Shown here: positions 1 to 46,442 of the stretch, piece by piece | How positions within the stretch are numbered: the stretch's first letter is position 1 | How the letters are laid out: the number at the start of each line of letters is the position of its first letter | The notes under the pieces: generated by a model | Database searches by the model: none | Seen by the model: only the letters and a program-made list of their open reading frames with translations | What the model was told of the DNA's origin: nothing | Assembly: GCA_023667245.1 (NCBI GenBank) | Contig: JAMPAL010000010.1 | Coordinates: 1-46,442, forward strand | Reading direction: 5' to 3' | Source of the DNA: Anaeroplasma bactoclasticum | GTDB taxonomy: Bacteria; Bacillota_I; Bacilli_A; ML615J-28; CAG-313 | Length of the DNA: 46,442 nucleotides | Program-made: the position numbers and the translations under genes

Positions 1-49
1 CAAAAAAAGATGAAAAAAAACATGAATAGCACTTTTTTTAATGCAAAAA

Positions 50-87
50 ATAATGATGAAATAAAATCATTATACATCAATATGTAT
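50..87. other. Two small inverted repeats upstream of the first gene
   Basis: ATAATGAT (50-57) pairs with ATCATTAT (66-73), and ATACAT (72-77) pairs with ATGTAT (82-87). They share two bases, so they could be alternative hairpins. There is no T-run, so a terminator is not supported. They sit 30-65 bases before the lipoprotein start and could be leader structure or chance in AT-rich DNA. Confidence 0.25.
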
Positions 88-116
88 GAGTGTTTTATAT
101 TCAGAAAGGAGAAAAA

Positions 117-1112
117 ATGAAAAAAAGTTTATTGTGTATGATATGTTTTCTTTCTTTTTTAACAACATTTGTTGGTTGTAAAAAAAGAAAAATAACAGGT
201 ATTGAAGTAACTAATCATGAATTGGTAGTACTTAAAGGAAAAGAGTTAACTGGTTTAAAAGTCAACACTATTTTTGATGATGAATCAAAAGGCGATTTAA
301 TTGATGTAACTGCACAGATGATAACAGGCTATAATAAAGATCAAACAGGAAATCAAGAAATAAAAATTACTCATGAAGGTCAAGAATTTAAATACACTAT
401 TTTTGTTGCTGATAAAATCATATCTAATGCCACTGAATTAAGAGAAGCTTTAAAAAGCCAAAAAGATGGTGAAGCATTAGCATTGAAGAGTGGAACATAT
501 GATATGGACCGGGATGAAACGACAAAATATCAAGATCAAACAGGATTTTACTTTTTACTAACAGCTAACCGTCTATACCTTAAAGGTATTGGCAAAGTGG
601 TTATAAAAAGTAGTGTAGAGTCACCAAATACCGCATGGGCCAATCAAAATTTAGTTACAATTGCAGGAAATGAAACAACAATAGATGGCATTGATTTTCA
701 GTGTAAAAAAGAACCGAATAAAGTCATTGAAATTTTAGGAAAAAACACTACATTGAAAAATGTCGATATTGAACCTATCGATACAACTAAGTATGCTGGA
801 AGCATTTATTTAAGTACGCCTGAAGGAAATACTACCTTGGAAAATGTCAATTTAAAATATGGTCGTATTTCAACGACAGGTGCTGCTGGTTCAACGCTTA
901 CGTTAAAGAATGTGACAATTGACTTTGCGGGAGCACGTTTGGATGATACAACAAACGAAGCCAGTTATTGGGGATTTGATAATTCAAGATCTAAAATCAA
1001 AGTTACTGCAACCGATAGCAAAATATTTGTTTCAAAAGAATTTAAAGCATCCGATAATTATCAAAATTTTGTTGATCAAGTGCCAAGTGGATTATCAATA
1101 GTAGAAAAATAA
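117..1112 (+). CDS. Lipoprotein with Ig-like domain and right-handed beta-helix
   Basis: The 331-residue product begins with a lipoprotein signal peptide: Lys-rich start, hydrophobic core and a lipobox ending FVGC at about residue 21. It should therefore be anchored on the outer face of the membrane. Residues about 25-100 look like a bacterial Ig-like domain (IEVTNHELVVLKGKEL, then short beta strands). From about residue 110 the sequence turns into repeating short strands such as TTIDGIDF, TTLKNVDIE and TTLENVNL, typical of a pectate-lyase-type beta-helix. The start at 117 is chosen because an AAAGGAG ribosome site lies just upstream and the signal peptide begins there; an ATG at 90 in the same frame lacks one. 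No catalytic residues for a polysaccharide lyase are evident, so the substrate is unknown. A hairpin terminator follows. Confidence 0.75.
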   Translation: MKKSLLCMICFLSFLTTFVGCKKRKITGIEVTNHELVVLKGKELTGLKVNTIFDDESKGDLIDVTAQMITGYNKDQTGNQEIKITHEGQEFKYTIFVADKIISNATELREALKSQKDGEALALKSGTYDMDRDETTKYQDQTGFYFLLTANRLYLKGIGKVVIKSSVESPNTAWANQNLVTIAGNETTIDGIDFQCKKEPNKVIEILGKNTTLKNVDIEPIDTTKYAGSIYLSTPEGNTTLENVNLKYGRISTTGAAGSTLTLKNVTIDFAGARLDDTTNEASYWGFDNSRSKIKVTATDSKIFVSKEFKASDNYQNFVDQVPSGLSIVEK

Positions 1113-1127
1113 TCGCAGAAATACAAT

Positions 1128-1156
1128 GTCTTGTGAATTTTCACAAGACTATTTTT
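1128..1156 (+). terminator. Rho-independent terminator of the lipoprotein gene
   Basis: GTCTTGTGA (1128-1136) and TCACAAGAC (1141-1149) form a perfect 9-bp stem with an ATTT loop, followed by a T-rich run. It lies 16 bases after the lipoprotein stop codon. Confidence 0.8.
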
Positions 1157-1208
1157 ATAATGTCTGTATGCTAAAAAGAAGATAATGTTCATAAAAAGAA
1201 TTATCCAT

Positions 1209-1241
1209 TTGCTAGTAAAGTTTCAAAAGATATGATATAAT
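1209..1241 (+). promoter_or_regulatory. Extended -10 promoter for lysA
   Basis: TGATATAAT (1233-1241) is a perfect TGn extended -10 hexamer, 24 bases before the lysA start codon. A -35 element is weak: TTGCTA at 1209 is too far for the best -10. An extended -10 can work with a poor -35. No riboswitch-like leader fits in the short spacing. Confidence 0.55.
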
Positions 1242-1264
1242 ACAAGAAATAGTGGAGGTGTACT

Positions 1265-2551
1265 ATGAAACCAATAGGATTACACACAATTCAAAACGAA
1301 GCATATTTACATCATTATCGATTGACCGACTTGGCCAAGACCTATCAAACACCACTCTATGTGATGGATGAGGCTCAAATTAGAAAAGCAATTCAAGAAT
1401 TTAAAATATATTTTAAAAGTGAAGCTTTTGATTCTACGATAGTGTATGCATCAAAGGCTTTTTTTACGAAAGAATTTGCTAGGCTTATTGCGGAAGAGGG
1501 TTTGTATATGGATGCGGTTAGTCTAGGAGACTTATATGTAGCCAAAAAAGCCAATTTCCCCTTTGAACGTCTTGTGTTTCATGGTAATAATAAGTCGGAT
1601 GAAGAACTTGATTTCGCTGTTTCAAACGATGTAGGATGGATAGTAGTAGATAATTTATATGAATTAAGACATCTAAGTCAAATAGCAATAAAGTATCAAA
1701 AAATGATATCCATTTTAATACGGGTCAATCCTGGAATTGATGCGCATACCCATGAATATATTCAAACCGCAAAATTTACTTCCAAATTTGGTGAAAGTAT
1801 TTTTGATGAAGAACAGATAAAAAGCCTAATAAAGGTTTGTCAATCATCACCATGGATAGCATTAAAAGGGTTTCATGCCCATATTGGCTCCCAAATCCAT
1901 GAACCAGAAGCATTTGTAGAAGAAATCAAAAAAATGGTTGCTTTTCAAAATAAAATATCAACCACATATCAATTGGATTTACCAGTACTCAATTTAGGGG
2001 GAGGATTTGGTATCCAGTATGAGCAAAAAGAAAAAAATGTGGCTATTCCTGAAATGATGAAGATACTCAGTTCTGCCTTAGAAACGGCAATACTGGAAAA
2101 CCATTCTCAAATTAAACAAGTCATGATAGAACCAGGTAGAGCTATAGTAGGACCTGCAGGGATAACACTATATAAGGCTTCCCAGATTAAAAGCACTTTT
2201 GGTCAAAAAAATTATCTATTTATAGATGGTGGAATGACGGATAATATTCGACCTGCTTTGTACCATGCCATTTATGAATGTGATATTGCTAATAAGATGA
2301 ATCATCCAAAAGAAATTTTGGTTGATATTGTGGGAAAATGCTGTGAATCAGGTGATATCATTCGTAAAGATGTGATGATACCTCGTATAGATGAAAATGA
2401 TATTGTGGTAGTTTATGCAACAGGAGCATATAATTATTCGATGTCGTCTAATTATAATCATCTTTTGAAACCAGCAGTAATTCTAGTAGGCGAGGATATC
2501 AAAATACTCAGTAGAAGAGAGACATTAGATGATTTGTGTAAATTATTTTAA
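1265..2551 (+). CDS. lysA: Diaminopimelate decarboxylase
   Basis: The 428-residue protein has the usual length for this PLP enzyme, which decarboxylates meso-diaminopimelate to L-lysine in the last step of lysine synthesis in the cytoplasm. The PLP-binding lysine is K64 in VYASKAFFTKEF. The family motifs HAHIGSQ, LNLGGGFGI, the phosphate-binding EPGRAIVGPAG and the active-site CCESGDII are all present in order, as expected for a fold-type III TIM barrel followed by a beta domain. The start has a good GTGGAGGTG ribosome site. The gene is monocistronic as far as visible, flanked by a terminator upstream and its own promoter. Other alanine-racemase-fold decarboxylases are possible, but the CESGD motif and overall length favour lysA. 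Confidence 0.92.
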   Translation: MKPIGLHTIQNEAYLHHYRLTDLAKTYQTPLYVMDEAQIRKAIQEFKIYFKSEAFDSTIVYASKAFFTKEFARLIAEEGLYMDAVSLGDLYVAKKANFPFERLVFHGNNKSDEELDFAVSNDVGWIVVDNLYELRHLSQIAIKYQKMISILIRVNPGIDAHTHEYIQTAKFTSKFGESIFDEEQIKSLIKVCQSSPWIALKGFHAHIGSQIHEPEAFVEEIKKMVAFQNKISTTYQLDLPVLNLGGGFGIQYEQKEKNVAIPEMMKILSSALETAILENHSQIKQVMIEPGRAIVGPAGITLYKASQIKSTFGQKNYLFIDGGMTDNIRPALYHAIYECDIANKMNHPKEILVDIVGKCCESGDIIRKDVMIPRIDENDIVVVYATGAYNYSMSSNYNHLLKPAVILVGEDIKILSRRETLDDLCKLF

Positions 2552-2637
2552 ATCAAAGGATAGGAAATGGAAGTGAAAAGATGTTGATTTTATTTTAGAA
2601 TAATAAGATGGAAAATATAAAATAAGGAAGGAAAAAT

Positions 2638-4485
2638 ATGAAACAAAATTCTAAAAAAGGAGCAAAATATATAACGTACTTAATTGGTCGTTTTTTCCCA
2701 ATGCTTCTACTCATTTTAGTAATGTCAGCTATTGATTCTGCAACATATACGTATGTTTCAATGTTTATTAAATATATTATTGCGGTGTTGGATAATGATA
2801 TTCACGCCACAAACAATCTACCAGAATTTATTCTCAATTGGTTCAATTTGGGGCAAAGCGTATTGGACAAAGTATTGTACGCCAGTATAGGTTTATTCTT
2901 ATTCCAATTTATAAGGGGAGTATTTAAATTTTTAATGGGATTTTATCGTCAGTTTTTTGGAGAAGTATTAGCGAAAAAGATTCGGAAAGATATGTATCAT
3001 CATATACAGGCATTGCCTTATAGTTATCATAATAATGTAGATACAGGTGATTTAATTCAAAGATGCACTACAGATAATGATACTATTCGCAATTGTTTAT
3101 GCTCACAATTGCCCGAACTTGTTTCCATTTTTGCTGTATTGATCACAGCAGTATTTCAAATGTGGAAAATTAATCGTTTGCTGATGATGGTATCTTTGAT
3201 TATTGTACCCATTGCAGCAATCACATCTATTATTTTTTGTATTTATACAGAAAAGAAATTTGAGGAGATAGAAAAAGAAGAATCTAAGTTAATGTCAATT
3301 ATTCAAGAAAATATAGCAGGCGTAAGAGTCGTTAAAGCTTTCGCTAATGAGTCATTTGAAAAGGAAAAATTTGAAAAACAAAATTTAGTATATTCTACTA
3401 AAAATTTACATTTAAACAAAGTATCTGCCATTTTTTGGGGATTGAGTGATGCGTCAACATTGGTTCAGTATCTTATTACAATGACTACTTCAATATTTTT
3501 ATTGATACATAATCCTGGTGTTATTCGTGCCTCTGATATTGTTGCCATTATGATGTTATTGAGTTCGTATATATGGCCAGTACGTAGTCTAGGTCGAATT
3601 GTCAGTGACCTTGGTAAATGCAATGTAGCTGCTGGTAGAGTTAAAGAAATTTTAGACTTGAAAAGCGAATATGAAGAGGATTCAATTTTTCAGCCCGAAA
3701 TTCATGGTAAAATTGAATTTTCAAATGTTTCATTTCAATTTGATGATACAGACCAACATTTATTAAGTAACTTGAGTTTTCAAATTGAACCAGGTGAGAC
3801 TGTGGCCATCATTGGTAAAACGGGGAGTGGCAAAAGTACAATAGCTAAGATTTTAACTAGACTAATTGACTACCAAGAAGGCTCGATTTTAATTGATGGT
3901 CACGAATTGAAAGACATAAAGAAGGAATATATTCGAACTAAAATTGGATTAATTTTGCAAGAACCATTTTTATTTGCGAGAACTGTATACGATAATATTC
4001 GAATTACAAATGAAATGGTTGATCCAGAACGAATTACTGAAGTGGCGAAGATTGCATCCATCGAAAAAGACATTCGTAGCTTTGAAAAAGGATACGATAC
4101 TATGGTAGGTGAAAAAGGTGCTACTCTTTCTGGCGGACAAAAACAGCGTTTGGCGATTGCGAGAATGCTATTGATTGACAAGCCTATTTACATTTTTGAT
4201 GATTCATTGAGTGCTGTTGATACAGAAACGGATTTAATGATACGTCAGGCTTTGAAAAAACACAATCAAGCCACTACAATCATTATTACTCACCGGATTA
4301 CAACCGCCAAACAGGCTGACAAAATTATTGTACTTGAAAATGGGGGTGTTTCAGCGATTGGCACGCACGAAACGCTTGCGTATATGGAAGGCTTGTATCA
4401 AAAACTTTGGAACATTCAAGGAAATGCGGAGGCAGAATTCATGAATATTTTGAAAGAAGGAGGTGCAGTTGATGGTCATTGCTAG
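2638..4485 (+). CDS. ABC exporter subunit with degenerate Walker B (heterodimer half 1)
   Basis: The 615-residue fusion of a six-helix membrane domain and an ATPase domain belongs to the multidrug/lipid exporter family. The ATPase part shows Walker A GKTGSGKST (about residue 395), Q-loop ILQEPFLF, signature LSGGQKQR and switch histidine THR. The residue after the Walker B aspartate is Asp rather than the usual catalytic Glu (IFDDSLSAVD). This is the hallmark of the non-catalytic half of heterodimeric exporters such as TM287/288 and BmrCD. A GGAAGG ribosome site precedes the ATG. The next gene overlaps its end by 14 bases and encodes the complementary half, so the two should form one export pump in the cell membrane. 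The substrate (drug, peptide or lipid) cannot be told from sequence. Confidence 0.88.
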   Translation: MKQNSKKGAKYITYLIGRFFPMLLLILVMSAIDSATYTYVSMFIKYIIAVLDNDIHATNNLPEFILNWFNLGQSVLDKVLYASIGLFLFQFIRGVFKFLMGFYRQFFGEVLAKKIRKDMYHHIQALPYSYHNNVDTGDLIQRCTTDNDTIRNCLCSQLPELVSIFAVLITAVFQMWKINRLLMMVSLIIVPIAAITSIIFCIYTEKKFEEIEKEESKLMSIIQENIAGVRVVKAFANESFEKEKFEKQNLVYSTKNLHLNKVSAIFWGLSDASTLVQYLITMTTSIFLLIHNPGVIRASDIVAIMMLLSSYIWPVRSLGRIVSDLGKCNVAAGRVKEILDLKSEYEEDSIFQPEIHGKIEFSNVSFQFDDTDQHLLSNLSFQIEPGETVAIIGKTGSGKSTIAKILTRLIDYQEGSILIDGHELKDIKKEYIRTKIGLILQEPFLFARTVYDNIRITNEMVDPERITEVAKIASIEKDIRSFEKGYDTMVGEKGATLSGGQKQRLAIARMLLIDKPIYIFDDSLSAVDTETDLMIRQALKKHNQATTIIITHRITTAKQADKIIVLENGGVSAIGTHETLAYMEGLYQKLWNIQGNAEAEFMNILKEGGAVDGHC

Positions 4486-6436
4486 TATCATTATTTTTGT
4501 GGTCTTTACGGCTTTATGTATATATTGTCTTTTATCCAAACCGAAGAAAATGGTAGAAAGTAAAGAAATAGATAACATAAAAACAAATCAGAATGGTGAA
4601 GATGAAGAAGATGATTTTGAAAAAATTGATTTAAAAGTTTGGAAGAAAATAATAAAAATTATTGTTAAAGATAAAAAACTCATCATACAAATGATGATTG
4701 CTGTAGTATTACTTGCAGTTAATGATTTGGTTTATCCACTATTGAATCGGTATGCATTAGAACATTATTTTGGTGAACAACCTGATTTTGGGACCAAATG
4801 GATTTTTATTGGACTATATGCCTTTTTAGCTATTGCCTTAGGAATAACAGTTTGGAGTTTTATCCGTGCCGCATCAATTGTAGAAGAGAGTACAACAATT
4901 GAAATTAGAAAACAAGCATTTGATAAATTGCAGCGCTTATCATTTTCTTATTATGATACCAATTCAAGTGGATGGATTATGGCTAGAATGACTTCTGACG
5001 CTAGAAAACTTGCTTCTATTATTTCTTGGGGAATCGTTGATTTATTATGGGGATTGGTCTTAATGATTGGCATTTTGATCGTTAGTTTTGTTATTAATTG
5101 GCGGCTTGCCTTGATTTTACTTGCTTTAGTACCAGTATTTTTACTGTTAACATTATACTTTAGAAAAAAGATTTTAAGAGAATATCGTAGTGTGCGTAAA
5201 ATCAATTCAGAAATCACGGCTTCTTTTAATGAAAGTTTTATGGGCTCAAATGTTTCGAAAACACTCGTCTTAGAAGCGAAAAATGAAAAAGAATTTGATG
5301 TGACTATTGCCAAAATGAAAAGAAGGTCAATTCGTGCGGCTATTTTTTCATCTATCTTTTGGCCCACTATCCTAATATTAGGTTACTTTGGCGTTGCAGT
5401 TGTCGCAGTAGAGGGTGGCAAAATGGTATTAAGTGATGAATTAAAGGTACTTATTACGACAGGTACTCTCTATCTATTTCTAGATTATGCTATGCGTTTT
5501 TTTGATCCTGTAATGTCTATTGCGAGAATTATATCTGATTTTCAACAAGCTCAAGCATCAGCAGAAAGAGTGATATCCCTTATTGAAACAGTACCAGATG
5601 TAGCAGATTCACCTGAAGTCATTGAAAAATATGGTGATGTGTATCATCCTAAAATGGAAAATTGGGAAAATTTAGAAGGAGAGATCGAGTTTCAACAAGT
5701 GAGTTTCAAATATAAGGGGACTGATAAATATGTTCTAAAAGATTTTGACTTGAAAATTGAAAAAGGACAGGTGGTTGCTTTTGTTGGAGAAACAGGTTCC
5801 GGCAAAAGTACAATTATCAATTTGATTAGTCGCTTTTATGAGCCAAGTGAGGGAACGATTTTAATAGATGGCAAAAATTACAAGGAGAGATCTGTTGGGT
5901 GGTTACATCATCATCTAGGATATGTGCTTCAAACCCCGCATCTATTTAGTGGTAATATTTTAGAAAATGTGCGCTATGGTAGGTTAGATGCTACCGATGA
6001 AGAAGTAAAGCAAGCTTGTCAAATTGTCAATGCACATGAATTTATAGAAAAATTACCTAATGGCTATATGACAGATATAGGAGAAGGTGGTAATAAACTG
6101 TCCATTGGTCAAAAACAATTGCTCTCATTTGCCCGAGCATTATTGGCTAATCCCAAAATATTGATTCTAGATGAGGCCACATCCTCTATTGATACTGAGA
6201 ACGAAAAAATGATTCAAGATGCCATTGGTGTAGTTTTAAAAGGAAGAACAAGTTTGATGGTTGCACACCGGCTTTCTACTGTTGTAAATGCAGATAAAAT
6301 TATTGTTTTGCGTGAAGGGAAAATTCTAGAAATAGGGACTCATTTTGAATTGCTTCATCAAAAGGGCTATTACTTTAATTTATATAAAAATCAATTTCTT
6401 CAAGAATTTGAACAAAAGAGTATAAATTCAATTTAA
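4472..6436 (+). CDS. ABC exporter subunit with catalytic Walker B (heterodimer half 2)
   Basis: The 654-residue partner of the preceding subunit has Walker A GETGSGKST, canonical Walker B with catalytic Glu (ILDEATSSID) and switch histidine AHR, but an altered signature, LSIGQKQ. Paired with the upstream subunit this gives one intact and one degenerate ATP site, as in known asymmetric heterodimers. An extra N-terminal transmembrane helix (about residues 1-20) and an acidic linker (EDEEDDFEK) precede the six-helix core, which is unusual for the family. The ATG at 4472 is preferred because AAGGAGG lies 8 bases upstream; a GTG at 4463 is in frame but overlaps that ribosome site. The 14-base overlap with the first gene indicates translational coupling. 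Confidence 0.88.
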   Translation: MVIASIIIFVVFTALCIYCLLSKPKKMVESKEIDNIKTNQNGEDEEDDFEKIDLKVWKKIIKIIVKDKKLIIQMMIAVVLLAVNDLVYPLLNRYALEHYFGEQPDFGTKWIFIGLYAFLAIALGITVWSFIRAASIVEESTTIEIRKQAFDKLQRLSFSYYDTNSSGWIMARMTSDARKLASIISWGIVDLLWGLVLMIGILIVSFVINWRLALILLALVPVFLLLTLYFRKKILREYRSVRKINSEITASFNESFMGSNVSKTLVLEAKNEKEFDVTIAKMKRRSIRAAIFSSIFWPTILILGYFGVAVVAVEGGKMVLSDELKVLITTGTLYLFLDYAMRFFDPVMSIARIISDFQQAQASAERVISLIETVPDVADSPEVIEKYGDVYHPKMENWENLEGEIEFQQVSFKYKGTDKYVLKDFDLKIEKGQVVAFVGETGSGKSTIINLISRFYEPSEGTILIDGKNYKERSVGWLHHHLGYVLQTPHLFSGNILENVRYGRLDATDEEVKQACQIVNAHEFIEKLPNGYMTDIGEGGNKLSIGQKQLLSFARALLANPKILILDEATSSIDTENEKMIQDAIGVVLKGRTSLMVAHRLSTVVNADKIIVLREGKILEIGTHFELLHQKGYYFNLYKNQFLQEFEQKSINSI

Positions 6437-6440
6437 AAAA

Positions 6441-6469
6441 TTGACAGATTCAAACAGATTTGGTATAAT
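6441..6469 (+). promoter_or_regulatory. Consensus sigma-A promoter
   Basis: TTGACA (6441-6446) and TATAAT (6464-6469) are both perfect, separated by 17 bases, with a TGG extended -10. It lies 46 bases before the start of the small HNH-like gene and just after the stop of the ABC pair, so it drives the small gene independently. Confidence 0.9.
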
Positions 6470-6514
6470 ATTCATATAAAGTTTTTTCACAAGTGACGAT
6501 AGGGTGGTGAGCAC

Positions 6515-6829
6515 ATGACAAAAGAAGATGCTTTAAAAATATGGCTACATGAATTTGGTGATGTTGATTACGCACATGATTTCACTGGACGTAAAATTAA
6601 GCGTGCAGATTATTTAGTTGAAAATCAAGTGGGCTGGGTTGTCTCTTATGTTTGCCCGCTAGAATTAGGCGGACCTGACAATGAAGGGAATACGATTATT
6701 TTGAATCACAATACTGCATATGAAAAAGCCAATCATTTTCCTGATTTTGAGGTTGTGGGCAAAAGATATACCATTTGTCATGATGAAGAAGACGATTTCT
6801 ATTATATCGAAAAAATACTAGAAGATTAA
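6515..6829 (+). CDS. Small HNH-fold-like protein, function unknown
   Basis: This is a 104-residue acidic soluble protein. The middle (about residues 45-75: GWVVSYVCPLELGGPDNEGN then IILNHNTAYEKAN) follows the layout of HNH nucleases, W-x-I-D-H-x-x-P-x-x-x-G-G-x-x-x-x-x-N-L. The first His position is occupied by other residues and no zinc cysteine pairs are present, so nuclease activity is doubtful. It is more likely a degenerate, conserved small protein of that fold. It has its own near-perfect promoter and its own terminator, so it is a strongly transcribed single gene. The start ATG at 6515 has a GGTGGTGA ribosome site. I do not recognise a function. Confidence 0.65.
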   Translation: MTKEDALKIWLHEFGDVDYAHDFTGRKIKRADYLVENQVGWVVSYVCPLELGGPDNEGNTIILNHNTAYEKANHFPDFEVVGKRYTICHDEEDDFYYIEKILED

Positions 6830-6835
6830 AAAATA

Positions 6836-6866
6836 AAAAGCAATATATCTAGGTATATTGCTTTTT
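6836..6866 (+). terminator. Rho-independent terminator after the HNH-like gene
   Basis: AGCAATATA (6839-6847) pairs with TATATTGCT (6854-6862) around a 6-base loop. The stem is flanked by an A-run before and a T-run after, so it could act in both directions. Confidence 0.85.
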
Positions 6867-6915
6867 ACAAATATATAAACGATTAATAGAGGAGAAGAAA
6901 AAGATTTTAACGTCT

Positions 6916-6947
6916 GATGAAGAAAACTTCATCAAGGTTTTAACCTT
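6916..6947. other. Two adjacent small hairpins upstream of rsmD
   Basis: GATGAAG (6916-6922) pairs with CTTCATC (6927-6933) around AAAA. Directly after it AAGGT (6934-6938) can pair with ACCTT (6943-6947). They sit in the 170-base gap between the HNH-like gene and rsmD. No T-run follows, so termination is unlikely. A leader structure is possible but unproven. Confidence 0.35.
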
Positions 6948-7001
6948 TACAAAGATAGTATGTGCTAAAAAATTTATTTTATACATTAAAGAGGAAAAAA
7001 T

Positions 7002-7550
7002 ATGCGAATTATTGCAGGAAAATATAGAAGTAGAAAATTAAAAACATTAGAAGGAATGTCCACAAGACCAACATTAGATCAAACCAAAGAAGCCATTTTT
7101 AGTAGTTTGGGTGGATATATTACGGGATTTAAGGTGTTAGATGTATTTGGTGGAAGCGGTGCTTTATCTTTAGAATCAATAAGTAGAGGGGCTGAGGTTT
7201 CCTATATTATTGATGAAAATCCTGCGGCAATCCGAATTATCAAAGAAAACGCAATCCTTTTAGGGATAAAAGATGAATTGAAAGTTTTTCAAGGAAATTA
7301 TACAGCAGTAATAGACCGTTTTAAACATATGAAATTTGACATAGTTTTTTTGGATCCCCCTTTTCGAATGAAGGTGATTGATGAATTGACCATGTATCTA
7401 ATCGAAAATGATATGATTGAATCAGGAGGATATATTGTAAGTGAATATCCAAAAGAAGATGTAGTCAACAAACATTATTCAGGGTATCATGTAAAATTAT
7501 GTCGAAGATATGCAAGTAGCGAAGTATTGATTCTTGAGAAGGAGGAGTAA
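7002..7550 (+). CDS. rsmD: 16S rRNA (guanine(966)-N2)-methyltransferase
   Basis: The 182-residue SAM-dependent methyltransferase normally modifies G966 of 16S rRNA in the 30S subunit. The N-terminal IIAGKYRSRKLK and TRPTLDQTKEAIFSSLG are family signatures. Motif I DVFGGSGALSLE is at residues 47-58 and the base-flipping/catalytic DPPF at 118-121. It is followed after one base by coaD, the classical Bacillota arrangement (ylbH-ylbI), so the pair is probably co-transcribed. The ATG is preceded by AAAGAGG. Confidence 0.93.
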   Translation: MRIIAGKYRSRKLKTLEGMSTRPTLDQTKEAIFSSLGGYITGFKVLDVFGGSGALSLESISRGAEVSYIIDENPAAIRIIKENAILLGIKDELKVFQGNYTAVIDRFKHMKFDIVFLDPPFRMKVIDELTMYLIENDMIESGGYIVSEYPKEDVVNKHYSGYHVKLCRRYASSEVLILEKEE

Positions 7551-7551
7551 A

Positions 7552-8025
7552 ATGAGAATAGGTATATATCCTGGTACTTTTGATCCTGTAACCAATGGTC
7601 ATTTAGACATCATTAAAAGAGGAGCAGTTTTATTTGATAAACTATATATTTTAGTAGCCAATAATATTAACAAGCATACGCTATTTAGTGTAGATGAGCG
7701 AATTCAATTGCTAAAAGATGCAGTTGCCGAATGGCCTAATGTAGAGGTGGTAACAAGCCCACTACTGACAGTAGAATTTGCGGCAAGTGTAGGTGCTACA
7801 GCGATGTTAAGAGGGCTTCGTATGGTCAGTGATTTTGAATATGAGTTACAAATGGCAACGTTAAATAAGAATTTAAATAATCAAATTGAAACGATATTTA
7901 TTATGAGTTCACATGAATATTCATTTCTATCATCCAGCAGTGTAAAAGAAATTGCTCGTTTCAATGGTGATGTATCTCGTTTTGTACCACGACATGTTGA
8001 AGTGGCATTACAGAAAAAAAGATAA
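7552..8025 (+). CDS. coaD: Phosphopantetheine adenylyltransferase
   Basis: The 157-residue enzyme transfers AMP from ATP to 4'-phosphopantetheine, giving dephospho-CoA in coenzyme A synthesis. The nucleotidyltransferase TxGH motif is TNGH (residues 14-17) in GTFDPVTNGH, and the C-terminal SSSSVKEIA motif is present. Length and order match the family. The start at 7552 has GGAGGAG just upstream, embedded in the end of rsmD; an in-frame start 18 bases earlier would add a non-conserved leader. The gene converges with the minus-strand YlbJ-like gene and the two overlap by 18 bases at their 3' ends. Confidence 0.94.
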   Translation: MRIGIYPGTFDPVTNGHLDIIKRGAVLFDKLYILVANNINKHTLFSVDERIQLLKDAVAEWPNVEVVTSPLLTVEFAASVGATAMLRGLRMVSDFEYELQMATLNKNLNNQIETIFIMSSHEYSFLSSSSVKEIARFNGDVSRFVPRHVEVALQKKR

Positions 8026-8910
8026 ACATAAGTAAATAGAAAGGCAAACTAGTGTAGTTGCTAAAGCATGAATGATTCTTGTTTTAGCAAATGGTGCAAA
8101 GGGAAGCCTTTCTTTTTTTAATGTATGAAAGACTTGTAGCCAAATGGCAAAACCATTTATAGAAATAAGCATATTTGTCATACCTAATTGTAATATATCC
8201 CATTTTATATATTTCGATACATGATGTAATCCAAGAGATATCTCAAGAAAATCTAGTGCATAGGGTAAAATAGATAAAGGTATCTTCTCAAATGGTAATT
8301 TAATAATGGTAATGATACACATTGTAGCGAGAATTTTTAATAAAATTTGAGGTAGACTATCAATCATTTCAAAAAGTGTATGCGTGTAACTTTGATAGGG
8401 AAGAGGTGAAGATGAAAAATCAGCCCTGCTGAGTTTTTTTGACCTTCTCTGATACAAAAATACTGATACAAGTACTTGACTTGCAAAAACAAGGGGCACA
8501 AAAGAAACACATACCATTGATAGTACGAATAGGGGCGATATATAAGAACAACTAGAATAAAGCAGAGTGCCTTGATGATGAGAAATCTCTTTTCTTTGAA
8601 TCGCCTTTGTAATAAGAATAGTAGATGTAGGTGCTCCGGTAAAAAAACTAACAACAAATAAAGATAATGCCTTTTCATTTTCAAAATAAATGAAAGAATT
8701 AATCCAAGGATAAATCATTTTGCTGCATAGGGGATGCACAACGACTAATCCACTAACAATTACCATTGGAATAATACTTGGAATAACCTTATGAAGCCAT
8801 AAATCCAGTGTAAAGATTAAATTTGTGCTTACTTCAAGGGAATGAGTAAGCACAAATAAAAGAAGAAATAGGCAATAAATTGCAATTAAAAATTGAAACC
8901 ATTTTTTCAT
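8008..8910 (-). CDS. YlbJ-like polytopic membrane protein
   Basis: The 300-residue protein has about eight hydrophobic helices. Its layout, an early VIPSIIPMVIVSGL segment and a conserved FFTGAPTSTILITKAIQ loop, resembles the sporulation membrane protein YlbJ and related nucleoside-recognition (gate) domain proteins. In Bacillus ylbJ sits immediately beside coaD, and here the gene also abuts coaD but on the opposite strand, which supports the assignment. Its start codon overlaps the stop of the upstream amidase gene (ATGA), so the two are translated together. Whether this organism sporulates cannot be decided from the window; the transported substrate is unknown. Confidence 0.7.
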   Translation of the reverse strand: MKKWFQFLIAIYCLFLLLFVLTHSLEVSTNLIFTLDLWLHKVIPSIIPMVIVSGLVVVHPLCSKMIYPWINSFIYFENEKALSLFVVSFFTGAPTSTILITKAIQRKEISHHQGTLLYSSCSYISPLFVLSMVCVSFVPLVFASQVLVSVFLYQRRSKKLSRADFSSSPLPYQSYTHTLFEMIDSLPQILLKILATMCIITIIKLPFEKIPLSILPYALDFLEISLGLHHVSKYIKWDILQLGMTNMLISINGFAIWLQVFHTLKKERLPFAPFAKTRIIHALATTLVCLSIYLCLSFFL

Positions 8911-9608
8911 TGACGTGGAATAAGGAGTGTAGCACCAGGATAAATGGTATCAGAGCCAAGATTATTGTATTCTTGGATGGTTTTTATAGGCACATTAAAT
9001 TGTTCTGCAATCTTGTAGAGGGAATCATTTGGTTTAACAATATAAGTAATATCTTTTGGGGGTGTATAAGGTAATCCAAGATATGTGGCAATGCTTTTTA
9101 CAACTGCTTCTGCCATGGTTGGCCAGTCATAAAGTAAACGGTAGGTATCACTATCGTTATTGGCAAATCCGTATTCAATAATCATAGAAGTGGCTGGAGC
9201 CGTGTTTCGCAAAATAAAGTAAAAATCATTCCCCGTTTTACCAACTCGCTGATACACATTACGAATGGGAAGACCTGTTTGCTTTAAGGCCTCTCCAATA
9301 GTCTTAGGCAAGGTGTCCTTTGTTTTTAGCGAATAAATAACTTCGCCTCCTCCGCTTCCTGCATTATTGACATGGTTTGAAATTAAAATATCACCAGTGC
9401 TAGCACCAAGCGATTCAATTCGAGCAATTCGATCTTGGGGCGTAAGTGTTTCATCATATGTTCTTGTTCGCTTCGAAGGTATACCTAGTTCATCAAAACG
9501 CTGCTTTTGATAATCACTTATTTTTTTGGTCATTTCTTTTTCTTTGAAGTAGGCATTGGATCCGCCACCTGGATCCCATCCACCATGACCTGCATCGATT
9601 ATAATCAT
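8907..9608 (-). CDS. N-acetylmuramoyl-L-alanine amidase (Amidase_3) with LysM
   Basis: The 233-residue peptidoglycan hydrolase cuts the bond between N-acetylmuramic acid and L-alanine. Residues 1-180 carry the Amidase_3 zinc site: H8 in DAGHGGWDPGG, a Glu around residue 24, the His in SNHVNN and the catalytic Glu in IIEYGFANN. A LysM peptidoglycan-binding domain fills the C terminus (YIVKPNDSLYKIAEQFNVP to LLIPR). There is no signal peptide, so export would need lysis, a holin or a sporulation compartment. The start at 9608 has GGTGAT upstream; an in-frame TTG 12 bases earlier is less likely. It is coupled by ATGA overlap to the YlbJ-like gene, which hints at a cell-wall or spore-related role. 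Confidence 0.85.
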   Translation of the reverse strand: MIIIDAGHGGWDPGGGSNAYFKEKEMTKKISDYQKQRFDELGIPSKRTRTYDETLTPQDRIARIESLGASTGDILISNHVNNAGSGGGEVIYSLKTKDTLPKTIGEALKQTGLPIRNVYQRVGKTGNDFYFILRNTAPATSMIIEYGFANNDSDTYRLLYDWPTMAEAVVKSIATYLGLPYTPPKDITYIVKPNDSLYKIAEQFNVPIKTIQEYNNLGSDTIYPGATLLIPRQ

Positions 9609-9680
9609 TTTTATCACCAAATCATTTTATGCAAAACTAGTAAATAAAATGATAAATCAAATAGGCCATTTTAAAATTAT

Positions 9681-9711
9681 AAAAAAGTATCCAAACAAAA
9701 GTTTAGATACT
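9681..9711 (-). terminator. Terminator of the tRNA-Arg unit
   Basis: On the minus strand AGTATCTAAAC pairs with GTTTGGATACT (plus-strand 9701-9711 and 9686-9696) around a TTTT loop, followed by a T-run. It lies 13 bases past the CCA end of the tRNA. Confidence 0.85.
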
Positions 9712-9723
9712 CATAATCATAAA

Positions 9724-9800
9724 TGGCGTCCCAGAAGAGATTCGAACTCCCGACACACGGCTTAGAAGGCCGTTGCTCTATCCTACTGAGCTACTGGGAC
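9724..9800 (-). tRNA. tRNA-Arg (anticodon TCT)
   Basis: On the minus strand the 7-bp acceptor stem GTCCCAG/CTGGGAC, the TAGCTCAG D-arm, the anticodon loop CTTCTAA (anticodon TCT, reading AGA) and the GTTCGAATC T-loop all fold normally. The CCA end is encoded. AGA is the common arginine codon in AT-rich genomes. It has a dedicated promoter and terminator. Confidence 0.96.
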
Positions 9801-9819
9801 ATATCACAAAAGCACATAT

Positions 9820-9848
9820 ATTATACATTATTTTGGTTAAAATGTAAA
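9820..9848 (-). promoter_or_regulatory. Promoter of the tRNA-Arg gene
   Basis: On the minus strand TTTACA (plus 9843-9848) and TATAAT (plus 9820-9825) are separated by 17 bases and lie 20 bases upstream of the tRNA 5' end. Confidence 0.85.
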
Positions 9849-10348
9849 GTAAAATGTTATTTTTGTTGAATAAAAGTGAATGTATATGAGCAAGAATGTT
9901 ATTTTTTGTCCAACAAACTTTGACAAAAGAACAATTTCCTGATGTGGAGTCTATTGCCATACAGAAAATGCATACTGAGTAGGGTATAAATCTATCTATT
10001 TATCTCGGTATAGTTTTCTTATAAACGATAGAATTAAGCAATATGTCTGTGGTTCAAAAGTAGAGGGAATGCTTTCAATTTATCCTGGTCAAGTATATAC
10101 GATATTGTTTTAAGAAATGAATATGAGTGAGCACATGGTACTATATTCAAGATATGAGTTAAAAAATAAAACTAGATGATATCTAAGATGTTCAGTGGAA
10201 GGAAGGATGGGCAATAGATCTATAAATATGATTTTGGAAACGGAAAAATTCGACAAGTCAATTTTTAAAAATATTTTTAAAAACGAGCCAAACGAATAAA
10301 GCGGGAAACGTTTTCATATTTTAAAAAGAAAAATGGGAATTATTTTAT
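9849..10348. other. Gene-poor 500-base stretch with short decayed reading frames
   Basis: No complete gene is visible. An ATG at 9896 opens a 28-codon frame ending at 9982 (MLFFVQQTLTKEQFPDVESI at its start). A second protein-like frame without a start follows at about 9978-10114 (YLSRYSFLINDRIKQYVC and SKVEGMLSIYPGQVYTILF are parts of it). The frames differ, so this may be a frameshifted, decayed gene. Around 10260-10290 there is a self-complementary A/T run. No terminator or tRNA is seen. Confidence 0.3.
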
Positions 10349-10376
10349 TTGCGAAAAAGTTTTAAATGATTATAAT
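10349..10376 (+). promoter_or_regulatory. Promoter of the pot operon
   Basis: TATAAT at 10371-10376 with a TTGCGA -35 at 10349-10354 (16-base spacer) lies 35 bases before the potA start. Confidence 0.65.
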
Positions 10377-10410
10377 ATTGTCTTGTCAAAATATATAATT
10401 GGAGAAATGG

Positions 10411-11562
10411 ATGAAAAAAGTACTTATTGAATTAAATAATTTGTCAAAAGAATTTGATGGAGTAAATGTAGTTAATCATATTAATCTATCAATTTATGAA
10501 AATGAATTTTTGACCATACTAGGACCATCTGGATGCGGGAAAACAACGACACTACGAATGATTGCAGGATTTGTTAAACCTGATGATGGAGAAATCATTA
10601 TTAATGATAAAGTTGTTAATGAATTAGAGCCATATGCTCGACCAGTAAATACTGTGTTTCAACGATACGCATTGTTTCCTCATCTGAATGTTATTAAGAA
10701 TGTGTCATTTGGCTTAGACAATAAAGATAGTATGTCATTATACCATTTTTTTGGTGGAGATGCTATTTTATCACAAATCAGACAAGCAAAGCAAGACACC
10801 CAAGCGAAAGTATCAAAACGAGAGATTAAAAAGTATATCCAGTCTAAAATTGAGGAAGAGGCAAAGCGAGTACTAAAATTAGTAAAGTTAGAGGGGTTAG
10901 AAAATCGAAAAGTGGATCAATTATCCGGTGGCCAACAACAACGTGTGGCTCTAGCTAGAGCTTTAATCAACCGCCCTCAAATCTTATTATTAGATGAGCC
11001 GATGGCTGCACTTGATTTGAAACTTCGTCAAGATATGCAATATGAGTTGAAGGAAATGCAACGTAAGCTAGGAATCACGTTCATTTTTATTACGCATGAT
11101 CAAGAAGAAGCAATGACAATGAGCGACCGAATTGTTGTTATGAATGAAGGGATTATCCAACAGTTAGGTACGCCGAAAGATATTTACAATGAACCAGTCA
11201 ACCGCTTTGTGGCCAATTTTATCGGTGAAAGTAATATTATGCGAGGGGTTTATCAGACCGCTAATCGGGTATCCTTTATGCATCAAGAGTTTGAGTGTGT
11301 TGGATATCAGTTTTTAGACCAAGAAGAAGTGGATGTTGTCATTCGACCTGAAGATTGGGATGTTGTTCCTCTAGAAAAGGCGAAACTAAAAGGGACGGTT
11401 ACATCGAGTATCTTTAAGGGGGTATATTATGAAATTTGTGCAATGGTTGAACAAATGGAAATGGTAATCCACGCTTATGAAGACGTTTCTGTAGGTGCTA
11501 CCATCGGCCTATCGGTGGATCCCTATGAAATTCATTTGATGAAGGTTGAAAAATATGAATAA
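10411..11562 (+). CDS. potA: Spermidine/putrescine ABC transporter ATPase
   Basis: The 383-residue ATPase energises polyamine uptake from the inner membrane face. Walker A GPSGCGKTT (38-46), Q-loop Q84 in FQRYALFPH, signature LSGGQQQRVALARAL (171 on), Walker B LLLDEP (192-197) and the switch His in ITHDQEE are intact. A TOBE-type regulatory domain follows from about residue 270. Between the Q-loop and signature there is an insertion of about 45 charged residues (about 103-148) that canonical PotA lacks; mollicute PotA proteins are also longer than usual. The ATG at 10411 has GGAG upstream; an in-frame TTG at 10399 is less likely. The stop overlaps the potB start by 8 bases. Confidence 0.93.
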   Translation: MKKVLIELNNLSKEFDGVNVVNHINLSIYENEFLTILGPSGCGKTTTLRMIAGFVKPDDGEIIINDKVVNELEPYARPVNTVFQRYALFPHLNVIKNVSFGLDNKDSMSLYHFFGGDAILSQIRQAKQDTQAKVSKREIKKYIQSKIEEEAKRVLKLVKLEGLENRKVDQLSGGQQQRVALARALINRPQILLLDEPMAALDLKLRQDMQYELKEMQRKLGITFIFITHDQEEAMTMSDRIVVMNEGIIQQLGTPKDIYNEPVNRFVANFIGESNIMRGVYQTANRVSFMHQEFECVGYQFLDQEEVDVVIRPEDWDVVPLEKAKLKGTVTSSIFKGVYYEICAMVEQMEMVIHAYEDVSVGATIGLSVDPYEIHLMKVEKYE

Positions 11563-12388
11563 GCGATTTCAAAAATTAGCGACACCTTATTTGATATGGC
11601 TATATATTTTAGCCTTATTTCCAGCAATCTTTATGTTTGGTTTGATGTTTTTTAATATGGAAGGTATTGATACAGATGAAATTGCTTTTACGCTTGAAAA
11701 CTTTAAACAACTTGCGGAACCATCTACTTTAATTGCTTTAGTCAATAGTTTAAAATTTTCCGTAATTTCAACTGCCTTATGCATTTTATTGGGATATATT
11801 ACAGCTTATTTTTTATATAAATCACATATTCAAAATAAGTTTTTAATATTAACCATTTTGATTTTACCCATGTGGTCTAATTTATTACTTCGAACACAAG
11901 CATTAGCCAATATTATGGAACCGAATAATATTTTTACAAGTCTTTTTCATATCCAAGTCAAAGAAGATGCAATAGGCATTGCGGGAGGAGATTTAGCAGT
12001 AATTATTGGATCTGTATTTACCTATTTACCTTTTATGATTTTGCCCATCTATACCGCCCTTGAAAAAATTGATCCAATGCTAGAAGAGGCTTCTTTAGAT
12101 CTTGGCTCAAATGAATTTACTACATTTCGACGTGTGACATTGCCTTTATCATTCAAAGGTGTGGTTACAGGGTCAGTTATGGTTTTTTTGCCTTGTATGA
12201 GTGGATTTGCTATACCAGAGATACTTGGAAAAGGAAATATTGTAATGATTGGAAATATTATCGAACAGTTTTTTAAAAACATGAATTATAATATTGGTTC
12301 TTTACTTGCAGTTTTGATTCTCATTTTAATTTTAGCATCAATTGCGCTAGTAAATAAATTTGATAAAGATGGAGAAACGGTTCTATGA
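11555..12388 (+). CDS. potB: Spermidine/putrescine ABC transporter permease
   Basis: The 277-residue membrane protein has six predicted helices and the binding-protein-dependent transport signature near EEASLDLGSNEFTTFRRVTLP, the loop that contacts PotA. It forms the channel together with PotC. The ATG at 11555 overlaps the end of potA by 8 bases and GAAGG serves as ribosome site. The end overlaps potC by ATGA, so the four pot genes are translationally chained. Confidence 0.92.
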   Translation: MNKRFQKLATPYLIWLYILALFPAIFMFGLMFFNMEGIDTDEIAFTLENFKQLAEPSTLIALVNSLKFSVISTALCILLGYITAYFLYKSHIQNKFLILTILILPMWSNLLLRTQALANIMEPNNIFTSLFHIQVKEDAIGIAGGDLAVIIGSVFTYLPFMILPIYTALEKIDPMLEEASLDLGSNEFTTFRRVTLPLSFKGVVTGSVMVFLPCMSGFAIPEILGKGNIVMIGNIIEQFFKNMNYNIGSLLAVLILILILASIALVNKFDKDGETVL

Positions 12389-13281
12389 GGAAAGATACGC
12401 CTAAAATTAGTTCAGTTAGTGGAAAAGAAATTGCCACTATGAGTTCCTATGGTTATAAAGACTATAAAATTCTCAAGAAAATTCTAAAAGTTTTTGGTTG
12501 GTGTGTAGTCATTTCTGTGGCCATCATGTTATATTTGTCCATTTTTGTTATATTTATCTATTCTATCAATTCGAACAAAAGCGTAAATGAATTTGGAGAA
12601 GTGACTCTAAAATGGTATAAAGAAATATGGACACATCGAATGCTTCGAACATCAATTATAAATACGTTTGCGGTAAGTCTAGTGGCTACCTTATTATCAA
12701 CGATTTTCGGAACGCTAATTGCAATTGGTATTTATTCTGCAGCAAAGAAGAAACAAAAATGGATGATGTTATTGAATAATATTCCGCTTTTAAATGCAGA
12801 TATCGTAACAGGAATTAGTTTAATGCTGATTTTTTCATTGCTTCTTCGGATATTTCCTTATATATTTGGTTTTCCGACATTGATTATCGCACATGTTTAT
12901 TTCACGCTACCCTATGTCATTTTGAATGTGTTGCCTAAATTAAGAGAAATGGATCCGAATTTAATTGATGCGGCACTGGATTTAGGGATAAAACCCAAAA
13001 AGGCTATTTGGAAAGTAGTTGTTCCCGCGGTGAAGTCCGGTATATTATCTGGGGTACTAATGGCATTTACAATGAGTTTTGATGATTTTGTAATTAGTTA
13101 TTTTACAACTGGAAATGGTTTCGATAATCTTTCAATTTGGATTTATGGTTCAATTGGACGTAAGGACTTAACGCCTGCAGTTTATGCGTTTAATAGTTTG
13201 GTTATTTTTGGAGCGATGGCCATTTTGCTTTCTATCAATGCAATTAAACGGAAAAATTTAAAAAGGAGTAAGAAATCATGA
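12385..13281 (+). CDS. potC: Spermidine/putrescine ABC transporter permease
   Basis: This is the 298-residue second permease of the polyamine importer. The EAA-type loop is IDAALDLGIKPKKAIWKVVVP, and helices alternate as in the family. The hydrophilic N-terminal stretch of about 40 residues before the first helix is longer than in typical PotC; an internal ATG at about 12439 is an alternative start, but the ATGA overlap with potB supports the longer form. It overlaps potD by ATGA at its end. Confidence 0.92.
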   Translation: MRKDTPKISSVSGKEIATMSSYGYKDYKILKKILKVFGWCVVISVAIMLYLSIFVIFIYSINSNKSVNEFGEVTLKWYKEIWTHRMLRTSIINTFAVSLVATLLSTIFGTLIAIGIYSAAKKKQKWMMLLNNIPLLNADIVTGISLMLIFSLLLRIFPYIFGFPTLIIAHVYFTLPYVILNVLPKLREMDPNLIDAALDLGIKPKKAIWKVVVPAVKSGILSGVLMAFTMSFDDFVISYFTTGNGFDNLSIWIYGSIGRKDLTPAVYAFNSLVIFGAMAILLSINAIKRKNLKRSKKS

Positions 13282-14483
13282 AATGGGCATGGAGATATAA
13301 AATGATGTGTGGTCTAATCTTAGTGACCTTTCTAATGTTTTCTCTCACTAGTTGTACATCAAGACGACAATTATTGATTCTCAATTGGGGTGAATATATC
13401 AATGATGATTTAGTAGTGGCATTTGAAAAAGAGTACAATTGTACGGTGTCCATCAGCATTGCAGAAAGCAATGAGTTATTTTATGCCAAAATAAAAAGTG
13501 GTACCACTGCATATGATTTGGTCGTGCCATCAGATTATATGGTTGAAAAAATGTATAATAAAGGGCTTCTTCAACCCATCGATTTTACAAAACTACCAGA
13601 TTATCATGAGGAGGATTTGCTGCCAGGTGTAAAAGCAATTATCGAACAATTGGAATTGACTTTTCCAGAAGCAAGGTCGTATTTAGTTCCCTATCTTTGG
13701 GGAACATTTGGTCTTATGTATAATAAAAATAAAAAGGGCTTGGAAGAAGTAATCGTTGAGAAAGGTGGGTGGGATCCTTATTTCAACAAGGAACTTTTAC
13801 CAAAGGGAACAAAAGTGGGAATGTATAATGTACCCCGATTTGCCTATGCTACAACGATGTTTTATCAAGAGCAAAGTCCTAATCTTGTTACTGAAGAAAC
13901 GCTTTCTACCAGCAAAAAGATACTTACGAATGGAAAGTTTGACCAGTGGGGCACTGATCAACTCAAAAAACAAATTGCGATTGGCAATTTAGATCTTGCT
14001 TTTATGTATACAGGAGATTTCTTAGATCAGTTGTACATCGAACTTCAAAGTGGAACACCGCTAGATGAGATATCATTTGACATCTATATTCCTGAAGAAA
14101 CAATTGCTTTTATGGACAATTTAGTAATTCCAAAGAAGGCGCGCCATGTCGATTTAGCTCATGAATTCATCAATTATATGGTTCAAAAAGAACAGGCTTA
14201 TTTGAATGCTTCGGTTGTTGGATATTGCACACCTTATCAATCTGCATATGATATGATTGTAGACTATGAAACCGTTGATGAAAAATGGGTCGAATATTTT
14301 AATGAAGATGATTACGGACAAGATTGGCTAAAGAATTGGAGTTATGCAATGCAAACATACTATCCCCTACCAAAACCAACTGATGAAATTCAGTTTAGGG
14401 GAACGGTTTTATCCAATAAAAATTTAACAAATCAAGATTTAACACGCATCACCAATATGGTGAATAATGCAAAAGTAGCTTAA
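13278..14483 (+). CDS. potD: Spermidine/putrescine-binding lipoprotein
   Basis: The 401-residue substrate-binding protein captures polyamines outside the membrane and delivers them to PotBC. A lipoprotein signal peptide ends with lipobox LTSC at about residue 26. The mature start has the family's LLILNWGEYINDDLV and later YDLVVPSDYMVEKM and WGTFGLMYNK motifs. AAAAGGAG precedes the start, which overlaps potC by 4 bases. It is the last gene of the operon and is followed by a strong terminator. Confidence 0.93.
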   Translation: MKWAWRYKMMCGLILVTFLMFSLTSCTSRRQLLILNWGEYINDDLVVAFEKEYNCTVSISIAESNELFYAKIKSGTTAYDLVVPSDYMVEKMYNKGLLQPIDFTKLPDYHEEDLLPGVKAIIEQLELTFPEARSYLVPYLWGTFGLMYNKNKKGLEEVIVEKGGWDPYFNKELLPKGTKVGMYNVPRFAYATTMFYQEQSPNLVTEETLSTSKKILTNGKFDQWGTDQLKKQIAIGNLDLAFMYTGDFLDQLYIELQSGTPLDEISFDIYIPEETIAFMDNLVIPKKARHVDLAHEFINYMVQKEQAYLNASVVGYCTPYQSAYDMIVDYETVDEKWVEYFNEDDYGQDWLKNWSYAMQTYYPLPKPTDEIQFRGTVLSNKNLTNQDLTRITNMVNNAKVA

Positions 14484-14488
14484 CATAG

Positions 14489-14520
14489 AACATCTTTTCC
14501 AATGGGAAAGGATGTTTTTT
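14489..14520 (+). terminator. Terminator of the pot operon
   Basis: AACATCTTTTCC (14489-14500) pairs with GGAAAGGATGTT (14505-14516) with one G-T pair, followed by a T-run. It lies 6 bases after the potD stop. Confidence 0.88.
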
Positions 14521-14614
14521 TACTAATTTAAAGTAAAACAATATTCAAAAAAATATTTTTGTGTTAGAATAGTAAGAAGTTATACATAATAAATAACAAC
14601 AAGGTGAAAAAAAT

Positions 14615-16252
14615 ATGAATAAAGAAATCGTTATGTCGATTGTTTCCCTTCTTGGAGGGTTAGGCGCTTTTTTAATTGCCTTTAAAATTGTCTCAGAAAG
14701 TATCGAAAAATTAGCAAATGCGGGCTTAAAAAAGTTATTCAATAAGACTTCCAAAAACCGTTTTATTGGCGTAGGCATAGGGGCACTTGTGACAGCTGTC
14801 ATCCAAAGTTCTTCCGCAACAACTGTAATGATAGTCGGATTTGTTAATGCTGGTGTAATGAACTTGTTCCAAGCCACGGCAATGATTATGGGAGCCAATA
14901 TTGGAACGACCATTACCGCACAAATTGTGGCATTACAAAGTTTTAACATAGTTGAATATGCAGCAGTGCTAGCTTGTATTGGTATTTTTATGAATATGCT
15001 TTGTAAAAAAGAAAAAACTAAAACAATTGGCTTAACACTAGCTGGTATCGGGCTTGTGTTTATCTCGCTTCAATTGATGTCTTCTTCAATGGAAGGCTTG
15101 AAAGAATCACAACGTGTTGTGGATTTATTGGCTAGTATCAATCATCCCTTTTTACTCCTTTTGGTAGGTATTGTGATTACTGGTTTGATTCAAAGTTCAG
15201 CCGCAGTGACGACCATTTTGATTTCAATGGTAGGAGCAGGTATTGCAATTGGAAATACGCCTAATGCGGTATTGTTTGTGGTGCTTGGTACAAACATCGG
15301 TACATGTGTCACAGCATTATTATCTTCTATTGGAGCAAGTGTAAATGCAAGAAGAGCCAGTTTGATTCATTTATTATTCAATGTGTTTGGTACAACTATT
15401 TTTATGGTTCTTTTGCTGATTTGGAAGAATTTTATGACAGATACACTAGCTAAGTTATTTACTTCTACAACAACGCAAATCGCGATGTTCCACACGTTAT
15501 TTAACGTATTGTCTACACTCATTTTTATACCGATGATTCAAGTTTTCGTCAAACTCTCCCAAGTACTTGTTAAGGATAAGGCTGAAGAAAAGACAACCAC
15601 ATATCTAGATGACCGTTTTTTAAAAACGCCAGGTATTGCATTAAGCCAGGCTGTAAAAGAAACGGTTCGTCTTGGTGAAATTGCAATCGATACATTAAAA
15701 GTATCTTTAGATCAATTTTTAGAACGCAATACGGAAAGTGATGAAAAAATTAAAAATAGTATAGCAGATATTGAATTGTTGAATCGTGAAATCATTACCT
15801 ATTTAGTAAAGGTATCGTCGCAAGATGTTTCTGTAGATGATGAAAAGATTGTATCTTCACTACATTATGCACTCAATGACTTCATTCGTGAAGCAGAAAT
15901 TGCGGATAACATAATTAAATACACCCATTCTATTATTGAAAATGATATCACTTTTTCGAATCATGTGATATCCGCCATTCAAACTTTACAACGATTGTTG
16001 CTTGAGCAATTTGAAAACGTAAAATCGATTATGCTAGACAACGATTATGCAAAGTTATCAGAGATTAAAGTCATTGAAGATGAAATTGACACGATGCGGA
16101 GTAGCCTTATCAATAGTCATATCAAACGCTTAGAAGAAGGGACTTGTAATCCAAAAAGTAGTGGTGTCTTTATTAATCTTATTTCCAATTTGGAAAGAGC
16201 AGGGGATCATTTAGACTATATTGCGGAAGCGATGAGTCGTTCATCTGATTAA
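14615..16252 (+). CDS. Na/Pi cotransporter family protein with PhoU-like C-terminal domain
   Basis: The 545-residue membrane protein carries the two inverted QSSSATT / QSSAAVTT motifs characteristic of sodium-phosphate symporters (NptA/YjbB type), at about residues 68 and 197, within about eight helices. Residues 340-545 are soluble, helical and charged, resembling the PhoU domain found fused to this family. The likely role is phosphate transport or its control at the membrane. An AAGGTGA ribosome site precedes the ATG. A TGTTAGAAT extended -10 lies at 14562-14570. The gene stands alone between two terminators. Confidence 0.88.
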   Translation: MNKEIVMSIVSLLGGLGAFLIAFKIVSESIEKLANAGLKKLFNKTSKNRFIGVGIGALVTAVIQSSSATTVMIVGFVNAGVMNLFQATAMIMGANIGTTITAQIVALQSFNIVEYAAVLACIGIFMNMLCKKEKTKTIGLTLAGIGLVFISLQLMSSSMEGLKESQRVVDLLASINHPFLLLLVGIVITGLIQSSAAVTTILISMVGAGIAIGNTPNAVLFVVLGTNIGTCVTALLSSIGASVNARRASLIHLLFNVFGTTIFMVLLLIWKNFMTDTLAKLFTSTTTQIAMFHTLFNVLSTLIFIPMIQVFVKLSQVLVKDKAEEKTTTYLDDRFLKTPGIALSQAVKETVRLGEIAIDTLKVSLDQFLERNTESDEKIKNSIADIELLNREIITYLVKVSSQDVSVDDEKIVSSLHYALNDFIREAEIADNIIKYTHSIIENDITFSNHVISAIQTLQRLLLEQFENVKSIMLDNDYAKLSEIKVIEDEIDTMRSSLINSHIKRLEEGTCNPKSSGVFINLISNLERAGDHLDYIAEAMSRSSD

Positions 16253-16260
16253 AATAAATG

Positions 16261-16299
16261 CAATCTATTGGCATTACTGTGCTAAATAGATTGTTTTTT
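16261..16299 (+). terminator. Terminator after the Na/Pi transporter gene
   Basis: CAATCTATT (16261-16269) pairs with AATAGATTG (16285-16293) across a 15-base loop, followed by a T-run. Confidence 0.8.
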
Positions 16300-16300
16300 C

Positions 16301-16329
16301 TTTTCAAAAATCTAGAAATGTGATATAAT
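16301..16329 (+). promoter_or_regulatory. Promoter of the phosphopantetheinyl transferase-like gene
   Basis: TTTTCA (16301-16306), a 17-base spacer and TATAAT (16324-16329) with a TGA extended -10. It overlaps the tail of the preceding terminator and lies 19 bases before the start codon. Confidence 0.7.
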
Positions 16330-16347
16330 ATCCAAAAAGGAGGACAT

Positions 16348-16950
16348 ATGCTAAAAATCGTATATTTCGATAGCAATAGGTGTGATGAATTGCCAAGGCA
16401 TGACAATTTACCCAACAATGTGATAGAAAAAATATTGTCTAAAGAGAAAAAAGCATATCAAGAGTCACTATATGCGTGGTGGATTTTACAATATTTTGCC
16501 AAAGAGTGGTTAGATATATCTGATTTGCATGTGACTTTTAACGAAAATGGTAAACCTATATTCGAACAATTTTATGCGAGTATTTCCCATTCGAAAGGAG
16601 TGATTGCAGTTGCAATCTCAACCAAAGAAGTTGGAATAGACATTGAGAAAGTGGTGCCTATTGCTCACATAGAAAAATTAATTAATACACTTTATGCCCA
16701 TCCATTAGAGGCAAGTATAAATTCCACTATGCATTTTTATACGACTTTTACTAAAAAAGAAGCAAAGATAAAATATGAAGGAAAGAAGTTAGGATATCCA
16801 CGCCATCAATTGGATGTGGGTATTGAAGAGGTGAGAAGCCTATTTCTAGATATTCAGGATGAAAGATATGTTTTATCCTATGATGCGTTATTTATGCCAG
16901 AAGTTTTTGAAATTCAATCGATAAAAAATGGTGTAATACAGTATAGATAA
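16348..16950 (+). CDS. 4'-phosphopantetheinyl transferase superfamily protein (Sfp/AcpT type)
   Basis: The 200-residue protein has the Sfp-type order of motifs: FNENGKP (64-70), a substrate-contact SISHSKG (78-84), the Mg-binding VGIDIEKV with D98 and E100, and the catalytic helix FTKKEAKIKYEGKKLGY (134-150). Such enzymes move phosphopantetheine from CoA to carrier proteins. The sequence is diverged, and no carrier protein or synthase gene is nearby, so the target is unknown. AAGGAGG lies 4 bases before the ATG. A DUF885 lipoprotein gene follows after 33 bases and may be co-transcribed. Confidence 0.72.
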   Translation: MLKIVYFDSNRCDELPRHDNLPNNVIEKILSKEKKAYQESLYAWWILQYFAKEWLDISDLHVTFNENGKPIFEQFYASISHSKGVIAVAISTKEVGIDIEKVVPIAHIEKLINTLYAHPLEASINSTMHFYTTFTKKEAKIKYEGKKLGYPRHQLDVGIEEVRSLFLDIQDERYVLSYDALFMPEVFEIQSIKNGVIQYR

Positions 16951-16983
16951 AATGGGAAAAATGAATAAGAAAGGACAAAAAAT

Positions 16984-18789
16984 ATGAAAAAATTAAGAAG
17001 ATTTTTAGTACTTACACTGACGATGGTACTTGTGTTTTTAGGCACAAGTTGCACAGATAGTTGCCAAAGTGAATTAGATCCAGCTACATTTGACGATTTT
17101 GCACAAGAAGTATTTTATATGGTACTAGGCAATGATGAATTGACACTCAATTATTTATTTGAACACCCTGAAAATTATGGGCTTGAACATTCAGAACCTA
17201 GTTTACCCACACCAGGACTTAGTAGTGGCTTCAGTAAAATGATCCTCAATTTTATGATAGGTCGTGTAAAACGATATGATTACAATAAGTTAAATGCAGA
17301 ACAACAAATGACATATAATATAATTACAGATTTGATTGAGAAAATCAATGCAAAATCAACTGAAATGGGATATTTGAGTAATAATTATTTAGGGTCTTAT
17401 TTAGGATATCAGGCACAGTTACCATTATTGCTTGTAGAATATAATTTTAGAAGCAAATTAGATGTCGAAAATTATTTGAAATACTTGGATTTGGTACCAG
17501 ATACTTTTAAAGAGTATGTAGAATTTGAAAACGAGAAAGCAAAACATGGTTATGGTATGCCTGACTTCGTGATTGAAAAAGTGGTAAAGCAATGCCAAGA
17601 TTTTGTAGCCGAGGCACAAACTGGAAATCATTTCATGATTTTAACCATCAATCAAAAAATTGATGCCTGCGATTTTTTAACAGAGGATGAGAAGAATTAT
17701 TTTAAAGCACAAAATCAAGAAAAAGTAAATGGACCACTGATTGAAGGGTATCGTTATGTTGAAAAAGAATTGCCTAAATTAAAAGGAATGGCTAAAAACA
17801 ATTTAGGACTTGCACATACATTTACATCAGATGGAAAACCAATTGGTAAGGAATATTATGAACTTGACTTCCAAGATACTGTTGGATATAAAATCAGTCT
17901 AGAAGAAGCTGAACGATATATGGATGATAAATTGGCATATTATGAAACTCAACTGGCCTATTATAGAACATTAATGCAAACAGATACTACTTTTCAAAAC
18001 GAAATTTCTAATTATCAGTTAATGAAACAGTCTCCAGAAGAACAATTGGCTTATTATCAAACTGCTTTTCAAGCGTATTTTCCACCACTCTCTAGTGCAC
18101 CTTTGATTACTGTAAAGTACATTGATAAAGCTATGGAGGGACATTTTAGTCCTGCAGCATATATGACTTCTGCAATTGATAATTTTACTGAGGAATTTAT
18201 CTATCTAAATGGATCTGATGTCATTCTATCAGATGGAACATTCGATTACAACTATTTGTATTCAACGCTTGCTCATGAAGGATATCCTGGACATCTTTAT
18301 CAGAATGTGTATTTCAAATCAAAAGATGTGAGTTTGCTCAGAAAGGTATTAAAATCTTCTGGATATTCGGAAGGTTGGGCAACGTATACAGAAATGTTCA
18401 GTTTTGAATTATTGCGTGGGACATATTCGGATACATTTGTTGATTTTTTGATTTTTCAAGAAGAATATAATGGGGCAATGTATTCAAGATTGGATATGGG
18501 AATTCATTATGACGGGTGGACCCTAGAAGAAGCTAGTCAATTTATCCATCGCTATGCACCAAACGCAACAGATAGTGCGATTCAAGCTACTTTTGAGCAA
18601 TTGATTGAGGTGCCAAACAATATGCAAATGTACTTCTTCACCTATTTTAAATTAAAAGATTTACGAACAGATATGATGAATCTAGCAAAAGAAAATTTTG
18701 ACTATGTGACCTTCCATACATATATATTAGACTGTGGTCCTGCACCACTTCGTTTCGTAGAAGAATATGTTCGTTCACAATATGAATAA
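16984..18789 (+). CDS. DUF885 family lipoprotein, probable metallopeptidase
   Basis: The 601-residue protein starts with a lipoprotein signal (lipobox LGTSC at about residue 23), so it should sit on the outer membrane face. The motif HEGYPGH (431-437), with Q at 440, is the hallmark of the DUF885 family, whose zinc-peptidase-like HExxxxH site suggests peptide hydrolysis. Downstream SEGWATYTEMFSFE supplies the third conserved Glu region. Length is usual for the family. A weak AAAGGA ribosome site precedes the ATG. The natural substrate is unknown. Confidence 0.85.
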   Translation: MKKLRRFLVLTLTMVLVFLGTSCTDSCQSELDPATFDDFAQEVFYMVLGNDELTLNYLFEHPENYGLEHSEPSLPTPGLSSGFSKMILNFMIGRVKRYDYNKLNAEQQMTYNIITDLIEKINAKSTEMGYLSNNYLGSYLGYQAQLPLLLVEYNFRSKLDVENYLKYLDLVPDTFKEYVEFENEKAKHGYGMPDFVIEKVVKQCQDFVAEAQTGNHFMILTINQKIDACDFLTEDEKNYFKAQNQEKVNGPLIEGYRYVEKELPKLKGMAKNNLGLAHTFTSDGKPIGKEYYELDFQDTVGYKISLEEAERYMDDKLAYYETQLAYYRTLMQTDTTFQNEISNYQLMKQSPEEQLAYYQTAFQAYFPPLSSAPLITVKYIDKAMEGHFSPAAYMTSAIDNFTEEFIYLNGSDVILSDGTFDYNYLYSTLAHEGYPGHLYQNVYFKSKDVSLLRKVLKSSGYSEGWATYTEMFSFELLRGTYSDTFVDFLIFQEEYNGAMYSRLDMGIHYDGWTLEEASQFIHRYAPNATDSAIQATFEQLIEVPNNMQMYFFTYFKLKDLRTDMMNLAKENFDYVTFHTYILDCGPAPLRFVEEYVRSQYE

Positions 18790-18800
18790 ATGTCTATAAC

Positions 18801-18829
18801 TTGCACAAATGATAAAAATTTAGTATAAT
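18801..18829 (+). promoter_or_regulatory. Promoter of tig
   Basis: TTGCAC (18801-18806) and TATAAT (18824-18829) with a 17-base spacer, 44 bases before the tig start codon. Confidence 0.85.
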
Positions 18830-18873
18830 AAACAAGCAAAAGTATGATAATTTAGTTTTAAGGAGAAAATAAG

Positions 18874-20271
18874 ATGAACACAAACTTAGAAAGATTAAGC
18901 GAAAATGCTGTAAAAATTACAGTTGAAGTATCACCTGAAGAATTTGATGCAGCCCTTGATAAAGCTTTTGATAAGGTCATTAAAGATGTCAAGGCAGATG
19001 GCTTTAGACCAGGTAAAATGCCTAAAACCATTTTTATTCAAAGATATGGATGGGAATCACTATATAGTGAAGCAGTAGAAGAGGTATTTCAAGCTACTTA
19101 TCCTAAAGCCCTTGTTGAGGCAAAGGTATATCCTACTGCAGATCCAAAAATAGATTTGGATTTTGCTAGTCTGAAAAAAGGGGAAGGCTTTACATACACA
19201 GCTGAAGTAGATGTATGGCCAGATGTACATCTTGGTGAATATAAAGGATTAAAGGTAAAACCTTTATCTACTAGGGTAACAAAAGCAGATGTAGATGCTG
19301 AAGTAAAACGTATGCTTGAAAATAAGGTTGAAAATGTGGTAAAAGATACTGCTGCTGAAAATGGTGACACAGTTGTCATTGATTTTGAAGGATTCGTTGA
19401 TGGTGTTGCATTTGAAGGTGGAAAAGCAGAAAATTATCCACTAGAACTTGGATCAAAATCCTTTATTCCCGGTTTTGAAGATCAATTGATTGGCAGTAAA
19501 ACCGATGATGAAGTAGATGTTAATGTTACTTTCCCAAAAGATTATCATGAAAGTCTTGCAGGAAAAGCTGCAGTATTTAAAGTAAAAGTACATGAAGTAA
19601 AGGGAAAAGTATATCCTGAATTGGATGATGAACTTGTAAAGGAATTAGATATCAAGGGTGTTGAAACAGTAGACGCTTATTTGGAATATGTAAAAGCAGA
19701 TTTAAAACAAAAGAAAGAACAAGCTGCTGAGAGCCATTTGGTGAATAGTTTAGTAGAAGGCGTTTGCAAAAACTCATATGCTGAATTTCCACAATCTTTA
19801 ATTGATTCAGAAGTAGAACAACAAGTAAAGCGTGTTGAACAACAAGCTAAACAATATGGTATGCCAGTAGAAGTATTACTTCAATATAGCGGTGTAGCTT
19901 CTATGGAAGATTTTAAGAAAAACGCTGCTGAATATGCTCGTAAATCGTTCCTACAAGAATTGGTAATCGATGAAATCATTCGTCTTGAAAAGATTGAAGC
20001 AAGCGATGAAGAGGTAGAAAAAGAGTATAAAGCACTTGCTAAAGTTGATCTTGAAGCAGATGAAAAAGCCGTAGCTAAAAAATTAGCTGAAATCAAAAAA
20101 CAATATCCAGTTAATCAAGTTGCATATAAAGTAAGAGCAGATAAAGTAGTTGATCTTTTAAAGGCAAACATGGCGAAGACTACAAAAGAAAAAGGAGAAG
20201 CAACCGAACAAAAGGGTGAGACAAAACAAGCACCTGCTAAGAAAACTTCGACTAAAAAAACAGCAAAATAG
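18874..20271 (+). CDS. tig: Trigger factor
   Basis: The 465-residue ribosome-associated chaperone catches nascent chains at the exit tunnel. The ribosome-binding loop is GFRPGKMPKTIFIQRYG (about 41-58). The FKBP-type prolyl isomerase domain spans about residues 150-240 (NGDTVVIDFEGFVDG, LGSKSFIPGFEDQLIG). A long helical substrate-binding domain follows. The tail (KKTSTKKTAK) is a Lys/Thr/Ala-rich extension beyond the conserved fold, also seen in related low-GC species. AAGGAG precedes the ATG. The gene is followed by clpX and lon, forming a protein-quality cluster. Confidence 0.94.
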   Translation: MNTNLERLSENAVKITVEVSPEEFDAALDKAFDKVIKDVKADGFRPGKMPKTIFIQRYGWESLYSEAVEEVFQATYPKALVEAKVYPTADPKIDLDFASLKKGEGFTYTAEVDVWPDVHLGEYKGLKVKPLSTRVTKADVDAEVKRMLENKVENVVKDTAAENGDTVVIDFEGFVDGVAFEGGKAENYPLELGSKSFIPGFEDQLIGSKTDDEVDVNVTFPKDYHESLAGKAAVFKVKVHEVKGKVYPELDDELVKELDIKGVETVDAYLEYVKADLKQKKEQAAESHLVNSLVEGVCKNSYAEFPQSLIDSEVEQQVKRVEQQAKQYGMPVEVLLQYSGVASMEDFKKNAAEYARKSFLQELVIDEIIRLEKIEASDEEVEKEYKALAKVDLEADEKAVAKKLAEIKKQYPVNQVAYKVRADKVVDLLKANMAKTTKEKGEATEQKGETKQAPAKKTSTKKTAK

Positions 20272-20328
20272 TTTAAAACATTTTTTGTCGATATTTCGGG
20301 TTTAAAAATCATTATAAAATTGCAAAAC

Positions 20329-20351
20329 CGCTCCATAATAAATATGGAGCG
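20329..20351 (+). promoter_or_regulatory. Perfect 9-bp hairpin covering the clpX ribosome-site region
   Basis: CGCTCCATA (20329-20337) pairs perfectly with TATGGAGCG (20343-20351) around a 5-base loop. No T-run follows, so it is not a terminator. The 3' arm holds the only GGAG ahead of the ATG at 20362 and also an in-frame ATG at 20344. It could hide the ribosome site of clpX. Confidence 0.6.
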
Positions 20352-20361
20352 TGATTATTAT

Positions 20362-21510
20362 ATGCCGAAACCGAAGTATTGTTCTTTTTGCAATAACGAG
20401 ATTAATGTACACAATTTAGGTATTGAGGGGATCAGTGCAAGTATATGTTTTGATTGCCTAGAATTGTATCATCAACTGATTGCGTATGAAAATAAAAAGC
20501 AAAAAAAGAATAATTTGAAAAAAACATTTCAAATGGAAAATATAACACCTAAATCGATTTATCAAATTTTAGATCAAGATGTAATTGGACAAAAAGAGGC
20601 CAAAAAACAACTATCAGTAGCGTTGTATTCACATTATTTGCGATTACTGCATCCAGAATTAGAATTGGAAAAATCGAACGTTTTGATGATTGGTCCTACT
20701 GGTGTAGGAAAGACGTTACTAGCTAAAACAATGGCCAAAATACTGCATGTCCCCATTGCAATTTGTGATGCTACAGTATATACACAAGCAGGATATGTGG
20801 GAGAAGATGTTGAAAATATTCTATTAAGGCTCATCCAAAATGCTGATTTTGATGTTGGACTTGCCGAAAGAGGGATTGTATTTATCGATGAATTTGATAA
20901 ATTAGCAAGAAAAAATGAGAATCCGTCTATTACAAGAGATGTTTCTGGTGAAGGTGTTCAAAATGCATTGCTTAAAATCATCGAAGGTAATATTGTCAAT
21001 GTCCCGCCTGAGGGAGGAAGAAAGCATCCTTATCAAGAATGTATACAAATCAATACTGAAAATATTCTATTCATTTGTGCTGGTGCATTTGATGGATTAG
21101 ATGAACAAAAAAGATATAGTGTTGGTTTTGATTCTAAGCCCTTAAACCAAACGGATTTAGATGTAGATAAAATTCGAAAGTATGGTATTATTCCTGAACT
21201 TTTAGGACGTTTACCAGTTCATGTTCGTCTCAAAGAACTAACAGAATCCGAATTAAAAGATATTTTAATCAAACCATCCAATGCCATTACCAAACAATAC
21301 CAGCATATTTTTGCTACAGCAAATATTGAACTTGCATTTATGGACGATGCACTGGATTTCATTTCCAAAAAAGCATTGGAGCAGCATTCTGGCGCGCGAT
21401 CACTTCGCAAAATTATAGAAGATATGATGCTAAATACGATGTTTGAACTTCCCTTTGACGGAACAATTCGGCAAATTGAGGTTCGAGATAAAGAAATTGT
21501 TAAAAAATAA
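20362..21510 (+). CDS. clpX: ATP-dependent Clp protease ATP-binding subunit ClpX
   Basis: The 382-residue AAA+ unfoldase feeds substrates to ClpP. The N-terminal zinc domain has C7, C10, C29 and C32 (CSFCNN then ICFDC). Walker A GPTGVGKT, Walker B FIDEFDKLA and the arginine-bearing sensor regions follow in order. The start at 20362 is chosen because it places the zinc domain at the N terminus, as in the family; ATG 20344 is in frame and would add 6 residues. The ribosome site is weak (GGAG, 12 bases away) and lies inside a perfect hairpin. lon follows after 23 bases, probably in the same transcript. Confidence 0.92.
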   Translation: MPKPKYCSFCNNEINVHNLGIEGISASICFDCLELYHQLIAYENKKQKKNNLKKTFQMENITPKSIYQILDQDVIGQKEAKKQLSVALYSHYLRLLHPELELEKSNVLMIGPTGVGKTLLAKTMAKILHVPIAICDATVYTQAGYVGEDVENILLRLIQNADFDVGLAERGIVFIDEFDKLARKNENPSITRDVSGEGVQNALLKIIEGNIVNVPPEGGRKHPYQECIQINTENILFICAGAFDGLDEQKRYSVGFDSKPLNQTDLDVDKIRKYGIIPELLGRLPVHVRLKELTESELKDILIKPSNAITKQYQHIFATANIELAFMDDALDFISKKALEQHSGARSLRKIIEDMMLNTMFELPFDGTIRQIEVRDKEIVKK

Positions 21511-21533
21511 GTAGATTAGAAAGGAGAAAAAAG

Positions 21534-23852
21534 ATGTTTACAAGAATAGAAAAAGTAGATGCAACGCTACCTGGATTAATCGTAAGGGACATTGTGCCAC
21601 TTCCTTCTAATGAATATCGCATTGATTTTACAACCGATAATGAGCTAAGAGCACTTAAATTAGCTGAACAATATAAGAATTATGTTGTATTATTGGTGCC
21701 TGAACAAGATAAAAAGGTGAATACTGAGCAAGGATTGTATAAACGAGTAGTTGTTGCAAAAGTTGTACTGAATATGACAAGTCCTAACGGGACGAAACGT
21801 GTAAAATTGCAAACCATTGTCCGTGCTGATGTGATTCATTTTGAAACGGCTGAGGGTACTTTAATGGTTCATTTTGAAACGGTACCATCTATGAGTACAG
21901 ATACAATGAAAGAAGAGGCTACGTTTCATTTGATTCAAAAGTTTATGGAGGCTACTACATCTACTTCAGAAGGATTAACAACTGTTAAACAAGTGCTAGC
22001 TAGTAATAAATTGTGCTATGATGAACTATCTGATCGGATTGCCTCAGCTGTTTTAACTGACGCAAAAGATTTGCTACGTTATTTCTTTGAAAGCAATACA
22101 ACAGTACGAATGGGATTTGTTTATGAAGATTTAAATCGCCAAAAATTATTCCAAGACTTGGAGAATAAAATTGCTGAAGAAGTTAAACGAAGTATTAATG
22201 AATCACAAAAGGAATACTTTTTGCGCGAAAAGATGAAGGCTATCCAAGAAGAATTGGGTGAAAAGGCCAAAAGAGAAACTGAAATAGATACATTGCGAGA
22301 AAAAATAAAGGAAGCAGGGATGCCAAAGAGTATAGAAGATAAGGCGCTTATCGAATTGAATCGTTACACTTCTATGCCAGGAAGTTCACCTGAGTCTGGT
22401 GTAATTCGCAAATATCTTGATTTTATGATAGAACTACCTTGGAGCAAGCAATCAGTTGATTCAGATGATATAGCCCTTGCCAAGAAAGAATTGGATAAGG
22501 ATCATTATGGATTAGATTTGGTTAAAGATCGTATTTTAGAATATCTTGCGGTAAAGGTAATGAATCATAAAAATCCACAGACAATTTTATGTTTGGCAGG
22601 TCCACCAGGAGTAGGAAAAACTTCACTAGCGAGAAGCATAGCTAAAGCTTTGAATAAATCTTTTGTGAAGCAAGCATTAGGTGGAGTCAAAGATGAATCT
22701 GAAATTAGAGGTCATAGAAGAACTTATTTAGGTGCATTACCAGGTAGAATTTTGCAAGCTATGGCAAAAGCTGGTACCAACAATCCTGTTTTTTTGTTGG
22801 ACGAAATTGATAAAATGTCTAGTGATTACAAAGGTGATCCTACAAGTGCTATGCTCGAAGTTCTTGATTCTGAACAAAATCGTTTCTTTAGTGATCATTA
22901 TTTAGAAGAACCTTATGATCTATCCAATGTTTTCTTTATTGCTACAGCAAATTATTTGGAAAATATTCCTGCACCGCTTCGCGATCGTTTAGAAATAGTT
23001 GAAGTGTCTAGTTATACAGAATATGAAAAGTTTGAGATTGCAAAACGACATTTGATAACCAAACAACTTCAAAATAATGGTTTAGATGCTGACTTTTTCT
23101 CTATCAGTGATCAAGCAATTTATCGCATCATTCAAGAATATACTAGAGAAGCTGGTGTACGTGAATTAGAGCGTTTGCTAGGTACCATTATTAGAAAGGC
23201 CATTAAACATATCCTGATGGATGATGCAAAACGAGTGGATGTGGATGCGGATAATTTAGAAGAGTATTTGGGTAAACCAAAATACACGCATAATATTGCA
23301 GATGACTTAGACCAAATTGGTGTGGTTACTGGTCTTGCTTATACGCAGTTTGGTGGGGATACACTCTCAGTTGAGGTAACTCATTATAAAGGGGATGGAA
23401 GACTGGTATTAACAGGTAAACTTGGCGATGTAATGAAAGAGTCTGCTCAGGCTGCACTGAGTTATGTCAAAACCAATGCAGAGAAATTTGGAATCGATTA
23501 TCAAACATTTAAGGAATCAGATATTCATATTCATGTTCCAGAAGGAGCAGTACCTAAAGATGGTCCATCTGCTGGTGTAACGATAGCTACTGGAATTATC
23601 TCATCATTTAGTGGCAAAAAAGTCAACCATACCGTGGGTATGACAGGAGAAGTCACACTAAGGGGTAGAGTCTTACCAATCGGTGGCTTACGTGAAAAGT
23701 CAATTGCGGCTCATCGGAGTGGATTAACCACCATTTTAATTCCGAAAGATAATGTCAAAGATATTGAAGAAATTCCAGATAGTGTGAAACATAGTTTGAC
23801 GATTATTCCAGTAGAATCTGTAGAAGAAGTCGTAAAATATGCGATAAAATAA
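21534..23852 (+). CDS. lon: Lon protease
   Basis: The 772-residue ATP-dependent serine protease degrades misfolded and regulatory proteins. The N-terminal LON substrate domain is at residues 1-195, AAA+ Walker A GPPGVGKTS at about 356, Walker B VFLLDEIDKM, and the C-terminal protease domain has catalytic S679 (KDGPSAGVT) and K722 (LREKSIAAH), the usual 43-residue spacing. A strong GAAAGGAG site precedes the ATG. It follows clpX closely. No CIRCE or CtsR-type operator was recognised upstream of the cluster. Confidence 0.96.
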   Translation: MFTRIEKVDATLPGLIVRDIVPLPSNEYRIDFTTDNELRALKLAEQYKNYVVLLVPEQDKKVNTEQGLYKRVVVAKVVLNMTSPNGTKRVKLQTIVRADVIHFETAEGTLMVHFETVPSMSTDTMKEEATFHLIQKFMEATTSTSEGLTTVKQVLASNKLCYDELSDRIASAVLTDAKDLLRYFFESNTTVRMGFVYEDLNRQKLFQDLENKIAEEVKRSINESQKEYFLREKMKAIQEELGEKAKRETEIDTLREKIKEAGMPKSIEDKALIELNRYTSMPGSSPESGVIRKYLDFMIELPWSKQSVDSDDIALAKKELDKDHYGLDLVKDRILEYLAVKVMNHKNPQTILCLAGPPGVGKTSLARSIAKALNKSFVKQALGGVKDESEIRGHRRTYLGALPGRILQAMAKAGTNNPVFLLDEIDKMSSDYKGDPTSAMLEVLDSEQNRFFSDHYLEEPYDLSNVFFIATANYLENIPAPLRDRLEIVEVSSYTEYEKFEIAKRHLITKQLQNNGLDADFFSISDQAIYRIIQEYTREAGVRELERLLGTIIRKAIKHILMDDAKRVDVDADNLEEYLGKPKYTHNIADDLDQIGVVTGLAYTQFGGDTLSVEVTHYKGDGRLVLTGKLGDVMKESAQAALSYVKTNAEKFGIDYQTFKESDIHIHVPEGAVPKDGPSAGVTIATGIISSFSGKKVNHTVGMTGEVTLRGRVLPIGGLREKSIAAHRSGLTTILIPKDNVKDIEEIPDSVKHSLTIIPVESVEEVVKYAIK

Positions 23853-23890
23853 AATAAATTTGTAAATTACTAGAATTTAATTCAATTTTA

Positions 23891-23899
23891 TGATATAAT
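23891..23899 (+). promoter_or_regulatory. Extended -10 promoter of secG
   Basis: TGATATAAT at 23891-23899 is a perfect extended -10. No convincing -35 hexamer lies 16-18 bases upstream. It is 48 bases before the secG start codon. Confidence 0.5.
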
Positions 23900-23946
23900 A
23901 ATGACAACTAGTATCAATGAAATATTCGAAATAGGAGGCCACTAAT

Positions 23947-24186
23947 ATGGGTGCAATGCAATGGTATGATTATATATTATTAGTTATCTCTTTACTTTTA
24001 ATTTTGATTATTGTATTACAAGGCTCAAAAGATGATGCATCTCGTGCATTTTCTGGTGAAAAATCTGAGTTATTTGCTAATCAAAAACAAAGAGGTGCAG
24101 AAAAAGTAATTAATCAAATTACAACAGTGCTTTCAATTGTTTTCTTTGTAGTAGCAATGCTTGTAGTTATTTTACCAAAACTGTAA
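23947..24186 (+). CDS. secG: Preprotein translocase subunit SecG
   Basis: The 79-residue protein has two transmembrane helices (about 8-26 and 54-76) around the conserved loop GSKDDASRAFSGEKSELF, which matches the SecG family. It is part of the SecYEG channel. An AGGAGG ribosome site is 9 bases before the ATG. secG next to rnr and smpB is the common Bacillota order. A terminator separates it from rnr. Confidence 0.92.
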   Translation: MGAMQWYDYILLVISLLLILIIVLQGSKDDASRAFSGEKSELFANQKQRGAEKVINQITTVLSIVFFVVAMLVVILPKL

Positions 24187-24193
24187 AAATATG

Positions 24194-24215
24194 AAGGGCT
24201 ATGTTAGCCCTTTTT
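24194..24215 (+). terminator. Terminator after secG
   Basis: AGGGCTA (24195-24201) and TAGCCCT (24205-24211) form a stem with a TGT loop, followed by T5. Confidence 0.88.
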
Positions 24216-24253
24216 ATTTTTGACATAGAATAGCAAAAGAAAGGAGGAAGATC

Positions 24254-26410
24254 ATGAAAGAACAACTGTTAACTATATTTGAATCAGATGCTTATACACC
24301 ATCAACTGTTAATCAATTATTTGAAATGTTGCATTTGACAACTGGAAAAGAATTTACACAACTGGTTAAGGCTTTAAATCAAATGGAGGAAGAACATCAG
24401 ATTGCACATAATGAAAAAGGGCAATTTGGTTTATTGTCCCAATTGAAATTTGCAAAAGGTATTTTAGATGTAAAAGATGCTGGTTTTGGTTTCGTTGATA
24501 CCGAAATCGGTGGCATTTTTATCCATTCAGAGCATTTCAATGGAGCAATTACATATGATGAGGTGTTAGTTCATTATCACTATGATCGCTTGGGACGGTT
24601 AGAAGGGGAAATTATAGAAATTCTCAAACGAAATACCCAAATGATTATAGGACCTATTTCTAGGCTAAAAGGAAAGGCAGTCGTTAGAAGCGTGAATAGC
24701 AAAATCAATTTGCTCGTTTATATCAAGGAAAAGGACTTGATGAAAGCCAAAGTCAATGACATGGTGAAGGTGCAATTGACCCAAATTTTTCAAAATCAAA
24801 CTGCTGATGGTAAAGTTATTGAAGTTTATGGAAATAAACAACTTCCTGGATTGGATATCACAAGTTTAGTCTTTTCAAGTGGCATACCCACTGAGTTTTC
24901 GCAAGAAGCCAAGTCCTATGCAAAATCAGTACCTACAAGCATTGATGCAGATGCGCTTTTAAAAGAAAATCCATCCATTCGTGATTTAAGAGATCAATGT
25001 ATCATTACAATCGATGGTGATGATGCGAAAGATTTGGATGATGCGATTCGTGTAACCAACTTATATGATGGAACCTTTTTTCTAGGTGTATATATTGCTG
25101 ATGTTAGTCATTATGTAAAAGAACAAAGTGTTTTAGATATTGAGGCACTTGAAAGGGGAACAAGTGTTTATTTGCCTGATAGGGTAATTCCGATGTTACC
25201 CAAAGAGTTGTCCAATGGGATTTGTTCCTTACATGAGGGCGTTGATCGTTTGGTTTTGGCTTGCGAGATGATCATTGATGAGCAAGGAAAAGTACAAAGC
25301 TATGATCTATTTGAAGCGATCATTCAAAGCAAACATCGCATGACTTATGCCAATGTGAATGCAATGTTGGAAGAGAAAAATCGCGTTATTCGAGATGCCT
25401 ATTATGATATTTATCCAATGCTAAAAGAGATGAGGACGCTTGCATTAATTCTCAATCAAATGCGTATTCAACGTGGATCATTTGAATTTGAAACTGCAGA
25501 ACCGAAATTAATATTAGATAAAAACGGAAAAGTAGTTGATATTTTACTTCGAAAACAACGTACTGCTGAAAAAATAATTGAAGAATTTATGTTAATTGCC
25601 AATGAAACTGTAGCAGAGGCGATGACCTGGTTGCGTGTCCCATTTATTTATCGAGTGCATGAGGAACCAAAAGAAGAGAAAGTCAATCGACTCTTGATGA
25701 TGTTGAATCAATTTGGATACGCTATTCGAATAAAAAATAAAAAAGCATTTCCAAAGATGCTTCAACAAGTTTTATTAGACGTAGGAAAATCTCAAAATGA
25801 AGAAAAGGAAGAACAAACAAAAGGCACGATTGTCAATCAATTGATGATTCGAAGTATGTCAAAGGCCAAATACCAAGAATATAATATTGGTCATTTTGGA
25901 TTAGCAAGCAAGTGTTATACGCACTTCACTTCACCCATTAGAAGATATCCAGATTTGATGGTACATCGTTTGATTCAACAGTTTTTACTAGGTAAAAAGG
26001 AAGTACAAGTAACTAGTCCAATAGATTATTTTGCGGGGAAGGTCAACTATGCGAGTATGATTGCTAGCAAAACAGAACGAAGAGCAGAGTTACTTGAGCG
26101 TGATACAGTCAATATGAAAAAGGTTGAATATGCAAGTGCACATAAAGGATTGTGTGATAAAGGGATTATTTCTGCTATCACGAATTTTGGTATGTTCATC
26201 ACGCTTGACAATACGATTGAAGGTTTGGTAAAATACAATGAAATGAATGATGACTATTATAGAATCGATGATATTCGCGGTATGGTCATAGGGGAAAGAA
26301 CCAAGAAGAAATACCAATTAGGGGACTCTGTAATGATTCAATTGGTAGACGCTAATATTGAAAAACGCATCATTACATTTAGAATCATTTCAGGTGAGGT
26401 AAAGCAATGA
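24254..26410 (+). CDS. rnr: Ribonuclease R
   Basis: The 718-residue 3'-5' exoribonuclease of the RNB family has an N-terminal winged-helix region (1-65), cold-shock-like domains, the RNB catalytic core with IDGDDAKDLDDAI (about 255) holding the metal-binding aspartates, and a C-terminal S1 domain (GIISAITNFGMFITLDNTIEG). It degrades structured RNA and works with SmpB-tmRNA. AGGAGG precedes the ATG. It overlaps smpB by ATGA, consistent with that shared task. Confidence 0.95.
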   Translation: MKEQLLTIFESDAYTPSTVNQLFEMLHLTTGKEFTQLVKALNQMEEEHQIAHNEKGQFGLLSQLKFAKGILDVKDAGFGFVDTEIGGIFIHSEHFNGAITYDEVLVHYHYDRLGRLEGEIIEILKRNTQMIIGPISRLKGKAVVRSVNSKINLLVYIKEKDLMKAKVNDMVKVQLTQIFQNQTADGKVIEVYGNKQLPGLDITSLVFSSGIPTEFSQEAKSYAKSVPTSIDADALLKENPSIRDLRDQCIITIDGDDAKDLDDAIRVTNLYDGTFFLGVYIADVSHYVKEQSVLDIEALERGTSVYLPDRVIPMLPKELSNGICSLHEGVDRLVLACEMIIDEQGKVQSYDLFEAIIQSKHRMTYANVNAMLEEKNRVIRDAYYDIYPMLKEMRTLALILNQMRIQRGSFEFETAEPKLILDKNGKVVDILLRKQRTAEKIIEEFMLIANETVAEAMTWLRVPFIYRVHEEPKEEKVNRLLMMLNQFGYAIRIKNKKAFPKMLQQVLLDVGKSQNEEKEEQTKGTIVNQLMIRSMSKAKYQEYNIGHFGLASKCYTHFTSPIRRYPDLMVHRLIQQFLLGKKEVQVTSPIDYFAGKVNYASMIASKTERRAELLERDTVNMKKVEYASAHKGLCDKGIISAITNFGMFITLDNTIEGLVKYNEMNDDYYRIDDIRGMVIGERTKKKYQLGDSVMIQLVDANIEKRIITFRIISGEVKQ

Positions 26411-26856
26411 GCGAAAGAAAAATGGAAAAACTAGTAGCAAGTAATAAAAAAGCAAGTTTTGACTATTTTATTGATGAGACCTATGAATGTGGTATCGTCT
26501 TAACAGGAACTGAAATTAAAGCCATCCGAAATGGAAAGGTCTCTCTTCAGGATGCTTTTTGTTATATCAAAAAAGGGGAAGTATTGTTATCAGGACTCTA
26601 TATTTCAAAATATGAAATGGGAAATATTTTCAATCATCAGCCTGATCGAACAAGGAAATTATTATTGCATAAGAAGGAAATCTTAAAACTATCTTTGCGG
26701 CTCCAAAAAGAAGGATACACGCTTATCCCTATTCGAGTTGTATTGCGAAATGGGTTAGCTAAAATAGATGTTGGTCTGGCAAAGGGGAAAAAGAATTATG
26801 ACAAACGAGAAGACCAAAAGAAAAAAGATAGTCAAAAGGAAATAAAGGAGTACTAA
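26407..26856 (+). CDS. smpB: SsrA-binding protein SmpB
   Basis: The 149-residue protein binds tmRNA and rescues stalled ribosomes. Signatures are VASNKKASFDYFIDETYECG, LTGTEIKAIRNGKVSLQDAFC and the C-terminal basic tail KGKKNYDKREDQKKKD, which reaches into the mRNA channel. It overlaps rnr by 4 bases. The tmRNA gene itself was not recognised in the window. Confidence 0.95.
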   Translation: MSERKMEKLVASNKKASFDYFIDETYECGIVLTGTEIKAIRNGKVSLQDAFCYIKKGEVLLSGLYISKYEMGNIFNHQPDRTRKLLLHKKEILKLSLRLQKEGYTLIPIRVVLRNGLAKIDVGLAKGKKNYDKREDQKKKDSQKEIKEY

Positions 26857-26857
26857 A

Positions 26858-28792
26858 ATGACATATGAGGACCAATTTTATGCTGCGTTAAATGAGATTA
26901 CGAACAAAAATCCCAAAGTAGCATACCAAATGTTATCTGAATTAGCTGAAAAAATGAAGACCAATTCAAAGCCAACTATGCTTGCTGATGTCATTTATAC
27001 TAGAGCTACTCTAGACATTTCACAAATCCGCGAGCATCACCAACAAAGTATCGATGATTTTACGTATTTAATTGCCAAAAAGACCAAGTATGTTCAAGAA
27101 AGTCATGGTTTCTTGGCTTTATTGTATGATAGTATTTCTGAAATTGATCAAGTTATTTTGCATGGAACAGAGGCCCTCAAGAAAAAGTGTACATTTGAAA
27201 ATGACATTAAATTTGCTTTGGCAAGAGCATATGCTCGAAAAGAAGATGAAGCCTCTTTTCGAGAGTCTCTATACTATATTCAAGATTGCATTGATCATCT
27301 CAATGAATTTGATGATGAAATGCAATTACGAATTTGTAAAATAGATGTATTGATTTCATTAGAGAGACTAGAGGAAGCAGAACAAGAAATCAGCCAATTT
27401 AGAATAGATTTTGCTCAGACAGGTATGACCTATTATCTAAAGGCAAGACTTGCAATGCAAGCATATAAAAAGGATATGAGTAAAACCCATTATTTAGATG
27501 ACGTAATCAGTAATGCAAGTATATATTTACAGTATGAAGAAAATGATGATTTGACTCGACTGATGATGGTAGAAGCCTATACCTTAAAAAAATCCTATCA
27601 ACAGGCACTCGCATTATTAGATGAGATGGAAAACGATGAAAATCAAGAGTATATTTTACTCGAAAAAACCAAAGTGTATGAAGCCCTTGAAGAGTATAGC
27701 GAAGGCATTTTGATGATGGATCAGTATTTGACTATGCATGAAAGTTGGAAAATCTATTACATCAAAGGTGTTTTCCATAAATTGCGTAGAGAACAAGAAG
27801 ATTTGACACAAGCAAAAGAATCCTTTTTAAAGGCATATCAGTTGTCCGAAATTTCTAGTATTTTAACGGATGTAATTGATGTGAATCATGAACTGGGTTT
27901 GGATGTAGATACGTATCAATTGCTTTGTTCAACATTGGAGAAAGAAAAAGATGGAAGACTGTATTATATTCTAGCAGATGTGGCTTTTAAACTGGAAAAA
28001 GGTTATGATGAAATATTAGGCTATTATGAGAAGGCATTCGAATATGGTTATTTGAATGAATTAGAATATTTAGACATCCTTTCAGATTATAGTGTATTAG
28101 ATAGACAACAAAAGCAAAAAATCAAGAAATATAGTAAACGAAATATAGCATCATTACCAAGATGGGGCAAACGAAAAATGGCGGTTCGTTTCATGTATGG
28201 AGAAAATGGGATAAAGCAAAATTTGAAAAAGGCCCAAACACTTTTGGAAATGGAAGTCGAAAGCAATCTGTCATCTTGTGTACTTGCCTTATTAGGGCGC
28301 GATTTAGAATTGATGAAGAATGAAGAAGATGCTTTTGAATTTTACCAAAAAGCTTATCAAGAGATTGCGGAAGAATCGCATCCGCATTGCGATTGTGCAT
28401 ACGGCTATTTGGCACATGCCTATTTAGAAGGTAAAGGCGTTACAAAAGACATTGAAAAGGCCAAACAAATCATTTTATCTGCAGTTGAAAAGGTCGGAAC
28501 AGGCTGTTGTTCTCACACTGCCTATTATTATGCTTATTTTTATTTGGTTGGTGATTCAAGATTTACTGCAAAAATGGCATTGGCATTACTAGAATCCAAT
28601 TATCCCTTTTACCGATATGATGTTTCAAGACTTGTTTTACTTAAACAAGTTGTTGAAAAATCGAATTATAAAAGTCACAAATTAGCAGAAATAGAGCACG
28701 AAATTATTGCTGCACTTGATAAAAAGGAACAGCAGTATTATGATGCCCAAAAAGATCAAACTAGTTCTCTTCCGTATTGGAAGAATGTTTAA
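26858..28792 (+). CDS. TPR/Sel1-repeat protein, function unknown
   Basis: The 644-residue soluble protein begins 1 base after smpB, with AAAGGAG inside smpB as its ribosome site, so it belongs to the rnr-smpB transcript. It is almost entirely helical, with TPR-like units in the first two thirds (for example residues about 240-330). Two Sel1-type repeats lie towards the end (YGENGIKQNLKKAQTLLEME and YLEGKGVTKDIEKAKQIIL). Such repeats serve as protein-protein scaffolds. No enzymatic motif or membrane segment is seen. Its 3' end overlaps a convergent minus-strand gene by 32 bases. Confidence 0.8.
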   Translation: MTYEDQFYAALNEITNKNPKVAYQMLSELAEKMKTNSKPTMLADVIYTRATLDISQIREHHQQSIDDFTYLIAKKTKYVQESHGFLALLYDSISEIDQVILHGTEALKKKCTFENDIKFALARAYARKEDEASFRESLYYIQDCIDHLNEFDDEMQLRICKIDVLISLERLEEAEQEISQFRIDFAQTGMTYYLKARLAMQAYKKDMSKTHYLDDVISNASIYLQYEENDDLTRLMMVEAYTLKKSYQQALALLDEMENDENQEYILLEKTKVYEALEEYSEGILMMDQYLTMHESWKIYYIKGVFHKLRREQEDLTQAKESFLKAYQLSEISSILTDVIDVNHELGLDVDTYQLLCSTLEKEKDGRLYYILADVAFKLEKGYDEILGYYEKAFEYGYLNELEYLDILSDYSVLDRQQKQKIKKYSKRNIASLPRWGKRKMAVRFMYGENGIKQNLKKAQTLLEMEVESNLSSCVLALLGRDLELMKNEEDAFEFYQKAYQEIAEESHPHCDCAYGYLAHAYLEGKGVTKDIEKAKQIILSAVEKVGTGCCSHTAYYYAYFYLVGDSRFTAKMALALLESNYPFYRYDVSRLVLLKQVVEKSNYKSHKLAEIEHEIIAALDKKEQQYYDAQKDQTSSLPYWKNV

Positions 28793-29072
28793 GTTTCTCA
28801 ATTTCCTGGCGTAGATTGGTCACCTCTTGCTTTAAAGCAGTATATTCCTCATTTGTAGGGGTTGCACTAGCCTGTGCAGAAATAGTTAAAATAATCTGAC
28901 CAACTTGTTCAAGCCAATTTCCAAATGCATTTTGAGCGCCAGTATCCAAAAAAAGTGCTATAATATATCCTGTGATTGTGGCATACATACTATATTCATA
29001 AGGAGGAATTTGATCTAACCAATCAGAGAATGATTGGATGGCTTGTTTGAATTCATCGAAATTTGAGTCCAA
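28761..29072 (-). CDS. Small membrane and coiled-coil protein, function unknown
   Basis: The 103-residue protein has a short soluble start, a hydrophobic segment around residues 28-46 (ATITGYIIALFLDTG), a weaker one at 52-66 and a C-terminal coiled coil (EEYTALKQEVTNLRQEIEKL). The TTG start at 29072 is preferred because a strong AAGGGGGGA ribosome site lies just upstream; the next in-frame Met is residue 29, inside the hydrophobic part. It converges with the TPR gene and is divergent from the thioesterase gene. No known family is recognised. Confidence 0.6.
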   Translation of the reverse strand: MDSNFDEFKQAIQSFSDWLDQIPPYEYSMYATITGYIIALFLDTGAQNAFGNWLEQVGQIILTISAQASATPTNEEYTALKQEVTNLRQEIEKLKHSSNTEEN

Positions 29073-29133
29073 AAGAATCCCCCCTTATATACATCATACG
29101 AAATTCAAGAACAATTCATGCAAAGGAAAATTT

Positions 29134-29640
29134 ATGAAAGTTATACGAAAACAATCAAATAGCAAGATGTGTTATATTTGCGGAATGGATAATCCTTTTG
29201 GACTAAAGGCGCCTTTTTATGAAATGGAGAATCAAACAGTGGTTAGTTTATTTCGCTACCAAGATATACATCAAAGTTATCCAGAAAGGGTTCATGGTGG
29301 GCTAATTACAGCATTATTAGATGAAATTGCAGGAAGAGCAATTTGGATTGTAGAACCCAATACTTGGGCGGTAACAGGCGATATTCGCGTTAAATTTCGA
29401 AAAGCAGTTCCATATGATACAGATTTAAAAGCGATTGGTAAAGTAACAAAAAATACAAGAAGAATCTTTTTTGCAGTAGCAAAATTATATGATATGAATA
29501 ATGAATTATTAGCTGAAGCAGAAGTTACTTATTTTAAATTACCACTTGATAAAATAGCAACAGCAAATACGCATGAAGATGTAAATGTCGTTGTTCCAGA
29601 TGATGTAAAAGAAATTGATAATTTACCTGAAGTAGAATAA
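29134..29640 (+). CDS. PaaI-type hotdog thioesterase family protein
   Basis: The 168-residue protein has an N-terminal MCYICGMDNPFGLKAPF segment and the hotdog core VHGGLITALLDEIAGRAIW (about residues 51-69), where Asp/Glu on the central helix is the usual catalytic position. VTGDIRVKFRKAVPYDTDL matches the family's beta sheet. Members hydrolyse acyl-CoA esters. The CxxC beside NPFGL is a recurrent feature of a subgroup and could be structural. The start at 29134 has AAAGGA upstream. tRNA-Leu follows only 11 bases after the stop and may share the transcript. Confidence 0.78.
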   Translation: MKVIRKQSNSKMCYICGMDNPFGLKAPFYEMENQTVVSLFRYQDIHQSYPERVHGGLITALLDEIAGRAIWIVEPNTWAVTGDIRVKFRKAVPYDTDLKAIGKVTKNTRRIFFAVAKLYDMNNELLAEAEVTYFKLPLDKIATANTHEDVNVVVPDDVKEIDNLPEVE

Positions 29641-29651
29641 CTTCAGGACAT

Positions 29652-29738
29652 GCAATCGTGGCGGAATAGGTAGACGCGCTACTTTGAGGGGGTAGTGACC
29701 GAATGGTCGTGTGAGTTCGAGTCTCATCGATTGCACCA
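29652..29738 (+). tRNA. tRNA-Leu (anticodon GAG)
   Basis: The acceptor stem GCAATCG/CGATTGC, a long variable arm typical of Leu, the anticodon loop TTGAGGG (anticodon GAG), the T-loop GTTCGAGTC and an encoded CCA are all present. The accessory island starts immediately downstream, which fits tRNA genes being common integration sites. Confidence 0.96.
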
Positions 29739-29749
29739 TAAGTAAACAT

Positions 29750-29792
29750 AGGTATTGATACACTTGAAAAAGTGCCATCAATGCCTTTTTTC
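29750..29792 (+). terminator. Terminator after tRNA-Leu
   Basis: AGGTATTGAT (29750-29759) pairs with ATCAATGCCT (29777-29786), with one G-T pair. The inner ACTT/AAGT extends the stem, and a T-run follows. It should end the tRNA-Leu transcript. Confidence 0.8.
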
Positions 29793-30065
29793 TTTGCGAA
29801 ACAGGGCTGAAATGCTTAAATTTGGCTTAATTAAAGATAAATTTGGGCTGTGTCGTCTCATTTTCGCTATTTTGAGTACATCTTTAAGTGAAAATTTAAG
29901 AGCAAATGTAGGCAAAGCACGACCACGATTTAACGATTACTAGCACAATTTAACGATTACCCCCACAATTTAACGATTACTATTTTAGAAGATATTAATT
30001 TGAACATCATAAAGCATCTTTTTATAAAAATCTCAAATTTGTTTCGACATAATATGGCAAACATC
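29793..30065. other. Gene-free leader of the island
   Basis: About 270 bases lie between the tRNA terminator and the operon promoter. The stretch contains the three-copy 20-bp repeat array and, at 29812-29914, A/T-rich partial inverted repeats around AAATTT. A frame of 62 codons (29755-29943) crosses the terminator and the first repeat, has no ribosome site and is not accepted as a gene. No integrase is present. Confidence 0.5.
29923..29980. repeat. Three direct repeats with an exact 20-bp period
   Basis: CCACGATTTAACGATTAC (29923-29940), GCACAATTTAACGATTAC (29943-29960) and CCACAATTTAACGATTAC (29963-29980) share ATTTAACGATTAC exactly and are separated by two bases each. The repeat ends 85 bases upstream of the -35 of the BREX-like operon. 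A period of two helical turns suggests a protein-binding array. Confidence 0.85.
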
Positions 30066-30094
30066 TTGTATTTTTCTCAAAAAAGTGCTATAAT
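30066..30094 (+). promoter_or_regulatory. Promoter of the BREX-like operon
   Basis: TTGTAT (30066-30071), a 17-base spacer and TATAAT (30089-30094) with a TGC extended -10. It lies 38 bases before the XRE start codon. No other clear promoter was seen before the downstream genes, so it likely serves the whole operon. Confidence 0.8.
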
Positions 30095-30132
30095 TTTATA
30101 TAGATTTTAATATTCGGAATGGAGAGATAAAT

Positions 30133-30336
30133 ATGAAGATTGATTATCCAGCCACTATAATTCGTATACGAGCTGAACTTGGATTATCGCAAACAGAATT
30201 GGCAGAAATCCTTGGTGTCTCCTTTACGTCTGTTAATAGATGGGAAAACGGAAAATATGAACCTACTAAAGCTGTAAAAAAGAGAATTGAAGTTTTATGT
30301 GAAAAACACGAGATAAAACTTGAGATAAAAAAATAA
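30133..30336 (+). CDS. XRE-family helix-turn-helix regulator
   Basis: The 67-residue protein is a single helix-turn-helix domain: LGLSQTELAEILGVSFTSVNRWENGKYEPT covers the recognition helix (residues 15-45, both halves visible). It has no effector domain, so it probably binds DNA as a dimer and controls its own operon. ATGGAGAG lies upstream of the ATG. It is the first gene of the island operon, with 19 bases to the probable start of the next gene. Small regulators of this kind often lead restriction and BREX loci, where they delay or limit expression. Confidence 0.85.
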   Translation: MKIDYPATIIRIRAELGLSQTELAEILGVSFTSVNRWENGKYEPTKAVKKRIEVLCEKHEIKLEIKK

Positions 30337-30355
30337 ATTGAAAGAAGCAATTATT

Positions 30356-33300
30356 ATGGATTTTAAGCAAGCGTTTATAAATTGGATATCTACTAATAAG
30401 TTAAAGAACACTACCCCTATTGATTTAGCTAATAATATAGAGGTAGCTTTTAACGTTTGCTTTAATTTAGATGTTTGGCAAATTAGTGACCCAAAGCTTT
30501 ATAGTGATTTAAGGAATAAAATCATATTAGATAAGAATTTTAAAAGAAAAAACAAAAAAATATATAAAAAATTTGTGACTTTAGGTAGGTGCTATCAGGT
30601 TTTTTTGAAAAATGAATTTATTACAAATTCTGTTAAATCGATGAATTTTAATAATGTAGACGAACTACCTACGCATGATTCATCTGAAGGAAAAACATTA
30701 ATTCAATCCGAAGATGAAAATAGAATATATGAATTTTTTAATGATAATAAGGCGGCACAGAAATTTTGCAAAGTTTTTGAATATGCATTAAAAGAAGTCA
30801 AGGATTTAGTCTTGGATATCAGAGTTTCAATAATAGGAGTAAAAATTGTAGGTGAAAGGCTTAGATTTTATTCCGATAAAACTAATTTGAAATTTAGTAA
30901 AACAAATAGAACTTTTTTACTCGCAAACAACGATGATGATTTAGATGATATATTTGCTGCTGTTGATGAGGTAAACAAGTATTTTTGTGATTTTTGTGAT
31001 GAGGTTGTCATTTTCAAAGAGAGGGAACTGTCTCTAGGATATGTATATCATTTAAAGTTTGGATTTGGTTATATAATGAGTCAAGAAGATAATATTGTTA
31101 AGATTAAGTTTGACGATGATTCAATAGGTATCAAAATAATTCAACTTAATCACCCCACTTATGAAAAAATTAGTAGACAAGATTATGAAAGAAAGCTGGT
31201 GCCAAATGGAATAAAAGAAAAATCTTCAACTGGACGTGTAGGATGGGATAAGTTTGAAAGTGCTTTATTGATTGAGGCCTTTTGGAAAATAGAAAATAAA
31301 AAAGGAAATCGAAATGAGATTTTAACAAAGCTCTCAAATGATTTAAGAACACGTGCTATACATTTAGGTCAAAAAATAGATGATAAATTTAGAAATTTAA
31401 ATGGTGTGAATATCCAGTTATCTAATATAGCCTTGTCGTTTTATCCAGAACGTTCTGCAATGCATAGGACAGCTATTTTTGATACTATTGCAAAAATATA
31501 TTTAAATGATCGCAATGAATTTGATCGTATTTTATCGGAAGCACATGAACAAGTGAATGGAACACAACATAATACATACGTTGATAGCAAAAGTAAAAAG
31601 TATGTTATTTCTATGGCAGAAGTTGATTTTTATTCTTATATAAAAGATAGTTATATTCAAAATCATAAAGCAGATGGTAAAGCACATAGAGCTAATAATC
31701 ACGCCCAGAAATGTATTGATATAGTAAGAGATATAAATGAAATGTTGCTTCTATCCAAATTGAAAATTAATAATATTTATTCTATATCTAATGTTAACGA
31801 ACTTAATCAGATAATAGCATTTGTTAAGGAAAATCTCAAAGATAAATCTGAAGATAAAGTAAAATGGGTATGGTATGTCCTAAATAGATATAAGATTTTT
31901 TTGAAGGAAGAAAAGAAAAAACTAAATTCTATTGAAAATATGAGCAATCCTAATAATGAAGATGTAATAACTCAAGGATTTATTTCTGCAGAGGAGAGAA
32001 TGAGGATGTATCCTGATTATGTTAAGGTTTTGCAAGAATGTTTCCCAGAAGGGTTTGCTTATAAAAATCAATTGAGAAAAAGAAAGTTTATTAAATGTTA
32101 TTCAGAATTAAATGGCAAAGTTCTTGAGGATAGCAATGAAGTATATGAAAAAAAATTATTGATGATTGGATTTATTAGTGAAGAAAAAGTATATTTACCA
32201 TCAATTGTAGATGCTACAACATATAAAGCGTTGAAAAAATACATTGATAAAAAACTGGATGCAACAGGTTCAATCATTTACTATTCTGTTATTTATGATA
32301 GTTTTACAGATAGATTGAATGCAGGCTTCAGTGAGGGTATGTTAAAGGAATATCTAATATATATTTTTGCCGGTGTATATAAGTTTGATAGGGAATATTT
32401 GTCAAAGGTTGGCACTACTGGAGATTCTAAGAAGGATTTGATTAATTTATTCATAAACACAGGTCATCCAATGGAAATAGAAGAGATTTACTCTAAATTA
32501 CCCAATATTGCACAAAATGCAATCGATGGATTACTGCGAGATAGGGATTTTATAGTTAACTTTAGAGGGAAATCGTATTTCTACAAAGGTATTTTCGAGA
32601 TAGAAGATCAACAATTGAGTAAAATTAGGGATTTTATTAGAGAGACTATCCAAGAAAAATATCATGTGAGTAGTGCTGAACTATGTTCCTTCATACGTGA
32701 GGAAATGCCAGAATTGATAGAATCGAATCCATATGTTACGGATCTAGGTTTTAAGAATTCAATAAAATTACTTTTAAATGATGAGTTCAGTTTCAAAGGT
32801 GATGTAATTAGTGAGTCAAGTAAGCAAATTGATGTAAAGGAATTGTATCGAGAATTCTGTAGAAGAAGAGAAAAATTTACTTTGGAAGAACTCGAAGAAT
32901 TTAAAGCTTCAATTCATAAAAGTTATATTGATTACAATGCTGTTTTTGAAATTTCAATTAGAGTAGATGCAGATACATATGTAAGACGAGATATTATTAA
33001 TTTTGATGTTGAGAAGATTGATAACGCAATTTTGAATTATTGTAACGATAAATACGTTTCTTACCTGGATATAATCAATTTTATAGAATTTCCCACTTTA
33101 CAATATCCGTGGAATTATTATGTTTTGGAGGGGTATCTGTTTTCTGAAAGCAAAATATTTTCCATACTAAATGCTACATTTAATAAAGAAAAGCCAGTAG
33201 GTGCAATAATAAAAAAACATGCTTTTGATAATTTTGATGATTTAATAGTTGACGTTATCAAAGAAAATAGATTATTTAATAGAGAGAAAGCCTTTGAGTA

Positions 33301-33376
33301 TCTTCAAGAAAATTGCTTTATCTTGACAAGAAAATTTAAGAATATTGATTTACTCATTAATAAGGCAAAAATGTAA
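30356..33376 (+). CDS. Large multidomain DNA-sensor-like protein of unknown function
   Basis: This 1006-residue protein is not an assigned BREX component. Residues 1-87 form a helical domain (FINWISTNK to CYQVFLKNE) that recurs in a second copy at about 423-518 (VDFYSYIKDSYIQ to RYKIFLKEE). Residues 226-266 look like a Tudor/SH3-like barrel (LGYVYHLKFGFGYI then VKIKFDD), as at the C terminus of UvrD-type helicases. Residues 294-365 match a domain found in defence nucleases and helicases (W297, then LIEAFWKIENKKGNRNE and IDDKFRNLNGVNIQLSN). From about 545 to the end there are winged-helix-like segments, such as FINTGHPMEIEEIYSKLPNI. No nuclease, ATPase or methylase motif was found. ATG 30356 is preferred over an in-frame TTG at 30338, though the ribosome site is weak. 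Translation probably follows on from the XRE gene. Confidence 0.7.
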   Translation: MDFKQAFINWISTNKLKNTTPIDLANNIEVAFNVCFNLDVWQISDPKLYSDLRNKIILDKNFKRKNKKIYKKFVTLGRCYQVFLKNEFITNSVKSMNFNNVDELPTHDSSEGKTLIQSEDENRIYEFFNDNKAAQKFCKVFEYALKEVKDLVLDIRVSIIGVKIVGERLRFYSDKTNLKFSKTNRTFLLANNDDDLDDIFAAVDEVNKYFCDFCDEVVIFKERELSLGYVYHLKFGFGYIMSQEDNIVKIKFDDDSIGIKIIQLNHPTYEKISRQDYERKLVPNGIKEKSSTGRVGWDKFESALLIEAFWKIENKKGNRNEILTKLSNDLRTRAIHLGQKIDDKFRNLNGVNIQLSNIALSFYPERSAMHRTAIFDTIAKIYLNDRNEFDRILSEAHEQVNGTQHNTYVDSKSKKYVISMAEVDFYSYIKDSYIQNHKADGKAHRANNHAQKCIDIVRDINEMLLLSKLKINNIYSISNVNELNQIIAFVKENLKDKSEDKVKWVWYVLNRYKIFLKEEKKKLNSIENMSNPNNEDVITQGFISAEERMRMYPDYVKVLQECFPEGFAYKNQLRKRKFIKCYSELNGKVLEDSNEVYEKKLLMIGFISEEKVYLPSIVDATTYKALKKYIDKKLDATGSIIYYSVIYDSFTDRLNAGFSEGMLKEYLIYIFAGVYKFDREYLSKVGTTGDSKKDLINLFINTGHPMEIEEIYSKLPNIAQNAIDGLLRDRDFIVNFRGKSYFYKGIFEIEDQQLSKIRDFIRETIQEKYHVSSAELCSFIREEMPELIESNPYVTDLGFKNSIKLLLNDEFSFKGDVISESSKQIDVKELYREFCRRREKFTLEELEEFKASIHKSYIDYNAVFEISIRVDADTYVRRDIINFDVEKIDNAILNYCNDKYVSYLDIINFIEFPTLQYPWNYYVLEGYLFSESKIFSILNATFNKEKPVGAIIKKHAFDNFDDLIVDVIKENRLFNREKAFEYLQENCFILTRKFKNIDLLINKAKM

Positions 33377-33397
33377 AAAAGGAGGTGTCTTCACAAC

Positions 33398-35755
33398 ATG
33401 TATTCATATGAGTGGGATGAAGAAACAGGTGGTATATTGTTAAATAGCACTCCATTGCAAATGAGCAAGGAACCAAGACCCGTTTATTATAAAGAATTGG
33501 ACATATTAGGTTTTGATAAATATTGGAAATACGATAAGGATGATTCTTATCCGTATATGTGGGCAGAGGCGAACAACTATTTCTATAGAGGAAGACTTGT
33601 TGGAAAAACAAGAGGTGGTACAATGTGTACCGCTCCAGAAATAATAATTGTTGAAGATCCTGAGCCAAACGGTGCAAAATTACAATTCGTTGATGTTAAT
33701 AAAATGGTTGAAAAAAATAGAACTATTATTGATCAACTAGCACAACACACAATTAAGAAGACATATTCATATTATTTAAATTATCAAAATAAAGTTGACG
33801 TATTCTATGTTGCTTTTAGTGGTGGAAAAGATAGTGTTGTAGCGTTGGATATTGTTCAAAGGACTTTGCCACACAACGAATTCCTTGTTTTGTTTGGCGA
33901 TACAGGTATGGAATTTTCAGATACCTATGATACGGCAAAAATAATTGAAAAACAATGTGAGCAAAATGGAATTAAGTTTCTAACCGCAAAATCAAATTTA
34001 GATCCAACTGATACATGGAGGATGTTCGGTCCGCCAGCTCAAAGGATGCGTTGGTGTTGTAGTGTTCATAAATCTACTCCTCAAATATTGGAACTCCGCA
34101 GATATTTACATAATGATAAATTTAAGGGAATGGCATTCACTGGTGTAAGAGCCGATGAAAGCGAAGCCAGAAGTGAGTATGAAGAAGTAAATAACGGAGA
34201 AAAGGTTAAAGGACAATATAGTTGTCATCCAATATTGGAATGGAACTCCGCTGAATTATTCTTGTATATATATCAAAATAATCTTTATTTGAATAAGGCG
34301 TATAAAAAAGGAAATAGCAGAGCGGGATGCCTAATATGTCCTCTTGCTGGACAAAAGAATTCATATATTAAGAGTGTTTGTTATAATAAATCGATTTGTG
34401 GTGAAAATACAACAAAAACATTTAATGATATTATATTAGAAACAACATCAAAAACATTATCGTCGCAAAATTCGATTGAAGAATTTATGAACATAGGTGG
34501 CTGGAAAGCAAGAAGGAGTGGACGTGAATTAAATATTGCAAAAGATATTTATTCTGACGAGATAAAAAATGGTGTATTGACAATTACAATTAAAAAAAAT
34601 GATAAGAGTTGGAAGGAATGGATAAAGACCATTGGTAAAATCATTTCAATTTCTGATACAGATGTGAAGATAGAATTCCAAGATAAAATATACATTGTTG
34701 ATGTTAAGTATGATTTTGATAAAACTAGTTTCGTTGTTGATTTAGCATCTAACACAAGAAATGATATCTACTTTTGTTCATACCTTAAAATTGTTGCGAG
34801 AAAATCATGCTATTGTATAGGATGTCGAGTTTGCGAAGCAAATTGTCCCAATGGATTTATTTCGTTTAAGAATGGACAAGTGTTTGTTGATGATAAATGC
34901 GTGAAATGTAAAAAATGTTATGAGGTTGATTATGGTTGCCTAGTTGCTAATTCATTAAAATTACCAAAAGGAGAAAAGAAAATGGGGAGCATTGATAGAT
35001 ATACAAATTTAGGAGTTGAATATGATTGGATTAAAGAGTATTTTGAAAAAAAAGATTCCTTTTGGGAAAATCATAATTTAGGAAGCAAAAAAATTGATGT
35101 ATTTAAGAACTTTTTAAAGGATTCTGGTGTAAGTGAAAAAAACGTAATGACAAAGTTTGGTTACCTTGTTGCCAATTTGGGGGCAGAGAGTGCTACATCA
35201 TGGGGATTAATGTTATCAAATTTGGCATACACTCCTGAGTTTAATTGGTGGATTAAAAATATAGAATTAAATTCGTATGTAGATTCAACGCTTATTATCA
35301 ATATGCTTGATTCGAATTTGACTGGAAATACCAAAGACCATGTAGCGAGTGCGTTTAAAAACATATTTATTTCCAACAAACCCTTATCAGAAGAAATTGG
35401 GTTGGGAGTTTGTGATTATGAGATAAAAAACGGAAAGAGAAAATTAAATAGTATTATGAGAAGAAGTTGGATTGATCCCGATCCCAAAGTAATATTGTAT
35501 TCCCTTTATAAATTTGCGGAAAACTGTGGAAATTACTATCAATTTTCATTGACCAGATTATTAAATCACTCTATTGAAAGTGATGGAATAAGTCCGACAG
35601 AGATTTTTGGTTTAAACAGAGAAACAATGGAGAAAGTATTACAAGGATTGGCCATTAACTATCCCGAATACATTTCGGTTTCTTTTACATTGGATTTAGA
35701 TAATATTAATCTAAGGAACGACAAAACATCTGATGATGTTCTTGAAATATTCTAA
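33398..35755 (+). CDS. brxP: BrxP: PAPS reductase/DndC-like enzyme fused to ferredoxin and C-terminal domain
   Basis: The 785-residue protein defines type 4 BREX. Residues 135-320 are an adenine-nucleotide alpha-hydrolase domain of the PAPS-reductase/DndC type. The PP-loop is SGGKDS (141-146), followed by DTGMEFSDTY and cysteines C220, C221, C311 and C314 (RMRWCCSVHK, GCLICPL) that could hold an iron-sulfur cluster. Residues 471-514 are a two-cluster ferredoxin domain (C473, C476, C479, C483 and C501, C504, C507, C514). Residues 530-785 resemble the DUF4007 domain known from phosphorothioation loci (ending region DPDPKVILYSLYKFAENCG), an assignment from pattern only. A DndC-like role, activating or transferring sulfur to DNA, is inferred. 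AAGGAGGTG precedes the start. Confidence 0.85.
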   Translation: MYSYEWDEETGGILLNSTPLQMSKEPRPVYYKELDILGFDKYWKYDKDDSYPYMWAEANNYFYRGRLVGKTRGGTMCTAPEIIIVEDPEPNGAKLQFVDVNKMVEKNRTIIDQLAQHTIKKTYSYYLNYQNKVDVFYVAFSGGKDSVVALDIVQRTLPHNEFLVLFGDTGMEFSDTYDTAKIIEKQCEQNGIKFLTAKSNLDPTDTWRMFGPPAQRMRWCCSVHKSTPQILELRRYLHNDKFKGMAFTGVRADESEARSEYEEVNNGEKVKGQYSCHPILEWNSAELFLYIYQNNLYLNKAYKKGNSRAGCLICPLAGQKNSYIKSVCYNKSICGENTTKTFNDIILETTSKTLSSQNSIEEFMNIGGWKARRSGRELNIAKDIYSDEIKNGVLTITIKKNDKSWKEWIKTIGKIISISDTDVKIEFQDKIYIVDVKYDFDKTSFVVDLASNTRNDIYFCSYLKIVARKSCYCIGCRVCEANCPNGFISFKNGQVFVDDKCVKCKKCYEVDYGCLVANSLKLPKGEKKMGSIDRYTNLGVEYDWIKEYFEKKDSFWENHNLGSKKIDVFKNFLKDSGVSEKNVMTKFGYLVANLGAESATSWGLMLSNLAYTPEFNWWIKNIELNSYVDSTLIINMLDSNLTGNTKDHVASAFKNIFISNKPLSEEIGLGVCDYEIKNGKRKLNSIMRRSWIDPDPKVILYSLYKFAENCGNYYQFSLTRLLNHSIESDGISPTEIFGLNRETMEKVLQGLAINYPEYISVSFTLDLDNINLRNDKTSDDVLEIF

Positions 35756-35764
35756 GGGGGGGGG
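35756..35764 (+). repeat. Nine-G homopolymer at the brxC ribosome-binding site
   Basis: Nine consecutive G follow directly after the brxP stop codon and form the Shine-Dalgarno region of brxC, whose ATG is 8 bases further on after GAGAAAAAAA-type sequence. Such a run is very rare in this AT-rich DNA and is prone to slippage. Confidence 0.9.
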
Positions 35765-35772
35765 AGAAAAAA

Positions 35773-38700
35773 ATGAATTCTAAAAAATATAGAAACTATT
35801 TTCAAATTAATGAAAGTTATTTCCCTGCAGTTAATGAAGATGTCATTAAAACACAACCTAATCATTGGAAGACATACTACCCACATGAAACTTTCATGAA
35901 ACTTTTAGAAAATACTATTAGTGTTTTAACTAGAAGACAAAAGTTATCCATATGGGTTGAAGGTGCGTATGGTACTGGTAAATCCCACGCTGTTTTGACA
36001 TTGAAGAAACTCTTGGATTGTTCTAATGAAGAATTGAAAGAGTATTTTGATAATTATAAATCTGTTTTCAAAAATAATGATTTGTATAATGAATTTTATA
36101 ATATTAAGAACCAATCAAAAAAAGTATTAACAGTACATAGATATGGCTCATCAAACGTTAGAAATGATAATATTATGGTTAACATTGTACAAGAAAGTAT
36201 TATCAAAGGATTGGAAAGCAATGGCTATGAATATAAAGGACAAGTAGGTATTAGGCAAGCAATGATAAATTGGCTTATCAATAAGTCTAATCGTCAATAC
36301 TTTAACAATATAGTGCAAGAAGAGTATAGAATCTTGTTTAGTGGAGCAAGTGCAGACACTATTCTTGAGCAATTAAAATCTTTAACAGATGAAGATGCAA
36401 TTCAAACACTTACAGAAAAAATTTCTCTTGTTGGTGAAGAAAAAGGAATTAAGCCATTTGTTCTTCAAAAAGAAGATTTGAGAAGCTGGATTATTGATGT
36501 TATTGATAAAAATAATCTTAAAGCAATTTTCTTTATTTGGGATGAATTTTCTGATTACTTCAGTCTAAATAAAGGTGATTTGTCTGGCTTCCAATATTTA
36601 GCTGAGTTGAGCGAAACATACCCTTTCTATCTTACAATAGTTACCCATAAGTCAGACATTTTCTTTGAAAATTCGAAAAATGATTTGAGAACAAAAATAA
36701 ATGGTCGTTTTATTGCCCCGCATTGTTCAATCGAATTGCCAGACAATATGGCATTTATTTTAACTGGGCACGCTATGCAAAAAAAGACCGACCTACAAAT
36801 TAGAAAAGAGTGGGATGAAATAGTAGATGCTCTTTATGATGTAACACATGACTCTAGAAAAGAGGTAATGACAACCGCTAAAATTGGTGAAAAAGAATTA
36901 AAGGGTGTATTGCCAATTCATCCATATGCTGCATTGGTTTTGAAACATATTGCAGTAGCCTTTGACTCTAACCAAAGAAGTATGTTTGACTTTATCAAAA
37001 ACGATAGAGGAGAAGAAATAAAAGGTTTCCAATGGTTTATTGATAATTATGGACCAGACGATGATGATGAAGCATTGCTTACAGTTGATTTGTTATGGGA
37101 TTTCTTCTATGAAAAGGGTAGAGATCAACTAGCTCCTCAAACAAGAATGGTGCTTGATGTTTATGGTAGAGTGGAATCACATAATTTAAATAACAAACAA
37201 AAGCGAGTATTAAAGACTATTCTTTTGCTTCAAGCAATTAATGAAAAAGTTGGTGATACTGTTTCTTTGTTTGTACCTAATAAGAAGAATTTAGCACTTG
37301 CTTTTGAAGGTACCGACATTTCACCAAGCAATGCAAGTTCTTTCGCAGATAGTCTTATCAAAGAACAAATTATATTTGAAAGACCTATGGGCGGTGGAGC
37401 ATTTAAGTATTCTGCCTTAGTTTCTAATGGAAATCTTGAGGAAATTAGTAAAGAAAAAGAAAGACTAACAAGAGAAAGTAGAACAGATAAGTTAATTGAA
37501 GAAGGCGAATTTGTAAACGATTTTAAATTGCCACGTAATTTAGAAATTAGATTTATACTAAGACATCTCACATACGAAAACATAAAGATGGAATTATCAA
37601 AAATAATTGCCGACTCTTCAAACCATCCTTCTAGATTATATGCTATCTACACATTTGCAAGAAATGAAGAAGAGTGTATACGTATAAGACAAGAAATTAG
37701 AAGAACCTTAGATTCTGGTTTCGAGAAAGCTATATTTATTGATTATTCTAGCAACTATTTAAGTTCTGATTTGTTCAATCAATATATTGAAAATATGGCA
37801 AACTGTAATTATCAAAAAGGCAAGGATCAAGGACAAGCAAGAACATACGATAAGAATGCAAAGGAAGCCATTAGAAGATGGAAACTTTCAATTAGAAATA
37901 ATTCTTGCAGAGTGTATACTTCTTTCGATTTGGATGGTACTATTTGTAATTCCGAATCCGAAATTCACTATGCAGTAAAATCTTTTGACAAAGAACATTT
38001 TCCTAATGCATTAGAAACACATGTAAATGTTATTGATAACATGTATGCTTCAAATGCATTGAAACAAGGTGCGGAATGTGGTTTGACAGGTGAAATCAAA
38101 GGAACATATAAATCTGCCAACGAAAATACTAAACTAGAAAAACAATTTTCCGGTGTTTGGAATGTCGAAAATTATTGGACTGTTAGGCCAAATGAATTGG
38201 TTTCTAAAGTTAAAAACAAGGTAGAAGAGATAATAAAAAGCAATTTTGATAAGAAGACAAGAGTTTCTATTGGAGATGTCTATGATGCTCTTATTGATTC
38301 TCCGTTTGGATTTTTACCTTGTAATTTAACTGCATTTATAATGGGCTATGTTCTGAGAGATTATGCGAATGACGCATACAATTGGACAGATGATTTAACA
38401 ACTGTTCCTATGTCTATAGAAAAAATGAAGGAGATGATTGAGGAAATAATCAAGCAACAGCAAACTCCTTCAAATAAGTATAGAACAAAATACATAGTTG
38501 AAATGTCGCCAGACCAAAGAGAATTTAATAAATCAACGGCTTTTGCTTTTGAAATAGATGAAGCATTATGTACATCAGTTGAAAATACAAGAACAAGAGT
38601 TCGTTCAAAAATGAATTCGTTTAAATTTCCTATATGGACATTAAAATATTGTGAATTTTCTTCAATTAGTCTAAGAGAAAAAGTTGAACAGCTTATTGAT

Positions 38701-39972
38701 CTATATGTTGAACTTGCAAACAACTCTACTTCTGTCAGAACAGAAACGGACATTGCTCTTGACATAGGTAGATTGTATCGTGAAAACAATAAACTAAATG
38801 TTGACATTAAGGGTTTACTGACAAAAGATAAGTGTGTTGAAGGAATGCATAATTATCTTAAATCATATGAAGGTGGTAAATTAATTAGATTAGCAAGTCA
38901 ATTAAATGATTCAGGTTCTTATATCAATGAGATTAATAAGAAGTTTAGTGAAGCATCAAATTGGGTATGGAATAAGAAAACTGTTGATGAGAAAATCGAT
39001 GAAACCATTGTTGAATATGAAATTGTTTGCGAGAGTAATAGTTTTATTACAAAAACGGTAACATATCTTGATTGTATTTCTGAATGGAAAAAGAAATGTG
39101 AAATGTTTAAGGTTGCTTTCCAAGCCGTAAAAAATGATGTTAAAGATTTGCGTGACTTTTTGGAAATTTTATATCAACTTAAGAAAAATGGTTACATTTA
39201 TGACAATTCAAAGAAAGATTTTTTAGAATGCTTGAAATCAAAGAAAGAACAATTTAAAAATTTCTGCGAAAATCAAATCACGATTTTATTTCAAACAGAA
39301 AGATTTTATTTAGATGGTTTATCTGATGAAGATGTTAACTCAATTTCCACAAAATTATATGATGTATTTGCAATGGAAAATAGTGAATATCAAAGACGCC
39401 TAGAAGCTGAAGTAAGTGATTACAAAGCTAATATGTCTAAATATCAACTTATTGAATTATGGAAAAAAAGAACATTTACAGAATCCCCAATGGAATGGTC
39501 CGAGAAGTATTCCATGCCAATATTATGTATAATACCTGCTTTAGAGCAAGATGAGGCTCGAAGTGTATTTGACACAATTAATAGTCAAGCTAATGACAAG
39601 AACAGAATAGATTATGCAATTGATTATCTTGAAAAATTCCCTTATTTCGATGACTTGAATTCTGAATTAGCAAGAAATAATGCATTTAAGAAATTCATCC
39701 TAAAATCATACTCAACGATGTTAGATGATATTTTAGAAGTTAAAAAAACTATTAGAGGTAAAGTGTCCATTCATCCATATCATTGGCTAGAAAATTCAGC
39801 TATTAATGATTTAATAAAGAATCTTGCATTCCAAAAATATAATAATGGAGGCAATTCTAAGGTGTACATGGTTATAGATTCAATGTCGCCTGATGAATTA
39901 AAGAAATACTTGAAGAACCTTGTAAGAGAAAATATGATTGTTGGTATTGAAATAATTAACAATCAAAAGTAA
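35773..39972 (+). CDS. brxC: BrxC-like large P-loop ATPase
   Basis: The 1399-residue protein has Walker A GAYGTGKSH at residues 64-72 and Walker B AIFFIWDEFSDYF at 251-263, the arrangement of BrxC/PglY ATPases. The remainder is long, helical and charged with no second enzymatic motif. BrxC is an essential core component of all BREX types and is thought to act with PglZ on DNA. Length is a little above the usual 1200. The ribosome site is a run of G. pglZ follows after 11 bases. Confidence 0.88.
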   Translation: MNSKKYRNYFQINESYFPAVNEDVIKTQPNHWKTYYPHETFMKLLENTISVLTRRQKLSIWVEGAYGTGKSHAVLTLKKLLDCSNEELKEYFDNYKSVFKNNDLYNEFYNIKNQSKKVLTVHRYGSSNVRNDNIMVNIVQESIIKGLESNGYEYKGQVGIRQAMINWLINKSNRQYFNNIVQEEYRILFSGASADTILEQLKSLTDEDAIQTLTEKISLVGEEKGIKPFVLQKEDLRSWIIDVIDKNNLKAIFFIWDEFSDYFSLNKGDLSGFQYLAELSETYPFYLTIVTHKSDIFFENSKNDLRTKINGRFIAPHCSIELPDNMAFILTGHAMQKKTDLQIRKEWDEIVDALYDVTHDSRKEVMTTAKIGEKELKGVLPIHPYAALVLKHIAVAFDSNQRSMFDFIKNDRGEEIKGFQWFIDNYGPDDDDEALLTVDLLWDFFYEKGRDQLAPQTRMVLDVYGRVESHNLNNKQKRVLKTILLLQAINEKVGDTVSLFVPNKKNLALAFEGTDISPSNASSFADSLIKEQIIFERPMGGGAFKYSALVSNGNLEEISKEKERLTRESRTDKLIEEGEFVNDFKLPRNLEIRFILRHLTYENIKMELSKIIADSSNHPSRLYAIYTFARNEEECIRIRQEIRRTLDSGFEKAIFIDYSSNYLSSDLFNQYIENMANCNYQKGKDQGQARTYDKNAKEAIRRWKLSIRNNSCRVYTSFDLDGTICNSESEIHYAVKSFDKEHFPNALETHVNVIDNMYASNALKQGAECGLTGEIKGTYKSANENTKLEKQFSGVWNVENYWTVRPNELVSKVKNKVEEIIKSNFDKKTRVSIGDVYDALIDSPFGFLPCNLTAFIMGYVLRDYANDAYNWTDDLTTVPMSIEKMKEMIEEIIKQQQTPSNKYRTKYIVEMSPDQREFNKSTAFAFEIDEALCTSVENTRTRVRSKMNSFKFPIWTLKYCEFSSISLREKVEQLIDLYVELANNSTSVRTETDIALDIGRLYRENNKLNVDIKGLLTKDKCVEGMHNYLKSYEGGKLIRLASQLNDSGSYINEINKKFSEASNWVWNKKTVDEKIDETIVEYEIVCESNSFITKTVTYLDCISEWKKKCEMFKVAFQAVKNDVKDLRDFLEILYQLKKNGYIYDNSKKDFLECLKSKKEQFKNFCENQITILFQTERFYLDGLSDEDVNSISTKLYDVFAMENSEYQRRLEAEVSDYKANMSKYQLIELWKKRTFTESPMEWSEKYSMPILCIIPALEQDEARSVFDTINSQANDKNRIDYAIDYLEKFPYFDDLNSELARNNAFKKFILKSYSTMLDDILEVKKTIRGKVSIHPYHWLENSAINDLIKNLAFQKYNNGGNSKVYMVIDSMSPDELKKYLKNLVRENMIVGIEIINNQK

Positions 39973-39983
39973 GGAGTTACAGC

Positions 39984-42245
39984 ATGCATGAACGTTTGAA
40001 AAACAAAATTAATTCATTCATAGATAGTAATGATAATAGACCACTTATTATTGATGTTTCCAATGTTGAAGAGCGGGATAATTTGCTTCAAGATTTTTTT
40101 GCTACCCCCAGAAAGAGCATTTTTGAACTTGTAAAGAGTGAATGTGAGTTGCCTGAAATTTCAAGTTTGTATGAGTATATGTCTAATTGTAAAGAAAAAA
40201 CTGTTATTCTTACTGATTTGGGAACTTATTTTAAATTATTGGGACAGGATTCATTACAACAAAACATCCATGCCTTATTGGAAAAATCTTTTGCGACAAA
40301 GTTTATTATTCTTACTTTACAATGTGGACAATACCTTAATGAGAAAAATCCTAAAAACGCATCAAAAATAGTTGTGAGTGAGAATCAAAATTATTCAAGT
40401 ACACCCGCGATTGTATTTGTTAATAATGAATATAAGCAATATGTTCGTGCAGAAAATGGTTTAAATGTTGCTTTGCGAAATGTTGAAAGAAATACTGGAG
40501 TCAAAATCTATGTGCTGACAAGTTATAAGAAAAAGGATTTTAAATCACCATTGTTTAACATAGAAGAATGCAAAGATGCATTTGAATTATTATGCTTAAG
40601 AGATTTAAAGGTTAAGAAGTTAAAATCTCAATATGGGACAAAAGCTGAGTGGTCAACATTATTAAATAAACTTCAAAACGATTCAGTTGAGGAAACAATT
40701 AAGGAGTTTATTATTACAAAAAATTTCATCAAAAATATTGAAGAATGGAACAATAAAACACCATTTGAAAAGTGGCTTTTATTTATTTATTCCAAACTAA
40801 ATAATATTAAAACCGAAAATTGGGCAGTGAATTATGCTATTGCTAAGGCAAACAAATATAATGAATTTTTAAGATTAATTTATGACTCACTTCTTGAAAT
40901 CAACTATAAGGAAGAAGACTTTTGGAGCAAATATGAACAAAGAAAGCAAATCCTAAAGAAAATAGGTGATGATTCAATTATTTATGACTATTGTAATTTT
41001 ATTGGCTATAAAAAGGAAGATGCAATATATTATTTAACTGACAATACCGATCGAGAAAAAAATTTAATTATTAAGATAATCGATTCCTATTATCAATCAT
41101 TTAGTAAGAATAAATTATTGAGTGTCCTTAAGTGTGTTTACCCGGACTTGTATGCATATCTTTGTAATTATAACATGGGAGATGAATTACTTAATAGTTA
41201 TTTTAATGAATACAAGTATTTGAAAATAATCAATCATCTTACTCCAGAATTCAAAGCTATTGTTGACAAAGAAGCGTGTGAAAGAAATTACAAAAGAATT
41301 TTAATGTATAGATCTGAAAAATTAGATGAAATATCGTTTGATGATGCTATTGTTTATTTTATAGATGCTTTAGGCGTTGAATTTTTGAGTTATATTGAAC
41401 GAAAATGTGTAGAAAAGGGGTTGGCAGTAAATGTTCATGTCGCTAAAGCAAACCTTCCAACTCTTACCTATAAAAACACTGAATTTAGAGAGTTCTTCAG
41501 TAAGAAAAAAGTTGAAGTTAAAGATGAAAAAGAGCTTGATAGTTTAATTCATGACGGAAAGAATGATTTTGATTTCGATAAGAATAAATTGCCGATACAC
41601 ATAATTGAAGAATTTAAAATAATTGACAACTGTATTTCAAGCATAAATGCCAAATTAAAATCATATTCATATGAGAAGGCTGTAATCGTTTCTGATCACG
41701 GAGCAACTCGTCTTGCTATTTTGAATACAGAAATGATTAAAATTGATGTAGAATCACCAGGCGAGCATGGTGGTAGAGTATGTAAGGTTATCCCAAATAT
41801 GGAAATTATTCCAAATGCAATTTATGAAAATGACGTGTGTATTTTAGGCGATTATAATGCATTTAAAGGAGGCAGAGTTGGTAAGGTAGAAATGCATGGT
41901 GGGGCTACACTTGAAGAGGTAGTTGTTCCAATTATCGAGATATCTCGTAAAGAGGCTAACGTTGAGATAAGAGTTATTACCGAAGTAATTAAGGTAAGTT
42001 ATAAGACAATAGCGGTACTTAAATTCTACTCTAGTAGTAAACTAAGCAATGTAACTGTTCATGTTAATGGTGCATCATATTCTGCAGAGTCAACTGATGG
42101 ATTTAATTTTCTTTCAGAACTCATAGATTTAAAAAGAAGTGGTAACTATAGTTTTGAGGTGTGGGCGAACAATAAACTTGTCTCAACTAATAACAACTTC
42201 AAAATTGAAAAAGAGTCTGCAAAGACTAATAACTTGTGGGAGTGA
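39984..42245 (+). CDS. pglZ: PglZ-domain protein (BrxZ)
   Basis: The 753-residue protein carries a PglZ domain of the alkaline phosphatase superfamily in its C-terminal half. D461 lies in FIDALGVEF, threonines at 493-495 in LPTLTY occupy the nucleophile region, D571-H572 in IVSDHGATRL, and HGG lies at about 595 (GEHGGRV) and about 638 (MHGGATLEEVVVP). These are the predicted metal ligands. The N-terminal half is helical and unassigned. PglZ is the hallmark gene of BREX. AAGGAG precedes the ATG. The end region (GTGGGAGTGA) also provides the ribosome site for brxL. Confidence 0.9.
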   Translation: MHERLKNKINSFIDSNDNRPLIIDVSNVEERDNLLQDFFATPRKSIFELVKSECELPEISSLYEYMSNCKEKTVILTDLGTYFKLLGQDSLQQNIHALLEKSFATKFIILTLQCGQYLNEKNPKNASKIVVSENQNYSSTPAIVFVNNEYKQYVRAENGLNVALRNVERNTGVKIYVLTSYKKKDFKSPLFNIEECKDAFELLCLRDLKVKKLKSQYGTKAEWSTLLNKLQNDSVEETIKEFIITKNFIKNIEEWNNKTPFEKWLLFIYSKLNNIKTENWAVNYAIAKANKYNEFLRLIYDSLLEINYKEEDFWSKYEQRKQILKKIGDDSIIYDYCNFIGYKKEDAIYYLTDNTDREKNLIIKIIDSYYQSFSKNKLLSVLKCVYPDLYAYLCNYNMGDELLNSYFNEYKYLKIINHLTPEFKAIVDKEACERNYKRILMYRSEKLDEISFDDAIVYFIDALGVEFLSYIERKCVEKGLAVNVHVAKANLPTLTYKNTEFREFFSKKKVEVKDEKELDSLIHDGKNDFDFDKNKLPIHIIEEFKIIDNCISSINAKLKSYSYEKAVIVSDHGATRLAILNTEMIKIDVESPGEHGGRVCKVIPNMEIIPNAIYENDVCILGDYNAFKGGRVGKVEMHGGATLEEVVVPIIEISRKEANVEIRVITEVIKVSYKTIAVLKFYSSSKLSNVTVHVNGASYSAESTDGFNFLSELIDLKRSGNYSFEVWANNKLVSTNNNFKIEKESAKTNNLWE

Positions 42246-42250
42246 TAAAT

Positions 42251-43729
42251 ATGATAGATAAATTAAAAGAATATTTTGATGAGATGGTTGTTTATAAAGA
42301 CATCAAAAATACAAGTTTTTTTACCAATTTGAATTTGCCATCTTTCTTAAGAGATTATTTACTTAAAATTTTTCAAGATGATAATGGAGAAATTGATTAT
42401 GAGGGAATGGATAAATTTATAAAAGAAAGAATACCCAGAAAAGAAGAATGGATTGGCATTAAAGAAAGAATTGTAATTGGTGGAGAAAGAGTCAAATTTT
42501 TGACTAGAATATCTGTTGATATTGATGTTGCTACACAAGCCATATCTTTTTCGCTTCCAGATTTTGGTTTAACAAACAAGGAAACAATTATAGAACCTCA
42601 TATTTGGCAAGATTTAAAGAATGAGCTTATTAGTGCAAGAGATGTTTGGGGTATTGTCGAATTAGGATACAAATATCCAGATAATTATGACATTGAGTTT
42701 ACTGGCAAAAACTTTAACAAAGCGAAATATAAAGAAAAAGGGAAAATCAAGCTTTGCTCATTTAAGAATTTCTGTCCATATTCAATTGATATTGATTATT
42801 ACAAAGATATAAGAAATGAATTTGATGTACATGAATGGATTGATTTGATTTTGGGTGCGGTTGATTATAATGCTCATGGATATGAAAGCGAGCATCAAAA
42901 GTTAGCTGTTTTAACAAGATTGCTTCCTTTTATAGAAAAAAGGCTTAATATCATTGAATTAGCACCTAAAGGTACAGGTAAATCTTATTTGTTTGGACAT
43001 GTTAGTAAGTATGGTACATTAGTTGATGGCGGAAAAGTATCACGTTCAAAAATGTTTTATGATGCTGCTTCTCGTAAGTATGGATTTATTCAAGGGAATG
43101 ATTTTGTAGCTATTGATGAAATAAAACTTGTAAAGTTTAATGATGATAACGAGATGCGTTCAATTCTTCAAGGGTACATGGAATATGGTTCTTTTAACTG
43201 TAATGGCTTTGAAGGTGAAGCTGATGCTGGTATTGTTTTTTTAGGTAATATATCGCAGGAGTATATGGATGAATATCAATATATGCTTAATGAATTGCCA
43301 AATTTATTTCAAGAAACAGCATTGTTAGATCGTATTCATGGTTTCATAAAAGGATGGGATATTCCAAGAATGAATGACGACTTGAAATTAACAGGTTGGG
43401 CGTTGAATTCCGAATATTTTTGTTCAATAATGCATTTGTTAAGGGATGATACTTCATATAGAACAATTGTTGATAGGCTAATTGAGGTTCCAGAAAAAGC
43501 TGATACTAGAGATACTGAGGCCGTAAAAAGAATCGCAACAGCATATTTAAAATTGTTATTTCCGAATGTCAGAAAAACGACAGATATTAATATAAAAGAT
43601 TTTAAGAACTATTGTCTTAAGCCTGCAATGAAGATGAGAGAAATAGTTAGAATGCAACAAATTTATCTTGATAAAGAGTATAAAGGAAAAGACATACCTG
43701 ACTTTAAAATTGTTGCAAACGAGGAGTGA
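42251..43729 (+). CDS. brxL: BrxL-like AAA+ protein, short form without protease domain
   Basis: The 492-residue protein has Walker A APKGTGKSY (238-246), Walker B FVAIDE (285-290), sensor GNIS (332-335) and an arginine at 361 (LLDRIHGF), matching the AAA+ core of BrxL. BrxL of type 1 BREX is longer and has a Lon-like C-terminal domain; no Ser-Lys protease dyad region is seen here and the protein ends about 130 residues after the AAA+ core. The ATG at 42251 has GGGAGTGA upstream within the end of pglZ. BrxL has been shown in type 1 systems to form DNA-binding ring assemblies; the same is inferred here. Confidence 0.87.
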   Translation: MIDKLKEYFDEMVVYKDIKNTSFFTNLNLPSFLRDYLLKIFQDDNGEIDYEGMDKFIKERIPRKEEWIGIKERIVIGGERVKFLTRISVDIDVATQAISFSLPDFGLTNKETIIEPHIWQDLKNELISARDVWGIVELGYKYPDNYDIEFTGKNFNKAKYKEKGKIKLCSFKNFCPYSIDIDYYKDIRNEFDVHEWIDLILGAVDYNAHGYESEHQKLAVLTRLLPFIEKRLNIIELAPKGTGKSYLFGHVSKYGTLVDGGKVSRSKMFYDAASRKYGFIQGNDFVAIDEIKLVKFNDDNEMRSILQGYMEYGSFNCNGFEGEADAGIVFLGNISQEYMDEYQYMLNELPNLFQETALLDRIHGFIKGWDIPRMNDDLKLTGWALNSEYFCSIMHLLRDDTSYRTIVDRLIEVPEKADTRDTEAVKRIATAYLKLLFPNVRKTTDINIKDFKNYCLKPAMKMREIVRMQQIYLDKEYKGKDIPDFKIVANEE

Positions 43730-43732
43730 ATT

Positions 43733-43930
43733 ATGAAGATTTGTTGTGTTGCGTGTTTTAAAGAAAATTTAAATAAAGATACTATTGCATTAAACAAGAA
43801 GTTATTAGGGAAAAATATTGAAAAGTACTATTGTCTAGATTGTCTTGCAGGTTTTTTAAATGTGACTGTAGACGAAGTATTAGAAAAAATAGAAGAATTT
43901 AAAGAAGAAGGATGCGAATTGTTTAAATGA
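43733..43930 (+). CDS. 65-residue cysteine-rich CxxC protein
   Basis: This tiny protein has two CxxC pairs (C5/C8 in CCVACF and C34/C37 in YYCLDCLAGFL), which could bind zinc or an iron-sulfur centre. Additional cysteines are C4 and C61, and there is a C-terminal helix (VDEVLEKIEEFKEEGC). GAGGAGTGA at the end of brxL is its ribosome site, and its last codons overlap the cysteine desulfurase start by ATGA, so the two are translationally coupled. That coupling suggests it works with the desulfurase, for example as a sulfur acceptor or adaptor, by inference only. I do not recognise a named family. Confidence 0.75.
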   Translation: MKICCVACFKENLNKDTIALNKKLLGKNIEKYYCLDCLAGFLNVTVDEVLEKIEEFKEEGCELFK

Positions 43931-45060
43931 AAAAAACAATCTATGCAGATAATGCTGCCACAACAAAACTATCAGAAAATGTATTTGATAAAATGAAAAA
44001 ATATTTACTAGATGATTTTGGTAACCCATCTCAGTCATATTCTTTTTCTCGTGGCTCAAAAAAAGCATTAAAAGAAGCACGATTAAGAATTGCATCTTGC
44101 ATTGGAGCAAGACAAGAAGAAATTTTCTTTACATCTGGCGGAAGTGAAAGTGATAATTGGGCTATAAAATGTTTTGGTAAAATTTCAGATAAGAAGGTAA
44201 TAATAACTTCGTGTATTGAACATCATGCAATTTTAAATGCGTGTGAAGACGAAAGAAAAAAAGGTGCACAAATACTATTTATTTCCGTTGATGATGATGG
44301 CATAGTGAATTTAGAAGAATTAGAAAAATGTTTAATAAAGCATCAAACAAGTAATGTGCTTGTGTCAATTATGACTGCGAACAATGAAATAGGAACGATT
44401 GAACCGATTTATGAAATATCTAAAATATGTCATAAATATGGGACATTGTTCCATACGGATGCTGTACAAGCTATAGGACATGTGCAAATAGATGTAAGTA
44501 AACTAGGCGTTGATATGTTATCTGCTTCTGCACATAAATTTAATGGTCCTAAAGGAATAGGTTTTTTGTACATAAGAGAAGGAACGCAAATTGCATCATT
44601 TGTAAATGGAGGCTCACAAGAGAATGGTAAAAGAGCAGGAACAGAAAATGTACCTGCAATAGTAGGTATGTCGTATGCACTAGAAGAATCAATTTTAAAA
44701 ATGGAAGAAACAACTCAAATGCTCTCTAAGATGGAAGCAAAGTTTATATCTAATTTGAAAGATAATAATGTCGATTTCCTAAGGAATGGGGACATTAATA
44801 ATCATTTGCCTGGTCTAATTAACGTTTCTATAAAAAATACGAGCGGGGAATTAGTTCTACATAGACTTGATTTAATGGGGTATTATATATCTACAGGATC
44901 AGCATGTGATGGCAAAAAAAATCAAGTATCGCATGTTATAAAATCAATTAAAGTTGATAATGATTACGCAGAAGGAACTATACGAATAAGCTTTGGACGA
45001 ATGAATCAAGTTTCCGATGCAGAAGAAATTGCAATGGCGTTGGTACATGTGTTGAAATGA
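43927..45060 (+). CDS. Cysteine desulfurase (DndA/IscS/NifS type)
   Basis: The 377-residue PLP enzyme removes sulfur from L-cysteine as a persulfide. Key residues are present: H100 in EHHAIL, D178 in HTDAVQ, PLP lysine K204 in SASAHKFNGPKG, the RAGTENVPAIVG motif and catalytic C327 in STGSACDGKKNQ. Length is normal for the family. In phosphorothioation systems the homologous DndA or IscS supplies sulfur to DndC; here the DndC-like partner is BrxP, five genes upstream in the same operon. The start overlaps the CxxC gene by 4 bases. A housekeeping iron-sulfur role is possible, but no IscU-like scaffold is adjacent. Confidence 0.9.
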   Translation: MKKTIYADNAATTKLSENVFDKMKKYLLDDFGNPSQSYSFSRGSKKALKEARLRIASCIGARQEEIFFTSGGSESDNWAIKCFGKISDKKVIITSCIEHHAILNACEDERKKGAQILFISVDDDGIVNLEELEKCLIKHQTSNVLVSIMTANNEIGTIEPIYEISKICHKYGTLFHTDAVQAIGHVQIDVSKLGVDMLSASAHKFNGPKGIGFLYIREGTQIASFVNGGSQENGKRAGTENVPAIVGMSYALEESILKMEETTQMLSKMEAKFISNLKDNNVDFLRNGDINNHLPGLINVSIKNTSGELVLHRLDLMGYYISTGSACDGKKNQVSHVIKSIKVDNDYAEGTIRISFGRMNQVSDAEEIAMALVHVLK

Positions 45061-45350
45061 TTTTTACTCTGCAGAAATGTAGTAGTGATTGCAATGATAG
45101 AACTTTTATTAGAACCTTCTACTGAAATCAAAAAGAGAAACCAATATCGAGAAGAAGTATATTATATATGACAATATTGTTATTGGAATTTTAATGATAA
45201 TATTGCTAATAAAGTAATAAAGGCGATTATAAAATGAAGCCGATATTAGTGTATAGTATTCAAAGATAGTTTGTTTGCTGATGATGGTGCATTCAATAAT
45301 GAGCAATTACTCAAAACTTATTGATCTAAAACAGAGATAAAGATAATAAA
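45057..45350 (+). pseudogene. Decayed reading frames after the cysteine desulfurase gene
   Basis: An ATGA overlap with the desulfurase stop opens a 22-codon frame (45057-45125). Protein-like pieces then continue in shifted frames: 45094-45171 (LLEPSTEIKKRNQYREEVYY), 45167-45217 (YDNIVIGILMIILLIK), the shift lying in a TA repeat, and about 45238-45324 (VFKDSLFADDGAFNNEQ). This looks like a broken ninth gene or remnants of an older insertion, but the product is unrecognised. A minus-strand frame of 65 codons here is not supported. Confidence 0.35.
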
Positions 45351-45365
45351 AAAAAATCTATTAAT

Positions 45366-45397
45366 GCGGTGGCGTAATTGCTACCGCTTTTCATTTT
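45366..45397 (+). terminator. Hairpin terminator at the end of the island operon
   Basis: GCGGTGGC (45366-45373) pairs with GCTACCGC (45380-45387) with one G-T pair around GTAATT, followed by TTTTCATTTT. An A-run lies upstream, so it may work in both directions and shield the IS from upstream transcription. Confidence 0.75.
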
Positions 45398-45413
45398 AAG
45401 GAGGTGGTGCTTA

Positions 45414-45446
45414 ATGAAAGTATTTATTTGCATCATTAGTTATTAG
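45414..45446 (+). CDS. Possible 10-residue leader peptide of the IS21 transposase
   Basis: A very strong ribosome site, AAGGAGGTGG, lies directly before ATG 45414, which opens MKVFICIISY and stops at 45446. The stop falls inside a hairpin (45430-45452) that precedes the transposase gene. Expression is unproven. Confidence 0.35.
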   Translation: MKVFICIISY

Positions 45447-45452
45447 TGATGC
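45430..45452 (+). promoter_or_regulatory. Hairpin between the leader frame and the transposase gene
   Basis: GCATCATTA (45430-45438) pairs with TAGTGATGC (45444-45452) with one G-T pair around a 5-base loop. It ends 23 bases before the AAGGAGGT ribosome site of the transposase and has no T-run. Confidence 0.5.
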
Positions 45453-45490
45453 ATTTGTAAGATTTCAAAATAAAGAAGGAGGTAAAAAGA

Positions 45491-46442
45491 GTGCTTGGAA
45501 TCGAACAATTTAAAAAATTACAAGAGTATAAGAAGCTAGGGGTATCAAAACTTAAGGTATCTGAAAAACTTAATTTATCGTATAAAACCGTATGGAACTG
45601 GTGGGATAGAGACGAAGATTTCTTTTACAAGTTTCAAAAAGAACATGAGTTTATCTTGGATAATTATAGGCAGTATATTATTGAAATATTAAAGATATGT
45701 CCCCAAATAAATAATACTGTGCTTCTAAGAAGAATCAAGGATGATTTTAGTGACTTTGATATTCCTTCTACTACATTTTATAGGTATGTTAAAAAGGTTA
45801 GAGAACAAACTGGATTATTAAAACCTGCTAGAAAGTATTCTATAAGAGAAGAAACAGAACCAGGTTATGAAGGGCAAGTTGATTTCGGTCAGTATGTGAT
45901 GAAAACAATGTATGGAAGAAATATTAGAATTTATTTCTTTTCGATGATTTTATCGTATAGCAGAATGAAGTTTGCTTATTTTTCAGTAGAGCCATTTGAT
46001 GCAAGCAAGACTATTGAAAGTCATATTTATGCATTTAGATATTTTGGTGGAAGACCTCAAATGATTGTTTATGACCAGGATAAAACAATGGTGGTATCTG
46101 AAAATTTAGGTGAAGTTATTTTTGTTAAGGAATTTGAAGAATTTATCAAAGAGACAGGGTTTTCAATATATTTATGCAAAGGATATGATCCATCAACTAA
46201 AGGTAAAGTTGAAAAGACAGTTGATTTTGTTAAACATCAATTTTTAGATGGAAGAATCTATTATGGCATTGATAGATTAAATGCAGAATTTATGGATTGG
46301 TTAGACAGAGTTGGTAATGGTCTAATTAATGAAACAACCAAAAAAGTCCCTAGACAATTATTTAAAAAAGAATATCCTAAACTCATCAAGTATTATGAAA
46401 AGAAAAATGATGAAATGGTAGTTCATACTGTTTATCATGATA
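45491..46442 (+). CDS. istA: IS21-family transposase IstA, truncated by the window end
   Basis: 317 codons are visible and the frame is open at the window edge. The N terminus holds a helix-turn-helix (YKKLGVSKLKVSEKLNLSYK). The DDE catalytic core follows: D131 in GQVDFGQY, D195 in VYDQDKTMV and E241 in KGKVEKTVDFVK, with the family's PRQLFKKEYP-like region after it. The GTG start at 45491 has a perfect AAGGAGGT 7 bases upstream. The helper ATPase IstB should lie beyond the window. Terminal inverted repeats could not be defined. Confidence 0.88.
   Translation, partial: MLGIEQFKKLQEYKKLGVSKLKVSEKLNLSYKTVWNWWDRDEDFFYKFQKEHEFILDNYRQYIIEILKICPQINNTVLLRRIKDDFSDFDIPSTTFYRYVKKVREQTGLLKPARKYSIREETEPGYEGQVDFGQYVMKTMYGRNIRIYFFSMILSYSRMKFAYFSVEPFDASKTIESHIYAFRYFGGRPQMIVYDQDKTMVVSENLGEVIFVKEFEEFIKETGFSIYLCKGYDPSTKGKVEKTVDFVKHQFLDGRIYYGIDRLNAEFMDWLDRVGNGLINETTKKVPRQLFKKEYPKLIKYYEKKNDEMVVHTVYHD

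What the first reader, a model, noticed from the sequence alone, without database searches (positions are those of the whole stretch)
30356..33376. Unassigned 1006-residue multidomain protein leads the operon
It combines a duplicated helical domain seen in defence proteins (1-87 and 423-518), a Tudor/SH3-like barrel (226-266), the W..LLIEAFW..IDDKFRN domain (294-365) and a tail of winged-helix-like units, but no visible catalytic site. That composition suggests a reader of DNA state, perhaps of the sulfur mark, or a restriction adaptor.
Basis: partly seen in the sequence, partly recalled or inferred. Interest (0 to 1): 0.75.

Follow-up and report, generated by a model that had tools for sequence, protein, structure and literature searches.

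The report
Modular winged-helix subunit of BREX-4
The unassigned 1006-residue protein is a fast-evolving, probably DNA-recognising subunit that leads one of the two branches found here of the type 4 BREX anti-phage system (the kind that marks its own DNA with sulfur); this matters because no library or paper I could read describes it and it is a good candidate for how these systems choose their DNA target.

Summary
The ORF is real and its described domains hold up: two copies of a recombinase-type SAM-like helical domain (1-94, 419-526), a UvrD-class Tudor barrel (226-276), the W..LLIEAFW domain (293-403) and a tail of six winged helices (543-1006; AlphaFold pLDDT 95.8). No Pfam, NCBIfam or PADLOC model matches it. 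The operon is BREX type 4: brxP, brxC, pglZ, brxL and a DndA-like cysteine desulfurase follow directly. Among 80 related BREX-4 loci, every one that could be judged (79, one frameshifted) has a gene just upstream of brxP with the same winged-helix tail; what precedes the tail varies from nothing to about 1190 residues and is reshuffled almost independently of the BrxP tree. The tail is the fastest-evolving of the five components compared. The gene is not universal: BREX-4 splits into a clade with it and a clade without it, and the clade with it has an extra ~400-residue BrxC C-terminal domain that the other lacks. Best reading: a constant adaptor subunit that gives the complex its DNA target choice (modification, restriction or both), with optional swappable N-terminal readers. 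A sulfur-mark reader is not supported specifically. Subunit status is well supported; the recognition role is inferred.

The parts
30356..33376 (+). BREX-4 leader protein, 1006 aa (P0001)
   Evidence: ORF; same-position relatives
30356..30637 (+). SAM-like (recombinase core-binding type) helical domain, copy 1, residues 1-94
30686..31021 (+). helical segment, residues 111-222, shared only with L023; low model confidence
31031..31183 (+). UvrD-class Tudor barrel, residues 226-276; only in P0001, L022 and L023
31232..31564 (+). W..LLIEAFW / RNxNGI domain, residues 293-403
   Evidence: 40 leaders
31610..31933 (+). SAM-like helical domain, copy 2, residues 419-526
31982..33373 (+). Conserved C-module, residues 543-1006: six winged helices and a helical tail
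   Evidence: AlphaFold pLDDT 95.8; conserved in 78 loci
33398..35755 (+). BrxP (PAPS-reductase domain, Cys-rich ferredoxin-like region, C-terminal region in the DUF4007 position)
   Evidence: PADLOC BrxP 1.8e-239, Pfam PAPS_reduct 2.7e-27
35773..39972 (+). BrxC, long form (1399 aa)
   Evidence: PADLOC BrxC 3.2e-231
38725..39969 (+). BrxC C-terminal domain (residues 985-1399), found only in BREX-4 loci of the leader clade
   Evidence: 71 of 71 leader-clade loci with data, none in leaderless loci
39984..42245 (+). PglZ, BREX-4 type
   Evidence: NCBIfam NF033445 1.2e-109
42236..43729 (+). BrxL
   Evidence: PADLOC 1.3e-200, Pfam BrxL_ATPase
43927..45060 (+). DndA/SspA-like cysteine desulfurase
   Evidence: PADLOC DndA 3e-124
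30133..30336 (+). 67-aa XRE-like HTH protein, likely operon regulator
   Evidence: translation; XRE assignment by reading the sequence

Best explanation
The protein is a constant subunit of one clade of BREX type 4. Its winged-helix C-module is the shared core and plausibly docks on the BREX complex, with the extra C-terminal domain of BrxC as the best candidate partner. It works as an adaptor that gives the complex its DNA target choice, for sulfur marking, restriction or both. The optional, swappable N-terminal domains (SAM-like, W, Tudor, HARE-HTH, Sigma r4) add DNA or partner contacts. Shown: operon linkage, conservation, modularity, fast evolution, predicted fold, and co-occurrence with the BrxC domain. 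Inferred: docking on BrxC, DNA recognition, and any role in modification versus restriction.
For: 78 of 80 related BREX-4 loci carry the C-module gene by profile search. The other two are L066, with only 79 nt upstream, and L098, whose leader is broken by a frame change but still matches (E 3e-8). Distance to brxP is -50 to +20 nt in 71 of 79, median 3 nt. In 395 Bacilli genomes the only matches at E below 1e-100 are the three genomes with full-length BrxP. On the BrxP tree leader and leaderless loci are separated by a 100% branch. BrxC has an extra ~400-aa domain in 71/71 leader-clade loci with data and none in leaderless ones. The C-module has the lowest identity of five components in 96% of 98 pairs with BrxP 60-90% identical (means: C-module 36, PglZ 43, BrxC 52, BrxP 65, BrxL 70%). 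N-terminal architecture needs 43 changes on the tree against 51.8 for shuffled labels. Pfam/PADLOC domains in leaders include HARE-HTH, Sigma70_r4 and DUF3780 and no firm nuclease or ATPase.
Against: About 8 leaders are C-module alone, so the N-terminal domains cannot be the essential specificity element. The C-module is net acidic in all 75 measured (-3.2 per 100 aa), which fits protein docking better than broad DNA binding. Leaderless BREX-4 loci exist, so the gene is not needed for BREX-4 as such. BrxP already carries a region in the DUF4007/SspB position that could choose the target. No binding or genetics was tested.
Confidence: 0.5

Rival explanations
1. Invader sensor or restriction licensing factor: it detects phage DNA, DNA structure or a phage protein and switches on PglZ/BrxL, but plays no part in placing the sulfur mark.
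For: Fastest-evolving component and swappable front modules, as expected of a phage-facing sensor; BREX-4 without it exists; UvrD-type Tudor suggests protein contacts.
Against: A site-specificity factor would also evolve fast; position next to brxP in nearly all loci points to the modification enzyme at least as much as to PglZ.
Confidence: 0.3
2. Operon regulator: a large DNA-binding repressor or activator of the BREX operon.
For: First large gene; winged helices; distant relatives with Sigma70_r4 also lead defence operons.
Against: Up to 1659 aa with near-overlap with brxP; a small dedicated HTH gene already sits upstream in the window; strict co-occurrence with a BrxC domain suggests a complex partner.
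Confidence: 0.1
3. Reader of the phosphorothioate mark itself.
For: Operon is of the kind that makes the mark; HARE-HTH, proposed to read modified DNA, occurs in a few relatives.
Against: No sulfur-binding-domain match in PDB sequence searches; Tudor is UvrD type and rare in the family.
Confidence: 0.08

Closest known systems
BREX type 4 (brxPCZL plus cysteine desulfurase)
   Same: Downstream genes match all known components
   Different: The leader gene is not among the components listed by Rakesh and Krishnan 2026 (PMC12839542); no PADLOC, Pfam or NCBIfam model
SspB / DndG / DUF4007 / BrxA multi-wHTH recognition modules
   Same: Tandem winged helices in sulfur-marking or BREX systems, proposed to recognise target DNA (PMC10853773, PMC12839542)
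   Different: Six units rather than two to four; no profile similarity to the BrxP C-terminal region in the DUF4007 position (hhalign probability 3%)
Sigma70_r4 + C-module proteins heading other defence operons (L112 with PbeA/PbeC, L114/L115 with PDC-M33A/B)
   Same: Distant but significant C-module similarity (E about 1e-30 to 1e-51 in these three) and a leading position
   Different: Different front domains, different systems, no W or SAM-like domain
UvrD/PcrA C-terminal Tudor domain
   Same: Fold and sequence of residues 226-276
   Different: No helicase; present in only three leaders

Membership tests
BREX type 4 operon | BrxP, BrxC, PglZ-4 and BrxL in order | tested here: met
BREX type 4 operon | DUF4007 fused to the PAPS reductase | tested here: inconclusive
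   BrxP has a conserved ~255-aa C-terminal region but Pfam DUF4007 did not match
BREX type 4 operon | DNA phosphorothioation | not testable with these tools
   needs mass spectrometry
DUF4007/SspB-like multi-wHTH recognition subunit | tandem winged-helix fold | tested here: met
   model of C-module
DUF4007/SspB-like multi-wHTH recognition subunit | detectable profile similarity | tested here: not met
   hhalign probability 3% against the BrxP C-terminal region
Restriction specificity subunit (HsdS-like) | constant part plus exchangeable recognition part | tested here: inconclusive
   Constant tail and exchangeable front are present, but some members lack a front part
Restriction specificity subunit (HsdS-like) | sets the target sequence | not testable with these tools
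   needs motif mapping after swaps
UvrD Tudor domain | fold match | tested here: met
   7egt_B TM 0.79
Sulfur-binding domain (ScoMcrA type) | sequence similarity to solved members | tested here: not met
   no such chain

The most novel reading that the evidence does not exclude
BREX-4 contains a branch with a dedicated exchangeable targeting subunit: one constant winged-helix body bound to a matching BrxC C-terminal domain, onto which evolution plugs different recognition modules, so that the sulfur-marking site or phage range can be changed by swapping modules.
Probability: 0.3. Interest if true: 0.8.

Novelty: new variant of a known kind. Interest (0 to 1): 0.58.

Why it matters
How phosphorothioate-based BREX chooses its DNA target is unresolved in the papers I could read. 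A constant, fast-evolving, module-shuffling subunit that tracks an extra BrxC domain gives a concrete test: swap or delete the gene and see whether marking or restriction moves. It also splits BREX-4 into two recognisable subtypes, which annotation tools could use.

Tried and rejected
Direct search with the whole protein in genomes and plasmids found nothing beyond a UvrD Tudor match; going through BrxP was needed. Universal BREX-4 component: rejected, because five of six Bacteroidales genomes with BrxP (393 searched) and a Methanosphaera plasmid lack it. General leader of Ssp systems: rejected; three Ssp-like loci lack it, and the L119 relative is nearer the Sigma-type group and 325 nt away. 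DUF4007-related C-module: not supported. Specific structural homologue of the C-module: none; PDB and viral fold searches gave only generic winged-helix arrays (UFL1, SelB; TM to query at most 0.24). W domain in Pfam or PDB: only scattered chance-level hits. Duplicated tRNA end marking an insertion: none in the window. Recurrent small HTH partner: found upstream of only 2 of 70 other leaders.

Full report
Observation. The ORF 30356-33376 encodes 1006 residues without interruption. No Pfam, PADLOC or NCBIfam model matches it. The described domains are confirmed. Independent profiles seeded from residues 1-95 and 420-522 converge on the same helical domain, and each finds both copies; relatives of it match Pfam Phage_int_SAM, the core-binding domain of tyrosine recombinases. 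Residues 226-276 form a barrel that superposes on the UvrD Tudor domain (7egt_B, rmsd 1.5 A). Residues 293-403 are the W domain, present in 40 leader proteins. The tail 543-1006 is predicted at pLDDT 95.8 as six winged helices plus a helical end. Residues 93-225 are modelled poorly.

Surroundings. The genes behind it are brxP, brxC, pglZ of the BREX-4 type, brxL and a DndA-like cysteine desulfurase: a BREX type 4 system, the subtype in which a phosphorothioate apparatus replaces the methyltransferase (PMC12839542). Upstream lie a 67-residue HTH gene and a tRNA-Leu gene. G+C drops to 0.28-0.32 over the operon from 0.31-0.35 before it, and full-length BrxP is absent from the four same-genus genomes searched, so the operon is probably acquired.

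Relatives. A BrxP alignment (A1) retrieved 80 BREX-4 loci from Bacillota, Bacteroidota, Synergistota, Planctomycetota, Myxococcota, an archaeon and others. An iterated profile of the tail finds a gene directly upstream of brxP in 78. Of the other two, L066 has only 79 nt upstream and L098 has a frame-broken copy. The gap to brxP is -50 to +20 nt in 71 of 79 cases including the window, median 3 nt. L041 and L053 carry two such genes.

Modularity. The part before the tail ranges from 1 to 1189 residues, median 308. It holds the W domain in about half, one to five SAM-like domains in more than half, and sporadically HARE-HTH, Sigma70_r4, DUF4357, DUF7662 and DUF3780. No nuclease, methyltransferase or ATPase domain was found with confidence; the closest were weak PADLOC SIR2 and HNH hits in single members. 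About eight leaders are the tail alone. In L030 and L050 the W domain is a separate small ORF. On a BrxP tree, presence of W changes at least 17 times and of the SAM-like domain at least 23 times; the combined architecture needs 43 changes, not far below the 51.8 of shuffled labels. In 98 pairs of loci with BrxP 60-90% identical, the tail is the least conserved of five components in 96%. The most conserved stretch is its last ~145 residues.

Not universal. In 393 Bacteroidales genomes, six have BrxP, and only the one chosen as centre has the tail gene. These leaderless loci and a Methanosphaera plasmid form the other side of a 100% supported branch of the BrxP tree. They have shorter BrxC (1133-1189 aa where intact, against 1370-1426) and no desulfurase seen next to them, although the room to see one was short in two of the loci. 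The extra BrxC C-terminal domain (window BrxC 985-1399) is present in 71 of 71 leader-clade loci with data and in no leaderless one, even at E = 1. In Anaeroplasma and in L027 it is encoded by a separate ORF, though frameshifts cannot be excluded. It is the best candidate docking partner; this is inference.

Wider family. Distant C-module relatives with a Sigma70_r4 domain head other defence operons in the same class: PbeA/PbeC in L112 (same genus as the window), PDC-M33A/B in L114 and L115. The winged-helix array thus looks like a shared adaptor of defence operons.

Mechanism. The best reading is a constant adaptor subunit that sets which DNA the complex handles, with optional front modules that widen or tune recognition. 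Against a simple specificity-subunit picture: tail-only members exist, and the tail is net acidic, which fits protein docking. A sensor that licenses restriction fits nearly as well. A specific sulfur-mark reader is not supported. Only genetics can separate these.

Limits. The 80 loci were ranked by similarity to the window's BrxP and 40 weaker ones were not kept, so the near-100% linkage holds for this clade only. The tree used a quick search. The key experimental paper (Yuan et al. 2026) could not be read, so the gene may be mentioned there; the review I could read does not describe it in the passages and sections consulted.

Noticed in passing
29652-29738 and 45410-46442: The BREX operon lies between a tRNA-Leu(GAG) gene and an IS21 IstA-like transposase ORF (identified by reading only), with lower G+C than upstream: probably an acquired island.
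   Followed up: partly
29928-29981: Three direct copies of ATTTAACGATTAC at 20-bp spacing between the tRNA gene and the HTH gene: possible operator.
   Followed up: no
L112:8902-11556, L114:2-3352, L115:9058-11577: Sigma70_r4 plus winged-helix C-module proteins head other defence operons (PbeA/PbeC; PDC-M33A/B).
   Followed up: partly
L041:3472-8083 and L053:4173-9968: Two leader genes in tandem in one BREX-4 operon.
   Followed up: no
L083:12297-16449 and L027:7920-12103: BrxC is split into a ~965-1001-aa core and a separate ~400-aa C-terminal ORF.
   Followed up: partly
L030:4106-4453 and L050:7554-7760: The W domain occurs as a small free-standing ORF upstream of a leader that lacks it.
   Followed up: no
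L021, L132-L135: Leaderless BREX-4 loci also have a shorter BrxC and no adjacent cysteine desulfurase: a second BREX-4 subtype.
   Followed up: partly

Follow-up and report, generated by a model that had tools for sequence, protein, structure and literature searches.

The window, by which we mean the whole stretch of 46,442 nt of Anaeroplasma bactoclasticum DNA that was analyzed, contains a BREX phage-defense operon on its forward strand: brxP (33398 to 35755), a gene for a BrxC-like P-loop ATPase (35773 to 39972), pglZ of the BREX-4 type (39984 to 42245), and brxL (42251 to 43729). These four genes are separated by gaps of 17, 11, and 5 nt. The assignment to BREX type 4 is based on a PglZ that exceeds the NCBIfam cutoff (NF033445, 367.9 bits, cutoff 140) and a PAPS-reductase-type BrxP (PF01507, 96.3 bits; PADLOC BrxP, 795 bits), which lie in one operon with the BrxC-like ATPase (PADLOC BrxC, 768.5 bits) and BrxL (PADLOC BrxL, 664.7 bits). 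BrxP has a PAPS-reductase domain and a ferredoxin-like cysteine region. In the excerpted text of two papers, brxPCZL are named as phosphorothioate genes (PMC11931770, PMC12707154).

Downstream of brxL are a small gene with five conserved cysteines (43733 to 43930) and a gene for a NifS/DndA/SspA-like cysteine desulfurase of 377 amino acids (43927 to 45060), both on the same strand. The small gene begins 3 nt past the brxL stop codon. Its ATG is preceded, at a distance of 6 nt, by a ribosome-binding-site-like hexamer, GAGGAG (43721 to 43726), which lies within the end of the brxL frame. The TGA of the small gene (43928 to 43930) overlaps the ATG of the desulfurase (43927) as ATGA. The desulfurase scored 413.1 bits against PADLOC's DndA and 405.8 bits against SspA, and it was under the cutoff for the NCBIfam DndA equivalog (TIGR03235, 310.7 bits versus 480). 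By these scores, it is DndA/NifS-like rather than a strict DndA.

Other features flank these genes. Just upstream of brxP is an open reading frame of 1012 amino acids (30338 to 33376) with no match in Pfam or PADLOC; relatives with about 26% identity lie directly 5' of brxP in the viral loci L130 and L131, and it is a possible further BREX-4 neighbor. A tRNA-Leu gene (29652 to 29738) precedes the BREX block, and a transposase-like frame that contains an rve integrase core (45491 to 46441) follows it, so the whole block is possibly a mobile island.

The small gene encodes a protein of 65 amino acids that starts with MKICCVACFK and ends with GCELFK. It has a zinc-finger-like part with two CxxC pairs, three predicted helices, and a C-terminal GCxLF motif. 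Its cysteines are C4, C5, C8, C34, C37, and C61; in the family alignment, C4 varies, which leaves C5xxC8, C34xxC37, and C61 as the conserved set. When we scanned bacterial genome contigs with this protein, we found relatives at 27 loci, with 52 to 69% identity. Twelve columns are invariant across the 27 aligned rows: C5, C8, K23, C34, C37, K52, F56, K57, G60, C61, L63, and F64. In five pairs of close relatives, codon changes were mostly synonymous (51 versus 17 nonsynonymous), and 52 of the 74 base changes were at the third position. Given the 27 related loci, the invariant columns, and the mostly synonymous changes, the 65-codon frame is a real gene, far beyond a chance open reading frame. 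This confirms the frame as first annotated from the sequence alone: 65 residues with two CxxC pairs, a C-terminal cysteine (C61), and an ATGA overlap with the start of the desulfurase.

Family searches did not place the protein. It did not exceed the cutoff of any family in Pfam, NCBIfam, PADLOC, or PHROGs, and a sequence search of PDB with the family profile found nothing below E = 0.45. Residues 1 to 38 bear a subthreshold likeness to DUF2197 (PF09963, E = 0.073), but we rejected membership in that family, as the score was 13.8 bits and the curated cutoff is 22.2. From the CxxC pairs, we infer that C5, C8, C34, and C37 probably hold one zinc ion.

AlphaFold2, with an alignment of 25 rows, gave a model with a mean pLDDT of 92.2 and helices at residues 15 to 25, 35 to 42, and 46 to 58. 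We considered whether the protein might be a DNA-binding helix-turn-helix regulator. VIA-align found a weak likeness of residues 14 to 65 to the helices of sigma region 4, DeoR, and MntR (Z up to 4.0, rmsd 6.0), and there was a subthreshold match to a NirdL-like helix-turn-helix domain (E = 0.01). However, Foldseek found no match at E = 0.001 or better in either PDB or BFVD (the best was E = 1.0). Also, the last helix, which would take the place of the recognition helix, is acidic: its mean net charge is -4.8 over 15 residues in the 27 rows of BREX type, including loci L036 and L038, and the predicted pI is 4.4 to 6.2 in every row. Finally, a location inside the operon would be unusual for a regulator, as would the copies that are fused to the C terminus of an enzyme (described below). 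We therefore consider a regulatory role improbable. We made no fold assignment from the weak VIA-align rows (sigma region 4, DeoR, MntR, and HPV E6), whose Z is 4.0 or less. A more obvious candidate for a regulator of the operon is a 67-amino-acid helix-turn-helix protein (HTH_3; MqsA-antitoxin-like) encoded directly before the 1012-amino-acid frame (30133 to 30336).

We then considered the genomic context of the relatives. Among 28 loci (the 27 bacterial loci and the phage record L012), 26 have brxL directly upstream and the desulfurase directly downstream. Because we used the protein itself as the query and several loci are near copies of each other (L024, L025, L027, and L029; L033 and L034), this proportion describes the context of the gene and not its frequency. 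Of the 27 loci with a desulfurase in reach, 25 allowed us to assign a start codon, and in these the gap between the small gene and the desulfurase ranged from -17 to +18 nt, with an overlap in 7; the two most negative gaps rest on alternative start codons. One exception to the common arrangement is L036 (9986 to 11172), where the small gene lies beside a desulfurase frame that is interrupted once about 256 residues have been matched, with no BREX genes nearby; this is either a remnant or an assembly error. The other exception, L038, is an orphan copy with neither brxL nor the desulfurase adjoining. The genomes of L036 and L038 contain no match to the BREX-4 PglZ.

The BREX-4 blocks at L024, L025, L027, and L029 are closely similar, and they lie on contigs that are labeled as Anaerofilum, Faecalibacterium, Phascolarctobacterium, and a Spirochaetes bin. 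This reflects either recent transfer or mis-binned contigs.

Other searches with the protein returned little. Nine of the ten rows from the initial search were the window itself or had E above 0.01, and the remaining one was locus L002. A second match to a phage record (H2) had E = 0.2, the match in genome G217 is a 38-amino-acid fragment at a contig edge, and tblastn against plasmids found no relative. We rejected four matches as due to chance: a viral one (L011) comprises 25 residues within a frame of 2612 amino acids and lacks the cysteine pattern, and those in genomes G498, G127, and G509 lie in longer frames that also lack it. The window's own genome has one copy of the gene. Across 257 genomes of its class, that copy was the only convincing match, and PglZ exceeded the cutoff only in the window's genome.

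We also sought BREX-4 loci with the PglZ model alone, which is blind to the small gene. PglZ exceeded the cutoff 7 times in 391 genomes of one class, 11 times in 299 genomes of one family, and twice in 280 genomes of another family. In this last family, the PglZ of genome G1225 was just under the cutoff and was counted as a third locus; other matches under the cutoff were treated as other types of PglZ. From these 21 loci, we removed three that had served as seeds (G101, G102, and G108) and G915, where the contig ends after pglZ, which left 17 testable loci. The small gene was present in 16 of the 17 and the desulfurase was detected in 15, and no locus had the desulfurase without the small gene. 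G490 has neither gene, and G953 has the small gene, with no desulfurase within the 0.9 kb that is left on the contig. Of four BREX-4 loci found via BrxP, L130 has both genes, neither gene occurs in L145 (a Methanosphaera plasmid) or L146 (a phage scaffold), and L131 carries the small gene but lacks a desulfurase. In all, the small gene without a visible adjoining desulfurase was seen at two loci, L131 and L173 (at a contig edge). A two-by-two test of the small gene against the desulfurase was weak, with p = 0.12 for the 17 unseeded loci and p = 0.0075 if the four BrxP-found loci were included; both values ignore relatedness and are indicative only. The BREX-4 loci L128, L145, and L146, which have neither gene, would be useful as natural controls.

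The position of the small gene varies. In the 16 unseeded loci that contain it, it lies between brxL and the desulfurase 10 times, after brxL with no desulfurase seen once, between pglZ and brxL three times (L177 to L179), and between brxP and brxC twice (L170 and L171). In all five of these rearranged loci, the desulfurase is still downstream of brxL. As the position shifts while membership in the operon persists, the small gene belongs to desulfurase-bearing BREX-4 and not to the start of the desulfurase. The first-pass annotation had described the gene as translationally coupled to the desulfurase; the ATGA overlap in the window stands, but that arrangement is just one of several.

Two side results came from the same loci. 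First, L170 and L171 contain a conserved frame of roughly 190 to 200 amino acids between brxL and the desulfurase (at about 10350 to 10990 and about 10080 to 10750, respectively). Second, Cys187 of BrxP at first appeared to mark the presence of the small gene (12/12 loci with it versus 0/3 without). However, BrxP has tyrosine or tryptophan at this position in L170, L171, L177, and L178, which contain the small gene, and nine phage fusions have tyrosine or phenylalanine, so we dropped this residue as a marker of a clade.

The domain also occurs within phage proteins. Starting from L002, a fragment found in a related genome, we reached 13 viral loci. In all 14 of these (the 13 viral loci and L002), the profile of the small protein matches the C-terminal 51 or 52 residues of a PAPS-reductase-like protein, with E = 1e-16 to 1e-11; as the query behind the 13 viral loci contained this tail, 14 of 14 does not estimate a frequency. 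A PAPS_reduct domain precedes the tail in each of the three proteins that were scanned. In a pairwise BLASTP comparison, the small protein and a phage tail are 39% identical over 70 columns (E = 9e-15). The predicted helices have the same spacing, at residues 380 to 390, 400 to 407, and 411 to 423 of the phage fusion, an offset of 365, although the model of the fusion is poor overall (63.5). These phage proteins, which are relatives of phrog_424 (L132 to L144 and L002), share the order of cysteines and the GCxLF tail with the small protein. They differ in that the domain is fused to an enzyme, the first cysteine pair is spaced by three residues (CxNGC) rather than by two (CxxC), and the tail is basic (pI 8.9 to 9.7), whereas the BREX protein is acidic. 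Such a tail is absent from the window's BrxP. As the domain forms the tail of PAPS-reductase-like proteins, it is linked to enzymes of the BrxP type. Together with its presence in 16 of the 17 unseeded loci, this supports the part of the first-pass proposal that ties the protein to the desulfurase/BrxP system.

A third group of relatives lies outside BREX loci. The 391 genomes of one class yielded a second set of 15 matches (41 to 70 bits), and with L054 they form a set of 16 (L082 to L085, L087 to L097, and L054). In 15 of the 16, a gene similar to GH27 alpha-galactosidases lies upstream on the same strand, either directly (14 loci) or one gene away (L088); the remaining locus, L092, is cut by the end of the contig. 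One of the GH27 neighbors was confirmed with Pfam. These proteins keep all five cysteines and a GCxLF-like tail, and their genes overlap the partner gene or lie close to it, as in the BREX loci; unlike the BREX proteins, they form a separate branch, and most of the six rows that were measured are basic. We found no desulfurase or BREX genes near them in the stretches searched. In a tree of 56 rows, the GH27-linked proteins form one group (support 100/98), as do the domains fused to PAPS-reductase-like proteins (100/99), though the tree has few columns and many open forks. The first-pass proposal would be refuted by homologues that for the most part are not located near genes for desulfurases or PAPS reductases: the BREX-type group does not have this pattern, and the more distant GH27-linked group does. 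A literature search with partial coverage recognized nothing about either the phage PAPS-reductase tail or the GH27-linked family, which is a weak negative.

The existence of this sister family beside GH27 genes implies that the domain is not confined to proteins involved in sulfur chemistry. It also bears on whether the small protein is a persulfide carrier, with a structural zinc and with C61 taking sulfane sulfur from the desulfurase and handing it to BrxP for DNA phosphorothioation. C61 is invariant in the 27 aligned rows and in 56 of 56 rows across the BREX-type, PAPS-fused, and GH27-linked groups, and both the close linkage to the desulfurase and the fusion to PAPS-reductase-like proteins would fit such a carrier. 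But C61 is just as fixed in the proteins beside GH27, where no sulfur transfer is evident, so the fact that it is conserved is not in itself evidence of a persulfide relay. Furthermore, according to the excerpted text of PMC7188994, the desulfurase SspA forms a complex with the PAPS-reductase-like SspD unaided. We consider a persulfide carrier to be unlikely, if somewhat less so than a regulator; the fuller version, in which a zinc fold with C61 as the shuttle is a dedicated carrier that phages have also built into their PAPS-reductase-like enzymes as a tail, is slightly less likely again.

Alternatively, the domain could serve in a general way as a small zinc adaptor or folding aid, sitting on whichever enzyme is encoded next to it (the GH27 enzyme in one case, BrxP or the desulfurase in the other), with no role in sulfur transfer as such. 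In favor of this are the three separate partner contexts, with the GH27-linked and the PAPS-fused rows each forming one group in the tree, and the fact that in both types of operon the gene overlaps its partner or lies close to it. However, the presence of the small gene tracks desulfurase-bearing BREX-4, a pattern that would be left unexplained if the protein merely helped BrxP to fold. We rate this explanation as doubtful, on a par with the regulator.

In our view, the protein most likely binds zinc and serves BrxP and the desulfurase as an accessory for docking or for sulfur handling. Membership in the operon survives the reshuffling of gene order, the small gene and the desulfurase are absent together, and phages have fused the domain to the class of enzymes that BrxP resembles; these three observations suggest work at the desulfurase/PAPS-reductase step. 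Specifically, C5, C8, C34, and C37 would bind one zinc ion, and the helical part, with its invariant GCxLF tail, would dock on BrxP, on the desulfurase, or on both. Docking might bring the two enzymes together or shape the acceptor site, and sulfur would then pass from the desulfurase to BrxP for phosphorothioation of DNA. Phages may achieve the same effect with the domain fused to their own PAPS-reductase-like enzyme. As the Ssp desulfurase binds SspD, in the excerpted account of that system (PMC7188994), an aid at the interface between desulfurase and PAPS reductase has a natural place. Points against this role are the GH27-linked family, the loci without a visible desulfurase (L131 and L173), and the orphan copies (L036 and L038). 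Overall, we give a probability of roughly 50% to the reading that the protein is a standard accessory of desulfurase-bearing BREX type 4 and a zinc-held docking aid for the passage of sulfur from the desulfurase to BrxP.

The protein has very probably been mentioned before. One sentence in the excerpted text of a paper from January 2026 (PMC12839542) states that a small zinc-finger protein often co-occurs with the desulfurase of BREX-4, and it likens that protein to helix-turn-helix regulators. The identification is by description only: both proteins are small, rich in cysteine, and found with a BREX-4 cysteine desulfurase. Thus, the suggestion in the first-pass annotation that this is an overlooked component has largely been overtaken. 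Beyond the excerpted text of that paper, our analysis adds the shifting position of the gene, the tail of the phage PAPS-reductase-like proteins, the sister family beside GH27 genes, and the acidity of the last helix. The excerpted accounts of the Dnd and Ssp systems (PMC10853773, PMC7188994) mention no comparable small protein, a further point against the accessory role, and the former does not mention BREX in its excerpted text.

Should phosphorothioation require the small protein, desulfurase-bearing BREX-4 would have one core part beyond the four genes that carry names, and reconstructions of the system from brxPCZL, with or without the desulfurase, may lack it. The phage tail bears on the purpose of those PAPS-reductase-like genes in phages, and it offers a direct and cheap handle on the function of the domain.
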